The position numbers were made by a program, and so were the translations under genes. This document shows, one piece after another, positions 1 to 46,346 of a stretch of 46,346 nt of DNA. How positions within the stretch are numbered: the first letter of the stretch is position 1; each line of letters opens with the position of its first letter. The stretch lies in the NCBI GenBank assembly GCA_017397835.1, contig JAFQHV010000020.1, positions 1-46,346 of the forward strand, written 5' to 3'. The stretch comes from Oscillospiraceae bacterium. Lineage in GTDB: Bacteria > Bacillota > Clostridia > Oscillospirales > Oscillospiraceae. The notes under the pieces were generated by a model that saw only the letters and a list, made by a program, of their open reading frames with translations, did not search any database and was not told where the DNA came from.

Positions 1-38
1 AGGAGAGAAAAAGAAGATAAAGAGAAATAGAACATGGT

Positions 39-76
39 CTGCTCATCGGGCCGGCCTATGCCGGCCCGAGAAGCAG
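39..76. repeat. Long imperfect inverted repeat (hairpin)
   Basis: A 10-bp perfect stem (46-55 with 60-69, loop CTAT) is extended by CTGCT/AGCAG arms at 39-43 and 72-76, with two mismatched bases between. Neither side has a clear T-run, so it is not a textbook terminator, although the minus strand beyond it is T-rich. It lies about 110 bases beyond the stop of the small minus-strand gene at 185-301 and could end that transcript. Nothing else was seen in 1-184; no gene could be supported there. Confidence 0.5.
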
Positions 77-184
77 AAAACTGGGGCTTGGGGGAGGGGA
101 TCCCCTTACCTTGATGTCAGTTTACCATAACCGGAAAAAGAAACATCAAAAAATTGAAAACAGTGCGTAAACAAAGTGTGAATT

Positions 185-301
185 TTACTTGCTCTGCTGG
201 TTCTGATCCTTGCTGTTCTTGGACTGCTGATTGCTCTGGTTCTGCTTGCTGTTTTGTTTGCTGTTCTGCTGATTGTTTCGGTTGTTGTTCTGCTCGGGCA
301 T
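185..301 (-). CDS. 38-residue Asn/Gln/Ser/Lys-rich protein, possible small spore protein
   Basis: This is a very short gene with an excellent ribosome site (AAAAGGAGGT, 8 bases before ATG). The product begins MPEQNNN and is made almost entirely of Asn, Gln, Ser and Lys, with repeated QNS/KQN/NQQ words and no hydrophobic core, so it should be unfolded, basic and very soluble. Such composition recalls gamma-type small acid-soluble spore proteins (SspE-like), which are Gln/Asn/Ser-rich forespore storage proteins, but I do not recognise a family signature. A sequence matching the forespore sigma-G consensus lies just upstream (333-361), which supports a sporulation role. The gene is monocistronic; the pot operon terminator stands directly before its promoter. 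That it is a real gene is likely; the spore assignment is inference. Confidence 0.6.
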   Translation of the reverse strand: MPEQNNNRNNQQNSKQNSKQNQSNQQSKNSKDQNQQSK

Positions 302-332
302 GGGAATTACCTCCTTTTTAAGAATGTATCTC

Positions 333-361
333 CAGTATGTCCGGAAATGGGAGGTTTATAC
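333..361 (-). promoter_or_regulatory. Candidate sigma-G promoter for the 38-residue gene
   Basis: On the minus strand GTATA (361-357) is followed after 17 bases by CATACTG (339-333). The forespore sigma-G consensus is GNATR, 17-18 bases, CATNNTA; all five -35 positions and six of seven -10 positions fit. No good sigma-A match competes in this short gap. Confidence 0.5.
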
Positions 362-396
362 AAAAACGGCAGACCGGTTTCGGTCTGCCGTTTTTT
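362..396. terminator. Bidirectional intrinsic terminator after the pot operon
   Basis: A perfect 10-bp stem (367-376 with 381-390, loop GTTT) is flanked by five As on the left and six Ts on the right, so it works on either strand. It ends the minus-strand potABCD transcript 2-36 bases after the potCD stop and insulates the small gene downstream. Confidence 0.9.
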
Positions 397-397
397 G

Positions 398-2404
398 TTA
401 AATACCAAGGGTGATCCAAAGGTCTTTATAAAGTGTACGGATCCTGGCCGGGAGGCTGACGTACATCTCACAGCGCGCCAGCACGTCGGCGGGGGCGGCC
501 ATGATCTCGTAGACTTCCTGATCCAGCGGTTCTTCGTACAGCTCCTCGTAATAAGCGGGGTATCGTTCCAGCGCCTCCGTATTGGGAGAGGCATACCAGA
601 TATAGTCCATGTTGCGCAGGCTTGCTTCGGTGGAGGCCATGAAGTTGATCCACTCCTCCGCCTCGGACATATGGGGGGTGTCCTTCAGCACGCACATGGC
701 ATCTACGAACCAGTTGGAGCCCTCCTCGGGGATGACGAAGCCAAGGTCCACGTAGTCGGCCTGGTTCTCCGCCATGGACAGGTAGTCGCCGGCGTAGTAG
801 GTGACTACGGCGGCGTTGCCGCCCTCCATCTTTTGGAACACTTCGTCCATGACCTTGCCCTGGAACACACCGCGGTCCATGGCATCGGCCACCAGTGCGT
901 GAGCCTGACGGATCTCGTCCTCGTCGGTGGTGTTGACGGAGTAGCCCAGGTGCTTCAGGGCGATGCCGTAGGCATCCCGGGAGTTGTTGATGAGCAGCAC
1001 ATCTCCGGCGTTGGCATCGTCGTACAGCACGCTCCAGCTTGTGGGTTCCTCGGTGAGCTTGTTGCGGTCGTAGATGATGCCCACGGTGCCCCAGGCGTAG
1101 GGGACGGTGTACTTGTTGTCCGGGTCGTAGGACAGGTTTCGGAACTGCTGGCCGATCTTGGCAAAGTTGGGGATGTTGTCGTAGTTCAGCTCGGCCAGCA
1201 TATCCTCTTCGATCAGCTGGGCGATCATGTAATCGGAGGGAGTGATCACATCGTAGTCACCGCCGCCGCTCATAAGCAGGGAGTACATGGCCTCGTTGCT
1301 TTCGGCGGTCTGGTAGTTGACCCGGATGCCGGTGCGTTCCTCGAAGATGTCGATGAGTTCCGGGTCGATGTACTCGCCCCAGCTGCACACGTTGACCACC
1401 CGCTGGGACCGGGCGGAACCGCCCAGAGCGACCAGGGTCACCAACAGGGCGGCTGCGGCGGCGAAGGCGCCGAACCGCTTGAGGCTGCGGTGGGTTTTCA
1501 CGGGTTTGACCGGACCGGAAACGGGGCGTGCGGCACCGGGTGCCGTGCGGCGCTGATTTTGCCGCTCCAGCCGTGCCTCCCGCACGTTGTTGACCAGAAG
1601 GAGCACCAGCACCACCACAAACAGCAGGGTGGAAATGGCATTGATCTCCGGTGTGATGCGCTTTTTGGTCATGCCGTAGATGGTCATGGCAAGGGTGGAG
1701 GTGGCGGAGCCGGCGGTGAAGTAGGAGATGACGAAGTCATCGATGGACATGGTAAAGGCGATCAGAGCGCCGGATACGATGCCGGGCTTGATCTCGGGCA
1801 GGATGACCTTCCAAAAAGCCTGCATCCACGTGCAGCCCAGGTCCTGAGCCGCATCCACCAAATTCTTGTCCATCTGCCGCAGCTTGGGAGCTACGTTCAA
1901 AATGACGTAGGGGATATTGAACACCAAATGAGCGATGAGCAGCGTGGTGAAGCCGAGGGTCAGGCGCAGGGGCAGCTCCAGTACGTCCTGTACGTCGTTG
2001 AACCAGCGGGCGAAGACACGCCACCCCTGGAAAAAGGCGGCGAAGAACAAACACAGGGACACGCCGGTGACGATATCGGCATTCATCATGGGAATGTTGT
2101 TGATGGTCAACAGGGGAGAACGCAGCCGGCGGCGCAGGCTGTACAGGCCGATGGCGGCGAAGGTGCCGATAACGGTGGCGATGAGGGTGGACAGCACGGA
2201 CACCAGCAGGGTGGTGTACACGCTTTCCATTATGATGCGGTTTTGGAACAGTTCCTTATACCAGTGCAGGGAGAACCCATGCCAGACGGAGTTGCTCTCA
2301 CCGGCGTTGAAGGAAAAGATGATCAGCAGCAGGATGGGGGCGTACAGGAACGCAAACACCAGACCCATCAGCAGGCGGCTGCCGGTACGACGCTGTTTTT
2401 TCAT
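398..2404 (-). CDS. potCD: Spermidine/putrescine ABC transporter, fused permease (PotC) and substrate-binding protein (PotD)
   Basis: One 668-residue chain joins two proteins that are separate in E. coli. Residues 1 to about 275 are a PotC-type inner-membrane permease with six predicted membrane helices and an EAA loop (DAAQDLGC...ILPEIKPG) that docks on PotA. A basic, Pro-rich linker and a further hydrophobic segment (about 305-328) follow, then a PotD-type periplasmic-binding domain from about 335 to the end, starting VVNVCSWGEYIDP. There is no separate signal peptide or lipobox; the extra helix should place the binding domain outside and tether it to its own permease. The ATG overlaps the potB stop (ATGA), so the two are translationally coupled. 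The same fusion occurs in other Clostridia. Substrate is probably spermidine or putrescine, by family only. Confidence 0.92.
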   Translation of the reverse strand: MKKQRRTGSRLLMGLVFAFLYAPILLLIIFSFNAGESNSVWHGFSLHWYKELFQNRIIMESVYTTLLVSVLSTLIATVIGTFAAIGLYSLRRRLRSPLLTINNIPMMNADIVTGVSLCLFFAAFFQGWRVFARWFNDVQDVLELPLRLTLGFTTLLIAHLVFNIPYVILNVAPKLRQMDKNLVDAAQDLGCTWMQAFWKVILPEIKPGIVSGALIAFTMSIDDFVISYFTAGSATSTLAMTIYGMTKKRITPEINAISTLLFVVVLVLLLVNNVREARLERQNQRRTAPGAARPVSGPVKPVKTHRSLKRFGAFAAAAALLVTLVALGGSARSQRVVNVCSWGEYIDPELIDIFEERTGIRVNYQTAESNEAMYSLLMSGGGDYDVITPSDYMIAQLIEEDMLAELNYDNIPNFAKIGQQFRNLSYDPDNKYTVPYAWGTVGIIYDRNKLTEEPTSWSVLYDDANAGDVLLINNSRDAYGIALKHLGYSVNTTDEDEIRQAHALVADAMDRGVFQGKVMDEVFQKMEGGNAAVVTYYAGDYLSMAENQADYVDLGFVIPEEGSNWFVDAMCVLKDTPHMSEAEEWINFMASTEASLRNMDYIWYASPNTEALERYPAYYEELYEEPLDQEVYEIMAAPADVLARCEMYVSLPARIRTLYKDLWITLGI

Positions 2405-3271
2405 AGCATCACCGCCTGTTCTTCGCCCTCACCGAAGTGGTTCATAACCACCATACAGACCACTACGATGACCATCATCACCATGGAGATGGCCGCGCCC
2501 AGATGGGGGTCGTAAGCGCCGCCCAGGAACTGCTGCTCGATCAGGTCACCCAGCATCATGTGGGTACCGCCGCCCAGCAGACGGGAGATGGCAAAGGTGG
2601 ACACGGAGGGGACAAACACCATGGTCACGCCGGACAGCACGCCGGGCAGAGACAGGGGGAAGATGACCCGGCGGAACACGGTGATATTGTTGGAACCCAG
2701 ATCGTGGGCCGCTTCCAGCAGGGAGTGGTCCAGCTTGACGATGACCGAATAAATGGGCAGGATCATAAAGGGCAGGTAGTTATACACCATGCCCAGCACC
2801 ACCGCGCCGGAGGTGCCGATCATCTGAAAATGGGTGATGGGGATATACTGGCTGGGGTCGGCAGCCAGGGCCAGTCCGATGTGGTTGACCAGGTCGATCA
2901 GGCCGATGCGGCTGAAAAACTGGTTGAGCAGACCGTTATTCTCCAGAATGGACATCCAGGAGTAGGTCCGCAGCAGGAAATTCATCCACATGGGCAGCAT
3001 GATCAGCGCCATGGCAACCCGCTGGAAACCGGGACCCTCCTTGGCCATGAGGTAGGCCATGGGGTAGCCCATGAGCAGACAGACCAGGGTGGCGATGATG
3101 GCCAGTTCGAACGAGCGGGCAAACACGGACACGTAGGCACCCATCCGGGTAAAGTTTTCTCCCGTCAGGTCGAAATCGGCCGTGGTCACAGAGTATACCG
3201 CCATAATGAGGATGGGGATAACCACCACCAGCGCCATCCACACCACGTAGGGCACGGCGAAGCCGGAGAGC

Positions 3272-3282
<11 letters not shown>
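2401..3282 (-). CDS. potB: Spermidine/putrescine ABC transporter permease PotB
   Basis: This 293-residue membrane protein has six predicted helices and the EAA cytoplasmic loop [13 protein letters not shown]...FPLSLPGV (about 185-213) typical of the MalF/PotB permeases. It pairs with the PotC half of the downstream fusion to form the channel through which PotA-driven polyamine import occurs. I start it at the ATG at 3282 ([12 protein letters not shown]), because GGAGG lies a few bases upstream and the first hydrophobic helix begins directly after; a longer in-frame start at 3333 would add 17 residues lying inside potA. It overlaps the end of potA by 11 bases and the start of potCD by 4, a tightly coupled operon. 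Confidence 0.93.
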
Positions 3283-4441
<1,159 letters not shown>

Positions 4442-4553
4442 AATCAGGTCCCCCGTTTCTACAAAAAAGTGGTTGTCAGCTCCCTCGATTTATTCGTCCG
4501 GTTCGGTGGGTGCGGGGCGCCCCTGCCGGGGGTTCGGACTTTCACGGATAGCA
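4442..4553 (-). promoter_or_regulatory. GC-rich 5' leader of the pot operon
   Basis: About 110 transcribed bases precede potA. The potA ribosome site contains CGGGGG (4455-4450 on the minus strand), and an exact complement CCCCCG lies upstream in the leader (4532-4527). That complement can instead pair with a neighbouring GGGG. The leader may therefore fold in two ways, one hiding the ribosome site. The helix is only 6 bp and I recognise no known riboswitch class, so regulation is a guess. Confidence 0.3.
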
Positions 4554-4559
4554 AATTAC

Positions 4560-4588
4560 ACTATATAATTTATAGGGGAAAATGTCAA
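4560..4588 (-). promoter_or_regulatory. Sigma-A promoter of the pot operon
   Basis: TTGACA (4588-4583), a 17-base spacer and TATAGT (4565-4560) on the minus strand: a perfect -35 and a five-of-six -10. It lies about 120 bases before potA. Confidence 0.85.
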
Positions 4589-4624
4589 TATATCTGCAAA
4601 ATTTTCCTGCCTGTTTCAGAGTGC

Positions 4625-4652
4625 AAAAGGCCGCCCGGAAACCCGGGCGGCC
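4625..4652 (-). terminator. Intrinsic terminator of the rluA-type gene
   Basis: A GC-only 10-bp stem (4629-4638 with 4643-4652) with a four-base loop is followed on the minus strand by TTTT. It sits 10 bases past the stop of the pseudouridine synthase gene. Confidence 0.75.
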
Positions 4653-4661
4653 CTGAAGATT

Positions 4662-5630
4662 TTAAGTGTTTTTTTCGGGGAAATACTGCGGAACAAAAGG
4701 AACGTCTTTTACGGTGAATTCCCGGCCCCGCAGGTAGTCCAGCATACCGGCGTCGGTGGCAAAATCAAAGCGCAGGTAGTAGCTGTACAGGGCCTGCCGC
4801 GTTTCGCCGTAGCGGCGGTTGACGTCGCCCCGGCCGTACTTGCCGTCACCCAGCAGGGGATGTCCTTTGTGGGCAAAGCTGGCGCGGATCTGGTGGGTGC
4901 GGCCGGTGAGCAGCTCCACCTCCACCAGAGACAGGGGACCCTCGGTGCGCAGGGTGCGGTAGTCGGTCAGGGCGGTTTTTGCCCCGGACACGGGCCGGTC
5001 GAATACGTCCACCAGCTTTTTTCCCTCGTCCTTGCGCAGGAACAGCTCCAGCCGACCGGCGGGTGGCTGCATCTTTCCAAGCGTGATGCACAGATACTTC
5101 TTGGTAATTTCCCGGGCCTGTATTTTGTCATTCATAATGCGCAGGGTCTCGGCATTTTTGGCGGCGATGACAATGCCGCCGGTGTTGCGGTCAATGCGGT
5201 TGCACAGGGCGGGGGCAAAGGAGTTTTCGTGGTAAGGCGACCACTCCCGCTTCTGGTAAAGGTAGGCCTGAATATGGGTGATAAGGGTGTTAAAACGCTC
5301 GGTCTCATCCGGGTGGACCACCATGCCGGGCCGCTTGTCCAGCAGCAGCAGGTTTTCATCCTCGTAGACGATGTTCAGCTGAGGCTGGTAGAGGGAGAGA
5401 AAGGCGTTCTCCGGCGTAGGGCGGTCAAAGAACTCGTCGTTGATGTAAAGCTGCAGCACGTCGCCCACCTGCAGCCGGGTGTCCCGCTTGGCACCCTTGC
5501 CGTTGAGCTTGACCCGCTTCAGGCGGATATATTTTTGCGCCAAAGGGGCGGGGAGCAGGGGCATGGTCTTGCCCATCCAGCGGTCCAGCCGCTGTCCGGC
5601 GTCGTTTTTTGCAATGGTAAATTCCTTCAT
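4662..5630 (-). CDS. RluA-family RNA pseudouridine synthase
   Basis: The protein converts specific uridines in RNA, probably 23S rRNA, to pseudouridine. At 322 residues it has the usual two-part build: an N-terminal S4 RNA-binding domain (about 12-60) and a catalytic domain with the RluA motif NRIDRNTGG, where Asp147 is the catalytic nucleophile. A second conserved stretch, LLTGRTHQIR, is also intact. RluC/RluD-type enzymes share this layout; which rRNA position it modifies cannot be told from sequence. It is monocistronic, transcribed away from yceD-rpmF from a back-to-back promoter pair, and has its own terminator. The ribosome site AAAGGAGGGGAG precedes the ATG. Confidence 0.9.
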   Translation of the reverse strand: MKEFTIAKNDAGQRLDRWMGKTMPLLPAPLAQKYIRLKRVKLNGKGAKRDTRLQVGDVLQLYINDEFFDRPTPENAFLSLYQPQLNIVYEDENLLLLDKRPGMVVHPDETERFNTLITHIQAYLYQKREWSPYHENSFAPALCNRIDRNTGGIVIAAKNAETLRIMNDKIQAREITKKYLCITLGKMQPPAGRLELFLRKDEGKKLVDVFDRPVSGAKTALTDYRTLRTEGPLSLVEVELLTGRTHQIRASFAHKGHPLLGDGKYGRGDVNRRYGETRQALYSYYLRFDFATDAGMLDYLRGREFTVKDVPFVPQYFPEKNT

Positions 5631-5651
5631 TTCCGGATCGCTCCCCTCCTT

Positions 5652-5665
5652 TGTGATGTGTCACA
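5652..5665. promoter_or_regulatory. TGTGA-N4-TCACA palindrome in the rluA leader
   Basis: A perfect 5-bp inverted repeat with a 4-base centre lies between the -10 box and the start codon of the pseudouridine synthase gene. It resembles a CRP/FNR half-site pair, but those have a 6-base centre. It could be an operator or merely an RNA hairpin. Confidence 0.25.
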
Positions 5666-5670
5666 GAGAA

Positions 5671-5699
5671 ATTGCACCACAGAAATAAAAAATTGTCAA
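5671..5699 (-). promoter_or_regulatory. Promoter of the rluA-type gene
   Basis: TTGACA (5699-5694), 17 bases, then TGCAAT (5676-5671) with an upstream TG, on the minus strand. The -10 is weak but the -35 is perfect. Confidence 0.6.
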
Positions 5700-5717
5700 G
5701 AAAAAAGCGAAAAGTAT

Positions 5718-5746
5718 TTGACAAGTGCGGGATTTTTCATTATAAT
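5718..5746 (+). promoter_or_regulatory. Consensus sigma-A promoter of yceD-rpmF
   Basis: TTGACA (5718-5723), exactly 17 bases, TATAAT (5741-5746): a full consensus match, as expected for a ribosomal-protein operon. Its -35 stands 18 bases from that of the divergent gene. Confidence 0.93.
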
Positions 5747-5801
5747 ACTCGCTGTACCATTACGCGAGCAAAGGGTCTGACCCACTTGAAAGAGGTGTAC
5801 C

Positions 5802-6305
5802 ATGCGGCTGGATCTTCGAAAAATCATCCATGTCCCCGGTGCATCCGTTCCCTTTGATTTCCAACTGGATCTCACCCATTTGGACTTCTTCGGGGCGCGG
5901 CCCATCACCCGGCCCATTCAGGTGCAGGGGCAGGTTTCCAACCGCGGCGGTGCGCTGGTGCTTGAGGGCGCGGCCACCACTGTGCTGGATCTGACCTGTG
6001 ACCGCTGCTGCAAAGCCTATCAGGCGGAGAAATCCGTCCCGCTGGATAGTCTCTTGGCCACCGAGCTGGAGGACGAGGACAGCGAGGACGAGATCATTCT
6101 GCTGGAGGGCGGCGCGGTGGATTTGGACGAAGTGGCCACCACGGCCTTTGTTCTCGACATGGATACAAAAAACCTATGCTCAGAAGACTGCAAAGGGCTT
6201 TGCAGCCGGTGCGGTGCCGACCTGAACCTCGGTCCCTGTACCTGCAAGTCCGAGGCAGATCCACGGTTGGCGGCGCTTGCGCAGCTGTTGGATGACGAAA
6301 GCTGA
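5802..6305 (+). CDS. YceD/DUF177 family protein
   Basis: DUF177 proteins (E. coli YceD) are encoded directly before rpmF across bacteria and are linked to 23S rRNA accumulation and large-subunit maturation. This 167-residue copy has a Cys-containing N-terminal half (TCDRCCKAY), a central acidic stretch (ELEDEDSEDEI) and a C-terminal zinc-like motif NLCSEDCKGLCSRCGADLN with the family's four conserved cysteines, plus CTCK. The ATG is preceded by GAAAGAGGTG. The rpmF gene follows 59 bases on with no terminator between, so both are expressed together. The biochemical role of the family is still poorly defined. Confidence 0.9.
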   Translation: MRLDLRKIIHVPGASVPFDFQLDLTHLDFFGARPITRPIQVQGQVSNRGGALVLEGAATTVLDLTCDRCCKAYQAEKSVPLDSLLATELEDEDSEDEIILLEGGAVDLDEVATTAFVLDMDTKNLCSEDCKGLCSRCGADLNLGPCTCKSEADPRLAALAQLLDDES

Positions 6306-6325
6306 GTAGTCAAAGTCAACCATAT

Positions 6326-6339
6326 GTCCCTTTTGGGAC
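6326..6339 (+). other. Small hairpin between yceD and rpmF
   Basis: GTCCC-TTTT-GGGAC forms a perfect 5-bp hairpin 12 bases before the rpmF ribosome site. It has no T-run beyond it, so it is not a terminator; RNA processing or translational tuning of L32 is possible but unproven. Confidence 0.3.
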
Positions 6340-6364
6340 GAAGTAACCGAAGGAGGTGTCAACC

Positions 6365-6553
6365 ATGGCGGTTCCTAAGAGAAAAGTGTCTAAGGCTCGT
6401 CGCGATAAGCGTCGCAGCAACGTGTGGAAGCTGGCGGTCCCCGGTATCGTGACCTGCCCCAAGTGCGGCGCGTTCCGTCTGCCCCACCGTATGTGCAAGT
6501 CCTGCATGACCTACAACGGCCGTGAGTTCGGCCAGGTCAACGAGGCGAACTAA
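6365..6553 (+). CDS. rpmF: Large ribosomal subunit protein bL32
   Basis: This 62-residue basic protein starts [18 protein letters not shown] and carries two CxxC pairs (CPKC and CKSC), the zinc-binding form of bL32. The start at 6365 is chosen because the strong site AAGGAGGTG lies 7 bases upstream and all homologues start MAVPK. It is the second gene of the yceD-rpmF operon and is followed at once by an intrinsic terminator. Confidence 0.98.
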
Positions 6554-6560
6554 CAACAAA

Positions 6561-6595
6561 AAGAACACCTGCCGCTTGGCAGGTGTTCTTTTTTT
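6561..6595 (+). terminator. Terminator of yceD-rpmF
   Basis: A 13-bp stem (6561-6573 with 6578-6590), 4-base loop and seven Ts directly after the rpmF stop. Confidence 0.95.
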
Positions 6596-6597
6596 GC

Positions 6598-6630
6598 AAA
6601 AACAAGGGCGACCCGGTTGGGTCGCCCTTG
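6598..6630 (-). terminator. Terminator of pgm
   Basis: A perfect 12-bp stem (6603-6614 with 6619-6630), loop of 4, followed on the minus strand by five Ts; it lies 10 bases beyond the pgm stop and stands tail to tail with the rpmF terminator. Confidence 0.9.
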
Positions 6631-6640
6631 TTGACGTCTA

Positions 6641-8047
6641 TTATACCTTGAGCATATCCTTGAAGGCCCGGATAGCGGCTTCGGCGCTGGCGCGCTCGCT
6701 GCTTTCGGCAAAGATGCGCAGCAGCGGCTCGGTGCCGGAGAAGCGGCAGATCACGAAACCGCCGTCGGCAAAGTACACCTTGCAGCCGTCCTCGTAGCTG
6801 ACCCGGACAACCTCGCGATCAAAGGTGGGCAGCTGCTTGTCCACCATAAGGGTTTTCTGAATCTCGGCCTTTTTCTCCTCGGTGAAGCGCAGGTTGTCGT
6901 CCACCATGACGAAGGTGCCGAATTGAGCACGCAGCTCGTCCATCATCTCGGCGGGGGACTTGCCGGTGACGCTGACCATCTCGGCGAAGAGGGAGGCGGC
7001 GTACACGGAGTCCTTGCCGTGGATGTGGCCGCGGACGGTCAGACCGCCGGAGGACTCGCCGCCCAAAACCGCGTCCACCTCGTCGATCTTGGAGGAGATG
7101 TACTTGAAGCCTACGGGCACCTCGTAGCAGGTCTGGCCAAAGCTCTCGGCGATGCGGTCCAGCATATGGGTGGTGGCAAGGTTGCGGACCACGGGGCCCT
7201 TCCAGCCCTTGTACTTGACCAAATAGTAGTACAGCATACACAGGATCTCGTTGGCATCCACGTATTGGCCGGACTTATCGATGATGCCCAGTCGGTCACC
7301 GTCACCGTCCATGGCGATGCCCATATCGTAGCCGCCCTTGACCACCCGGTCCTGCAGCATGGTCAGGCTCTTCTCACTGGGGGCGGGCATCATGCCGCCG
7401 AAGTAGGCGTCGCGATCCAGATTCATGGCGTCAATGGTGCAGCGGGCGGTGTGGAAGATGACCATCAGGGGGTAGGCGCCGGAGCCGTGCATGGTGTCGA
7501 ACAGCACGCGCAGGCCGCGGTTGCGCAGAGCTTTCATATCCAGCAGGCCGATGATGTCGTCCAGGAACTTGTTGAACGGATTTTCCAAATACTCCACCGT
7601 ACCGGATTGAACGGCCTGATCGAAGGGGATGAACTGAGGCTGGGCCTTGGCGATGTAGCCCTCCAGCTTGTGAGTGGTCTCCAGGGGGGCGTCACGGCCC
7701 TCTTCCACGATCAGCTTGATGCCGTTGTAGTTGGAGGGGTTGTGAGAGGCGGTGATCTCGATGCCGAAGTACAGCTTTTCGTCCTTGACGGTGTGCATGA
7801 TCAGGGGAGTGGGGGCGCTGCGATGCAGAAACCACACCCGGATGCCGCCGGCAGCCAACACCTCGGCCACCCACTGGGCGGCTTCCTTGGAAAGAAAACG
7901 GCGATCGTAGCCGATGATGACGGGCTTGTCCGTCTTGTTCTCTGCACGGATCAGCTGCAGAACACCTGCAGCAACACGGCGCACGTTGTCACAAACAAAA
8001 TCTTCTCCGATGACGGCGCGCCAGCCGCCGGTACCAAATTGAATCAT
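6641..8047 (-). CDS. Phosphoglucomutase/phosphomannomutase family protein
   Basis: This alpha-D-phosphohexomutase interconverts hexose 1- and 6-phosphates, feeding glycogen, nucleotide sugars and wall polymers. The 468 residues hold the four family landmarks: catalytic phosphoserine loop TASHNPSNYNG (Ser101), metal-binding DGDGDR (about 242-247), sugar-recognition GESSGG, and phosphate-binding RFSGTEP (about 434-440). Whether glucose or mannose phosphate is preferred cannot be fixed from sequence, although the N-terminal FGTGGWR form fits glucose-type enzymes of Clostridia. It is monocistronic with its own terminator. On the minus strand a TATACT box at 8093-8088 could be its -10, without a clear -35. 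Confidence 0.9.
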   Translation of the reverse strand: MIQFGTGGWRAVIGEDFVCDNVRRVAAGVLQLIRAENKTDKPVIIGYDRRFLSKEAAQWVAEVLAAGGIRVWFLHRSAPTPLIMHTVKDEKLYFGIEITASHNPSNYNGIKLIVEEGRDAPLETTHKLEGYIAKAQPQFIPFDQAVQSGTVEYLENPFNKFLDDIIGLLDMKALRNRGLRVLFDTMHGSGAYPLMVIFHTARCTIDAMNLDRDAYFGGMMPAPSEKSLTMLQDRVVKGGYDMGIAMDGDGDRLGIIDKSGQYVDANEILCMLYYYLVKYKGWKGPVVRNLATTHMLDRIAESFGQTCYEVPVGFKYISSKIDEVDAVLGGESSGGLTVRGHIHGKDSVYAASLFAEMVSVTGKSPAEMMDELRAQFGTFVMVDDNLRFTEEKKAEIQKTLMVDKQLPTFDREVVRVSYEDGCKVYFADGGFVICRFSGTEPLLRIFAESSERASAEAAIRAFKDMLKV

Positions 8048-8159
8048 GGTAATTCCTCCTGTTTGATTTCGGTCTGTTGTTAATCCAAGTATACCACATC
8101 TTTTTCGTCAAAATGTTATAAATCCAGTCCGTTGTTTTACAATTTTGGTCGCGATGGGA

Positions 8160-8188
8160 TTGAAATTACGGTCGGCTTCTGCTAGAAT
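8160..8188 (+). promoter_or_regulatory. Promoter of the AraC-type regulator gene
   Basis: TTGAAA (8160-8165), 17 bases, TAGAAT (8183-8188); 24 bases before the GTG start. Confidence 0.7.
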
Positions 8189-8212
8189 AAATCCAAGGCA
8201 GGTGACAGAACG

Positions 8213-9073
8213 GTGGATTATAAAAAGACGCTGCTGCACAGTCCCATCCATGTGGACGGTGTGTACACGGTACATTATTTTGAATATGCCAAGGACTTTG
8301 CCCACTCCGGGGAACTGCACGATTTTTGGGAGTTGGTTTACGCCGACAAGCAGAGTGTGATCGTCACCGCCGGGGCCCAGGAACTGGTGCTGCCCACGGG
8401 CCATCTGTATCTGCATAAACCAAACGAGTTCCACAGCATCCGCTGTGACGGCGTGAAGGCGGCCAATTCGGTGATCCTGTCCTTTGACTGCAGCTGCCCG
8501 GAACTGATGAACATTGCCGGTATGTCCATTGCCTGCACGGCGGAGGAGCGGACGCTGCTGTCCCAGATCATCAGGGAGGCGCAGCAGGCCTTTGCCACTC
8601 CGCTGGGCCTTGCCTATATCCGCAGTATGCGCAAGGCGGAGAACAGTGTCTTTGGCTGTGAGCAGCTGGTGCGGCTGTATTTGGAACAGCTTTTAATTCT
8701 GCTTATCCGCGGCAATCGCAGAGAAGAGCCGCTGCCCAAGGTGGAGAACAGCGCCCTGCTGGCCCAGGTGTGTGACTATCTGGAACGGAATGTGGAATGT
8801 GCCCTGCATTTTCAGGACATTCGCAAGCGGTTCAATGTGTCGGCTTCGGTGCTGAAAAAGACCTTTCGGGAGCAGATGGGCTGCGGCGTGATGGAGTATT
8901 TTACCCGGTTGAAGGTGGACGCGGCCAAGAAGATGATCCGGGAGAGTGACCTGAACTTTTCCGAGATCGCCGGACGCTTATCCTTCAACACCAGCCAGTA
9001 TTTCACCACGGTGTTCCATCGGATCACCGGCATGACACCCACGGAATATACCCGATCCGTGCGGTCAAAATAA
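8213..9073 (+). CDS. AraC family transcriptional regulator
   Basis: This 286-residue regulator has an N-terminal cupin-like sensor domain (about 20-110; motif ELHDFWELVYA...HLYLHKPNEFHSI, typical of AraC sugar-sensing cupins) and a C-terminal AraC/XylS DNA-binding domain (about 185-283) with two helix-turn-helix units, the second ending GMTPTEYTRS. It starts with GTG at 8213, placed 24 bases after a good -10. The gene stands alone between pgm and the DUF512 operon, with pgm divergent. Regulation of pgm or of itself is possible, but no sugar-utilisation cluster is nearby to suggest a ligand. Confidence 0.88.
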   Translation: MDYKKTLLHSPIHVDGVYTVHYFEYAKDFAHSGELHDFWELVYADKQSVIVTAGAQELVLPTGHLYLHKPNEFHSIRCDGVKAANSVILSFDCSCPELMNIAGMSIACTAEERTLLSQIIREAQQAFATPLGLAYIRSMRKAENSVFGCEQLVRLYLEQLLILLIRGNRREEPLPKVENSALLAQVCDYLERNVECALHFQDIRKRFNVSASVLKKTFREQMGCGVMEYFTRLKVDAAKKMIRESDLNFSEIAGRLSFNTSQYFTTVFHRITGMTPTEYTRSVRSK

Positions 9074-9087
9074 AGGGTGTAAATTAC

Positions 9088-9116
9088 TTCCATTTTCCCG
9101 TAAACTGTGGTATTCT
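9088..9116 (+). promoter_or_regulatory. Possible promoter of the DUF512-der-plsY-gpsA operon
   Basis: TTCCAT (9088-9093), 17 bases, TATTCT (9111-9116) preceded by TGTGG. Both boxes are imperfect, but the spacing and position before the operon fit. Confidence 0.45.
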
Positions 9117-9149
9117 ACAGGGTGAGGAAGTGGGGAAAGGAGGGCGTGT

Positions 9150-10532
9150 ATGAGCTTGACCTGCGTGCGCTGTGTGCAGCGGCACAGTCCTGCCGACCGT
9201 GCGGGCGTGCGGGTGGGGGAGACCCTGACCCATATCAACGATACGCCTGTCGTGGACGTGCTGGACTATAAGTTCTACGCCTACGACGCCCGCCTGACCC
9301 TGACGCTGAAAAACCCGGAGGGCAAGGTGCGCCGTGTGCGCGTGGTCAAGCACGAGGGGGAGGATCTGGGCCTGGAATTTGAGACCTACCTGATGGACCG
9401 GGCCCGGTGCTGCGCCAACAACTGCATTTTCTGCTTTGTGGACCAGCTGCCCCCCAATATGCGCCAGACACTGTATTTCAAGGACGACGATGCCCGCCTG
9501 TCCTTTTTGATGGGCAACTACATCACCCTGACTAACCTCTCACCCAGAGAGGTGCAGCGTATCATCGATCTGCGGGTGTCTCCGGTGAACGTTTCCGTTC
9601 ACACGACTGACCGGGAACTGCGTGCCATGATGCTGGGCCACAAGACCGCCGGGCGCGGCATTGACATTATGGAGCAGTTCGCCCGGGCGGGTATCACTAT
9701 GAACTGCCAGATCGTGGCCTGCCCCGGTATCAACGACGGCCCGGCTTTGGACAAGACCCTTACCGACCTGGCCGCCATGTACCCGGCGGTGAACAGTATT
9801 TCTGTTGTTCCCGTGGGCGTGACGAAATTCCGGGAGGGTCTATATCCCCTGAGGCCCTACACCAAAGAGCAGGCGGAGGCTGTGGTGGAACAGGTGGAAC
9901 GCTTTGCGGCGGAGCATAAGGAAACCACCGGCACAAGTCTTGTATGGTGTTCGGACGAGTTCTATCTGATCGCCGGACGGGACCTGCCCGACGAGGCGTA
10001 CTTTGAGGAATTTACCCAGCTGGACAACGGTGTAGGCATGCTGCGGCTGCTGATGAGCGAGTTCGGCAGAGCACTGGACCTGCTGGATGAGGAGGAGATG
10101 GAGGGAACGGCTCCGTTTTCCATCGCCACCGGCGTGTCGGCGGCGCCCTTCCTTGCCAAACTGGTGGAACAGGCCAGGGGCAGGTGTCCCAAGGTGGATG
10201 GGCGGGTCTATCCCATTGAAAACGATTTCTTCGGTCACACTGTTGTGGTGGCGGGACTGGTCACCGGCGGCGACCTGATCACCCAGATGCGGGGAAAACC
10301 GTTGGGAGAAAGACTGCTGATCCCTGCCAGTATGCTGCGCAGCGGGGAACGCGTCTTTTTGGATGATGTGTCCGTGGACGATGTGGAGCGGGAGCTGGGC
10401 GTGCGCGTGGTTCCTGTGGCGCAGGACGGATACGACCTGTGCGATGCCATCTTCGGTATCGATGTGCCGGATGTGGGCGGCGGTCCCATGACGGAGGATG
10501 AATATTACCGCTACAATCCCGGAACGCGGTAA
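9150..10532 (+). CDS. DUF512 family radical-SAM protein with PDZ-like N-terminus
   Basis: The 460-residue protein combines a short PDZ-like segment (about 10-70, SPADRAGVRVGETLTHIN), a radical-SAM-like core with the cluster motif CANNCIFC (Cys88, 92, 95), and a C-terminal DUF512 domain. The family is conserved in Clostridia directly upstream of der, as here (44 bases). It probably binds a [4Fe-4S] cluster and S-adenosylmethionine, and the neighbourhood hints at a role in ribosome or tRNA maturation, but no reaction is established. GGAAAGGAGGGCG precedes the ATG. Homologues are often labelled YfgK-like or DUF512. Confidence 0.88.
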   Translation: MSLTCVRCVQRHSPADRAGVRVGETLTHINDTPVVDVLDYKFYAYDARLTLTLKNPEGKVRRVRVVKHEGEDLGLEFETYLMDRARCCANNCIFCFVDQLPPNMRQTLYFKDDDARLSFLMGNYITLTNLSPREVQRIIDLRVSPVNVSVHTTDRELRAMMLGHKTAGRGIDIMEQFARAGITMNCQIVACPGINDGPALDKTLTDLAAMYPAVNSISVVPVGVTKFREGLYPLRPYTKEQAEAVVEQVERFAAEHKETTGTSLVWCSDEFYLIAGRDLPDEAYFEEFTQLDNGVGMLRLLMSEFGRALDLLDEEEMEGTAPFSIATGVSAAPFLAKLVEQARGRCPKVDGRVYPIENDFFGHTVVVAGLVTGGDLITQMRGKPLGERLLIPASMLRSGERVFLDDVSVDDVERELGVRVVPVAQDGYDLCDAIFGIDVPDVGGGPMTEDEYYRYNPGTR

Positions 10533-10576
10533 AAGGTATCTCATATCTTTTATCTCAACGAAGGAGTTGATGTTCT

Positions 10577-11896
10577 ATGAAGCCTTTGGTTGCCATCGTG
10601 GGCCGGCCCAACGTGGGCAAGTCCATGTTGTTTAATAAACTGTGCGGACAGCGCCTGTCCATCGTGGAGGACACCCCCGGCGTTACCCGCGACCGCATTT
10701 ACGCCGAATGTGAATGGGGCGGACGTGCGTTCAACATTGTGGATACCGGTGGTATCGAGCCGGGTACCGACAGCGAGATTTTGGCCTTCATGCGCCGTCA
10801 GGCGGAGATCGCCATTGAAAACGCCAACGTGGTCATCTTTGTCTGCGACATCAAAAGCGGCCTGACCGCCTCCGATCAGGAGGTGGCCAATATGCTGCTG
10901 CGGTCCCAGAAGCCCGTGGTGCTGGCGGTAAACAAGATGGACAGCGTGGGGCGGGAGAACCCCGACATCTACGAGTTCTACAACCTCGGCCTGGGCGACC
11001 CCATCGCCGTGTCCGCCGTCCACGGTCACGGTACCGGCGACCTGTTGGAGGAGTGTGTGAAGTACTTCCCCTCTTTGGAAGAGGAGCAGGAGGAGGACGA
11101 CACCGTCAAGGTTGCCGTCATCGGCAAGCCCAACGTGGGCAAATCCTCACTGGTCAACCGCATTCTGGGTGAGGAACGGGTCATCGTGTCCAACATGGCC
11201 GGTACCACCCGGGATGCCATCGACAGCCGCTTTGAGAACCAACATGGCAAATACGTCTTTATCGACACCGCCGGTATGCGCAAGAAGTCCAAGGTGGATG
11301 ACCGCATCGAGAAATTCTCCGTCCTGCGTGCCACCATGGCCATCGAGCGCAGCGACGTGTGCCTGATTATGATCGATGCCAACGAGGGCGTCACCGAGCA
11401 GGACACCAAGGTGGCCGGTTTGGCCCACGAGGCGGGCAAGGCCTGCATCATTGTGGTCAATAAGTGGGATGCCATTGAGAAGGACGACAAGACCATGGAC
11501 CGTATGCGCCAGGATATCCGCCGGGACCTGAGTTATATGACCTACGCGCCCATCGTCTTTATTTCCGCCATGACCGGACAGCGGGTGGATCGCCTGTTTG
11601 AACTGATCAACTACGTCAACGACCAGTCCGCCATGCGAATCACCACCGGTATGCTCAACACCCTGCTGGCCGATGCCACCGCCCGCGTTCAGCCTCCCAC
11701 GGACAAGGGCCGCCGGCTGAAGATCTACTACATGACGCAGGTGGGGGTCAAGCCGCCGCATTTCGTCTGCTTCTGCAACGATGCCCGGCTGTTCCACTTC
11801 TCGTATCAGCGGTATTTGGAAAACCAGATCCGCTCCACCTTTGGTCTGGAGGGTACGCCCGTGCGCCTGACCGTGCGGCAGAAAGGGGACGAATAA
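10577..11896 (+). CDS. der: Ribosome biogenesis GTPase Der
   Basis: Der (EngA) is an essential tandem-GTPase that promotes 50S subunit assembly. Both G domains are intact in the 439 residues: GRPNVGKS (9-16), DTGG and NKMD in the first; GKPNVGKS (about 182-189), DTAG and NKWD in the second. An acidic linker (EEEQEEDD) separates them, and a C-terminal KH-like domain (about 350-439) ends the chain. The site GAAGGAGTTG precedes the ATG. It is co-transcribed with the DUF512 gene and with plsY, whose start lies 1 base after its stop. Confidence 0.98.
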   Translation: MKPLVAIVGRPNVGKSMLFNKLCGQRLSIVEDTPGVTRDRIYAECEWGGRAFNIVDTGGIEPGTDSEILAFMRRQAEIAIENANVVIFVCDIKSGLTASDQEVANMLLRSQKPVVLAVNKMDSVGRENPDIYEFYNLGLGDPIAVSAVHGHGTGDLLEECVKYFPSLEEEQEEDDTVKVAVIGKPNVGKSSLVNRILGEERVIVSNMAGTTRDAIDSRFENQHGKYVFIDTAGMRKKSKVDDRIEKFSVLRATMAIERSDVCLIMIDANEGVTEQDTKVAGLAHEAGKACIIVVNKWDAIEKDDKTMDRMRQDIRRDLSYMTYAPIVFISAMTGQRVDRLFELINYVNDQSAMRITTGMLNTLLADATARVQPPTDKGRRLKIYYMTQVGVKPPHFVCFCNDARLFHFSYQRYLENQIRSTFGLEGTPVRLTVRQKGDE

Positions 11897-11897
11897 T

Positions 11898-12545
11898 ATG
11901 CTGGAATTCTGGCTGAAAGCGGCGTTTGTCGCCGTATTTGCTTACCTGTGCGGCTGCTTCAACGGGGCGGTCATCGTGTCCAAGTATATCCTGCGCAATG
12001 ACGTGCGCAACCACGGCAGCGGCAACGCGGGCCTGACCAATTTCTACCGTGTGTTCGGCGGCGGATTGACGTTCGTGGTCATCGCCTGCGACGTGCTGAA
12101 GGCGATCGTGGCCGTGCTGGTGGGTGTGGCGGTCGCCAATGCGTGGGCCCCCGCCTTTTGGCAGGGGGATCTGACGGTATATGCCCGTTACTTTGCCGGT
12201 CTGTTCTGTCTGCTGGGTCACGCGTACCCATGTATGTTCCAGTTCCGGGGCGGCAAGGGCATCCTGTCCGGCGGCACCATCGCCATTATGGTGGACTGGC
12301 GGGTGGCGCTGGTGGTTTGGGGCGGCTTTTTGGTGCTGTTCCTGCTGACCCGCTACGTGTCCCTCGGCTCTGTATTCACCGGGTTTGCTTTCCCTGTCAT
12401 GGCCTGGGTCGTGTTCCGCGACTGGATCATTCTGACCATGGCCATTATCATGGGTGGACTGATCGTTTGGAAGCACCGCAGCAATATCAAGCGTCTGCTG
12501 GCCGGAAATGAAAACAAGTTCAGCTTTCACAAGAAAAAAGCCTGA
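11898..12545 (+). CDS. plsY: Glycerol-3-phosphate acyltransferase PlsY
   Basis: PlsY transfers the acyl group of acyl-phosphate to glycerol 3-phosphate, the first step of phospholipid synthesis, at the membrane. The 215-residue protein has about five hydrophobic helices and the family's three conserved loops: GSGNAGLTN, FRGGKG and KHRSNIKRL. It starts 1 base past der and ends 14 bases before gpsA, whose product supplies glycerol 3-phosphate. The two form a functional pair. Confidence 0.97.
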   Translation: MLEFWLKAAFVAVFAYLCGCFNGAVIVSKYILRNDVRNHGSGNAGLTNFYRVFGGGLTFVVIACDVLKAIVAVLVGVAVANAWAPAFWQGDLTVYARYFAGLFCLLGHAYPCMFQFRGGKGILSGGTIAIMVDWRVALVVWGGFLVLFLLTRYVSLGSVFTGFAFPVMAWVVFRDWIILTMAIIMGGLIVWKHRSNIKRLLAGNENKFSFHKKKA

Positions 12546-12559
12546 GGGAGGGAACTGCC

Positions 12560-13552
12560 ATGAAAGTTACGGTTTTAGGCAGCGGCGGCTGGGGTACGGC
12601 CCTGGCGCTGGTGCTGTTGGAAAACGGAAATGACGTTACCCTGTGGTCCTACACGCAGGAGGAAAGCGACGTTCTGCGGCAGACCGGCGAGAACCCCATG
12701 CTCAAGGGCGTGAAGCTCCCTGCGGATTTGAAACTGACTACTGACATAAATGCTGTCAAGGGCTGTAAGGCGGTTGTGCTTGCCACTCCGTCCTTTGCGG
12801 TCCGCTCTACGGCAGCCGCTCTGCGCGAGGTGGCCGACCCCGGTACCGTGCTGATCTCGGTGGCCAAAGGCATTGAAAAGGACACGTCGCTACGGCTGAG
12901 TCAGGCCATCGAGGAAGAGGTCGGGGACAAATGCCCCGTGGTGGTGCTGTCCGGCCCCTCTCACGCGGAGGAAGTGGGCAGGCATATCCCGACCGCCGTA
13001 GTGGCGGCGGCGGACGATATCAAGTACGCCGAATTGGTGCAGGATCTGTTTATGAACACCCGCTTCCGTGTCTATACCAATACGGACCGGGTGGGCACCG
13101 AGATCTGTGCCGCGCTGAAAAACGTCATCGCCCTGTGTGCCGGCTGCTGTGACGGTCTGGGTTACGGCGACAATACCAAAGCCATGCTGATGACCCGCGG
13201 TTTGGCGGAAATTGCCCGTCTGGGTGTTGCGCTGGGCGGCAAGCAGGAGAGTTTTACCGGTCTTGCCGGTGTGGGTGACCTGATCGTGACCTGCTGCTCC
13301 ATGCATTCCCGCAACCGCCGCTGCGGCATTTTGGTGGGTCAGGGTATGCCCATTGAGCAGGCGCTGAAGGAAATCGGCGCCGTGGTGGAGGGTTATTACG
13401 CCGCCGCCAATGCCCGTGCGCTGGCGCAGAAGGCCGGGGTGGAGATGCCCATTGCCCAAATGGCCTACGAAGTGCTGTATGAGGGGCGCGACGTGAACAC
13501 CGTTGTAGAGGAACTTATGTCCCGTGAAAAGCGGGCGGAAGCGGACGAATAA
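12560..13552 (+). CDS. gpsA: NAD(P)H-dependent glycerol-3-phosphate dehydrogenase
   Basis: GpsA reduces dihydroxyacetone phosphate to sn-glycerol 3-phosphate for membrane lipids. The N-terminal Rossmann domain carries GSGGWGTA (7-14), and later landmarks SGPSHAEEV, the active-site lysine in AALKNV (near 187) and GLAGVGDL are intact. Length 330 is normal. The ribosome site GAGGGAGGG precedes the ATG. It is the last gene of the DUF512-der-plsY-gpsA operon and is followed by a terminator. Confidence 0.98.
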   Translation: MKVTVLGSGGWGTALALVLLENGNDVTLWSYTQEESDVLRQTGENPMLKGVKLPADLKLTTDINAVKGCKAVVLATPSFAVRSTAAALREVADPGTVLISVAKGIEKDTSLRLSQAIEEEVGDKCPVVVLSGPSHAEEVGRHIPTAVVAAADDIKYAELVQDLFMNTRFRVYTNTDRVGTEICAALKNVIALCAGCCDGLGYGDNTKAMLMTRGLAEIARLGVALGGKQESFTGLAGVGDLIVTCCSMHSRNRRCGILVGQGMPIEQALKEIGAVVEGYYAAANARALAQKAGVEMPIAQMAYEVLYEGRDVNTVVEELMSREKRAEADE

Positions 13553-13567
13553 GCGAGAATTACATAC

Positions 13568-13600
13568 AAAAACCACCCTTCTGCCGAGGGGTGGTTTTTT
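13568..13600 (+). terminator. Terminator after gpsA
   Basis: An 11-bp A/C-rich stem (about 13568-13578 with 13589-13599), 10-base loop, and a six-T run. Confidence 0.88.
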
Positions 13601-13646
13601 CTGCCCTCCGGGAGGAAAATCTTGGTGGCCGGATAGCGAAAATTCG

Positions 13647-13675
13647 TTGCAAAAAGCGGGAAACACTGTTATAAT
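13647..13675 (+). promoter_or_regulatory. Promoter of the smc-ftsY-rph operon
   Basis: TTGCAA (13647-13652), 17 bases, TATAAT (13670-13675) with a TG one base upstream (extended -10). It precedes smc by about 70 bases. Confidence 0.85.
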
Positions 13676-13748
13676 ATAATATCTTGAATTATAAGCAAAA
13701 ATCCGCGCCCGGCCGCATCGCCGGTCGGACAGGGAGAGGTGTCTTACT

Positions 13749-16700
13749 TTGTATCTGAAAGCATTGGAGATCGAAGGCTTTAAGTCCTTCCCGGACCGTA
13801 CGGTCCTTACCTTTGGCGAAGATATTACCGCCATCGTGGGTCCCAACGGTTCCGGTAAATCGAATATTTCCGACGCCATTCGCTGGGTCATGGGCGAACA
13901 GTCCACCCGTGCCCTGCGCGGCGGCAAGATGGAGGACGTCATCTTTGGCGGTACCGCCAAGCGTAAGCAGACCAACTATGCCGAAGTTTCCCTGGTGCTG
14001 GACAACACCAGCCACATCTTCGACATGGAAGAGAGCGAGGTCATGGTCACCCGCCGATACTACCGCTCCGGTGAGAGTATGTACTACATCAACCGCCGCT
14101 CCGTCCGTCTGAAGGACGTCAACGAGTTGTTTATGGACACCGGTTTGGGCCGTGAGGGCTACTCCATCATCGGTCAGGGTAAGATCGACGAAATTTTGTC
14201 CGTCAAGTCCGCCGACCGCCGTGAGATCTTCGAGGAGGCTGCCGGCATCTCCCGCTACCGCCACCGCAAGGAGGAGGCCGAGCGCAAGCTTGCCCACACC
14301 GACGAGAACCTCGTGCGGATCAACGATAAGATCGAGGAGCTGGAGCAGCAGGTGGAACCCCTGCGCGAGCAGAGCGCCAAGGCCAAGAAGTGCCTGGTCC
14401 TGCGGGACGAGCTGCGGGGGCTGGAGATCTCCGTGTGGCTGGACAAGCTGGAGCGGATCCGCACCAATACCATCAAGTTCAACGCCGACTATGAAGACGC
14501 CGTGCGCCGCCGGGAAAAGCTGGAGCAGGAGCGCGATGCTCTCTACGCCGCCACCGAGCGCTGCTCCGAGCAGATCAGGGAAAAGGATGTGGAGATGGAG
14601 CGCATCCGCGAGGTCATCAGCCAACGGCAGGCCGGTCAGGCCGAACTGGAAAGCGCCATCGCCGTGCTGAACAGCAACATCGAGAATAACAAGGACAACG
14701 CCCGCCGCCTGCAGGCGGAGCTGGAACAGCAGGAGGGCCGCGAGGGCGGTCTGGTCAGCCAGATCGATCAGCATCAGGCCCGCCTGGCCGAAATTGATGA
14801 AAGCATGGCTCAACTGGACGGCCGGTTGGAGCAGCTGCGCCGTCAGGCGGAGGAAGCGGCCAAGTCCGTGGGTACGCTGGACATGGAGCTGGAGCAGTTG
14901 CGCCGACGTCAGGCTATGGGTTCTGCCGACGCTACCGAGGCCAAGGCCCTGCTGTCCGCCCTTGCCGCCGCCGCACAGGAGGTGCTGGACCGTGAGGGTG
15001 CTGTGGGCCGTGAGCGCACCGAACTGGATGCCCGCATGGAGGAGGCCAAGGCCAACCAAAAGGCCGCCCGCGCCGACCGCGTCAAAGCGGAGGAAGAGCG
15101 GGACGCCGTGCGCAATATCATCAACGGCTACGCCCTGCGTTTGGATACCCGTAAGCAGAAGGCCGAACAGGCCCGCAATGCCCACGTGAAGCTGCAGATG
15201 GAGGAGAATGAGCTGACCTCCCGCTTTAAGATGCTCACCGAGATGGAGAAGCATCAGGAGGGTCTGTCCCGTGCCGCCAAGATCGTGGTGGAGGAGGCCC
15301 AGCGCGGCACCCTGAAAAACATCTGCGGCCCCGTAGCTAAGCTGCTGAAGGTGTCGGACAAGTACACCGTGGCCATCGAAACCGCTTTGGGCGGCCATAT
15401 GCAGGACATCGTGGTGGAGCGGGACGAGGACGGCAAGGCCGCCATCAACTACCTCAAGCGCCGCGACGGCGGACGGGCCACCTTCATGCCACTGAACACC
15501 GTGCGCCCCGGCAGCTTGAAGGAAGAGGCGCAGATCAAGAAAGAGTCCGGCTTTGTTGGCATTGCCGACCAGATCATCACCTTTGATAAGAGGTACGCCC
15601 CCGTGTTCTCCAACCTGCTTGGCCGCGTGGTGGTCATGGAGGAACTGGACAGCGCCATGGCCTGTGCCCGTAAGTTCGGACACAGTTTCCGCATCGTGAC
15701 CCTGGACGGTCAGGTGCTCAACGCGGGCGGCTCCATGACCGGCGGCTCTGCCAGCCGCAGCGCCGGTATCCTCAGCCGCGCCAACGAGTTGGAGCGGCTG
15801 AAGGGTCAGATCGCCGCCATGAGCGAAAAGGTGGCTGAGGCCGCCCGGCAGATGGAAGAGGCGCAGCGGGAGAGTGCTGCCGCCGCCTACGAGATGGAGA
15901 CCGCTCAGGGTCAGCTGCGCCAGTGGGAGGATGACCTGCTGAAGGCACAGGCCCTGTGCGACCACTGCAGCAGCGTGGTCGCCGACCTGGAGCGTCAGCA
16001 GGAAAACCAGCAGACCGAGTTGGAGCAGCTGCGTCAGCGTGCCGCCGGGATCGAGGCGGACACCAAGTCTGCCCGGGACCGCATCGCCCAGTTGGAGGGC
16101 GAGGCTGCCGCGCTGGAGAGCGAGGCGCAGGGCAAACTGCGGGGCCAGACCGAGAGCAGACAGAAAGCCTCCGATTTGGCCGCCCAGCAGGCGGAACTGT
16201 CCGCCCAGCGCGCCGCCTTGCAGGCCGAACGGGAGGCCAACAACGCAGCTCTGGAGCAGCTGGAGTCCCTGCGCCGGGATATGGCCGGTGACCGGGACAA
16301 CAGCCGTGCCCTGATGGCTGATTACGAGCAGAAGAACCGGGACTGCGCCGCCTTGATCGCGCAGAAGCAGACCCAACTGGACGACCTGCGTAAAAACGAT
16401 CAGGCGCAGGAGGAGGCCATCCGCACCCTCAACACCCAAAAGATGGCGTTGGAGGGCGAGCGCAACCGCACCGAAAAGGAAAGCCGCGACAAGAACGCCG
16501 ACCTGATGAATATGCAGCAGGAAGTCACCGTGCTGGAGCAGAAGCGCACCGCCGCCGCCATGGAGGAGAAGTCCCTGCTGGACAAGCTGTGGGATACCTA
16601 CGAACTGTCCCATGAGGCGGCCAAGACCCAGCGGGTGGAGCTGGAGTCTGTGCCCAAAGCCGAGCGCCGTATCGGCGAGCTGAAGCGCGGCATCGCCGCA

Positions 16701-17321
16701 TTGGGTCAGGTGAACCTGGGGGCCATCGAGGAATTCGAGCGCGTGAACGAGCGCTATACATACCTGACCGAGCAGCGTGATGACGTCAACAAAGCCAAAC
16801 TGGAACTGGAAGACGTCATTGCCAACATCACCGGCGAGATGAAGACTATCTTCGCCCGGGAGTTTAAGGTCATCAACGACTCTTTCGCCCAGACCTTCCT
16901 GGAATTGTTCGGCGGTGGCAAGGCCACGCTGGAACTGGAGGATCCCGAGGATATCCTGAACTGCGGCATCGAGATCAAGGTGCAGCCCCCGGGCAAGGCG
17001 CTGAAGATCATCAGCCTGCTGTCCGGCGGCGAAAAGGCCTTCGTGGCCATTGCCCTGTACTTTGCCATCCTGAAGGTCCGACCCACCCCCTTCGTCGTCA
17101 TGGACGAGATCGAGGCCGCTTTGGACGACAGCAACGTGGTGCGATTTGCCGACTACATGCGCACCATGTCCGAAAAGACCCAGTTCATCGTCATCACCCA
17201 CCGCCGCGGCACCATGGAGGAGGCCGACGTGCTGTACGGTGTGACCATGCAGGAACAGGGTGTGTCTAGAATGCTGACTATCAACCTCAATGACGTGGAA
17301 AAGGAACTGAAGCTGCGCTGA
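13749..17321 (+). CDS. smc: Chromosome segregation protein SMC
   Basis: SMC is the core ATPase of bacterial condensin, which compacts and separates chromosomes with ScpA and ScpB. The 1190-residue chain shows the full plan: N-terminal head with Walker A GPNGSGKSN (about 31-39), a long coiled coil rich in Glu/Lys/Gln/Arg, a hinge (about 523-680) with GGSMTGGSA, a second coiled coil, and the C-terminal head with signature LLSGGEKAF (about 1088) and Walker B VVMDEIEAALDD (about 1115). The start is a TTG at 13749; the site GGGAGAGGTG stands 7 bases before it, and homologues begin MYLKxLExxGFKSF exactly there. It heads a long operon. Confidence 0.98.
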   Translation: MYLKALEIEGFKSFPDRTVLTFGEDITAIVGPNGSGKSNISDAIRWVMGEQSTRALRGGKMEDVIFGGTAKRKQTNYAEVSLVLDNTSHIFDMEESEVMVTRRYYRSGESMYYINRRSVRLKDVNELFMDTGLGREGYSIIGQGKIDEILSVKSADRREIFEEAAGISRYRHRKEEAERKLAHTDENLVRINDKIEELEQQVEPLREQSAKAKKCLVLRDELRGLEISVWLDKLERIRTNTIKFNADYEDAVRRREKLEQERDALYAATERCSEQIREKDVEMERIREVISQRQAGQAELESAIAVLNSNIENNKDNARRLQAELEQQEGREGGLVSQIDQHQARLAEIDESMAQLDGRLEQLRRQAEEAAKSVGTLDMELEQLRRRQAMGSADATEAKALLSALAAAAQEVLDREGAVGRERTELDARMEEAKANQKAARADRVKAEEERDAVRNIINGYALRLDTRKQKAEQARNAHVKLQMEENELTSRFKMLTEMEKHQEGLSRAAKIVVEEAQRGTLKNICGPVAKLLKVSDKYTVAIETALGGHMQDIVVERDEDGKAAINYLKRRDGGRATFMPLNTVRPGSLKEEAQIKKESGFVGIADQIITFDKRYAPVFSNLLGRVVVMEELDSAMACARKFGHSFRIVTLDGQVLNAGGSMTGGSASRSAGILSRANELERLKGQIAAMSEKVAEAARQMEEAQRESAAAAYEMETAQGQLRQWEDDLLKAQALCDHCSSVVADLERQQENQQTELEQLRQRAAGIEADTKSARDRIAQLEGEAAALESEAQGKLRGQTESRQKASDLAAQQAELSAQRAALQAEREANNAALEQLESLRRDMAGDRDNSRALMADYEQKNRDCAALIAQKQTQLDDLRKNDQAQEEAIRTLNTQKMALEGERNRTEKESRDKNADLMNMQQEVTVLEQKRTAAAMEEKSLLDKLWDTYELSHEAAKTQRVELESVPKAERRIGELKRGIAALGQVNLGAIEEFERVNERYTYLTEQRDDVNKAKLELEDVIANITGEMKTIFAREFKVINDSFAQTFLELFGGGKATLELEDPEDILNCGIEIKVQPPGKALKIISLLSGGEKAFVAIALYFAILKVRPTPFVVMDEIEAALDDSNVVRFADYMRTMSEKTQFIVITHRRGTMEEADVLYGVTMQEQGVSRMLTINLNDVEKELKLR

Positions 17322-17333
17322 GGAGGATGACTT

Positions 17334-17648
17334 ATGAAAAAACTCAACTGTCTGCGCTGCGATATTCCTATGGAGTTTGTCAAGCGGGAGAACGTGCAGC
17401 TTGGTAAGACCGGATTTTTCAGCGGTGACTGGAGCAACCTTTGGGCCGGCGCGCTGGACGTGGCCATCTTTACCTGTCCCCGGTGCGGCAAGCTGGAGTT
17501 TTTCCGGGGCGAGCTGTATGAGCAAGAGGATGCAGACGAATTTGCATCCGACCGCATCGCTCAGACTACCTGCCCAACCTGCGGCATCCGGCACGATCTG
17601 GACGACCCCCAGTGTCCCCGCTGCAAAACCAGGAACCCCCGACTGTAA
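17334..17648 (+). CDS. Zinc-ribbon protein with four CxxC pairs
   Basis: This 104-residue protein has CxxC pairs at 6/9, 48/51, 80/83 and 94/97, enough for two zinc ribbons. The middle part (LGKTGFFSGDWSNLWAGALDVAIF) resembles the 'nucleic acid-binding protein' zinc-ribbon family common in Clostridia (YgiT/DUF2089-like layout). No catalytic motif is visible. It lies 12 bases after smc and 15 before ftsY, with the site GAGGAGGATG before its ATG, so it is expressed with them. Its binding partner is unknown. Confidence 0.8.
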   Translation: MKKLNCLRCDIPMEFVKRENVQLGKTGFFSGDWSNLWAGALDVAIFTCPRCGKLEFFRGELYEQEDADEFASDRIAQTTCPTCGIRHDLDDPQCPRCKTRNPRL

Positions 17649-17663
17649 GAAAGGAACGACCCC

Positions 17664-18533
17664 ATGGGCTTTTTTGATAAGCTGAAAAAAATCAATATCT
17701 TTGCGGCCTTCGGCTCAGAGCTGGACGATGATTTCTACGACGAACTGGAAGAGGCGCTGATCCTTGCCGATGCGGGCATGGACACTGCCATTGATATGGT
17801 GGAGCGGCTGCGCCAGCGGGTGAAGCAGGAGCGCATCAAGACCGTGGAGGAGGCGCGCCGCGCCATGTGCGACATCCTGACCGAGCTGCTGTCGGTGGGG
17901 GAAGGTAAGCTGAACCTGCAAAAGCCCCCCGCCGTGGTGCTGTTCATCGGCGTGAACGGTGTGGGTAAGACCACCACCATCGGCAAGATCGGCCATCAAC
18001 TGAAAGGGGATGGCAAGAAGGTGCTGTTGTGCGCGGCGGACACTTTCCGCGCCGCCGCCGCCGACCAGCTGACCATCTGGGCGGAGCGGTCCAACCTTGA
18101 CATCATCAAGCAGCACGAGGGTGCCGACCCCGCCGCCGTGGTCTACGATGCCACCACCGCCGCCCGCGCCCGCAAGGCCGACGTGGTGCTGGTGGATACC
18201 GCCGGCCGCCTGCACAACAAGCAGAACCTGATGAACGAGCTGAACAAGATCAGCCGCGTTTTGGACCGGGAGCTGCCCGACAGCAGCCGGGAGACCCTGC
18301 TGGTGCTGGACGCCACCACGGGCCAAAACGGCCTTGTGCAGGCCAAACAGTTCAAGGAGGCTGCGGGCATCACCGGCATCGTGCTGACCAAGCTGGACGG
18401 TACCGCCAAAGGTGGTATCGCCCTTGCCATTGCCAAGGAACTGGGCGTGCCGGTGAAGTACGCCGGTGTGGGCGAGGGTATCGACGACCTGAAACCTTTT
18501 GACCCGGCGGAATTTGCCCAAGCGCTGATTTAA
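17664..18533 (+). CDS. ftsY: Signal recognition particle receptor FtsY
   Basis: FtsY is the SRP receptor GTPase that delivers ribosomes to the Sec translocon. The 289 residues have a short N-terminal helix (MGFFDKLKK) in place of the long acidic A domain of E. coli, which is usual in Firmicutes, then the four-helix N domain and the G domain with GVNGVGKTTT (about 95-104), DTAGR (about 178) and TKLDG (about 241). Closing sequence GEGIDDLKPFDP is typical. It starts 15 bases after the zinc-ribbon gene. Confidence 0.98.
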   Translation: MGFFDKLKKINIFAAFGSELDDDFYDELEEALILADAGMDTAIDMVERLRQRVKQERIKTVEEARRAMCDILTELLSVGEGKLNLQKPPAVVLFIGVNGVGKTTTIGKIGHQLKGDGKKVLLCAADTFRAAAADQLTIWAERSNLDIIKQHEGADPAAVVYDATTAARARKADVVLVDTAGRLHNKQNLMNELNKISRVLDRELPDSSRETLLVLDATTGQNGLVQAKQFKEAAGITGIVLTKLDGTAKGGIALAIAKELGVPVKYAGVGEGIDDLKPFDPAEFAQALI

Positions 18534-18548
18534 GAGAGGAAGAGTAAA

Positions 18549-19271
18549 ATGGCACGTATTGACGGAAGAAATGTGGACCAGCTGCGTCCCGTGGAAATTA
18601 TCCCCAACATCAACAAGTTTGCGGAGGGCTCCTGCCTCATTCGTTGCGGCAACACCCACGTGCTGTGCACCGCCAGCGTGGAGGACAAGCCGCCCCGCCA
18701 CGTCCCGGAGGGGGAAGGCTGGGTCACTGCCGAGTACTCCATGCTGCCCCGGGCCAACCGGGAGCGGTCCAAGCGCGACATTGCCAAGCTGAAGCTGAAC
18801 GGCCGCAGCGCGGAGATCCAGCGGCTCATCGGCCGTGCTCTGCGCAGCGTGGTGGACATGAAGAAGCTGGGCCCCTGGAACATCACCATCGACTGCGACG
18901 TGCTGCAGGGGGACGGCGGGACCCGTACCGCCTCCGTCACCGGCGGCTTCGTGGCCATGATGCTGGCCTTCCGGAAGATGATGGAAAACGGCCAGTTGGC
19001 CGAGTATCCCGTCAGCGGCTACGTGGCCGCCGTGTCCGCCGGCATCGTGGACGATGTGGCGTTGCTGGACCTGTGCTATGAGGAGGACTCCGCCGCCATG
19101 GTGGACCTGAACTGCGTTATGGACGATCAGGGCCGACTCATCGAACTGCAGGGTACCGGCGAGGAGCGCCCCTTCACCCTGGAGGAACAGCAGCAGCTGG
19201 TCCGCCTGTGTCACAAGGGCGTTGTGGAGCTGCAAAAGATCCAAAAAGACGTTCTGGGCGTGGAACTGTAA
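18549..19271 (+). CDS. rph: Ribonuclease PH
   Basis: RNase PH trims tRNA 3' ends by phosphorolysis. The 240-residue length, the opening RxDGR motif, and the core motifs (SMLPRANRERSKRD and DVLQGDGGTRTASVTG, with phosphate-binding residues GGTR) are all normal. AGAGAGGAAGAG lies before the ATG. It is followed 16 bases on by rdgB, an order widely conserved in Firmicutes. Confidence 0.98.
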   Translation: MARIDGRNVDQLRPVEIIPNINKFAEGSCLIRCGNTHVLCTASVEDKPPRHVPEGEGWVTAEYSMLPRANRERSKRDIAKLKLNGRSAEIQRLIGRALRSVVDMKKLGPWNITIDCDVLQGDGGTRTASVTGGFVAMMLAFRKMMENGQLAEYPVSGYVAAVSAGIVDDVALLDLCYEEDSAAMVDLNCVMDDQGRLIELQGTGEERPFTLEEQQQLVRLCHKGVVELQKIQKDVLGVEL

Positions 19272-19287
19272 AGGGAGGAAACCTGTC

Positions 19288-19878
19288 ATGGAATTGGTCC
19301 TTGCCAGCAAGAATCCAAAGAAGCTTGTGGAGCTGAATGCCATCCTGTCCCGGCTTGGCATCCGGGTCTGCTCCGAGGCGGACGTGGGCGTGGATGTGGA
19401 CGTGGAGGAGACGGGAACCACCTTTGAGGAGAACTCCCTGCTCAAGGCCGACGCGGTCATGAAGGCCAGCGGTCTGCCCGCCATTGCCGACGATTCCGGC
19501 CTGTGCGTGGATGCCCTGCAGGGTGCCCCCGGCGTCTACTCTGCCCGCTACGGCGGCGAGGGACTGGACGACCCCGGCCGCACCCGGCTGCTGCTGGAGA
19601 ATATGCGCGGCGCCGATACCCGCGGGGCGAAGTTTGTGTCCGTCATCACCTGCTGTTTTCCCAACGGCGACGTGATCTCCGCCCGGGGCGAGTGCCACGG
19701 CACCATCGCCTTTGCCCCCATGGGGGACGGCGGCTTCGGCTATGACCCCGTATTCTTTATCCCGGAATTGAAAAAAACCTTTGCCCAGCTTTCCCCCGAA
19801 GAGAAGAACGCCATTTCCCACCGGGGCCGCGCCCTGCAGGCGTTCAGGGAAAAGCTGGAGGAATACTTGAACAAGTGA
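19288..19878 (+). CDS. rdgB: XTP/dITP diphosphatase (RdgB/HAM1)
   Basis: This house-cleaning enzyme hydrolyses non-canonical purine triphosphates (XTP, dITP, ITP) to monophosphates. The 196 residues contain ASKNPKKLVEL, DDSGLCVDAL, GFGYDPVF and KNAISHRGRAL, the four family motifs, with metal-binding Asp intact. I chose the ATG at 19288, since GGGAGGAAA lies 8 bases before it and the family starts directly at this beta strand; longer in-frame starts run into rph. Confidence 0.97.
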   Translation: MELVLASKNPKKLVELNAILSRLGIRVCSEADVGVDVDVEETGTTFEENSLLKADAVMKASGLPAIADDSGLCVDALQGAPGVYSARYGGEGLDDPGRTRLLLENMRGADTRGAKFVSVITCCFPNGDVISARGECHGTIAFAPMGDGGFGYDPVFFIPELKKTFAQLSPEEKNAISHRGRALQAFREKLEEYLNK

Positions 19879-19887
19879 GGAACAACT

Positions 19888-20220
19888 ATGGCTGAATTAA
19901 CAAGTAAGCAGCGCGCTCAGCTGCGGGGTCTTGCAAACAGCATCGACACCATTTTGATCGTGGGCAAGGACGGCATCGGCGAGAATATGCTCAAGCAGGC
20001 CAACGATGCGCTGGAAGCCCGGGAGCTTATCAAGGGCCGGGTGCTGGAAAACGCACTCATGTCCGCCCGTGAGGTGGCCGATCAGCTGGCACCCCTGACC
20101 CGCAGCGAGGTGGTGCAGGTCATCGGCACCAAGTTCGTGCTGTATCGTCCCAGCCACCGCAAGGATAAAAAGGATAAGATCGTGCTGGTGACCGACGCCA
20201 AAAAGAAGAAAACCGTTTGA
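19888..20220 (+). CDS. yhbY: YhbY family RNA-binding protein (CRM domain)
   Basis: A 110-residue CRM-domain protein. The family binds pre-50S particles and assists large-subunit assembly. The conserved core IVGKDGIGENML...ARELIKGRVLEN with the GxxG-like loop is present; the C-terminus is a lysine tail (KDKKDKIVLVTDAKKKK). It sits 9 bases after rdgB and 42 before nadD, an arrangement found in many Clostridia. Confidence 0.93.
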   Translation: MAELTSKQRAQLRGLANSIDTILIVGKDGIGENMLKQANDALEARELIKGRVLENALMSAREVADQLAPLTRSEVVQVIGTKFVLYRPSHRKDKKDKIVLVTDAKKKKTV

Positions 20221-20243
20221 CCGCCGGGCCAACGTCCGTGTAT

Positions 20244-20259
20244 CGTGTGAGGTGACACG
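20244..20259 (+). promoter_or_regulatory. Hairpin displaying the nadD ribosome-binding site in its loop
   Basis: CGTGT (20244-20248) and ACACG (20255-20259) pair perfectly, and the enclosed loop is GAGGTG, the Shine-Dalgarno sequence 8 bases before the GTG start of nadD-yqeK. A stem this short may expose or tune the site rather than block it. Confidence 0.4.
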
Positions 20260-20262
20260 CAG

Positions 20263-21459
20263 GTGAAAATCGGTATCTACGGCGGGACCTTTAACCCGCC
20301 CCATCTAGGGCACATGGCCGCGGCAAAAACTGCGGTATCCGTGCTGGGACTGGACAAGCTGCTGCTGATCCCGGCGGCCAACCCGCCCCACAAGCAGCTG
20401 CCCGAGGGGACGGCGACTGCCGAACAGCGGCTGGAAATGGCCCGTTTGATGGCAGACAATCTCAACCTGCCCGGTGTGGCGGAGGTGTGTGACATTGAAC
20501 TGCGCCGGGAGGGGAAGAGCTACACCGCCGACACGTTGGTGTCACTGGCCGCCCTGTACCCGGATTCGGAGCTGTGGCTGCTGATGGGGACGGATATGTT
20601 CCTGACCCTCCAGTACTGGCGTGAACCGGAGAAGATCTGTCGGTTGGCGGGCATCTGCGCCTTCGGCCGAACCGAACAGGACGGGGAGGAACTGTTTGCG
20701 CCCCAGCGCAAGTTCCTGCAGGAGACATACAACGCCCGGGTGACGACCATCACCCTGCCGGGGCTGGTGGACATTTCCTCCACCGACCTGCGGGCTATGC
20801 TGGCCCGGGGCAGGGGGCGGGAATATCTGGCCCCCGCCGTTTACGGCTATATTCTGCGAAACGGTCTGTACGGCACCAATGCCGATTTGAAACACCTTGA
20901 CATTCCCGAATTGCGGGCCTGTTCCTACTCCATGGTGCGGGCCAAACGTATTCCTCATATCATGGGCACGGAGGAGGAGGCGGTTCGACTTGCCGCCCAT
21001 TGGGGGGCGGACGGGACCGCTGCCCGCCGGGCCGCGATCCTCCACGACTGCACCAAGTACCTCGATTTGGAGGAGCAGACCGCCCTGTGCCGTCAGTATG
21101 GGGTGGAACTGGATGAGCTGGAGCAGAAGGCGGTCAAGCTGCTGCATTCCAAGACGGGTGCCTGTATGGCGAAGTACGTTTTTGGAGAAGATGAGCAGGT
21201 GTACCAGGCCATCTACTACCACACTACCGGCCGGGCGGATATGTCCCTGCTGGAAAAAATCATTTATATCGCCGACTACATGGAGCCGACCCGCGACTTT
21301 GACGGTGTGGAGGAGCTGCGCCGACTGGCGTACGAGGATTTGGATGCCGCCCTGATGCTGGGCATGAAAATGACCATTGAAGAGATGAGAGAACGGGGTG
21401 TTCCCGTCCACCACAATACGCAGGCGGCTCACGACTGGCTGTTTGCACACCGAGGATAA
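20263..21459 (+). CDS. nadD: Fused nicotinate-nucleotide adenylyltransferase (NadD) and YqeK HD-domain hydrolase
   Basis: Two enzymes that are adjacent genes in Bacillus are one 398-residue chain. Residues 1 to about 200 are NadD, which makes deamido-NAD from nicotinate mononucleotide and [14 protein letters not shown] (7-17, with the HxGH adenylylation motif) and ISSTDLR (about 171-177). Residues from about 210 on are YqeK, a symmetrical diadenosine-tetraphosphate hydrolase of the HD family: His in KRIPHIMGT, the HD pair in [11 protein letters not shown], and YHTTGR...[16 protein letters not shown]. No stop or frameshift separates them. The start is GTG, with its ribosome site in a hairpin loop. 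It is co-transcribed with yhbY upstream and the LCP gene 10 bases downstream. Confidence 0.95.
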
Positions 21460-21469
21460 GGAGGACCGC

Positions 21470-22759
21470 ATGGACAACGAGAAATTGCTTGCATTTATGC
21501 AAAGCCGGAACGGGCGGATCCTGCTGCGGGTGCTGATCGGTATCGCGGCGGTCCTGGTTGCCCTGTCTGTAGTGTATTCCATTCTGGTCCGGGCACCGAG
21601 GGTGCCGCACGGTCAGCAGACGGGTACAGCGGCCGAGCTGCAGAGTGACCGGCGCAGCGGTGTTTATACCTTCCTCTTGGTGGGGCGTGATACTGCGGGC
21701 GGCGGAAATACCGATACCATGGTGCTGGTAAGCTTTGATTCCAAGAAAAAACAGGTCAATGCCATGAGCCTGCCCCGGGATACCATGGTAAACGTCAGCT
21801 GGCGGAACAAAAAGCTGAATACCGTCTATAACTCCTGTAAGGGGAAAGACAAGCAAACCCAGGTGGAAAACGGCATGGCGGCCCTGAAAGAACACGTAGG
21901 CAAGCTGACCGGTGTCGTCCCCGACTTCTACGCCATGGTAGAGTGGGATGTGGTTGGCGCCCTGGTGGATGCCGTGGGTGGCGTGGAGTTTGATGTACCC
22001 TACGACATGAATTACGATGATCCGGCCCAGGACCTGCACATCCATCAGGATAAGGGACTGCGCCGTCTGACCGGCGAGGACGCCATGGAGGTGATCCGCT
22101 GGCGTAAAAATAACGGAAAATACGGCAACTTCCAGATCGGAGATGCCGGACGCATGAAGATCCAACAGGACTTTTTGACTGCGGTGATGAAAGAATGCCT
22201 GCAGGCGAAGCATTTAATGAACTTTACCGCCTTTGCCGAGATTTTTACCGAAAACGTGGAAACGGATCTGTCGGTAGGCAATCTGGTTTGGCTGGCGCAA
22301 AAGGCTTTGGGCATCAATATGGGGGAGGACGTTTCCTTCTGTACCATGCCCTACAGCAACTACTCCCGGGGGACGGCCTACGTTCTGCCCGTGGTGGACG
22401 AGCTGCTTGCCATCATCAACGACGGCATTAATCCCTATGAGGAAGACATTACCTCCGAGGATCTGGAAGTTATCCAGCGCAAGGCCAATGGTACGTTGTA
22501 CCTGACAAGCGGTACCTTTGCGGATGCTTCACTGGGAAAGAGCAGCGGAGGCAGTTCCACACCGCAGCAGCCAAAGCCGGAGCCTGAACCTGCTCCCGAA
22601 CCTGCGCCGGAACCCGAACCCGAACCGGAGCCGACACCCGAGCCTGCGCCGGAGCCCGAACCGGAGCCTATTCCTGAACCTGCCCCGGAACCGGAACCCA
22701 CCCCCGAGCCCGCTCCGGAGGAAACTACACCCATTGAACAAGGAGAGAACGATCAATGA
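21470..22759 (+). CDS. LytR-CpsA-Psr family glycopolymer ligase with Pro-Glu tail
   Basis: LCP enzymes attach teichoic acids or other polymers to peptidoglycan on the outer face of the membrane. The protein (429 residues) has a short cytoplasmic start, one membrane helix (about 16-40), and an LCP domain (about 60-260) with [24 protein letters not shown] and the Arg-rich [15 protein letters not shown], which carry the conserved Asp/Arg residues. From about 365 the chain is a Pro-Glu repeat (PEPEPAPEP) of about 55 residues, suited to spanning the wall. I start at 21470, since AAGGAGGACC is 7 bases upstream and the earlier in-frame ATG lies inside yqeK. Its last four bases overlap the start of rsfS. 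Confidence 0.93.
22571..22720 (+). repeat. Degenerate repeat encoding a Pro-Glu tail
   Basis: About 150 bases are built from variants of CCGGAA/CCCGAA/CCTGAA hexamers, encoding PE/PA/PT dipeptides in the LCP protein. The copies differ at third positions, so it is an aged, low-complexity coding repeat rather than a perfect slippage tract. Confidence 0.85.
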
Positions 22760-23115
22760 TGACTTCTTATGAAAGCGCGATCACGCTGGCCAAAGCGCTG
22801 GACAGCAAAAAGGGTATTGATATCAAGGTACTGCGCACAGGCGACCTGACCACCCTGGCCGATTACTTTGTGATTTGTTCCGGTACGTCCAATACCCAGA
22901 TCAAGGCCCTGTCCGAGGCCTGTGAAAAGGCCATGGACGAGGCCGGTGAGCCCGCCCACCACGTGGAGGGACACCGGGACGGCACTTGGGTACTGCTGGA
23001 CTTCTCCACGGTGATCGTCCACGTCTTTACCGACGAGGCCCGTAAGTTCTACGATTTGGAGCGCCTGTGGGCCGATGCCGAGCAGGTGGACGTGTCCGCA
23101 GAGCTGCTGCCCTGA
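22756..23115 (+). CDS. rsfS: Ribosome silencing factor RsfS
   Basis: RsfS binds uL14 on the 50S subunit and blocks joining with 30S when nutrients are short. The 119-residue protein has the family core [24 protein letters not shown] and WVLLDF..VIVHVF. Its ATG overlaps the stop of the LCP gene, so translation is coupled. It is the last gene of the smc operon; a strong terminator follows. The nadD-yqeK, (LCP), rsfS order is conserved in Firmicutes. Confidence 0.97.
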
Positions 23116-23130
23116 ACAATAATGTAATGA

Positions 23131-23164
23131 TAAAAGCGCACCCTCTACAGAGGGTGCGCTTTTA
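23131..23164 (+). terminator. Terminator of the smc-rsfS operon
   Basis: A 15-bp perfect stem (23131-23145 with 23150-23164), 4-base loop, with A- and T-rich outer pairs; able to act in both directions. Confidence 0.92.
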
Positions 23165-23211
23165 TATTTGGAACGTGGGGCGCATATCATAAATGAAAGG
23201 GGGCGTACGGT

Positions 23212-23724
23212 ATGACGTTTGAGTTGGACGGCGGCGGGCACTTGGATATAAACGAAGAGGGCGGCTTCGTGCGGTGTGAGGCCACCCGCCCAAATGACGG
23301 GCAGGGGATCTACAAAGTTTGGCTGACCGGGGCGGGAGGAACGCTGCTGCTTGGAACCCTTGCGCCGGAACGGGGCGCGCTGCGGCTGTGTCGGAAACTG
23401 AGCCGAAACAGTCTTGCACGGGCGGGATGCTGGCCTGTCGAGGGTGGGCGATGCGTGCTGGCGGTTTCGTTTCAAATAAGCGGCTGGGTGCGGGAGGCGG
23501 CAGACCGGCGTATGACCGACCCGGTGCTGCGGCAGGCGGCGCGGGGAAAATCTGCCTTGGCAATGGGGAAAGATGAGGGGTTTCGACTGGCTTTTCCGTT
23601 TCATACCGCGCGACCATTTGACCTGACTCCGGCCTTTTGCTTTGCTCGGGTGGAGCGGGTGGAGGGACGGGTGTGTGCCGTATTTTCATTTGATGGACAG
23701 GGGCGGCTAAGAGGGGAAGAATAA
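23212..23724 (+). CDS. Unrecognised 170-residue protein
   Basis: I do not recognise this protein. It opens MTFELDGGGHLDI and has a beta-rich, Gly-rich first half (GIYKVWLTGAGGTLLLGTLAPE), a basic middle (LCRKLSRNSLARAGCW) and a short helical part (REAADRRMTDPVLRQAARG). There is no signal peptide, membrane helix, zinc motif or nucleotide-binding loop. The alternation of a fold with 'YKVWLxGxxG...LGTLxPExG.L.L.RxLSR' suggests a self-contained beta domain that could bind a ligand. The site GAAAGGGGGCG lies before the ATG; it stands alone after the smc-operon terminator and before the mrnC promoter. The opposite strand is also open here, but lacks ribosome sites. Confidence 0.65.
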   Translation: MTFELDGGGHLDINEEGGFVRCEATRPNDGQGIYKVWLTGAGGTLLLGTLAPERGALRLCRKLSRNSLARAGCWPVEGGRCVLAVSFQISGWVREAADRRMTDPVLRQAARGKSALAMGKDEGFRLAFPFHTARPFDLTPAFCFARVERVEGRVCAVFSFDGQGRLRGEE

Positions 23725-23737
23725 GGGGCGTTTTTAC

Positions 23738-23766
23738 TTGTGCAGGGCGGGCGCTTGTGGTAAGAT
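23738..23766 (+). promoter_or_regulatory. Possible promoter of mrnC-rqcH
   Basis: TTGTGC (23738-23743), 17 bases, TAAGAT (23761-23766) with an extended TGTGG. Weak match, well placed 31 bases before mrnC. Confidence 0.45.
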
Positions 23767-23797
23767 AGGTCGAAGAATGAAAATTGGAGGCGGAAGT

Positions 23798-24214
23798 ATG
23801 ACCGACTATCTCCATCTGAATATGTCCCGGGACGAGCTGCTTGCCACGTCCTCGCTCGGTCTTGCTCATTTGGGCGATGCGGTGTTTGAGGTGCTGGTGC
23901 GTGGATGGCTGGCTGTTCACGGCAAGGCAAAGCCCAAAGATCTGCACAAGGCTACCGTAAGCTACGTCAGCGCCCCGGCCCAGGCCGCCATGGCAGAGCG
24001 TATCCTGCCCGCGCTGAATGAGGAAGAATCCGACGTGTTTCGCCGTGGCCGCAACGCAGCGCCCCACAGCATTCCCAAAGCCGCCAGCCGCGGACAGTAC
24101 CAGACTGCCACGGCGCTGGAGGCCCTGTTGGGCTGGCTGTGGCTGCAGGGGCGGCACGAGCGCATCAACGAGCTGTTTGGCCTGATGATGGAGGGGGAAG
24201 ACCATGCCTCTTGA
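23798..24214 (+). CDS. mrnC: Mini-ribonuclease III
   Basis: Mini-III is a compact RNase III domain without the dsRNA-binding domain; in Bacillus it matures both ends of 23S rRNA. At 138 residues it shows the catalytic helix LAHLGDAVFEVLVR with the metal-binding Asp, the internal helix KAASRGQYQTATALEALLGWLWL with the second acidic residue, and HKATVSYVSAPAQAAM. The start at 23798 follows TTGGAGGCGG; upstream in-frame starts lack a site. The 3' end overlaps rqcH by 11 bases, coupling rRNA maturation with ribosome quality control. Confidence 0.95.
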   Translation: MTDYLHLNMSRDELLATSSLGLAHLGDAVFEVLVRGWLAVHGKAKPKDLHKATVSYVSAPAQAAMAERILPALNEEESDVFRRGRNAAPHSIPKAASRGQYQTATALEALLGWLWLQGRHERINELFGLMMEGEDHAS

Positions 24215-25961
24215 TGCAATTTGCCTGACCGCTGTGGCACAGGAGATCCGCGCGGCAGTCTGCGGCGGCCGGGTGGATAAGATCCACCAGCCGGGTCGTG
24301 ATGAGGTGGTTTTGGCCATTCGTGGGACGCAGGGCAATTGCAAGCTGCTGCTGTCTGCCAATCCGTCCCACCCAAGGGCGCAGCTGACCGCTATTTCCCG
24401 GGAAAACCCGGACAAGCCGCCTATGTTCTGTATGCTGCTGCGCAAGCATTTGACCGGGGCACGCATTCTGCGTTTGGAGCAGCCGCCTATGGAGCGCGTG
24501 TTGGTTTTCGTGCTGGAGCGCACCGACGAACTGGGTGACCGCGTGGAGCGCAAGCTGGTGCTGGAGGCCATGGGCCGCCGGGCCAACCTGATTTTACTGG
24601 ACGGCGAGGGCCGCATTATGGACAGTCTGCGGCGTGTGGACAGCGACCTGTCCCAGCGGCGGCAGATCTTGCCCGGTATGTTCTACCGTTTGCCGCCTGC
24701 GGTGGACAAGCTGGACCCCTTTGCCCTGTCCCGGGAGGAACTGGAACAGGCAATTGCCGATGCCCCGGAAGAGGCAAAGGTGGAGCGCTGGCTGCTGGAT
24801 ACCTTCGGCGGACTGTCGCCTTTGGTCTGCCGGGAACTGGCCTTTTTAGCCGGGGGAAACACGGACGTGCGGATGTACGAGGTGACCGCGGAAACGGTGG
24901 CGAATGCAGTCGAAATACTGCGAAAAAATGTAAATGAAAAAAGCTTTACACCGATTGTCCTATACAAGGATAACAGACCTTGGGACTTTACCTTTATGCC
25001 CGTGGGACAGTACGGCGAGTTGGTGACGCTGCGGCAGGAGGAAAGCTTTTGTTCGTTGCTGGATGCCTTCTATGCCACCCGGGAGACCCAGGAGCGGGTG
25101 CGCCAGCAGGGGCAGGATATGATCCGCACGGTGACCAATGCCCGGGACCGGACCGCCCGCAAGCTGGGCCTGCAGCGGCAGGAACTGGACCGCGCGGCGG
25201 ACCGGGAAGCCATGCGGCAGATGGGGGACATCATCACCTCCAACCTGCATGCCATGAGCCGTGGTATGGCCCGGCTGACCGCTCTGAACTTCTACGACCC
25301 GGAGGGCGGCACGATAGACATCCCCCTTGACCCACTGCTCACCCCCCAGCAGAACGCCGCAAAATACTACAAAGACTACAACAAGGCCAAAACCGCCGAG
25401 CAGATGCTGACCGTCCAAATCGAAAAGGGCGAAAAAGAGCTGGAGTACCTCAACAGCGTGCTGGAGAGCGTTGCCAAAGCCCAGGGCGAGCGCGACCTGC
25501 AGGAAATTCGGCAGGAGCTGGTGGACACCGGCTATCTCCGCCGGGCTTCCAAGACCAAGGACCGGGAAAAGCGGGTGGCGGGCAAGCCTATGGAGTTCCG
25601 CTCCTCCACCGGTATGCGCATTTCCGTGGGCAAGAACAACACCCAAAACGACCTTTTGACCACGAAACTGGCATCAAAGGGCGACATTTGGCTGCACACG
25701 CAGAAAATTCACGGCTCCCACGTTATCCTGTGGACGGAGGGGAGTGACCCCGATTTGCAGAGCCTGAACGAGGCGGCCTGTCTGGCGGCGTGGTTCTCAC
25801 AGGGGCGGGAAGGCGACAAAATTCCCGTGGACTACACCCCGGTGAAATTCGTCAAAAAACCGGCCGGTGCCCGACCCGGCATGGTGGTCTACACAACCTA
25901 TGAGACCGCTGTGGTTACCCCGGACGAGGAACTTGCGAAGAAGTTGCAGGTGAACGCATAA
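24204..25961 (+). CDS. rqcH: Ribosome quality-control protein RqcH (NFACT family, FbpA-like)
   Basis: RqcH binds stalled 50S subunits carrying peptidyl-tRNA and recruits tRNA-Ala to add alanine tails that mark the peptide for degradation. The 585-residue protein has NFACT-N (about 1-180; GRVDKIHQPGRDEVVLAIR), a coiled-coil region (about 280-430) and the C-terminal NFACT-R domain (about 450-560; GDIWLHTQKIHGSHVIL). In older annotation it is called fibronectin-binding protein A, a name based on a surface-adhesion claim; there is no signal peptide here. It overlaps mrnC and ends at a bidirectional terminator. Confidence 0.95.
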   Translation: MPLDAICLTAVAQEIRAAVCGGRVDKIHQPGRDEVVLAIRGTQGNCKLLLSANPSHPRAQLTAISRENPDKPPMFCMLLRKHLTGARILRLEQPPMERVLVFVLERTDELGDRVERKLVLEAMGRRANLILLDGEGRIMDSLRRVDSDLSQRRQILPGMFYRLPPAVDKLDPFALSREELEQAIADAPEEAKVERWLLDTFGGLSPLVCRELAFLAGGNTDVRMYEVTAETVANAVEILRKNVNEKSFTPIVLYKDNRPWDFTFMPVGQYGELVTLRQEESFCSLLDAFYATRETQERVRQQGQDMIRTVTNARDRTARKLGLQRQELDRAADREAMRQMGDIITSNLHAMSRGMARLTALNFYDPEGGTIDIPLDPLLTPQQNAAKYYKDYNKAKTAEQMLTVQIEKGEKELEYLNSVLESVAKAQGERDLQEIRQELVDTGYLRRASKTKDREKRVAGKPMEFRSSTGMRISVGKNNTQNDLLTTKLASKGDIWLHTQKIHGSHVILWTEGSDPDLQSLNEAACLAAWFSQGREGDKIPVDYTPVKFVKKPAGARPGMVVYTTYETAVVTPDEELAKKLQVNA

Positions 25962-25999
25962 AAAAAGAGGTCAAGCCAGTTCGGCTTGACCTCTTTTTT
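25960..25999. terminator. Bidirectional terminator between rqcH and the DUF2264 gene
   Basis: A 16-bp perfect stem (25962-25977 with 25983-25998) starting in As and ending in Ts serves the two convergent genes. Confidence 0.93.
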
Positions 26000-26003
26000 G
26001 TAC

Positions 26004-27668
26004 TTAATCGGGATAGACGATCCGGGTTTCCACAGTGTTGGTACCCTTGGGGAATTCGTAGCAGATGGATTTGATGAAGGTCTTGGGATGGAGCAGGTTG
26101 GTGCTGGGATTGCAGGGGAAGGAGACGTAGGTGCCGGATCCCTCGATGCAGCCGGTGCCGGGTTGTTGGGCGTCCAGGGCGGCGTCGCGATCCGATGAGG
26201 TTGTGGGGATGGCGAAGGAACAATCATAAGCCTTACAAGGCTCGTTGCAGGTAACGGTGTGGCGGCGGATGTGGCCGTCGGCGGTGGGGATAAGGGTGGT
26301 TTCCACTTCGATACCCCGGAAGGGCGACCAGCGGGACCAAATGCTGCCGTCCGGCTCCACGCGGAAGTCGAGGCACTGCTCACGCACATAGATATGCTTA
26401 TCGATGTCGAAGGCCAGCATGCTGTCGGTACCCGCCTCTCGGATCGAGGATACGGTACGGGGCACACTGAAGGCATACTTGGAACTGTAGGCGAACTTGG
26501 AATACTTCCATGCGATATGGGAGGGATTCCAGGTCAGCCACTGACCGGCGGTCAGGGCGATGGGATAGCCGTTGAACCGCTGGATGGTCATGAGTGCCTG
26601 AGGGATGGGGTGGAGGCTGTCCAGCTTCGGCAGGGGCAGGGCTTCGGCAGACCAAAATTCATGCTCGTCGGGCAGGGTCAAAATCAAAAAGCTTTTCAGT
26701 GCCCAGTAGGGAGAGCCGTAGGCGTTATAGGTTTCGGCCATGTTCTGATTGGGGTAACCGTAACCCACGGACAGGATGCCGCCGTTGTCGAAGATGGGCA
26801 GGGACAGCCACCATTCCAGATTGCGGGCGATGAGGCCCTTCATCACGCCCAGGGGGAAGGGGTGGATATCGGCAAAGATGCAGGCACTCCAAAAACAGCA
26901 CTGGGCAAAGCGATAGGTCAGGGAACGGCCAAAGCACAGGGCACCGCCGTCCTCGGCAAACCAGTAGATGAAGTCCTGAGCAAACCGGCAGGCACGATCC
27001 TTGTACTTCTTGCTGTTGATGGGGTCATCTTTCTCCATAATTTTGGCATAGATGAGGGTGTAGAACTGCATGGCAAAAGGGATGTAGTAGTCCATGCGAT
27101 TGCCGTGACCGTCGCTGTACCAGCCGTCACCCTTATAGTACTCGTCAAAGCAGTCGATGCCGTGCTGCACGACCTCTTTGTTGTAGGGCAGACCCACACG
27201 CTTGAAGCCAAGGTTGACTAGCACAGCGAAGAATTTCCAGTTGTTTTCGCAGGCGGCAGCGACGTTGACCTGGTTGAGCCAGTTGTAGAAATTCTGCTTC
27301 TGTTCGTCGGTCAGGGGATCCCAAACCACTTCGGGAGCAAGCGCAAGCGCAAGACCGAAGGGGGCGGCCTCCACAAGGGGCTGCTGGGTGTCGGGCATTT
27401 CACCCCAGTACTCCGGATGGTTGGGGTCGGTGCCGTTGATGATGCCCTCCAAATGCGGGGTATCCAGCTTACTGGTGTTGCCACCGCCCCACAAAGGGGC
27501 AAGACCCCACAGCACACGGGCGTATGCCTCCAGCTTGGCAGTTGAATCGGAGTAAGAACTGCCCGACCAACCACACTTGATGCCGGCGCGACCGGGCGTA
27601 TAATAATTGGTCAGAGGGTCGATGATTTGATTCAGGCAGCCGACAAAATCCTGCTTGGAATGGAGCAT
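26004..27668 (-). CDS. DUF2264 domain-containing protein
   Basis: This 554-residue protein has no signal peptide or membrane helix and belongs to the DUF2264 family by its opening (AGIKCGWSGSSYSDSTAKLEAYARVLWGLAPL, quoted in part), and by WYSDGHGNRMDYYIPFAMQFY and FGRSLTYRFAQ. These are (alpha/alpha)-barrel-like repeats of the kind found in glycoside hydrolases and lyases; from memory CAZy has placed related proteins in a glucuronidase family, which I cannot confirm. A beta-rich C-terminal third follows (about 400-554). It is monocistronic, with a clear promoter and GAGGAGGC before the ATG, and no sugar transporter beside it. A cytoplasmic glycan-degrading role is plausible. Confidence 0.85.
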   Translation of the reverse strand: MLHSKQDFVGCLNQIIDPLTNYYTPGRAGIKCGWSGSSYSDSTAKLEAYARVLWGLAPLWGGGNTSKLDTPHLEGIINGTDPNHPEYWGEMPDTQQPLVEAAPFGLALALAPEVVWDPLTDEQKQNFYNWLNQVNVAAACENNWKFFAVLVNLGFKRVGLPYNKEVVQHGIDCFDEYYKGDGWYSDGHGNRMDYYIPFAMQFYTLIYAKIMEKDDPINSKKYKDRACRFAQDFIYWFAEDGGALCFGRSLTYRFAQCCFWSACIFADIHPFPLGVMKGLIARNLEWWLSLPIFDNGGILSVGYGYPNQNMAETYNAYGSPYWALKSFLILTLPDEHEFWSAEALPLPKLDSLHPIPQALMTIQRFNGYPIALTAGQWLTWNPSHIAWKYSKFAYSSKYAFSVPRTVSSIREAGTDSMLAFDIDKHIYVREQCLDFRVEPDGSIWSRWSPFRGIEVETTLIPTADGHIRRHTVTCNEPCKAYDCSFAIPTTSSDRDAALDAQQPGTGCIEGSGTYVSFPCNPSTNLLHPKTFIKSICYEFPKGTNTVETRIVYPD

Positions 27669-27698
27669 GGAAATGCCTCCTCAGCTTGTAGTGATTTA

Positions 27699-27727
27699 AT
27701 TATAGATTTTGGTTATGGGAAAGTCAA
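27699..27727 (-). promoter_or_regulatory. Promoter of the DUF2264 gene
   Basis: TTGACT (27727-27722), 17 bases, TATAAT (27704-27699) on the minus strand. Confidence 0.87.
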
Positions 27728-27781
27728 TTGCTTCCCGGAGAACCTGCAATAATTACAATAAAGACTGCAACATTGGCAAAG

Positions 27782-27812
27782 AAAAACGCACGGCCCGGAA
27801 GCGGGCCGTGCG
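27782..27812 (-). terminator. Terminator of cysK
   Basis: An 11-bp GC stem (27787-27797 with 27802-27812), 4-base loop, and on the minus strand a run of five Ts; it begins 9 bases after the cysK stop. Confidence 0.85.
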
Positions 27813-27820
27813 TTTGCAAA

Positions 27821-28753
27821 TCACCCATGGAACATGGGGGTGGAGAAGTAGCGGTCACCGGAGTCGGGGAGCAGCACCGCGATGGTCTTGCCGGCGTATT
27901 CGGGCAGCTTTGCCAGCCGGGTGGCGGCGTACAGCGCCGCACCGGAGGAGATGCCGCACAGCACACCCTCCCGGCGAGCAAGATCCCGGCCGGTCTGATA
28001 GGCCTGTTCCTCGGTGACCGGAATGACCTTGTCGTAAAGCTCGGTGTCCAGAATGGCGGGGATGAAGTTGGCGCCCATGCCCTGCAGGCCGTGGGGGCCG
28101 GCCACACCGCCGGACAGCAGGGGGGAACCGGCGGGTTCCACCGCCACGAGTTCGATGTTGGGGTTTTGCTCCTTCAGGTAGCGGCCGGTGCCGGTCAGGG
28201 TACCGCCGGTACCAACGCCGGCTACAAATACGTCCACTTTGCCGTCGGTATCCCGCCAAATCTCCGGGCCGGTGGTGGTGTAGTGGGCGTTGACGTTGGC
28301 GGGGTTGGTGAACTGACCGGGAATGAAGCTGCCGGGGTTGGCGGCGGCCAGCTCGTTGGCCTTGTCAATGGAACCCTGCATGCCCAGCTCGCCGGGGGTC
28401 AGTACCAGCTCGGCACCGTAGGCCTGCAGCATGGTACGCCGTTCGGCACTCATGGTGTCGGGCATGGTCAGGATGACCCGGTAGCCACGGGCGGCAGCTA
28501 CACAGGCAAGACCGATTCCGGTGTTGCCCGAGGTGGGTTCGATGATAATGCTGCCGGGGGAGAGAAGACCCCGCTGCTCGGCGTCGTTCAGCATGGCCAC
28601 GCCCACGCGATCCTTGGCGCTGCCGCCGGGGTTAAGAAACTCCAGCTTGGCCAGCAGGGTTGCCTTGACCTCGTGGGCCGCGCCGTAGCGAGCCAGTTCC
28701 AACAGGGGAGTGTTGCCGATGAGCTGCTCCACACTGCGATAAATTCGTTCCAT
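27821..28753 (-). CDS. cysK: Cysteine synthase (O-acetylserine sulfhydrylase)
   Basis: This PLP enzyme makes cysteine from O-acetylserine and sulfide. The 310 residues have the PLP lysine in NPGGSAKDR (Lys47), the substrate loop PTSGNTGIGLA, the phosphate-binding GVGTGGTLTG, and SSGAAL near the end, as in CysK rather than CysM or cystathionine synthase. It is monocistronic with its own promoter and terminator. The leader of about 20-30 bases is too short for a Cys T-box or SAM riboswitch. Confidence 0.96.
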   Translation of the reverse strand: MERIYRSVEQLIGNTPLLELARYGAAHEVKATLLAKLEFLNPGGSAKDRVGVAMLNDAEQRGLLSPGSIIIEPTSGNTGIGLACVAAARGYRVILTMPDTMSAERRTMLQAYGAELVLTPGELGMQGSIDKANELAAANPGSFIPGQFTNPANVNAHYTTTGPEIWRDTDGKVDVFVAGVGTGGTLTGTGRYLKEQNPNIELVAVEPAGSPLLSGGVAGPHGLQGMGANFIPAILDTELYDKVIPVTEEQAYQTGRDLARREGVLCGISSGAALYAATRLAKLPEYAGKTIAVLLPDSGDRYFSTPMFHG

Positions 28754-28782
28754 AACAAAGCCTCCTTTGTGCTCGTGTCTTT

Positions 28783-28810
28783 ATCATAGCACAGCATCGG
28801 GAAAAATCAA
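28783..28810 (-). promoter_or_regulatory. Promoter of cysK
   Basis: TTGATT (28810-28805), 16 bases, TATGAT (28788-28783) with an extended TGTGC, on the minus strand. It is divergent from, and adjacent to, the lipase promoter. Confidence 0.65.
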
Positions 28811-28839
28811 TTGCAAAAGGCTCAAATAAGCGGTAAAAT
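28811..28839 (+). promoter_or_regulatory. Promoter of the patatin-like gene
   Basis: TTGCAA (28811-28816), 17 bases, TAAAAT (28834-28839). It starts one base after the -35 box of the divergent cysK promoter, so the two may compete. Confidence 0.75.
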
Positions 28840-28867
28840 TACAGAAAGAGCGAAAGGCGGTGAGGGA

Positions 28868-29725
28868 ATGAAAACGGGACTGGTGCTGGAGGGCGGCGCC
28901 CTGCGAACGATTTATTCCAGCGGTGTGTGCGATGGGCTGCTGGCCGGCGGGGTCATGGCCGACTACGTGGTGGGTGTGTCCGCTGGCATTGCCTATGGAG
29001 TGAGTTACATTTCCGGGCAGTCCGGGCGCAATTTGGAGATCGTCACCCGCTTTGCCAGAGATCGGCGGTACATGGGTCTTGGCAACCTGCTTGACCCCAA
29101 AAATCGCAGCTATTTCGGCCTTGACTTCACCTACCGGCAAATTCCGGAAACTCTCATTCCCTTTGACTATGAAGCCTTTGCTGCCTTTCCGGGACAGGTG
29201 GAGGCGGTGGTGACTGAACTGGAAACCGGCAAGGCGCGCTACTGCACCGTGCCCCGGGACAAAGAGGGGAGCAGCCTTGTGCTGCAGGCTACCTGCGCCC
29301 TGCCCTTGATGTTTCCAAGCTATCAGATTGAGGGCGTGGAGTGCGTGGACGGCGGCGTGGCCGACTCCATCCCGTACCGACGTGCCTTTGAACAGGGCTG
29401 CGACCGCGTCATCGTGGTGCTGACCCGACCCTGGGACTATGTAAAAAAGGCGGATCGCAGCCTGCCGCTGGTGCTGCGCAAGTACCGCAAGTGGCCGGAA
29501 TTTTGCAAGACCATGGCGGCTCGGGCCGAACGTTATAATGAAAGCCGCAGACAGCTGTTCGAACTGGAGCGGCGAGGTAAGGTGCTGGTCATCGCGCCGG
29601 AGGATACCCACGGTGTGTCCCGCACGGAACGCAACGTTGAAAAGCTGCGTCTGCTGTGGGCGGACGGTTACCGACAGGCCGCTGACCGGATGGACGAGAT
29701 CCGCACGTTTGTAAGTGGAAATTGA
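28868..29725 (+). CDS. Patatin-like phospholipase family protein
   Basis: A 285-residue serine hydrolase of the patatin fold (E. coli YjjU-like). The oxyanion motif GGALR (9-13), the nucleophile elbow GVSAG (Ser38) and the partner Asp in VDGGVADSIP (about 161) make a complete Ser-Asp dyad. There is no signal peptide, so it acts in the cytoplasm or on the inner membrane face, likely on lipid esters; the natural substrate is unknown. The start at 28868 (MKTGLVLEGG) follows GGCGGTGAGGG. It is monocistronic, between divergent cysK and a terminator. Confidence 0.9.
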   Translation: MKTGLVLEGGALRTIYSSGVCDGLLAGGVMADYVVGVSAGIAYGVSYISGQSGRNLEIVTRFARDRRYMGLGNLLDPKNRSYFGLDFTYRQIPETLIPFDYEAFAAFPGQVEAVVTELETGKARYCTVPRDKEGSSLVLQATCALPLMFPSYQIEGVECVDGGVADSIPYRRAFEQGCDRVIVVLTRPWDYVKKADRSLPLVLRKYRKWPEFCKTMAARAERYNESRRQLFELERRGKVLVIAPEDTHGVSRTERNVEKLRLLWADGYRQAADRMDEIRTFVSGN

Positions 29726-29735
29726 GTGAAAAGTG

Positions 29736-29766
29736 ATCCCCTGCCCACGGAGTGGACAGGGGATTT
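29736..29766 (+). terminator. Terminator of the patatin-like gene
   Basis: ATCCCCTG (29736-29743) pairs with CAGGGGAT (29757-29764), with an inner CCAC/GTGG helix; a short T-rich run (TTTCTTCT) follows. Confidence 0.7.
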
Positions 29767-29792
29767 CTTCTGCGCAAAAACGGTAAAAGCAC

Positions 29793-29821
29793 TTGCATTT
29801 TTCGACTAAAAGCGGTAAACT
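29793..29821 (+). promoter_or_regulatory. Promoter of the S-component-comEC-holA-rnmV operon
   Basis: TTGCAT (29793-29798), 17 bases, TAAACT (29816-29821). It implies a start near 29828 and a leader of about 205 bases. Confidence 0.7.
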
Positions 29822-29827
29822 GAAACG

Positions 29828-30033
29828 GTCAGAGAAACAGGCAGCTTAGGCTTGCGTGTGCTGCACTCTTTTGGGTGCTGAGTGCCGGTGGAACAGGGAC
29901 TGTCCGCCGGACGAATAGCCGTTGGCTTGCAGTGCGCAAACCGGTTCCCACTGCCGCATACCGGAGTATATCCCTCCTCTGTGCGGCTTGCCCAACCACG
30001 TGGGCTGCCCATGGCACAGAAGGAGGATTTTTT
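29828..30033 (+). promoter_or_regulatory. Structured leader with anti-Shine-Dalgarno helix, candidate translational riboswitch
   Basis: No gene is visible here. The RNA holds several strong helices: GCACTC/GAGTGC (29863-29885), a 7-bp CCGG helix with an inner ACAG/CTGT (29885-29910), AGCC/GGCT, and TTGC/GCAA. The key part is CCTCCTCTGTGC (29973-29984), which pairs with GCACAGA and GGAGG (30014-30026, one bulged A), burying the ribosome site of the S-component gene in a 12-bp helix around a nested GCCCA/TGGGC hairpin. The same strand can instead pair upstream: GCCGCA (29953-29958) with TGCGGC (29982-29987), and GGAG (29963) with CTCC (29974). The two folds exclude each other, as in riboswitch expression platforms. 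I find no THF, TPP, FMN, cobalamin or T-box signature. Confidence 0.65.
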
Positions 30034-30633
30034 ATGAACACACCAAACAAAGAAACTCTGCTCCACCGCAGCTACTGGAAGGCGGCGGTGGCCGACCTGT
30101 ACAGTACCCGCAACCTGGTCTTTGCCGCGCTGATGGTGGCTATGGCCCGGGTGCTGGCCCTGATCCCCAGCATCCCCATCGCCCACACCCGACTCAGCTT
30201 TAGTTTTCCTGCACGGGCCATGTGCGCCCTCGTGTGCGGTCCGGTGGCAGGTATGGCATACGGTTTTGTGGAGGATATTTTAGGGTTTATCCTGCAGCCA
30301 ACCGGAGAATTCTTCTTCGGCTATACCGTTTCCACCATGGCGGGCATGCTGGTATACGCCCTGTGCTTTTACCGCCGGCGCGTGACGGTGGTGCGCATCG
30401 TGGCGGCCAACGTGCTGGTCAACGTCTTTGTCAATGCCATGTTGGGTTCGCTGTGGACCATGATGCTTCGCGGCGGCGGGTACTTTGGCTGGTTCGTTCC
30501 CAGCTTGCTGAAAAATCTGGTGACCATCGTGCCCAAGAGCGTGGTGCTCTATTTCTTTTTCCAGGCCATGCTGCCTATCCTGAGCCGCATCGGCGTAGTG
30601 AAAGGCAACCACGATTTGATTCGTCCTTGGTAA
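30034..30633 (+). CDS. ECF transporter S component, folate (FolT) type
   Basis: S components bind a vitamin and share the ECF ATPase module encoded elsewhere. This 199-residue protein has five or six membrane helices and the landmark stretch LSFSFPARAMCALVCGPVAG..FVEDILGFIL followed by GEFFFGYTVSTMAG, which best fits the folate group (FolT); cobalamin- or other vitamin-specific members are less likely but not excluded. The ATG at 30034 follows AAGGAGGATTTTTT; longer in-frame starts would run through the structured leader. The leader's anti-SD helix suggests ligand-controlled translation. comEC follows 29 bases later. Confidence 0.82.
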   Translation: MNTPNKETLLHRSYWKAAVADLYSTRNLVFAALMVAMARVLALIPSIPIAHTRLSFSFPARAMCALVCGPVAGMAYGFVEDILGFILQPTGEFFFGYTVSTMAGMLVYALCFYRRRVTVVRIVAANVLVNVFVNAMLGSLWTMMLRGGGYFGWFVPSLLKNLVTIVPKSVVLYFFFQAMLPILSRIGVVKGNHDLIRPW

Positions 30634-30662
30634 ACTATTCGGCAGCGTAAGAGAGGAACCGT

Positions 30663-32966
30663 ATGCGCAAACTCGCTATCTTTGCCGGTGGCTTTGCTGC
30701 AGCGATGTTTGCGGCAATACTGCTATTCCCGAATATGGAGCGGCTCTTCGTCGGCGCGGTTTGCGTGGCAGCTACCGTGCTGCTTGGTTTGCTGCGCCGG
30801 CTTCTGCCGGACAAGGCACGGCGCCGGGCGGTGCTGTGCTGTGTCGGCATGGCACTGGGTATGCTGTGGACCGACGGATATGACCGGCTGTTTTTGGAGC
30901 CGGTCCGGGCGCTGGACGATACCACCGTCATGCTGACCGGCATAGTGTCCGACTGGCCGGAGGAGGCGGAATACGGCATAAAGGTGCGTGTGCGCGCCGA
31001 TCTGCCGCAGGGCGGTCATACCGATGCGATGCTGTACATGGATGAGCAGTACGCTGACTTACAGCCCGGCGACCGGGTGACCACTGTAGCTCACTGCACC
31101 GTTTCTGCGGAACACGGCGGGATGGGACAAGCGGTGAATTACAATACGGCTAAGGGTGTGTTTCTGCTGGCCACCGCCTATGGCGAGGCGGAAATTACCC
31201 ATCCGGAACGGATACCGCTGTCCGCGATCCCGGCCCAAGCCATGCGCAGACTGCAGCAGGGAATTGAGGCGGCGTGTTCGGGCCGGACACAGAGCCTTGT
31301 ATGGGCGGTCGTCACCGGAAACCGGGCGGGACTGGAACCGCTGTTGACCGCCGGGCTCAAGCGTGTTGGTATGAGCCATATGGTAGTCGTTTCCGGTATG
31401 CACCTTGCCTTTTTGGTGGGGCTGTTGAATTTGCTGCTGGGTCGAAACAGACGGCTGACCGCGCTTGTGAGTATCCCGATCATCGTATTCTTCGTCCTGA
31501 TGATCGGCTGCACGCCATCTGCGGTGCGTGCGGCAGTCATGCTGATTTTGCTTGAATTGGCACCGTTACTGGGGCGGGAGGGGGATACACCCACCTCGCT
31601 GATGCTGGCGCTGCTTCTTCTGCTTGCCCACAATCCCTACGCCTGCGCAGACATCGGACTGCAGCTGTCCTTTGGCGCGGTGGCGGGCATCGCTCTGTTT
31701 GCCAAAACGCTGCAGGACCGCATGACCGCCGGACTCAAGCCCGGAAAGGGCATCATGAGACTTTGCCACAAGGTGGTGCGTTCCGTTGCTGCCGTGATTT
31801 CGGTCACCCTTGGGGCGCAGGTGTTCACCATCCCCCTGTCCGCATATTATTTTGATACGATCTCGCTGATTTCGCCTGTTGCCAATGTACTGTGTGCGTG
31901 GGCGATATCCGCCCTGTTCGTGTTTGGCGCTGTGGGCGGTATTGCAGGTCTGCTTTTGCCCGGTGCCGCACCGCTGATCGGTATGGCGGCGGCGCCCTTT
32001 GGAGACTATATCTACCGGGTGGTCACCACTTTGGCGCAGATCCCCTTTGCGGCGATCCCTGCCGGACCGGAACTCTACCGGCTGTGGCTGGTGTTTGTTT
32101 ATCTGCTGCTGGGGCTGGCATTCGTGCTGCCCGGGAAGAAACGGATTTTGCTGCCCTGCGCGATGAGTGTGCTGACACTTGTGACGGCGATTTCCTGCAC
32201 AGTTGCCGCCATGAAGATACCTCCGCTGCAGGTGGATGTGCTGGACGTTGGGCAGGGGCAGAGCGTGCTGCTGCGCTCCGGGGACGGCTTTGCACTTGTG
32301 GACTGCGGGGGCGACAGCTACCACGAAGCGGGTGACGCTGCCGCGGACCGACTGATGAGTTTTGGACAGAGTCAACTGGACCTGCTGGTTTTGACTCATT
32401 ACCATGACGACCACGCCAACGGTGTCCCGGAGCTTTTGAACAGAGTGCATGTAAAGCGTATTGCCCTGCCAGATATTGAACCGAAATCCGACCTGTTTCG
32501 GGAGATTTTGGCTAGAGCTGAGCAGGAGAAAACCGAGGTTATATTCATCCGGGAGGACACCGTGCTGCAAGTGGGAAAGACTGTCATCAACCTTTACCCG
32601 CCCTTGGGTGATGACGGTGTCAACGAACTGGGACTGACCGTGCTGTGCAGTGCGCAGGAGCAGGATATCCTCATCACCGGAGATATGGATGGAGAAATTG
32701 AGCAGGAATTGCTGCAGTATGCGGACCTGCCCGATGTGGAAGTGATGCTGGCCGGTCACCACGGTTCCAAGTATTCCAATTCCATGCAGCTGCTGGAGGC
32801 GGTGCGGCCTGACATCGCTGTGTTCTCGGTGGGAGCATATAACACGTACGGACACCCGGCATCGGAAGCGCTGGAACGGTTCGCTGATGTCGGTGCGGAG
32901 ATATACAGAACGGATACCATGGGGGTGGTCACACTGACCGCAGACCCATGGAAGAAAGGGGCGTGA
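30663..32966 (+). CDS. comEC: ComEC/Rec2 family DNA-uptake channel protein
   Basis: ComEC forms the inner-membrane channel for single-stranded DNA in natural transformation. All three domains are present in 767 residues: the N-terminal OB-like DUF4131 region (about 60-190), the polytopic Competence domain (about 220-500; VGMSHMVVVSGMHLAFLVGL and IGCTPSAVRAAVM), and a C-terminal metallo-beta-lactamase-like nuclease domain (about 525-760) with VLDVGQGQS, THYHDDHANG and LAGHHGSKYSNS. So it looks functional. No other com gene is in the window; in Clostridia comEC is often kept, commonly next to holA as here (4 bases between). Confidence 0.95.
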   Translation: MRKLAIFAGGFAAAMFAAILLFPNMERLFVGAVCVAATVLLGLLRRLLPDKARRRAVLCCVGMALGMLWTDGYDRLFLEPVRALDDTTVMLTGIVSDWPEEAEYGIKVRVRADLPQGGHTDAMLYMDEQYADLQPGDRVTTVAHCTVSAEHGGMGQAVNYNTAKGVFLLATAYGEAEITHPERIPLSAIPAQAMRRLQQGIEAACSGRTQSLVWAVVTGNRAGLEPLLTAGLKRVGMSHMVVVSGMHLAFLVGLLNLLLGRNRRLTALVSIPIIVFFVLMIGCTPSAVRAAVMLILLELAPLLGREGDTPTSLMLALLLLLAHNPYACADIGLQLSFGAVAGIALFAKTLQDRMTAGLKPGKGIMRLCHKVVRSVAAVISVTLGAQVFTIPLSAYYFDTISLISPVANVLCAWAISALFVFGAVGGIAGLLLPGAAPLIGMAAAPFGDYIYRVVTTLAQIPFAAIPAGPELYRLWLVFVYLLLGLAFVLPGKKRILLPCAMSVLTLVTAISCTVAAMKIPPLQVDVLDVGQGQSVLLRSGDGFALVDCGGDSYHEAGDAAADRLMSFGQSQLDLLVLTHYHDDHANGVPELLNRVHVKRIALPDIEPKSDLFREILARAEQEKTEVIFIREDTVLQVGKTVINLYPPLGDDGVNELGLTVLCSAQEQDILITGDMDGEIEQELLQYADLPDVEVMLAGHHGSKYSNSMQLLEAVRPDIAVFSVGAYNTYGHPASEALERFADVGAEIYRTDTMGVVTLTADPWKKGA

Positions 32967-32970
32967 CGGC

Positions 32971-34023
32971 ATGGCTGTCAAGCAGAAAACAGACAACTCG
33001 GCATACAAACAGTTCAAGCAGGACCTGGCCGCCGGCACCCTTGGACGGCTCTACGTGCTGCACGGCGAAGAGGCTTATCTGCGCAGCTACTATCTGGAAA
33101 GAATGAAGGAGCAGCTGGTGGGGCAGGGAATGGCGGAGTTCAATCTGCACGAGCTGCCGGGCAAGGACCTGTCGGTCCAGCTGCTGGAGCAGACGGTGGA
33201 TGCTCTGCCTATGATGAGTGAGCGCACCATGGTGCTGGTAGAGGATTACGACCTGTTTCGGGCGGCCGAGAGTGACCGGCAGGCGCTGAGCGAGCTGTTT
33301 GGACAGCTTCCCGACTACTGCTGTGTAGTGTTCGTGTACGACACGCTGGTATACAAGGCGGATGCCCGCACCAAACTGGCGGCGGCGCTGAAGGAGCATG
33401 GCAGCGTTGTGGAATTTGCGCGGCAGGAGCAGGGAGATCTGATTGATTGGATCCGCCGACGGTTCCGCGCGCAGGGGAAAGACATTGACACGGAGCAGGC
33501 CCAGTATCTCATTTTCCTGTGCGGTGACTTGATGAACGCCCTCATCGGTGAGATCGAAAAGATAGCGGCCTTTGCCAGGGGCGAGCGCGTTACGCGGCAG
33601 GATATTGATGCGGTGGCTACCCCCCAGCTGGATGCGGTGGTCTTTGAGATGACCAACGCCATTGGCGTGGGCAACTTCGACAAGGCCGCCCAGGTGCTGG
33701 GTGAGTTGTTCCAAATGCAGGAGAAAGCCATTCCCATCCTTGCTGCCTTGGGCAAGCAGCTGCGGCAGCTGTACTCCGCCCGGCTGTGCATGGAACGGCA
33801 CGGTACGGCGGGGGATCTGGCGGCTCAGTGGGGGATGAAGCCCTACCCTGCGGAAAAGCTGATGAACAACGCCCGACGGTTCTCTTTGGCGTGGTGCCGC
33901 AAGGCGGTCATTGCGTGTGCAAAAACCGATCTGGCCCTGAAGTCCAGCAGCGGCACCGAGCGGGAGCTGATGGCGGACCTGCTGCTGGAGCTGTCCACCC
34001 CGGCGGGCAGGGCCGACAACTGA
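32971..34023 (+). CDS. holA: DNA polymerase III delta subunit
   Basis: HolA opens the beta clamp and is part of the clamp loader. The 350-residue protein has the delta opening YVLHGEEAYLRSYYLERMK, the QLLEQTVDALPMMSERTMVLVEDYD segment, and the collar domain (about 225-345). It starts 4 bases after comEC, whose 3' end carries the site GAAAGGGGCG. The comEC-holA pairing is common in Firmicutes; the normal next gene rpsT is absent and replaced by rnmV. Confidence 0.96.
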   Translation: MAVKQKTDNSAYKQFKQDLAAGTLGRLYVLHGEEAYLRSYYLERMKEQLVGQGMAEFNLHELPGKDLSVQLLEQTVDALPMMSERTMVLVEDYDLFRAAESDRQALSELFGQLPDYCCVVFVYDTLVYKADARTKLAAALKEHGSVVEFARQEQGDLIDWIRRRFRAQGKDIDTEQAQYLIFLCGDLMNALIGEIEKIAAFARGERVTRQDIDAVATPQLDAVVFEMTNAIGVGNFDKAAQVLGELFQMQEKAIPILAALGKQLRQLYSARLCMERHGTAGDLAAQWGMKPYPAEKLMNNARRFSLAWCRKAVIACAKTDLALKSSSGTERELMADLLLELSTPAGRADN

Positions 34024-34035
34024 GGGGGCGGATGT

Positions 34036-34632
34036 ATGCTGCGCATTCGCGAAGCTGTAGTGGTGGAGGGCCGCTACGATAAAAACACCCTGTCTCAGGT
34101 GGTGGATACCCTCATCGTGGAGACGGGAGGATTCGGTATTTTCAAAAATGAGGAGCAGATGGACCTGCTGCGCCGTCTGGCCCAAAAGCGGGGACTGATC
34201 GTCTTTACAGATCCGGATGGGGCGGGATTTGTCATCCGAAACCGCATTAAAAGCGCCGTTGATCCCCAATACCTCAAACACGCCTATGTTCCGGACATCA
34301 TGGGGAAAGAACGCCGTAAAATCCGCCCCGGCAAGGAGGGAAAGCTGGGCGTGGAAGGAATGGAACCCACCGTGCTGGAGAAGGCTCTGCGGAATGCAGG
34401 CGCTACCGTGTTGGAGGAGGGAGACGCGCCCGCCTGTGACCTTGCCCTGACCAAGGCGGACCTGATGCGTTTCGGCCTTACCGGTACGCCGGACAGCGGC
34501 ACGCGCCGGGGCGAACTGCTCCGTGTGCTTGGATTGCCCCGGCATATGTCGGCAAACGCCCTGCTGCAATATTTGAATACCTGCTGCACCCAAGGGGAAT
34601 TGGACGCGGCACTTTTACAGTTAGAAGAATAA
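34036..34632 (+). CDS. rnmV: Ribonuclease M5 (TOPRIM)
   Basis: RNase M5 cuts the 5S rRNA precursor in low-GC Gram-positives. The TOPRIM metal residues are in place in 198 residues: Glu11 (VVVEGRYDK) and Asp59/Asp61 (FTDPDGAG). The C-terminal DUF4093 segment (about 110-198; KADLMRFGLTG...RRGELLRVLGLP) is the family's second half. It follows holA by 12 bases with the site GAGGGGGCGG, and ends at a terminator shared with rpmB. In Bacillus it is near ksgA; here ksgA is not adjacent. Confidence 0.93.
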   Translation: MLRIREAVVVEGRYDKNTLSQVVDTLIVETGGFGIFKNEEQMDLLRRLAQKRGLIVFTDPDGAGFVIRNRIKSAVDPQYLKHAYVPDIMGKERRKIRPGKEGKLGVEGMEPTVLEKALRNAGATVLEEGDAPACDLALTKADLMRFGLTGTPDSGTRRGELLRVLGLPRHMSANALLQYLNTCCTQGELDAALLQLEE

Positions 34633-34665
34633 AAAAACTGCGTGTCCGAACGGACACGCAGTTTT
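34631..34665. terminator. Bidirectional terminator between rnmV and rpmB
   Basis: A perfect 14-bp stem (34634-34647 with 34652-34665), loop GAAC, with a seven-A run on the left (34631-34637) that gives Ts for the minus strand. It ends both convergent units. Confidence 0.92.
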
Positions 34666-34680
34666 AGTTTGCCTTATCAA

Positions 34681-34869
34681 TCACACCGCACGGGTGACCT
34701 TACCGGAACGGAGGCATCTGGTGCAGACGTACACATGAGTGGGGGCGCCATTCACGATCGCCTTGACACGCTTCACGTTGGGCTTCCAGGGGCGGTTGGA
34801 ACGGCGGTGGGAGTGGGACACCTGAATGCCGAACACCATGCCCTTGTCGCAGAATTCACATTTGGCCAT
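34681..34869 (-). CDS. rpmB: Large ribosomal subunit protein bL28
   Basis: A 62-residue bL28 starting MAKCEFCDKGMVFG, with CxxC pairs CEFC and CTRC that mark the zinc-binding form, and the family core SHSHRRSNRPWKPNVK. The start at 34869 is fixed by AGGAGG 8 bases before it; upstream in-frame ATGs lie beyond its promoter. It is monocistronic. Confidence 0.98.
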   Translation of the reverse strand: MAKCEFCDKGMVFGIQVSHSHRRSNRPWKPNVKRVKAIVNGAPTHVYVCTRCLRSGKVTRAV

Positions 34870-34927
34870 TTCGCTTACCTCCTCGTTTAGAAGTACACTC
34901 AAATCACAAATCGGAGTATCGACAGAT

Positions 34928-34956
34928 ATAATAGCAGATTGTTTGTCAAAAAGCAA
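34928..34956 (-). promoter_or_regulatory. Promoter of rpmB
   Basis: TTGCTT (34956-34951), 17 bases, TATTAT (34933-34928) with an extended TGC, on the minus strand. A perfect TTGACA also occurs inside the spacer, but no -10 is correctly placed for it. Confidence 0.65.
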
Positions 34957-35015
34957 GAGCTTTTTCAAGTTTTTTTCGAAAAGTCAGCGGAGGGCATGTG
35001 CGGGACGGAATGTAC

Positions 35016-35044
35016 TTGCGCCGCAGAGAAAAATAGGCTATACT
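35016..35044 (+). promoter_or_regulatory. Promoter of hprK
   Basis: TTGCGC (35016-35021), 17 bases, TATACT (35039-35044), 31 bases before the ATG. Confidence 0.65.
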
Positions 35045-35075
35045 GGAACAAATAACAAGCAAAGGAGCGACTGCT

Positions 35076-36026
35076 ATGCCACAGGAGGGCCCCAGCGTCA
35101 AGCTGAAGGAAATTATTGAGCAGTTCCATCTTGAAATTCTGCGCAGTGGTGAGAATTTCGGCGAGTACCCCCTGCGTACCGCGGACATCAATCGTCCCGG
35201 CTTGCCCCTGACCGGTTTTTTCGACCACTTCGATGAGGAGCGCCTGCTGGTCATTGGTCTGGTGGAGACGACCTATCTGTCCAAGCTGACGCCTGACGAG
35301 CGGAGAAAGAGCTTTGACCGCCTGCTGGCCCACCCGGTTCCCGGCCTGATCATCACCCGGGGGATCGAGCCTTTTCCTGAGTGTATGGAGATGGCGGAGA
35401 AGTACGACCGCACCATCCTGCGTACGCAGGAGGCGACATCGGTCTTTACCAGCTCCCTGATCGGCAGTCTGCGCCTGCATATGGCGCCCCGGCTGACTTG
35501 CTCCGGCGTCATGCTGGAGGTATACGGTGAAGGTGTGCTGATTCAGGGTGAGTCCGGCGTGGGTAAGAGCGAGGTGGCTATCGAGTTGATCAAGCGCGGT
35601 CACCGCATCATCGCCGACGACGCGGTGGAGATCTATAAGGACAATGCGGGCAATTTGGTCGCCACGGCACCGGAGTTGATCCGCCACTACATGGAACTGC
35701 GCGGCATCGGTGTGATCGATGTGCGCCGCCTGTTTGGTATGGGTGCCATCAAGGACAGTCAGGAGATCGATTTTGTCGTTCATCTGGAGGCGTGGAAAGA
35801 GGGTAAGGTGTACGATCGTCTTGGGATGGAAAATAACTACACCGACATTTTGGATACACCGCTGCCTTCTGTGACCATCCCGGTCAAGCCGGGGCGAAAT
35901 CTTGCCAGCATTCTTGAAGTGGCGGCGATGAACAACCGCAATCGGAAAATGGGCCACAACGCTGCGCTGGAACTGAGCCAGCGCATGGACGAGTACTTCC
36001 GTCAAACCGAAGGAAACGATTTGTAA
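35076..36026 (+). CDS. hprK: HPr kinase/phosphorylase
   Basis: HprK adds or removes a phosphate on Ser46 of HPr, the switch for carbon catabolite control. The 316-residue protein has the N-terminal domain (about 1-130), Walker A GESGVGKS (158-165), IIADDAVEI with the catalytic Asp, and the HprK signature ELRGIGVIDVRRLFGMG; the Arg in KVYDRLG is kept. One conserved residue differs: where Bacillus has IHG just before this core (His140), this protein has CSG (Ser143). That histidine influences the balance of kinase and phosphorylase in Bacillus. The gene is alone between its promoter and a strong terminator, directly before the rapZ group. Confidence 0.95.
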   Translation: MPQEGPSVKLKEIIEQFHLEILRSGENFGEYPLRTADINRPGLPLTGFFDHFDEERLLVIGLVETTYLSKLTPDERRKSFDRLLAHPVPGLIITRGIEPFPECMEMAEKYDRTILRTQEATSVFTSSLIGSLRLHMAPRLTCSGVMLEVYGEGVLIQGESGVGKSEVAIELIKRGHRIIADDAVEIYKDNAGNLVATAPELIRHYMELRGIGVIDVRRLFGMGAIKDSQEIDFVVHLEAWKEGKVYDRLGMENNYTDILDTPLPSVTIPVKPGRNLASILEVAAMNNRNRKMGHNAALELSQRMDEYFRQTEGNDL

Positions 36027-36035
36027 CACCACCGG

Positions 36036-36067
36036 GAGCGGGGCGCGCAGCGCCCCGCTCTTTTTTT
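36036..36067 (+). terminator. Terminator of hprK
   Basis: A GC-rich 10-bp stem (36036-36045 with 36051-36060), 5-base loop, seven Ts. Confidence 0.95.
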
Positions 36068-36078
36068 ATAAATAAGTA

Positions 36079-36107
36079 TTCTATTTAGCGGAAAGATTTG
36101 TTATAAT
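36079..36107 (+). promoter_or_regulatory. Promoter of the murB-rapZ-yvcK-whiA group
   Basis: A perfect extended -10, TGT-TATAAT (36102-36107), with a poor -35 TTCTAT (36079-36084) at 17 bases, consistent with extended -10 promoters. Confidence 0.65.
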
Positions 36108-36168
36108 AGAGTGAATTGTAATGTGGAGCAGTGCATCCATAACCGCTGCCCGGAAACGAGGAAGGAAT

Positions 36169-37071
36169 ATGGAGCGATTTGAACAACTTGCAAAACGACT
36201 GGAAGCGTGCTGCCCCGGTCTGGAACTGCGCAGACAGGAGCCCATGTGCGGCCACACGTCGTTTCATATCGGAGGGCCGGCCCGATTGATGGCGCTGCCC
36301 ACGGACCGTGAGCAGGCGGTGTGTGCCGTGCGTACAGCGGCGGAGCTTGGCGTTACCCCGTTCTTTATGGGGAACGGCTCCAATTTGCTGGTTCCCGATG
36401 CGGGGGTGGAGCGATTTGTTATCAAGACCTCCGGAATGAAAACCTGCACGATCGAAGGGAGCACCGTCACCGCCGAATGCGGTATCACATTGGCGCGCCT
36501 TGCCGTGCAGGCAAGGGATGCGGGGTTGACAGGACTGGAATTTGCCCACGGGATCCCCGGCAGTCTGGGCGGTGCGGTGACCATGAACGCCGGTGCTTAC
36601 GACGGCGAGATGGCTCAGGTGGTCACCGGTGTGACCTGCCTGAATGCGGATGGCTGTGTGGAAGAGGTTGCGGAATTTGACTTCGCTTATCGCCACAGTG
36701 TATTTTCCGATGGCAGTCGAATGATTTTGGCGGCCCGTATGGAGCTTGCTCCCGGAGACCCCGCGGCTGTCACCGCCCGCATGGACGAGCTGGCTGCCCG
36801 CCGCCGGGATAAGCAGCCGCTGGAGTACCCCAGCGCGGGCAGTATGTTCAAGCGGCCCGTGGGTCACTTTGCGGCGGCGCTCATCGACCGGTGCGGACTG
36901 AAAGGGCTGCAGGTAGGCGGCGCACAGGTTTCCGAAAAGCACGCGGGGTTTGTGGTCAATCGGGGCGGGGCGACCTGTGCCGATGTGTTGACTTTGGTGG
37001 AGCAGGTGCGCCGGCGCGTGCTGGAGACGACCGGGGTGGAACTGGAAATGGAAGTGAAACTGCTGGACTGA
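36169..37071 (+). CDS. murB: UDP-N-acetylenolpyruvoylglucosamine reductase
   Basis: MurB is the FAD enzyme that reduces UDP-GlcNAc-enolpyruvate to UDP-MurNAc. In 300 residues it has FAD-binding GNGSNLLV and GIPGSLGGAVTMNAGAYDGEM, the active-site Ser region YPSAGSMFKRP, and the C-terminal catalytic Glu in the VELEMEVKLL end. The start at 36169 (MERFEQ) follows GAGGAAGG; an earlier in-frame ATG at 36121 would begin 14 bases after the -10. The downstream gene rapZ begins 37 bases on, the usual clostridial order. Confidence 0.97.
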   Translation: MERFEQLAKRLEACCPGLELRRQEPMCGHTSFHIGGPARLMALPTDREQAVCAVRTAAELGVTPFFMGNGSNLLVPDAGVERFVIKTSGMKTCTIEGSTVTAECGITLARLAVQARDAGLTGLEFAHGIPGSLGGAVTMNAGAYDGEMAQVVTGVTCLNADGCVEEVAEFDFAYRHSVFSDGSRMILAARMELAPGDPAAVTARMDELAARRRDKQPLEYPSAGSMFKRPVGHFAAALIDRCGLKGLQVGGAQVSEKHAGFVVNRGGATCADVLTLVEQVRRRVLETTGVELEMEVKLLD

Positions 37072-37108
37072 TTCGGCAGATCAAGACAGAAACAAAGGAT
37101 GATGGAAG

Positions 37109-37972
37109 ATGGAATTTGTCATCGTGACCGGTATGTCCGGTGCAGGAAAGAGCCATGCGGGCAACTGTATGGAGGACATGGGATTTTTCTGTGTGGATAA
37201 CCTGCCAGTGCCCCTGATCGGCAAGTTTGCGGAGTTGGGTATGGGCGGCACCAGTGAGTACGAGCGCATGGCGCTGATCGTTGATGTGCGCGCCGGTGCG
37301 GCTTTTGAGAGTCTGACCCATGTGCTGGATGAGCTGGAGCGTGCGCACTGTCCCCTGCGCATTCTGTTTATGGATGCAGCGGACAGTACCATCATCAAGC
37401 GATATAAAGAAACCCGCCGCAGCCATCCCCTTGCCGCGGAAACAGACAGCTTGGAGGCTGCAATTGCCGCCGAGCGGGCACTGTTGGAACCGCTGCGGGA
37501 GCGGGCAGACTGGGTGGTTGATACCAGTGACCTGCCCAAACTCAAACTGAAAGATATGCTGCAGAAAATCTTTCGTACCGGGGATGGCCGAACGGACGAG
37601 ATGCGGGTGAATATGACGTCCTTTGGCTTTAAGTATGGTGTTCCACCGGAAGCCGACCTTGTGTTCGACGTACGCTTCATGGCCAATCCTCATTACGACC
37701 CCCTGCTGCGGCCCTACACCGGCTTGGAACAGCCGGTGGCGGATTACGTCTTTGCTGACCACAACGCGGCAGAGTTTATGGATCGGATGTCCGATATGCT
37801 GCGGTTCCTGCTGCCGCGGTACAAGGAAGAAGGAAAATCTGCCCTGTTTATTGCCATTGGCTGCACCGGTGGCCGCCACCGCTCGGTGGCAGTGGCTCAC
37901 CGCTTGGCAGAGTTTGTGGCCGACTGCGGTTATCCTGTGTCGGAAAACCACCGGGATATGCTGCGCAACTGA
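37109..37972 (+). CDS. rapZ: RNase adapter RapZ / nucleotide-binding protein YvcJ
   Basis: The 287-residue P-loop protein has GMSGAGKS (8-15) near the start and the C-terminal RapZ domain with GCTGGRHRSVAVAHRLAEF. In E. coli RapZ delivers the small RNA GlmZ to RNase E; in Bacillus (YvcJ) it affects competence and has nucleotide hydrolysis, so the role here is uncertain. It precedes yvcK and whiA at 13 and 23 bases, the standard Gram-positive rapZ-yvcK-whiA set. Confidence 0.95.
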   Translation: MEFVIVTGMSGAGKSHAGNCMEDMGFFCVDNLPVPLIGKFAELGMGGTSEYERMALIVDVRAGAAFESLTHVLDELERAHCPLRILFMDAADSTIIKRYKETRRSHPLAAETDSLEAAIAAERALLEPLRERADWVVDTSDLPKLKLKDMLQKIFRTGDGRTDEMRVNMTSFGFKYGVPPEADLVFDVRFMANPHYDPLLRPYTGLEQPVADYVFADHNAAEFMDRMSDMLRFLLPRYKEEGKSALFIAIGCTGGRHRSVAVAHRLAEFVADCGYPVSENHRDMLRN

Positions 37973-37985
37973 AGAGGAGTGGCAT

Positions 37986-38993
37986 ATGTATTTTGATTTT
38001 ACCGACCGGCACAGCTGGGAGAACGGCCCAAAAATCGTTGTCATTGGAGGCGGAACGGGCCTGTCCACTTTGCTGCGCGGCCTGAAACGCTATACAGCCA
38101 ATCTGACGGCCATCGTCACCGTGTCGGATGACGGCGGCGGGTCCGGTATGCTGCGCCGGGACATCGGCATTCTACCTCCCGGCGATATCCGCCACTGTAT
38201 GGAAGCACTGGCCAATGCCGAGCCTATTATGACCGACCTGCTGAAGTATCGTTTCACCGAGGGCAGTCTGCGGGGGCAGTGTTTCGGTAATCTGCTGCTG
38301 GCGGCTATGGACGGTGTGACCGGCTCCTTTGAAGAGGCGGTGCGGCAGATGGGCCACGTTTTGGCCATTACCGGGCGCGTTCTGCCTGTGACCAGCGCCG
38401 ACGTGCAGCTGGAGGCTGTGTTTGAAAATGGCAGCAGCATCGTGGGAGAATCCGGCATCTTCGCGTTCAAGAAGGAGCAGGACTGCCGTATTGCCCGTGT
38501 TGCCCTGATCCCGGAGCGCCCCCCGGCCCTGCCCGATGCGCTGGAAGCCATTGAGCAGGCGGATCTGATCCTGCTGGGCCCGGGCAGTTTGTACACAAGC
38601 ATCATTCCCAATCTGCTGGTGGATGGAGTGGTGGACGCCCTGTGCAAAGCCAAGGCGCTGAAGATGTATATCTGCAACATCATGACCCAGGAGGGGGAGA
38701 CCGAGGGGTACACCGCCGCCGACCACGTGGAGGCGTTGCTGGCCCACGGGTCCTGGGACATGGTGGATCTGTGTCTTGCCAACAGCCAGGCGGTTCCCGG
38801 CTGGCTGCTGGAGCGTTACAAGCAGGAGGATGCGGTGCCGCTGGTGGTGGACCGGGAACGGTTCGCAGCCATGGGCCTGGAGCTGGTGGAGCGGCCTGTG
38901 GCCTCTCAGGACAGTCATTTTGCCCGCCACAGCTCCGATCGCCTTGCACGCGAGGTGCTGCGGGTCTACCAGCAGAAAGTGCAAGAGAGATAA
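37986..38993 (+). CDS. yvcK: Gluconeogenesis factor YvcK/CofD-like protein
   Basis: YvcK binds UDP-sugars and is needed for growth on gluconeogenic carbon and for correct wall synthesis. The 335-residue protein has GGGTGLSTLLRGLK at about 23-36, SDDGGGSGMLRR, PPGDIRH and the LGPGSLYTSIIPNLLV core. The start at 37986 follows AGAGGAGTGG; a longer in-frame reading lies within rapZ and is not used. Confidence 0.96.
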   Translation: MYFDFTDRHSWENGPKIVVIGGGTGLSTLLRGLKRYTANLTAIVTVSDDGGGSGMLRRDIGILPPGDIRHCMEALANAEPIMTDLLKYRFTEGSLRGQCFGNLLLAAMDGVTGSFEEAVRQMGHVLAITGRVLPVTSADVQLEAVFENGSSIVGESGIFAFKKEQDCRIARVALIPERPPALPDALEAIEQADLILLGPGSLYTSIIPNLLVDGVVDALCKAKALKMYICNIMTQEGETEGYTAADHVEALLAHGSWDMVDLCLANSQAVPGWLLERYKQEDAVPLVVDRERFAAMGLELVERPVASQDSHFARHSSDRLAREVLRVYQQKVQER

Positions 38994-39016
38994 CGCAAGA
39001 AAACAGGTGAGAGAGT

Positions 39017-39916
39017 ATGTCATTTGCATCTGATGTCAAGGTGGAGCTTTGCCGCTCCGGCTTGAATAAAAAGTGCTGCGCTCAGGCAGAGGCTTACGGT
39101 GTGCTGCTGTTTTGCAACCATTTCAGCAATCAGGTGCGCATCGTTACGGAAAGTGACGCCTTTGCCGCCCGTCTGCCCGCTTTGTTTAAGAAAGCGTTCC
39201 GTATCGAGTTCGACCGCCTGCCCCGGCCGGAGGCCACGGGCAAGCGGGTGTTTGGCATTACCGACCCGGAGAAAATGCATCTCATTCGGGATGCGTTCGG
39301 TATGGATCGGAAGAATATGCTGGCCCACCATATCAATTTTGCCGTGCTGGAGGAGCCCTGCTGCCGGCTGGCCTTTTTGCGCGGCGCGTTTTTGGCCGGT
39401 GGCTCGGTGACGGACCCGGAAAAAGGGTATCACCTGGAGCTGGCTACCTCCCATTTCAACGTCAGCCGGGAAGCCCAAGCCCTGATGCAGGAGTGCGGCT
39501 TTGCGCCCAAGCAGGTCACCCGCAAGTCGAATTACATTGCCTATTTCAAGCAAAGTGAGGCCATTGAAGATTTCCTGACCGGTGTCGGTGCACCCATCTC
39601 GGCCATGGAGATCATGAACGCCAAGGTGGAGAAGACACTGCGGGGCAGTGTCAACCGCCGGGTCAACTGTGATGCCGCCAATCTGGACAAGGCGGTGGAG
39701 GCCGCCCAAAGCCAGCTGGAGGCCATCCGGCAGTTGGAGCAGTCTGGAAAGCTGGACACCCTGCCGGACAAGCTGAAGGAAACGGCTCGGCTGCGTGTGG
39801 AACATCCGGAGGATACCCTGGCCCAGCTTGCCGACCGCTGTGACCCGCCCGTGACCAAGTCGGCTATGAATCACCGCCTGCGTAAGCTGGTGGAGTTGGG
39901 GCGCGGGGAAGAATGA
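39017..39916 (+). CDS. whiA: DNA-binding protein WhiA
   Basis: WhiA is a sporulation and division regulator with a degenerate LAGLIDADG homing-endonuclease fold (about 90-200; AFLRGAFLAGGSVTDPEKGYHLE) and a C-terminal helix-turn-helix (about 220-295; LADRCDPPVTKSAMNHRLRKL). Length 299 is close to the Bacillus protein. It lies 23 bases after yvcK, and the following vanZ-like gene overlaps its stop by four bases. Confidence 0.97.
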   Translation: MSFASDVKVELCRSGLNKKCCAQAEAYGVLLFCNHFSNQVRIVTESDAFAARLPALFKKAFRIEFDRLPRPEATGKRVFGITDPEKMHLIRDAFGMDRKNMLAHHINFAVLEEPCCRLAFLRGAFLAGGSVTDPEKGYHLELATSHFNVSREAQALMQECGFAPKQVTRKSNYIAYFKQSEAIEDFLTGVGAPISAMEIMNAKVEKTLRGSVNRRVNCDAANLDKAVEAAQSQLEAIRQLEQSGKLDTLPDKLKETARLRVEHPEDTLAQLADRCDPPVTKSAMNHRLRKLVELGRGEE

Positions 39917-40530
39917 GTTTGATTTTTTACGTGGCCGCAGCCGCGTTGAACGTGTTTTGGCTGCTGGCAGGGGACAAGCTGTCGGTCAACCATCAGCTGA
40001 TGGTGCCGATGCTGTCCGTTGTGCTGGTGGGCCTTGGTGTGCTGCTGCGGGTGCGCCGCTTGGGCAGGACCGCGCGCAGGACCTATTGCCGCAATGCGCT
40101 GTGGCTGCTGCTGATTTACTACCTTGCCATTTTATCCGTGATGCTGTTTTTCGGAGGCTTGTTTCACCTGGACCGAGCCTGGGGCGGCGCGGTGAATTTG
40201 GAACCCTTTTATACCATCAGCCGGTTCTGGTTCCACTTCCGCAGAACGGGCAGTCTGTCCAGCCTGTTCAACCTGCTGGGCAACGTGGTGATCCTGATCC
40301 CGCTTGGTGTGCTGCTGCCGGTCATGTTTCGCCCTATGCGCCGGATCTGGCTGTTCGTGCCGCTGATGGCAGCGGTTTGTATCGGTGTGGAATGGCTGCA
40401 GTGGTACAGCGGACTGGGGATTGCCGACGTGGATGATTCCATTTTGAATTTCATCGGTGCTGTGGCCGGGTGGGTCGTGACCGGACTGTTTCGGCTGGTT
40501 TATTCTTGGCTTGGAGGAGCGAGGGAATGA
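39913..40530 (+). CDS. VanZ-like membrane protein
   Basis: This 205-residue protein has about five hydrophobic helices and the VanZ motif: NLLGNVVILIPLGVLLP, a conserved Glu in GVEWLQ, and GIADVDDSILNFIGAVAGW. VanZ lowers teicoplanin susceptibility in enterococci, but chromosomal members are widespread and mostly uncharacterised, so resistance should not be inferred. It overlaps whiA (ATGA) and overlaps the acetyltransferase gene (ATGA), a coupled three-gene run. Confidence 0.9.
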   Translation: MSLIFYVAAAALNVFWLLAGDKLSVNHQLMVPMLSVVLVGLGVLLRVRRLGRTARRTYCRNALWLLLIYYLAILSVMLFFGGLFHLDRAWGGAVNLEPFYTISRFWFHFRRTGSLSSLFNLLGNVVILIPLGVLLPVMFRPMRRIWLFVPLMAAVCIGVEWLQWYSGLGIADVDDSILNFIGAVAGWVVTGLFRLVYSWLGGARE

Positions 40531-41015
40531 GCGAGTTTTCCTTTCGTACTGCCGTCCCCGGAGACGAGCAGACCATATTGAACTTCATTCGCGCGCTGGC
40601 TGACTATGAGCATATGGCCAATGAGGTGGTTGCTACCCTGGAACTGCTGCGGGAATGGATTTTTGAGAAGAACAAGGCTGAGGTGCTGTTTGCGCTGGAA
40701 GCGGGCAGGGAAGTGGGCTTCGCTTTATTTTTCCACAACTTCTCCACCTTTCTTGGCCGGGCGGGCATCTATTTGGAGGATCTGTTCGTGCTGCCGGAAT
40801 ACCGGGGCAAGGGATATGGAAAGGGTTTGCTGAAACAGTTGGCAGCCCTTGCGGCGGAGCGCGGCTGCGGGCGGCTGGAGTGGGCGTGTCTGGACTGGAA
40901 CACGCCCTCCATTGAGTTTTACACCAAGCGTATGCACGCCGTTCCGATGGAAGACTGGACGGTCTATCGTTTGACCGGGGAAGCATTAAAGCGGGCGGCG
41001 GAGCCGGAGCTGTAA
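40527..41015 (+). CDS. GNAT family N-acetyltransferase, diamine acetyltransferase (SSAT)-like
   Basis: A 162-residue acetyl-CoA-dependent transferase. The acetyl-CoA loop YRGKGYGKGLL and the motif YLEDLFVLPEY are followed by RLEWACLDWNTPSIEFYTK, a pattern shared with spermidine/spermine and thialysine acetyltransferases (SSAT family). In related sequences the last motif is normally FYKxLGA; here it reads FYTKRMHA. A polyamine or other small-amine substrate fits, and polyamine import genes lie elsewhere in the window, but the link is inference. The start at 40527 (MSEFSF) follows GGAGGAGCGAGG and overlaps the vanZ-like stop. Confidence 0.85.
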   Translation: MSEFSFRTAVPGDEQTILNFIRALADYEHMANEVVATLELLREWIFEKNKAEVLFALEAGREVGFALFFHNFSTFLGRAGIYLEDLFVLPEYRGKGYGKGLLKQLAALAAERGCGRLEWACLDWNTPSIEFYTKRMHAVPMEDWTVYRLTGEALKRAAEPEL

Positions 41016-41046
41016 TTTTACAAAAAAGAAAAGTTGGGTGAGCAAG

Positions 41047-41601
41047 ATGTCCTTTGTCCACTTACATCTGCATACGGAGTACTCCCTGCTGGACGGTGCC
41101 TGTCGCATTTCCAAGCTGGTGGAGCGGGTAAAAGAACTGGGACAGACCGCTGTGGCCATTACGGACCACGGTGTGATGTTCGGTGCCGTTGATTTTTATC
41201 GTGCCTGCAAAAAGGCGGATATCAAGCCCATCATCGGCTGTGAGGTCTACGTGGCCCCCCGCACCCGATTTGACAAGGTCCATGAGCTGGACAGCGAGGC
41301 CCGGCATCTGGTGCTGCTGTGCCGCAATGAGGAGGGGTACCGCAACCTGTCCTACATGGTGTCCTGTGCCTTTACACAGGGATTCTACATCAAACCCCGT
41401 GTGGACATGGATATGCTGCGCAAGCACAGTCGGGGACTGATCGCCTGCTCGGCCTGTCTGGGCGGCGAGATTCCCCGCCGGCTGTTGGCCAACGACTACG
41501 AGGGGGCCAAGGCCCACGCGTTGGAGATGCGGGACATTTTTGGCGAGGACGGATACTATCTAGAACTGCAGGACCATGGATCCCGTCCCAGCGGCAGGTG
41601 A
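41047..41601 (+). CDS. dnaE: DNA polymerase III alpha subunit DnaE, N-terminal part before a frameshift
   Basis: This piece is the PHP domain of DnaE (HLHLHTEYSLLDG; ITDHGVMFG; SEARHLVLLCRNEEGYRNL). It runs in frame until QDHG, then changes to SRPSGR and stops. Adding one base at about 41578-41583 (GGATCCCG to GGAATCCCG) restores HGIPSQRQVNAG, exactly joining the next reading frame. The start is taken at the ATG at 41047, since GGGTGA lies 7 bases upstream and homologues begin there; a GTG at 41038 is possible. It is the first part of one gene, 41047-44516, of about 1156 residues after repair. Confidence 0.9.
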   Translation: MSFVHLHLHTEYSLLDGACRISKLVERVKELGQTAVAITDHGVMFGAVDFYRACKKADIKPIIGCEVYVAPRTRFDKVHELDSEARHLVLLCRNEEGYRNLSYMVSCAFTQGFYIKPRVDMDMLRKHSRGLIACSACLGGEIPRRLLANDYEGAKAHALEMRDIFGEDGYYLELQDHGSRPSGR

Positions 41602-44516
41602 ATGCAGGCATTATCCGCCTGCATGAGGAGACGGGTATTCCCATCATCGCCACCAACGATGCGCACTATCTGACCCGGGAGGATGCGGAAACACAGGATA
41701 TTCTCATGTGCATCCAAATGGGCAAGACGTTAGATGATCCCGGCCGCATGAAGTTCGAAACCGAGGAGTTTTATATCAAAAGCGAGCAGGAGATGCTGGC
41801 GCTGTTCCCGCAGTATCCCGAGGCCATTGAGAACACCGCGAAGATCGCCGAGCTGTGCAGCATGGACTTTGAGTTCGGACACTATCATCTGCCCGAGTTC
41901 AAGCTGCCCCAGGGATGGGAGGATGCCACGGAGTACTTCAAGCATCTGTGCCGCAAGGGGTTTGAGTGGCGCTATCCCAACGGAACGGAGGAGAACCGCA
42001 AGCAGCTGGAGTATGAGATGGGTGTCATCGAGCAGATGGGGTTTGTGGATTACTTCCTCATTGTGTCCGACTTCATCGGCTATGCCAAGAGTCACGGCAT
42101 TCCCGTCGGCCCCGGCCGCGGCTCCGCTGCGGGTTCGATGGTGTCCTACTGTCTGAATATCACGGATATTGACCCGCTGAAGTACAGCCTGTACTTTGAA
42201 CGGTTTTTGAACCCGGAACGCGTGACCATGCCCGATATTGATATTGACTTCTGCATTCGCCGCCGTCAGGCGGTCATCGACTACGTGTCGCAAAAGTACG
42301 GAGCAGACCACGTGGCACAGATCGTTACCTTCGGTACCATGAAAGCCAAGGCGGCGATCCGGGACGTGGGGCGTGTGCTGAATCTGCCTTATGCCGAGGT
42401 GGATAACATTGCCAAGCAGGTGCCGTTTTCGCTGGACATGACGCTGGACAAGGCGTTGGAGCTGTCTAAGCCGTTCAGGGAGCTTTACGACGAAAACGAA
42501 ACGGTTCGTAAGCTGGTGGATACCGCCCGTAAGCTGGAGGGTATGCCCCGTAACGCCTCCACCCACGCTGCAGGTGTGGTCATCACGAAAAAGCCGGTGT
42601 ACGAGTACGTGCCCCTTGCCACCAATGACGATTTGGCGGTCACCCAGTATACCATGGTCACGCTGGAAGAACTGGGGCTTTTGAAAATGGACTTTTTGGG
42701 TCTGCGCAACCTGACGATCCTGGACGATGCGATGGAACTGGTGCGGCAGGAACAGCCGGACTTTTCCATTGCGGATATCCCGGATAACGACCCGGAAGTC
42801 TATAAGATGCTCTGTGAGGGGCGCACCAGCGGCGTGTTTCAGATGGAATCGGCGGGTATGACCGGCGTGTGTGTGGGTCTGAAGCCCAAGAGCGTGGAAG
42901 ACATCACCGCCATTATCGCCCTGTACCGGCCCGGTCCCATGGATTCCATTCCGCGGTTTATCGCCTGTGCGCAGGACCCCAAACTGGTGCGCTATAAGCA
43001 CCCGCTTCTGGAGCCGATTTTGTCCGTTACCTACGGCTGCATCGTTTATCAGGAGCAGGTTATCGAGATCTTCCGCCGTCTGGCGGGTTACTCCCTCGGA
43101 CAAGCTGACATGGTGCGAAGAGCCATGTCCAAGAAAAAGGAGAAGGACATCATCCGCGAGCGGGAGTCCTTCCTCCATGGTGACCCGGCGCGCAACATTA
43201 CCGGCTGCGTGGCCCACGGCATTCCGGAGGAAGTGGCCCAGTCCATTTACGACGAAATTTTGGACTTTGCCAGCTATGCCTTTAACAAGGCCCACGCCGT
43301 GTCTTACGCGGTGGTGGCCTATCAGACCGCGTGGTTCAAGTGTCATTATCCTCGCCAGTATCTGGCGGCTCTGTTGACCTCCGTGCTGGACGATCAGGAT
43401 AAGGTGGCGGAGTATATCGGCGAATGCAAGAACTGCGGCATCTCCCTGCTGCCTCCGGATGTGAACGAATCGGGAACTACCTTTACGGTCTCCGGCGAGA
43501 ATCTGCGCTTTGGTCTTGCAGCGGTGAAAGGCGTAGGCGTAGGCGCGGTAGATGCCTTGCTTGCAGAACGTGTAAGGAATGGTCCCTTTACAGATTTTGT
43601 TGACTTCTGTGAGCGGATGTTTGAAGAGGTGAACCGCCGGGTGGTGGAAAACCTGATCAAGTGCGGTGCGTTTGACAGTATGGGGTACCGCCGCTCTCAG
43701 CTGCTGGCGGTGTTTGGTCAGGTGCTGGATGGGATCGCTGCCGCACGCAAGCGCAACGTGGAGGGTCAGCTTGATTTGTTTGGTATGACGGCAGAAGAGG
43801 ATGCCGCCCCCGTGACCCTGCAGCTGCCCGACCTGCCTGAGTTTTCGCCGCAGGAGCGGATGGCTATGGAAAAGGAGACCACCGGTCTGTACCTCAGCGG
43901 CCATCCCATGGATGCCTATCGTCAGGCGGCACGCAACCGTGGTGCGGTTTCGGTGGGTTCCATCCTTGCCGACTTCAAGAGGGAAGAAGGTCCCGCCACG
44001 TACCGGGACGAGCAGAAGGTGACCGTGGCGGGTATTATTTCCCGCTATAAGACCAAAACGACCCGCAACAACACCTTGATGGCCTATGTGACTTTGGAAG
44101 ACGATACCGGCGCCATGGAACTGCTGGTCTTTTCCCGCACCTTGGGTGAGAGTGGAAACTACATCCGGGAAAATAGCCCGGTCATTGTCACCGGCAAGAT
44201 CTCCGTACGGGATGAGAAAGAACCGCAGATCATGTGCGACACGCTGCGGCCCATCGAGGATCTGGAACAGGAGCTGCAGCGGCAGCCTGCGTCCGCACAG
44301 GCTACCGGCAGCAAGCTGTATCTGAAGCTGCCCTGCCGGGAGGATCCCCGTATGCGTAAAATCAAGCTGGTGCTGTCCATGTTCCCGGGCGAGGGACAGG
44401 CGGTGCTGTACTTTGAGGATACCGGCACACGGGTGGGCACCCCTTGTGTGGTCCATCCGTCTTTGGTGGCGGAGATGCGGGAACTGCTTGGTTCGGAAAA
44501 CGTAGTTGTCAAATAA
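41598..44516 (+). CDS. dnaE: DNA polymerase III alpha subunit DnaE, main part after a frameshift
   Basis: The remaining 972 residues carry the rest of the replicative/repair polymerase: the end of PHP (IIATNDAHYL), the palm with GRGSAAGS and MPDIDIDF (two of the metal-binding Asp), the fingers and helix-hairpin-helix part, and an OB fold (about 790-880; VTVAGIISRYKTKTTRNN). Length with the N-terminal part is normal for Firmicute DnaE. The displayed start is only the first GTG after the break; the true protein would read through from 41047. No slippery heptamer is visible at the junction, so programmed frameshifting is unlikely; a sequencing error or recent mutation is more likely. A strong terminator follows. 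Confidence 0.93.
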   Translation: MNAGIIRLHEETGIPIIATNDAHYLTREDAETQDILMCIQMGKTLDDPGRMKFETEEFYIKSEQEMLALFPQYPEAIENTAKIAELCSMDFEFGHYHLPEFKLPQGWEDATEYFKHLCRKGFEWRYPNGTEENRKQLEYEMGVIEQMGFVDYFLIVSDFIGYAKSHGIPVGPGRGSAAGSMVSYCLNITDIDPLKYSLYFERFLNPERVTMPDIDIDFCIRRRQAVIDYVSQKYGADHVAQIVTFGTMKAKAAIRDVGRVLNLPYAEVDNIAKQVPFSLDMTLDKALELSKPFRELYDENETVRKLVDTARKLEGMPRNASTHAAGVVITKKPVYEYVPLATNDDLAVTQYTMVTLEELGLLKMDFLGLRNLTILDDAMELVRQEQPDFSIADIPDNDPEVYKMLCEGRTSGVFQMESAGMTGVCVGLKPKSVEDITAIIALYRPGPMDSIPRFIACAQDPKLVRYKHPLLEPILSVTYGCIVYQEQVIEIFRRLAGYSLGQADMVRRAMSKKKEKDIIRERESFLHGDPARNITGCVAHGIPEEVAQSIYDEILDFASYAFNKAHAVSYAVVAYQTAWFKCHYPRQYLAALLTSVLDDQDKVAEYIGECKNCGISLLPPDVNESGTTFTVSGENLRFGLAAVKGVGVGAVDALLAERVRNGPFTDFVDFCERMFEEVNRRVVENLIKCGAFDSMGYRRSQLLAVFGQVLDGIAAARKRNVEGQLDLFGMTAEEDAAPVTLQLPDLPEFSPQERMAMEKETTGLYLSGHPMDAYRQAARNRGAVSVGSILADFKREEGPATYRDEQKVTVAGIISRYKTKTTRNNTLMAYVTLEDDTGAMELLVFSRTLGESGNYIRENSPVIVTGKISVRDEKEPQIMCDTLRPIEDLEQELQRQPASAQATGSKLYLKLPCREDPRMRKIKLVLSMFPGEGQAVLYFEDTGTRVGTPCVVHPSLVAEMRELLGSENVVVK

Positions 44517-44521
44517 ACGAT

Positions 44522-44559
44522 AAAAAAGCTCCCTGTTCGCAAGCGAACAGGGAGTTTTT
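44522..44559. terminator. Bidirectional terminator between dnaE and the DUF4364 gene
   Basis: A 12-base self-complementary arm (44529-44540 with 44543-44554) is flanked by six As and five Ts, ending both convergent genes. Confidence 0.92.
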
Positions 44560-44569
44560 CCGTGTGAGA

Positions 44570-45103
44570 TCATTCCTCTTGGAAATCAGACAGCAGGGCA
44601 TTGACCACACCGTTGTAGATTTGTTCGGGATGGGCATCGAACTGCCGGGCCAGATGGTGGGCCTGGGTACAGGAGGGGGTGAGCAGCTCAAGTTTCAGCA
44701 AAGTGCCGGCATCGTCGTTGAGCTGCAGAGCCACGGTGTAGGTGCCGTCCTCCCGTTCGGTCACATGGCTTTGCACCTGCGCATCCCGACGGAGCTTGGC
44801 GTTGAGAACGGACAGGTTTTTGTCACAGCGGCGGCGGACGGAGAACGGGAGGCTGCTTTCGCAGATGTAGCTGTTGTGACGGCCTTTTTCCGTGATAGCG
44901 TAGCGGTCTTGCTCCAAAGTCAAGTGCTCGGTTTCCACCAGATGGGCCGCGGCCTGCTGGAAGGTGAAGTAGTTGACACCCTCGTCGCACAGGCACAGCT
45001 CCAGCAGCTGGTCAGGGGAGATAGGGGCGGCGACACGGTTCATATTGTACAGGATCAGGAACTTGAGATCCAGATCGCTTTGAATGTAGCCGGGTTGGGT
45101 CAT
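44570..45103 (-). CDS. DUF4364 family protein
   Basis: This 177-residue protein matches the clostridial DUF4364 family: an N-terminal winged-helix-like part (about 8-75; DLKFLILYNMNRVAAPISPDQL...ITEKGRHNSY) and a C-terminal domain of mixed alpha/beta. The helix-turn-helix layout suggests a DNA-binding regulator; no ligand is known. It is monocistronic, with the site AAGGAGGCCC before its ATG, its own promoter and a terminator shared with dnaE. Confidence 0.88.
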   Translation of the reverse strand: MTQPGYIQSDLDLKFLILYNMNRVAAPISPDQLLELCLCDEGVNYFTFQQAAAHLVETEHLTLEQDRYAITEKGRHNSYICESSLPFSVRRRCDKNLSVLNAKLRRDAQVQSHVTEREDGTYTVALQLNDDAGTLLKLELLTPSCTQAHHLARQFDAHPEQIYNGVVNALLSDFQEE

Positions 45104-45132
45104 GTTGGGCCTCCTTGAACAGGGTTTTGTAC

Positions 45133-45161
45133 ATTATAAGCCAAAAATTAAAAATTAACAA
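45133..45161 (-). promoter_or_regulatory. Promoter of the DUF4364 gene
   Basis: TTGTTA (45161-45156), 17 bases, TATAAT (45138-45133) on the minus strand, in an AT-rich stretch 30 bases before the ATG. Confidence 0.8.
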
Positions 45162-45172
45162 GAGGAGGCAAT

Positions 45173-45199
45173 AAAAAACCCGCCCAAAATTGGGCGGGT
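45173..45199 (-). terminator. Terminator of the Cys-rich protein gene
   Basis: A 9-bp stem (45178-45186 with 45191-45199), 4-base loop, followed on the minus strand by six Ts; 15 bases after the stop. Confidence 0.92.
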
Positions 45200-45213
45200 A
45201 AAAGGAGGAAAAT

Positions 45214-46053
45214 TCAGCGGCAGCCGGTGTGCGCGGACGGATAGCCGTCACTGCAGGGACAGCTGGTGTTGGGGGGGAAGAATTCATCCACCGGGAACTT
45301 GACCTGACGGAAGACTTCGCAGGGGTCGTCACAACCGCAGCTGTCATCGCCGCAGGCGCACTCCTTGTCTGGCATGCAGTAGTCATAGACGGGCATGACC
45401 AATTGGGTATCCCGCTCCAGGCGAATGATGGAGAACTGACCGAGGGACACGTACATCCGCCGGCCATCTCCGTTCAGGACCAGAGTATCGTCAAACGCAC
45501 CGCTGACACAGGTGGGGATGTCGGTGGGTACGTAGTCGCACGGTGGGCAGTTGCACGCTTCGGTCACCTTCATATTCAGCAGGATGGGATCCACCGCCTC
45601 CACCACGGCGGTGGGCAGCTGGCAGCGGCAGGCCACGGCGCAATCCTGCGTACCGCAGGCGGCGGAGGAGAATACCTTGGCGCCGCCCTCGCTGCCGAAG
45701 AGGATGACCCGCTTGTCAAATACGGCCAGACCGCTCAGCTCCACCGGACGGGCGGTGCCCACAAACGCGCAGGCGGTCACCCGGTAGAAAAAGCGCGCAT
45801 CTACGGTGTAAAAACCCCGGTTGAAGCCAACCGGCTCTACGTCAATGTAGGTATAGAGCAACTCGGCACGGCCCGGCTTGATGGAAACGGCCTGAGCCAG
45901 GACCTCCTGCGATGCGGTAGTGGGGTAGACCCGCAGGTCTTCGATGCAGTCCTTGTCACGGCAGGAGTCAAAGATTTTCTTGGTGTGTATGCACACGGCC
46001 TCACGGATGCTGACATCTTCAGCCACGGGGCCTGGCATGACCTTTTCAGGCAT
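45214..46053 (-). CDS. Cys-rich clostridial protein, possible spore-surface protein
   Basis: This 279-residue protein has no signal peptide or membrane helix. Its first part (VCIHTKKIFDSCRDKDCIEDLRVYPT; quoted in pieces: DSCRDKDCIEDLRVY) and DVEPVGFNRGFYTVDARFFYRV belong to a conserved family in spore-forming Clostridia that is usually labelled hypothetical. It has many cysteines, with a dense C-terminal run (CACGDDSCGCDDPC) and a final SCPCSDGYPSAHTGCR, as in cross-linked spore-coat or exosporium proteins. I infer but cannot show this role. The start at 46053 follows GGGAGGT; an in-frame ATG at 46125 lacks a site. A CATAGAATG box near 46136-46128 loosely resembles a late mother-cell (sigma-K) -10. 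Confidence 0.75.
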   Translation of the reverse strand: MPEKVMPGPVAEDVSIREAVCIHTKKIFDSCRDKDCIEDLRVYPTTASQEVLAQAVSIKPGRAELLYTYIDVEPVGFNRGFYTVDARFFYRVTACAFVGTARPVELSGLAVFDKRVILFGSEGGAKVFSSAACGTQDCAVACRCQLPTAVVEAVDPILLNMKVTEACNCPPCDYVPTDIPTCVSGAFDDTLVLNGDGRRMYVSLGQFSIIRLERDTQLVMPVYDYCMPDKECACGDDSCGCDDPCEVFRQVKFPVDEFFPPNTSCPCSDGYPSAHTGCR

Positions 46054-46207
46054 AAAACATACCTCCCGATGTTGTTTGGGTCGGATACCCTCCGCCCAAG
46101 CACGGCGCGATGGTATCACTTCCAAACCATTCTATGTGTTCAGTTGAAATAGGTGTGCCGTTGTATACAGGATTTTTACCGGGAAAAACCGCGTAAAAGT
46201 GAGAAAT

Positions 46208-46346
46208 TGTAGGTTTGTCAAACATATTGGACAGTGAACTCGGCGGGAGATAACCAGCCGAGCGGCCTCATGGGAAAGTTGTTGGAACGGCGATTGTGAA
46301 CAGTGAGTTGTGCCTCAAAATCTTTGAGCGAATAGAACGAATGGCA
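46208..46346 (-). mobile_element. End of an insertion sequence, continuing past the window
   Basis: The partial transposase below is followed after its stop by a short tail ending in a likely terminal repeat that reads TGTAGGTTTG on the plus strand from 46208. Elements of the IS3/IS481 group end in TG...CA. The other end and the target duplication lie outside the window, so the boundary is approximate. Between 46054 and 46207 I see only the upstream region of the Cys-rich gene. Confidence 0.55.
46218..46346 (-). CDS. Transposase (rve integrase core), C-terminal 42 residues
   Basis: The minus strand is open from the window edge to a TGA at 46220-46218. The visible end, FYSLKDFEAQL followed by HNRRSNNFPMRPLGWLSP, is the typical C-terminus of DDE transposases of the IS481/IS3 type, where the 'NNFPMRPL.W.SP' motif closes the integrase core. 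Only the end is seen, so whether the gene is intact is unknown. Confidence 0.8.
   Translation of the reverse strand, partial: CHSFYSLKDFEAQLTVHNRRSNNFPMRPLGWLSPAEFTVQYV

Follow-up and report, generated by a model that had tools for sequence, protein, structure and literature searches.

A THF-I Riboswitch Variant with an Extra Junction Hairpin and a Probable Dual Expression Platform Upstream of folT in an Oscillospiraceae Bacterium

The closest described relative of the element discussed here is the tetrahydrofolate riboswitch THF-I (RF01831), for which two ligand sites have been described, one at the pseudoknot (U7, U35 and U42) and one at the three-way junction (U25 and C53), in the cited portions of PMC9881143, PMC6614920 and PMC11477058; the cited portion of the first of these assigns control to the pseudoknot site and folding to the junction site. 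The THF-II riboswitch (folE motif) has its type of ligand in common with our element but is a two-helix architecture, which the excerpts cited (PMC6800512 and PMC9881143) place upstream of folE in Gram-negative bacteria. For the machinery downstream of an aptamer, the precedent is the work of Barrick and Breaker (2007, PMC2258182), in whose cited section terminators that carry the ribosome site in their 3' side are treated as dual platforms.

What, then, is the RNA that precedes folT in this genome, and how might it work? In a preliminary description of the window (the whole stretch of DNA that was analyzed, 46,346 nucleotides), the leader of folT had been read by eye as an undescribed translational riboswitch with no THF core, upstream of a FolT-like ECF S component. 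The position before FolT holds, as we describe below, but the claim of a new class does not: in a Rfam scan of the whole window, RF01831 is the sole match at gathering level, full-length and with 49.8 bits against a gathering score of 36, although this is low within the THF-I family, whose best members reach 97.5. By the test that the description itself had proposed, namely whether Rfam already has a matching class, the element is not new, and the alternative that it had also offered, a very divergent THF element, was the correct one. It was right, too, about the absence of TPP, FMN, cobalamin and T-box elements, since neither these nor other classes give a gathering-level match in the window; the scan likewise gives no THF-II match to the element, and we attribute to chance four weak hits between 29600 and 30200, none of which reaches its gathering score (E from 0.11 to 9.5). 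A search of the genome found no second THF match besides 29840-29955. On the evidence of the sequence, the leader of folT is a variant of the THF-I riboswitch, a known class, and very probably one that would bind reduced folates and switch folT off when these are plentiful. That the leader belongs to a new class with no relation to THF-I had a single argument behind it, the failure of the first inspection to see the core; with RF01831 matched over its full length, and with AGUG, GACGAA, P1 to P4 and the pseudoknot all aligned, we regard that reading as ruled out, its probability being practically nil. The parts of the aptamer are these:

29840..29955, forward strand: THF-I aptamer (RF01831, model positions 1-99 of 99, 49.8 bits)
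29840..29844, forward strand: 5' strand of P1, GGCAG, with its partner at 29951-29955 (Rfam alignment and comparative alignment)
29849..29861, forward strand: 5' strand of P2, with its partner at 29929-29942 (one bulged G)
29863..29878, forward strand: extra P2-P3 junction hairpin, GCACUC-UUUU-GGGUGC, not in the Rfam consensus
29881..29884, forward strand: conserved AGUG (invariant columns), whose U29883 is the counterpart of U25 in the ligand site at the three-way junction (contact residue from the cited part of PMC9881143)
29885..29910, forward strand: P3 stem with loop L3 (ACAGGGACUG, 29893-29902)
29896..29900, forward strand: pseudoknot strand GGGAC, of which GGGA pairs with UCCC 29946-29949 and C29900 with G29944
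29911..29915, forward strand: ACGAA, whose C29912 is the counterpart of C53 in the junction site (contact residue from the cited part of PMC9881143)
29917..29927, forward strand: P4 hairpin, AGCC-GUU-GGCU
29943..29950, forward strand: J2/1, the receptor side of the pseudoknot

Set beside THF-I, the element has the same P1 to P4, the same pseudoknot between L3 and J2/1, the AGUG and GACGAA cores, the residues U7, U25, C53 and, if the gap is placed as in the Rfam alignment, U42, a FolT target and, presumably, the same OFF logic by competition with P1; it differs in an extra hairpin in J2/3, in a G41-C79 pair swapped to C-G, in the loss of one L3 base and in a J1/2 that reads CUUA instead of AGUA.

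The comparison rests on 119 THF aptamers, consisting of all 71 matches in the same genus (found in 61 of the 64 genomes searched), 18 family members selected because they were long and the 30 family loci with the best scores. A MAFFT alignment (A1) of 29 of the 34 aptamers that bear the junction hairpin (five near-duplicates were left out) has 100% of cells paired in P1, 97.1% in P2, 97.4% in P3 and 72.2% in P4, and both sides change in 2 of 5, 10 of 13, 7 of 8 and 4 of 4 pairs, respectively. Such sequence comparison supports helices P1 to P3, the hairpin at the junction and the expression platform of three strands described below, and the further helices that the preliminary description had listed in the leader are all present. 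The leader as a whole (29828-30060) folds better than shuffled sequences by a modest excess (z = -2.36, with 2 of 200 shuffles as good); its RNAfold minimum contains neither P1 nor P2, and the pseudoknot and the ligand lie outside that model.

Why had the core escaped the eye? The Rfam alignment places a 17-nt insertion at the P2-P3 junction, within the core motif, and this insertion contains a 16-nt, 6-bp hairpin (29863-29878, with a UUUU loop and one G-U pair); because the hairpin splits the motif, a core that is present, and whose remainder (AGUG, GACGAA) is intact, was overlooked. That is, the claim of a new class is settled, and so is the reason why the element went unrecognized. The J2/3 of the Rfam consensus has three nucleotides and no helix, so the window departs from it, a departure that we regard as peripheral because the RF01831 model still accepts the window above threshold.

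How common is such a hairpin? An insert of hairpin length occurs in 23 of the 71 same-genus matches, with three more aptamers (L033, L040 and L051) having a shorter insert that we left uncounted. It also occurs in 11 of the 18 family matches picked for length and in none of the 25 that could be parsed among the 30 best-scoring family loci, but only the same-genus figure is an unselected rate, since the family sets were picked by length or score. The 34 hairpin-bearing aptamers hold 31 distinct inserts, of which 28 are more stably folded than shuffled versions of themselves at p <= 0.05 (the other three in this first set are not) and 24 have an uninterrupted stem of at least 5 pairs. All six stem pairs change on both sides across the 29 aptamers of A1, with 63.2% of cells pairing, a value that is low in part because short inserts are misaligned there. 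In a class-wide sample, a model derived from the subtype matched 118 of 291 genomes; the insert is found in 13 of the 29 best class loci (the window excluded), spread over eight families, which is not a rate because the search model favors members with the hairpin. Among the 12 distinct class inserts, nine, drawn from six of the eight families, beat their shuffles, and three do not at p <= 0.05. For detection, the hairpin-aware model R1 was no better than that of Rfam: out of 400 family genomes it matched 226 at E <= 1e-5, and the Rfam model matched 290 at E <= 0.001, figures that are not like for like because the cut-offs differ.

The extra hairpin would most likely act as a peripheral stabilizer, making a four-way junction out of the three-way one and leaving U25 and C53 in place. 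The literature searched contains no description of it, and "undescribed" is an uncertain word here because the search lay outside the primary THF-I papers and the Rfam seed. What this locus probably adds to the known picture is a subtype of THF-I marked by its structure, namely the hairpin at the junction, and by a platform that is probably dual. For the class around this genome we propose more tentatively, and at a little under even chances, a large and so far undescribed four-way-junction subtype of THF-I in which a covarying hairpin sits at the ligand junction, the pseudoknot site of the window's clade has been re-wired, and the platforms that the subtype drives are dual, with a terminator U-tract that is also the spacer between Shine-Dalgarno (SD) sequence and start codon. 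The junction hairpin amounts to a natural experiment bearing on which THF site matters: a helix has been inserted at the junction site and the pseudoknot site has been re-paired, which can be held against the roles in folding and control that the cited portion of PMC9881143 gives to the two.

The pseudoknot site itself deserves a closer look. GGGA pairs with UCCC in all 29 rows of A1. Residue numbers were carried over by way of the Rfam alignment and what we take to be the Streptococcus mutans (S. mutans) sequence. By motif matching in the Rfam alignment, the window keeps U7 (U29847), U25 (U29883), U42 (U29901, which depends on gap placement) and C53 (C29912). The position of U35 is a C, as is the Rfam consensus letter, and other neighbors of the pocket differ as well, with CUUA in place of AGUA in J1/2 and one base lacking after U42. 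Six of the 119 aptamers could not be parsed for the pseudoknot; among the other 113, the fifth pair, G41-C79, has become C-G (29900 with 29944) in seven, namely the window and six relatives, and is G-C in the remaining 106, including 13 that the script misparsed and that were therefore read by eye. Alignment A1 scores this pair as seven C-G and 22 unpaired, the latter because MAFFT positions the gap differently, and under its placement the changed base is U42 rather than G41. Both the alignment to the Rfam model and the swap at the partner base favor the placement that gives C29900-G29944, and from the sequences the swap seems to have happened once, as a compensatory change within a single clade.

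Could the changes mean that the ligand preference has shifted, so that the window's clade has a THF-derived switch favoring another folate or pterin? The changes in question (C29900-G29944, U35 to C, the lost base and CUUA) do cluster at the site that the cited portion of PMC9881143 makes the regulatory one, and the pseudoknot swap is common to all seven aptamers; yet the swap is compensatory, U7, U25, C53 and, on the Rfam alignment, U42 are retained, the C at U35 is the Rfam consensus letter, and all six clade relatives have a FolT ortholog, 67-93% identical to the window's, with comEC and holA next in line, the same order as here. We consider a shifted preference quite improbable and retain THF-I with its known kind of ligand.

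The gene under the aptamer is the following:

30034..30633, forward strand: folT, folate ECF transporter S component, 199 aa (TIGR04518, 81.3 bits, cut-off 60)

Its product matches solved folate S components in sequence (PDB 4huq_S and 5d3m_C), the THF-I aptamer lies directly upstream, a position that predicts control of a folate gene, and the genome has one energy-coupling T component over the cut-off. In this genome, which is 96% complete, profile searches gave no match for folE or folK and none over the cut-off for DHPS or folC, and the same searches were positive in 11 to 13 of 14 control genomes. The genome therefore probably imports its folate, and the failure to find synthesis genes fits a tightly controlled importer; with a single THF match in the genome and a probable inability to make folate, one switch would set the folate supply. 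Weak folC matches of 35 and 25 bits (C24) fall within one 499-aa frame, which may be a Mur ligase. A gene swap in four of the clade relatives was considered and dropped, since a frame that had seemed unrelated to FolT over 300 nt proved, in longer stretches, to be FolT with an N-terminal extension. The FolT part of these four is 67-69% identical to the window's; the extension (L125-L128) is about 85-190 residues, an upper bound that depends on the choice of start codon. On L125, the Pfam models for S components align with residues 219-373 and score slightly below their cut-offs.

Between aptamer and gene lies what we read as a three-strand switch:

29953..29960, forward strand: switch strand A, GCCGCAUA, whose first three bases also belong to the 3' strand of P1; it pairs with strand B
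29973..29987, forward strand: switch strand B, CCUCCUCUGUGCGGC, with an anti-SD part (29973-29984) and an anti-sequestor part (29980-29987)
30014..30026, forward strand: switch strand C, GCACAGAAGGAGG, which holds the SD
30027..30033, forward strand: AUUUUUU between SD and start codon, a candidate terminator U-tract

The helix of 12 bp with one bulged A that had been said to bury the ribosome site is exact in its coordinates: CCUCCUCUGUGC (29973-29984) pairs with GCACAGAAGGAGG (30014-30026), and the SD, AGGAGG (30021-30026), sits inside. Both alternative partners proposed for the anti-SD strand, GCCGCA (29953-29958) and GGAG (29963-29966), are present. The competing anti-sequestor is borne out by comparison, whose evidence is far stronger than the modest folding excess of the leader. 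Strand A pairs with 29980-29987 of strand B at 8 of 8 positions in the window, as it does in 7 of 7 members of the window's clade and in 28 of the 34 hairpin-bearing leaders, and pairing of strand A with a downstream strand is complete (8/8) in 69 of 113 distinct leaders as compared with 1.9% of shuffles. The strands themselves differ from group to group (GCCGCAUA with UGUGCGGC, GCUACAUA with UAUGUAGC, GCCAUGGG with UUCAUGGC and GUUAGGAA with UUUUUGAC), so it is the pairing, not the sequence, that is conserved; the covariation check that had been suggested for related leaders thus finds A:B kept across several different sequence pairs. A recognizable SD is present in 32 of the 34 leaders. In each of these, the SD lies within the best duplex that the anti-SD strand can form, and this duplex surpasses shuffles at p <= 0.05 in 26 leaders and at p <= 0.01 in 15, with six missing the former level.

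These pairings exclude one another, P1 against A:B and A:B against B:C, so that a P1 stabilized by ligand would favor B:C, making an OFF switch, a direction that we infer from the anatomy and from the known behavior of THF-I. Without ligand, strand A (the 3' bases of P1 plus GCAUA) would pair with B, leaving the SD free and preventing the downstream hairpin. With THF bound, the pseudoknot would clamp P1, P1 would take up strand A, and strand B would be left to pair with C, burying the SD in a hairpin that is followed by U6. Such a hairpin would block ribosome binding and would probably end transcription too.

Is the switch translational, as first described, or does it also terminate? The helix that sequesters the SD speaks for the first part of that label, which is probably incomplete because a U run of the intrinsic-terminator kind follows directly. 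Among the 20 SD-bearing gene starts called mechanically in the window, that of folT alone has a T run above 3 in its spacer. A run of at least 5 follows the SD in 25 of the 32 hairpin-bearing leaders and, in the neighborhoods of 14 relatives (genes again called mechanically), at 7 of 10 THF-led gene starts and at none of 28 others. The U6 after the ribosome-site hairpin, with such runs found in the controls only at THF-led genes, suggests that the hairpin is probably a transcription terminator as well. It resembles the dual platforms of Barrick and Breaker (2007), in the section cited, in having the ribosome site in its 3' side and U residues thereafter, and differs in the 29 nt between its arms and in that termination is here predicted. 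The same features can be turned around: if this THF-I riboswitch were purely translational, the U run would be a spacer and control would lie in hiding the SD, which is indeed wholly inside the helix, and 29 nt between arms, with an inner hairpin, would be unusual for a terminator, of which a simple scan (loops of 3-8 allowed) reports none at the folT leader. The U runs in the junction-hairpin leaders and at THF-led starts, together with the dual platforms on record (PMC2258182, in the part cited), make us think this somewhat unlikely, and from the sequence pattern we favor a dual platform for termination and translation.

Some observations concern other loci. In the same genus, a HutD-like gene lies downstream of THF-I aptamers that lack the hairpin at L083, L079 and L086 (and probably at L087, L092 and L104), with PF05962 giving 53 bits on a 66-aa piece at L083 and the remaining loci judged by eye. 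HutD belongs to histidine degradation, a pathway able to feed one-carbon units to THF. Three genomes (G427:C94, G429:C2 and G430:C78) each carry a pair of THF riboswitches on a single contig, separated by 2-3 kb. At L110 (G160), a THF riboswitch with the junction hairpin precedes a folC-like gene, of which a piece of 70 aa scores 56 bits with TIGR01499, less than the cut-off for the whole protein; folC is named as a THF-I target in the cited portion of PMC9881143. Within the window, an inverted repeat at 29727-29770 (AUCCCCUGCCC...GGACAGGGGAU, then TTTCTT), seen by eye just after a patatin-like gene, is probably the terminator of that gene, and the simple scan of 29650-30100 lists no terminator, this repeat included. 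At 29793-29821, a weak promoter-like TTGCAT-N17-TAAACT can be made out by eye.
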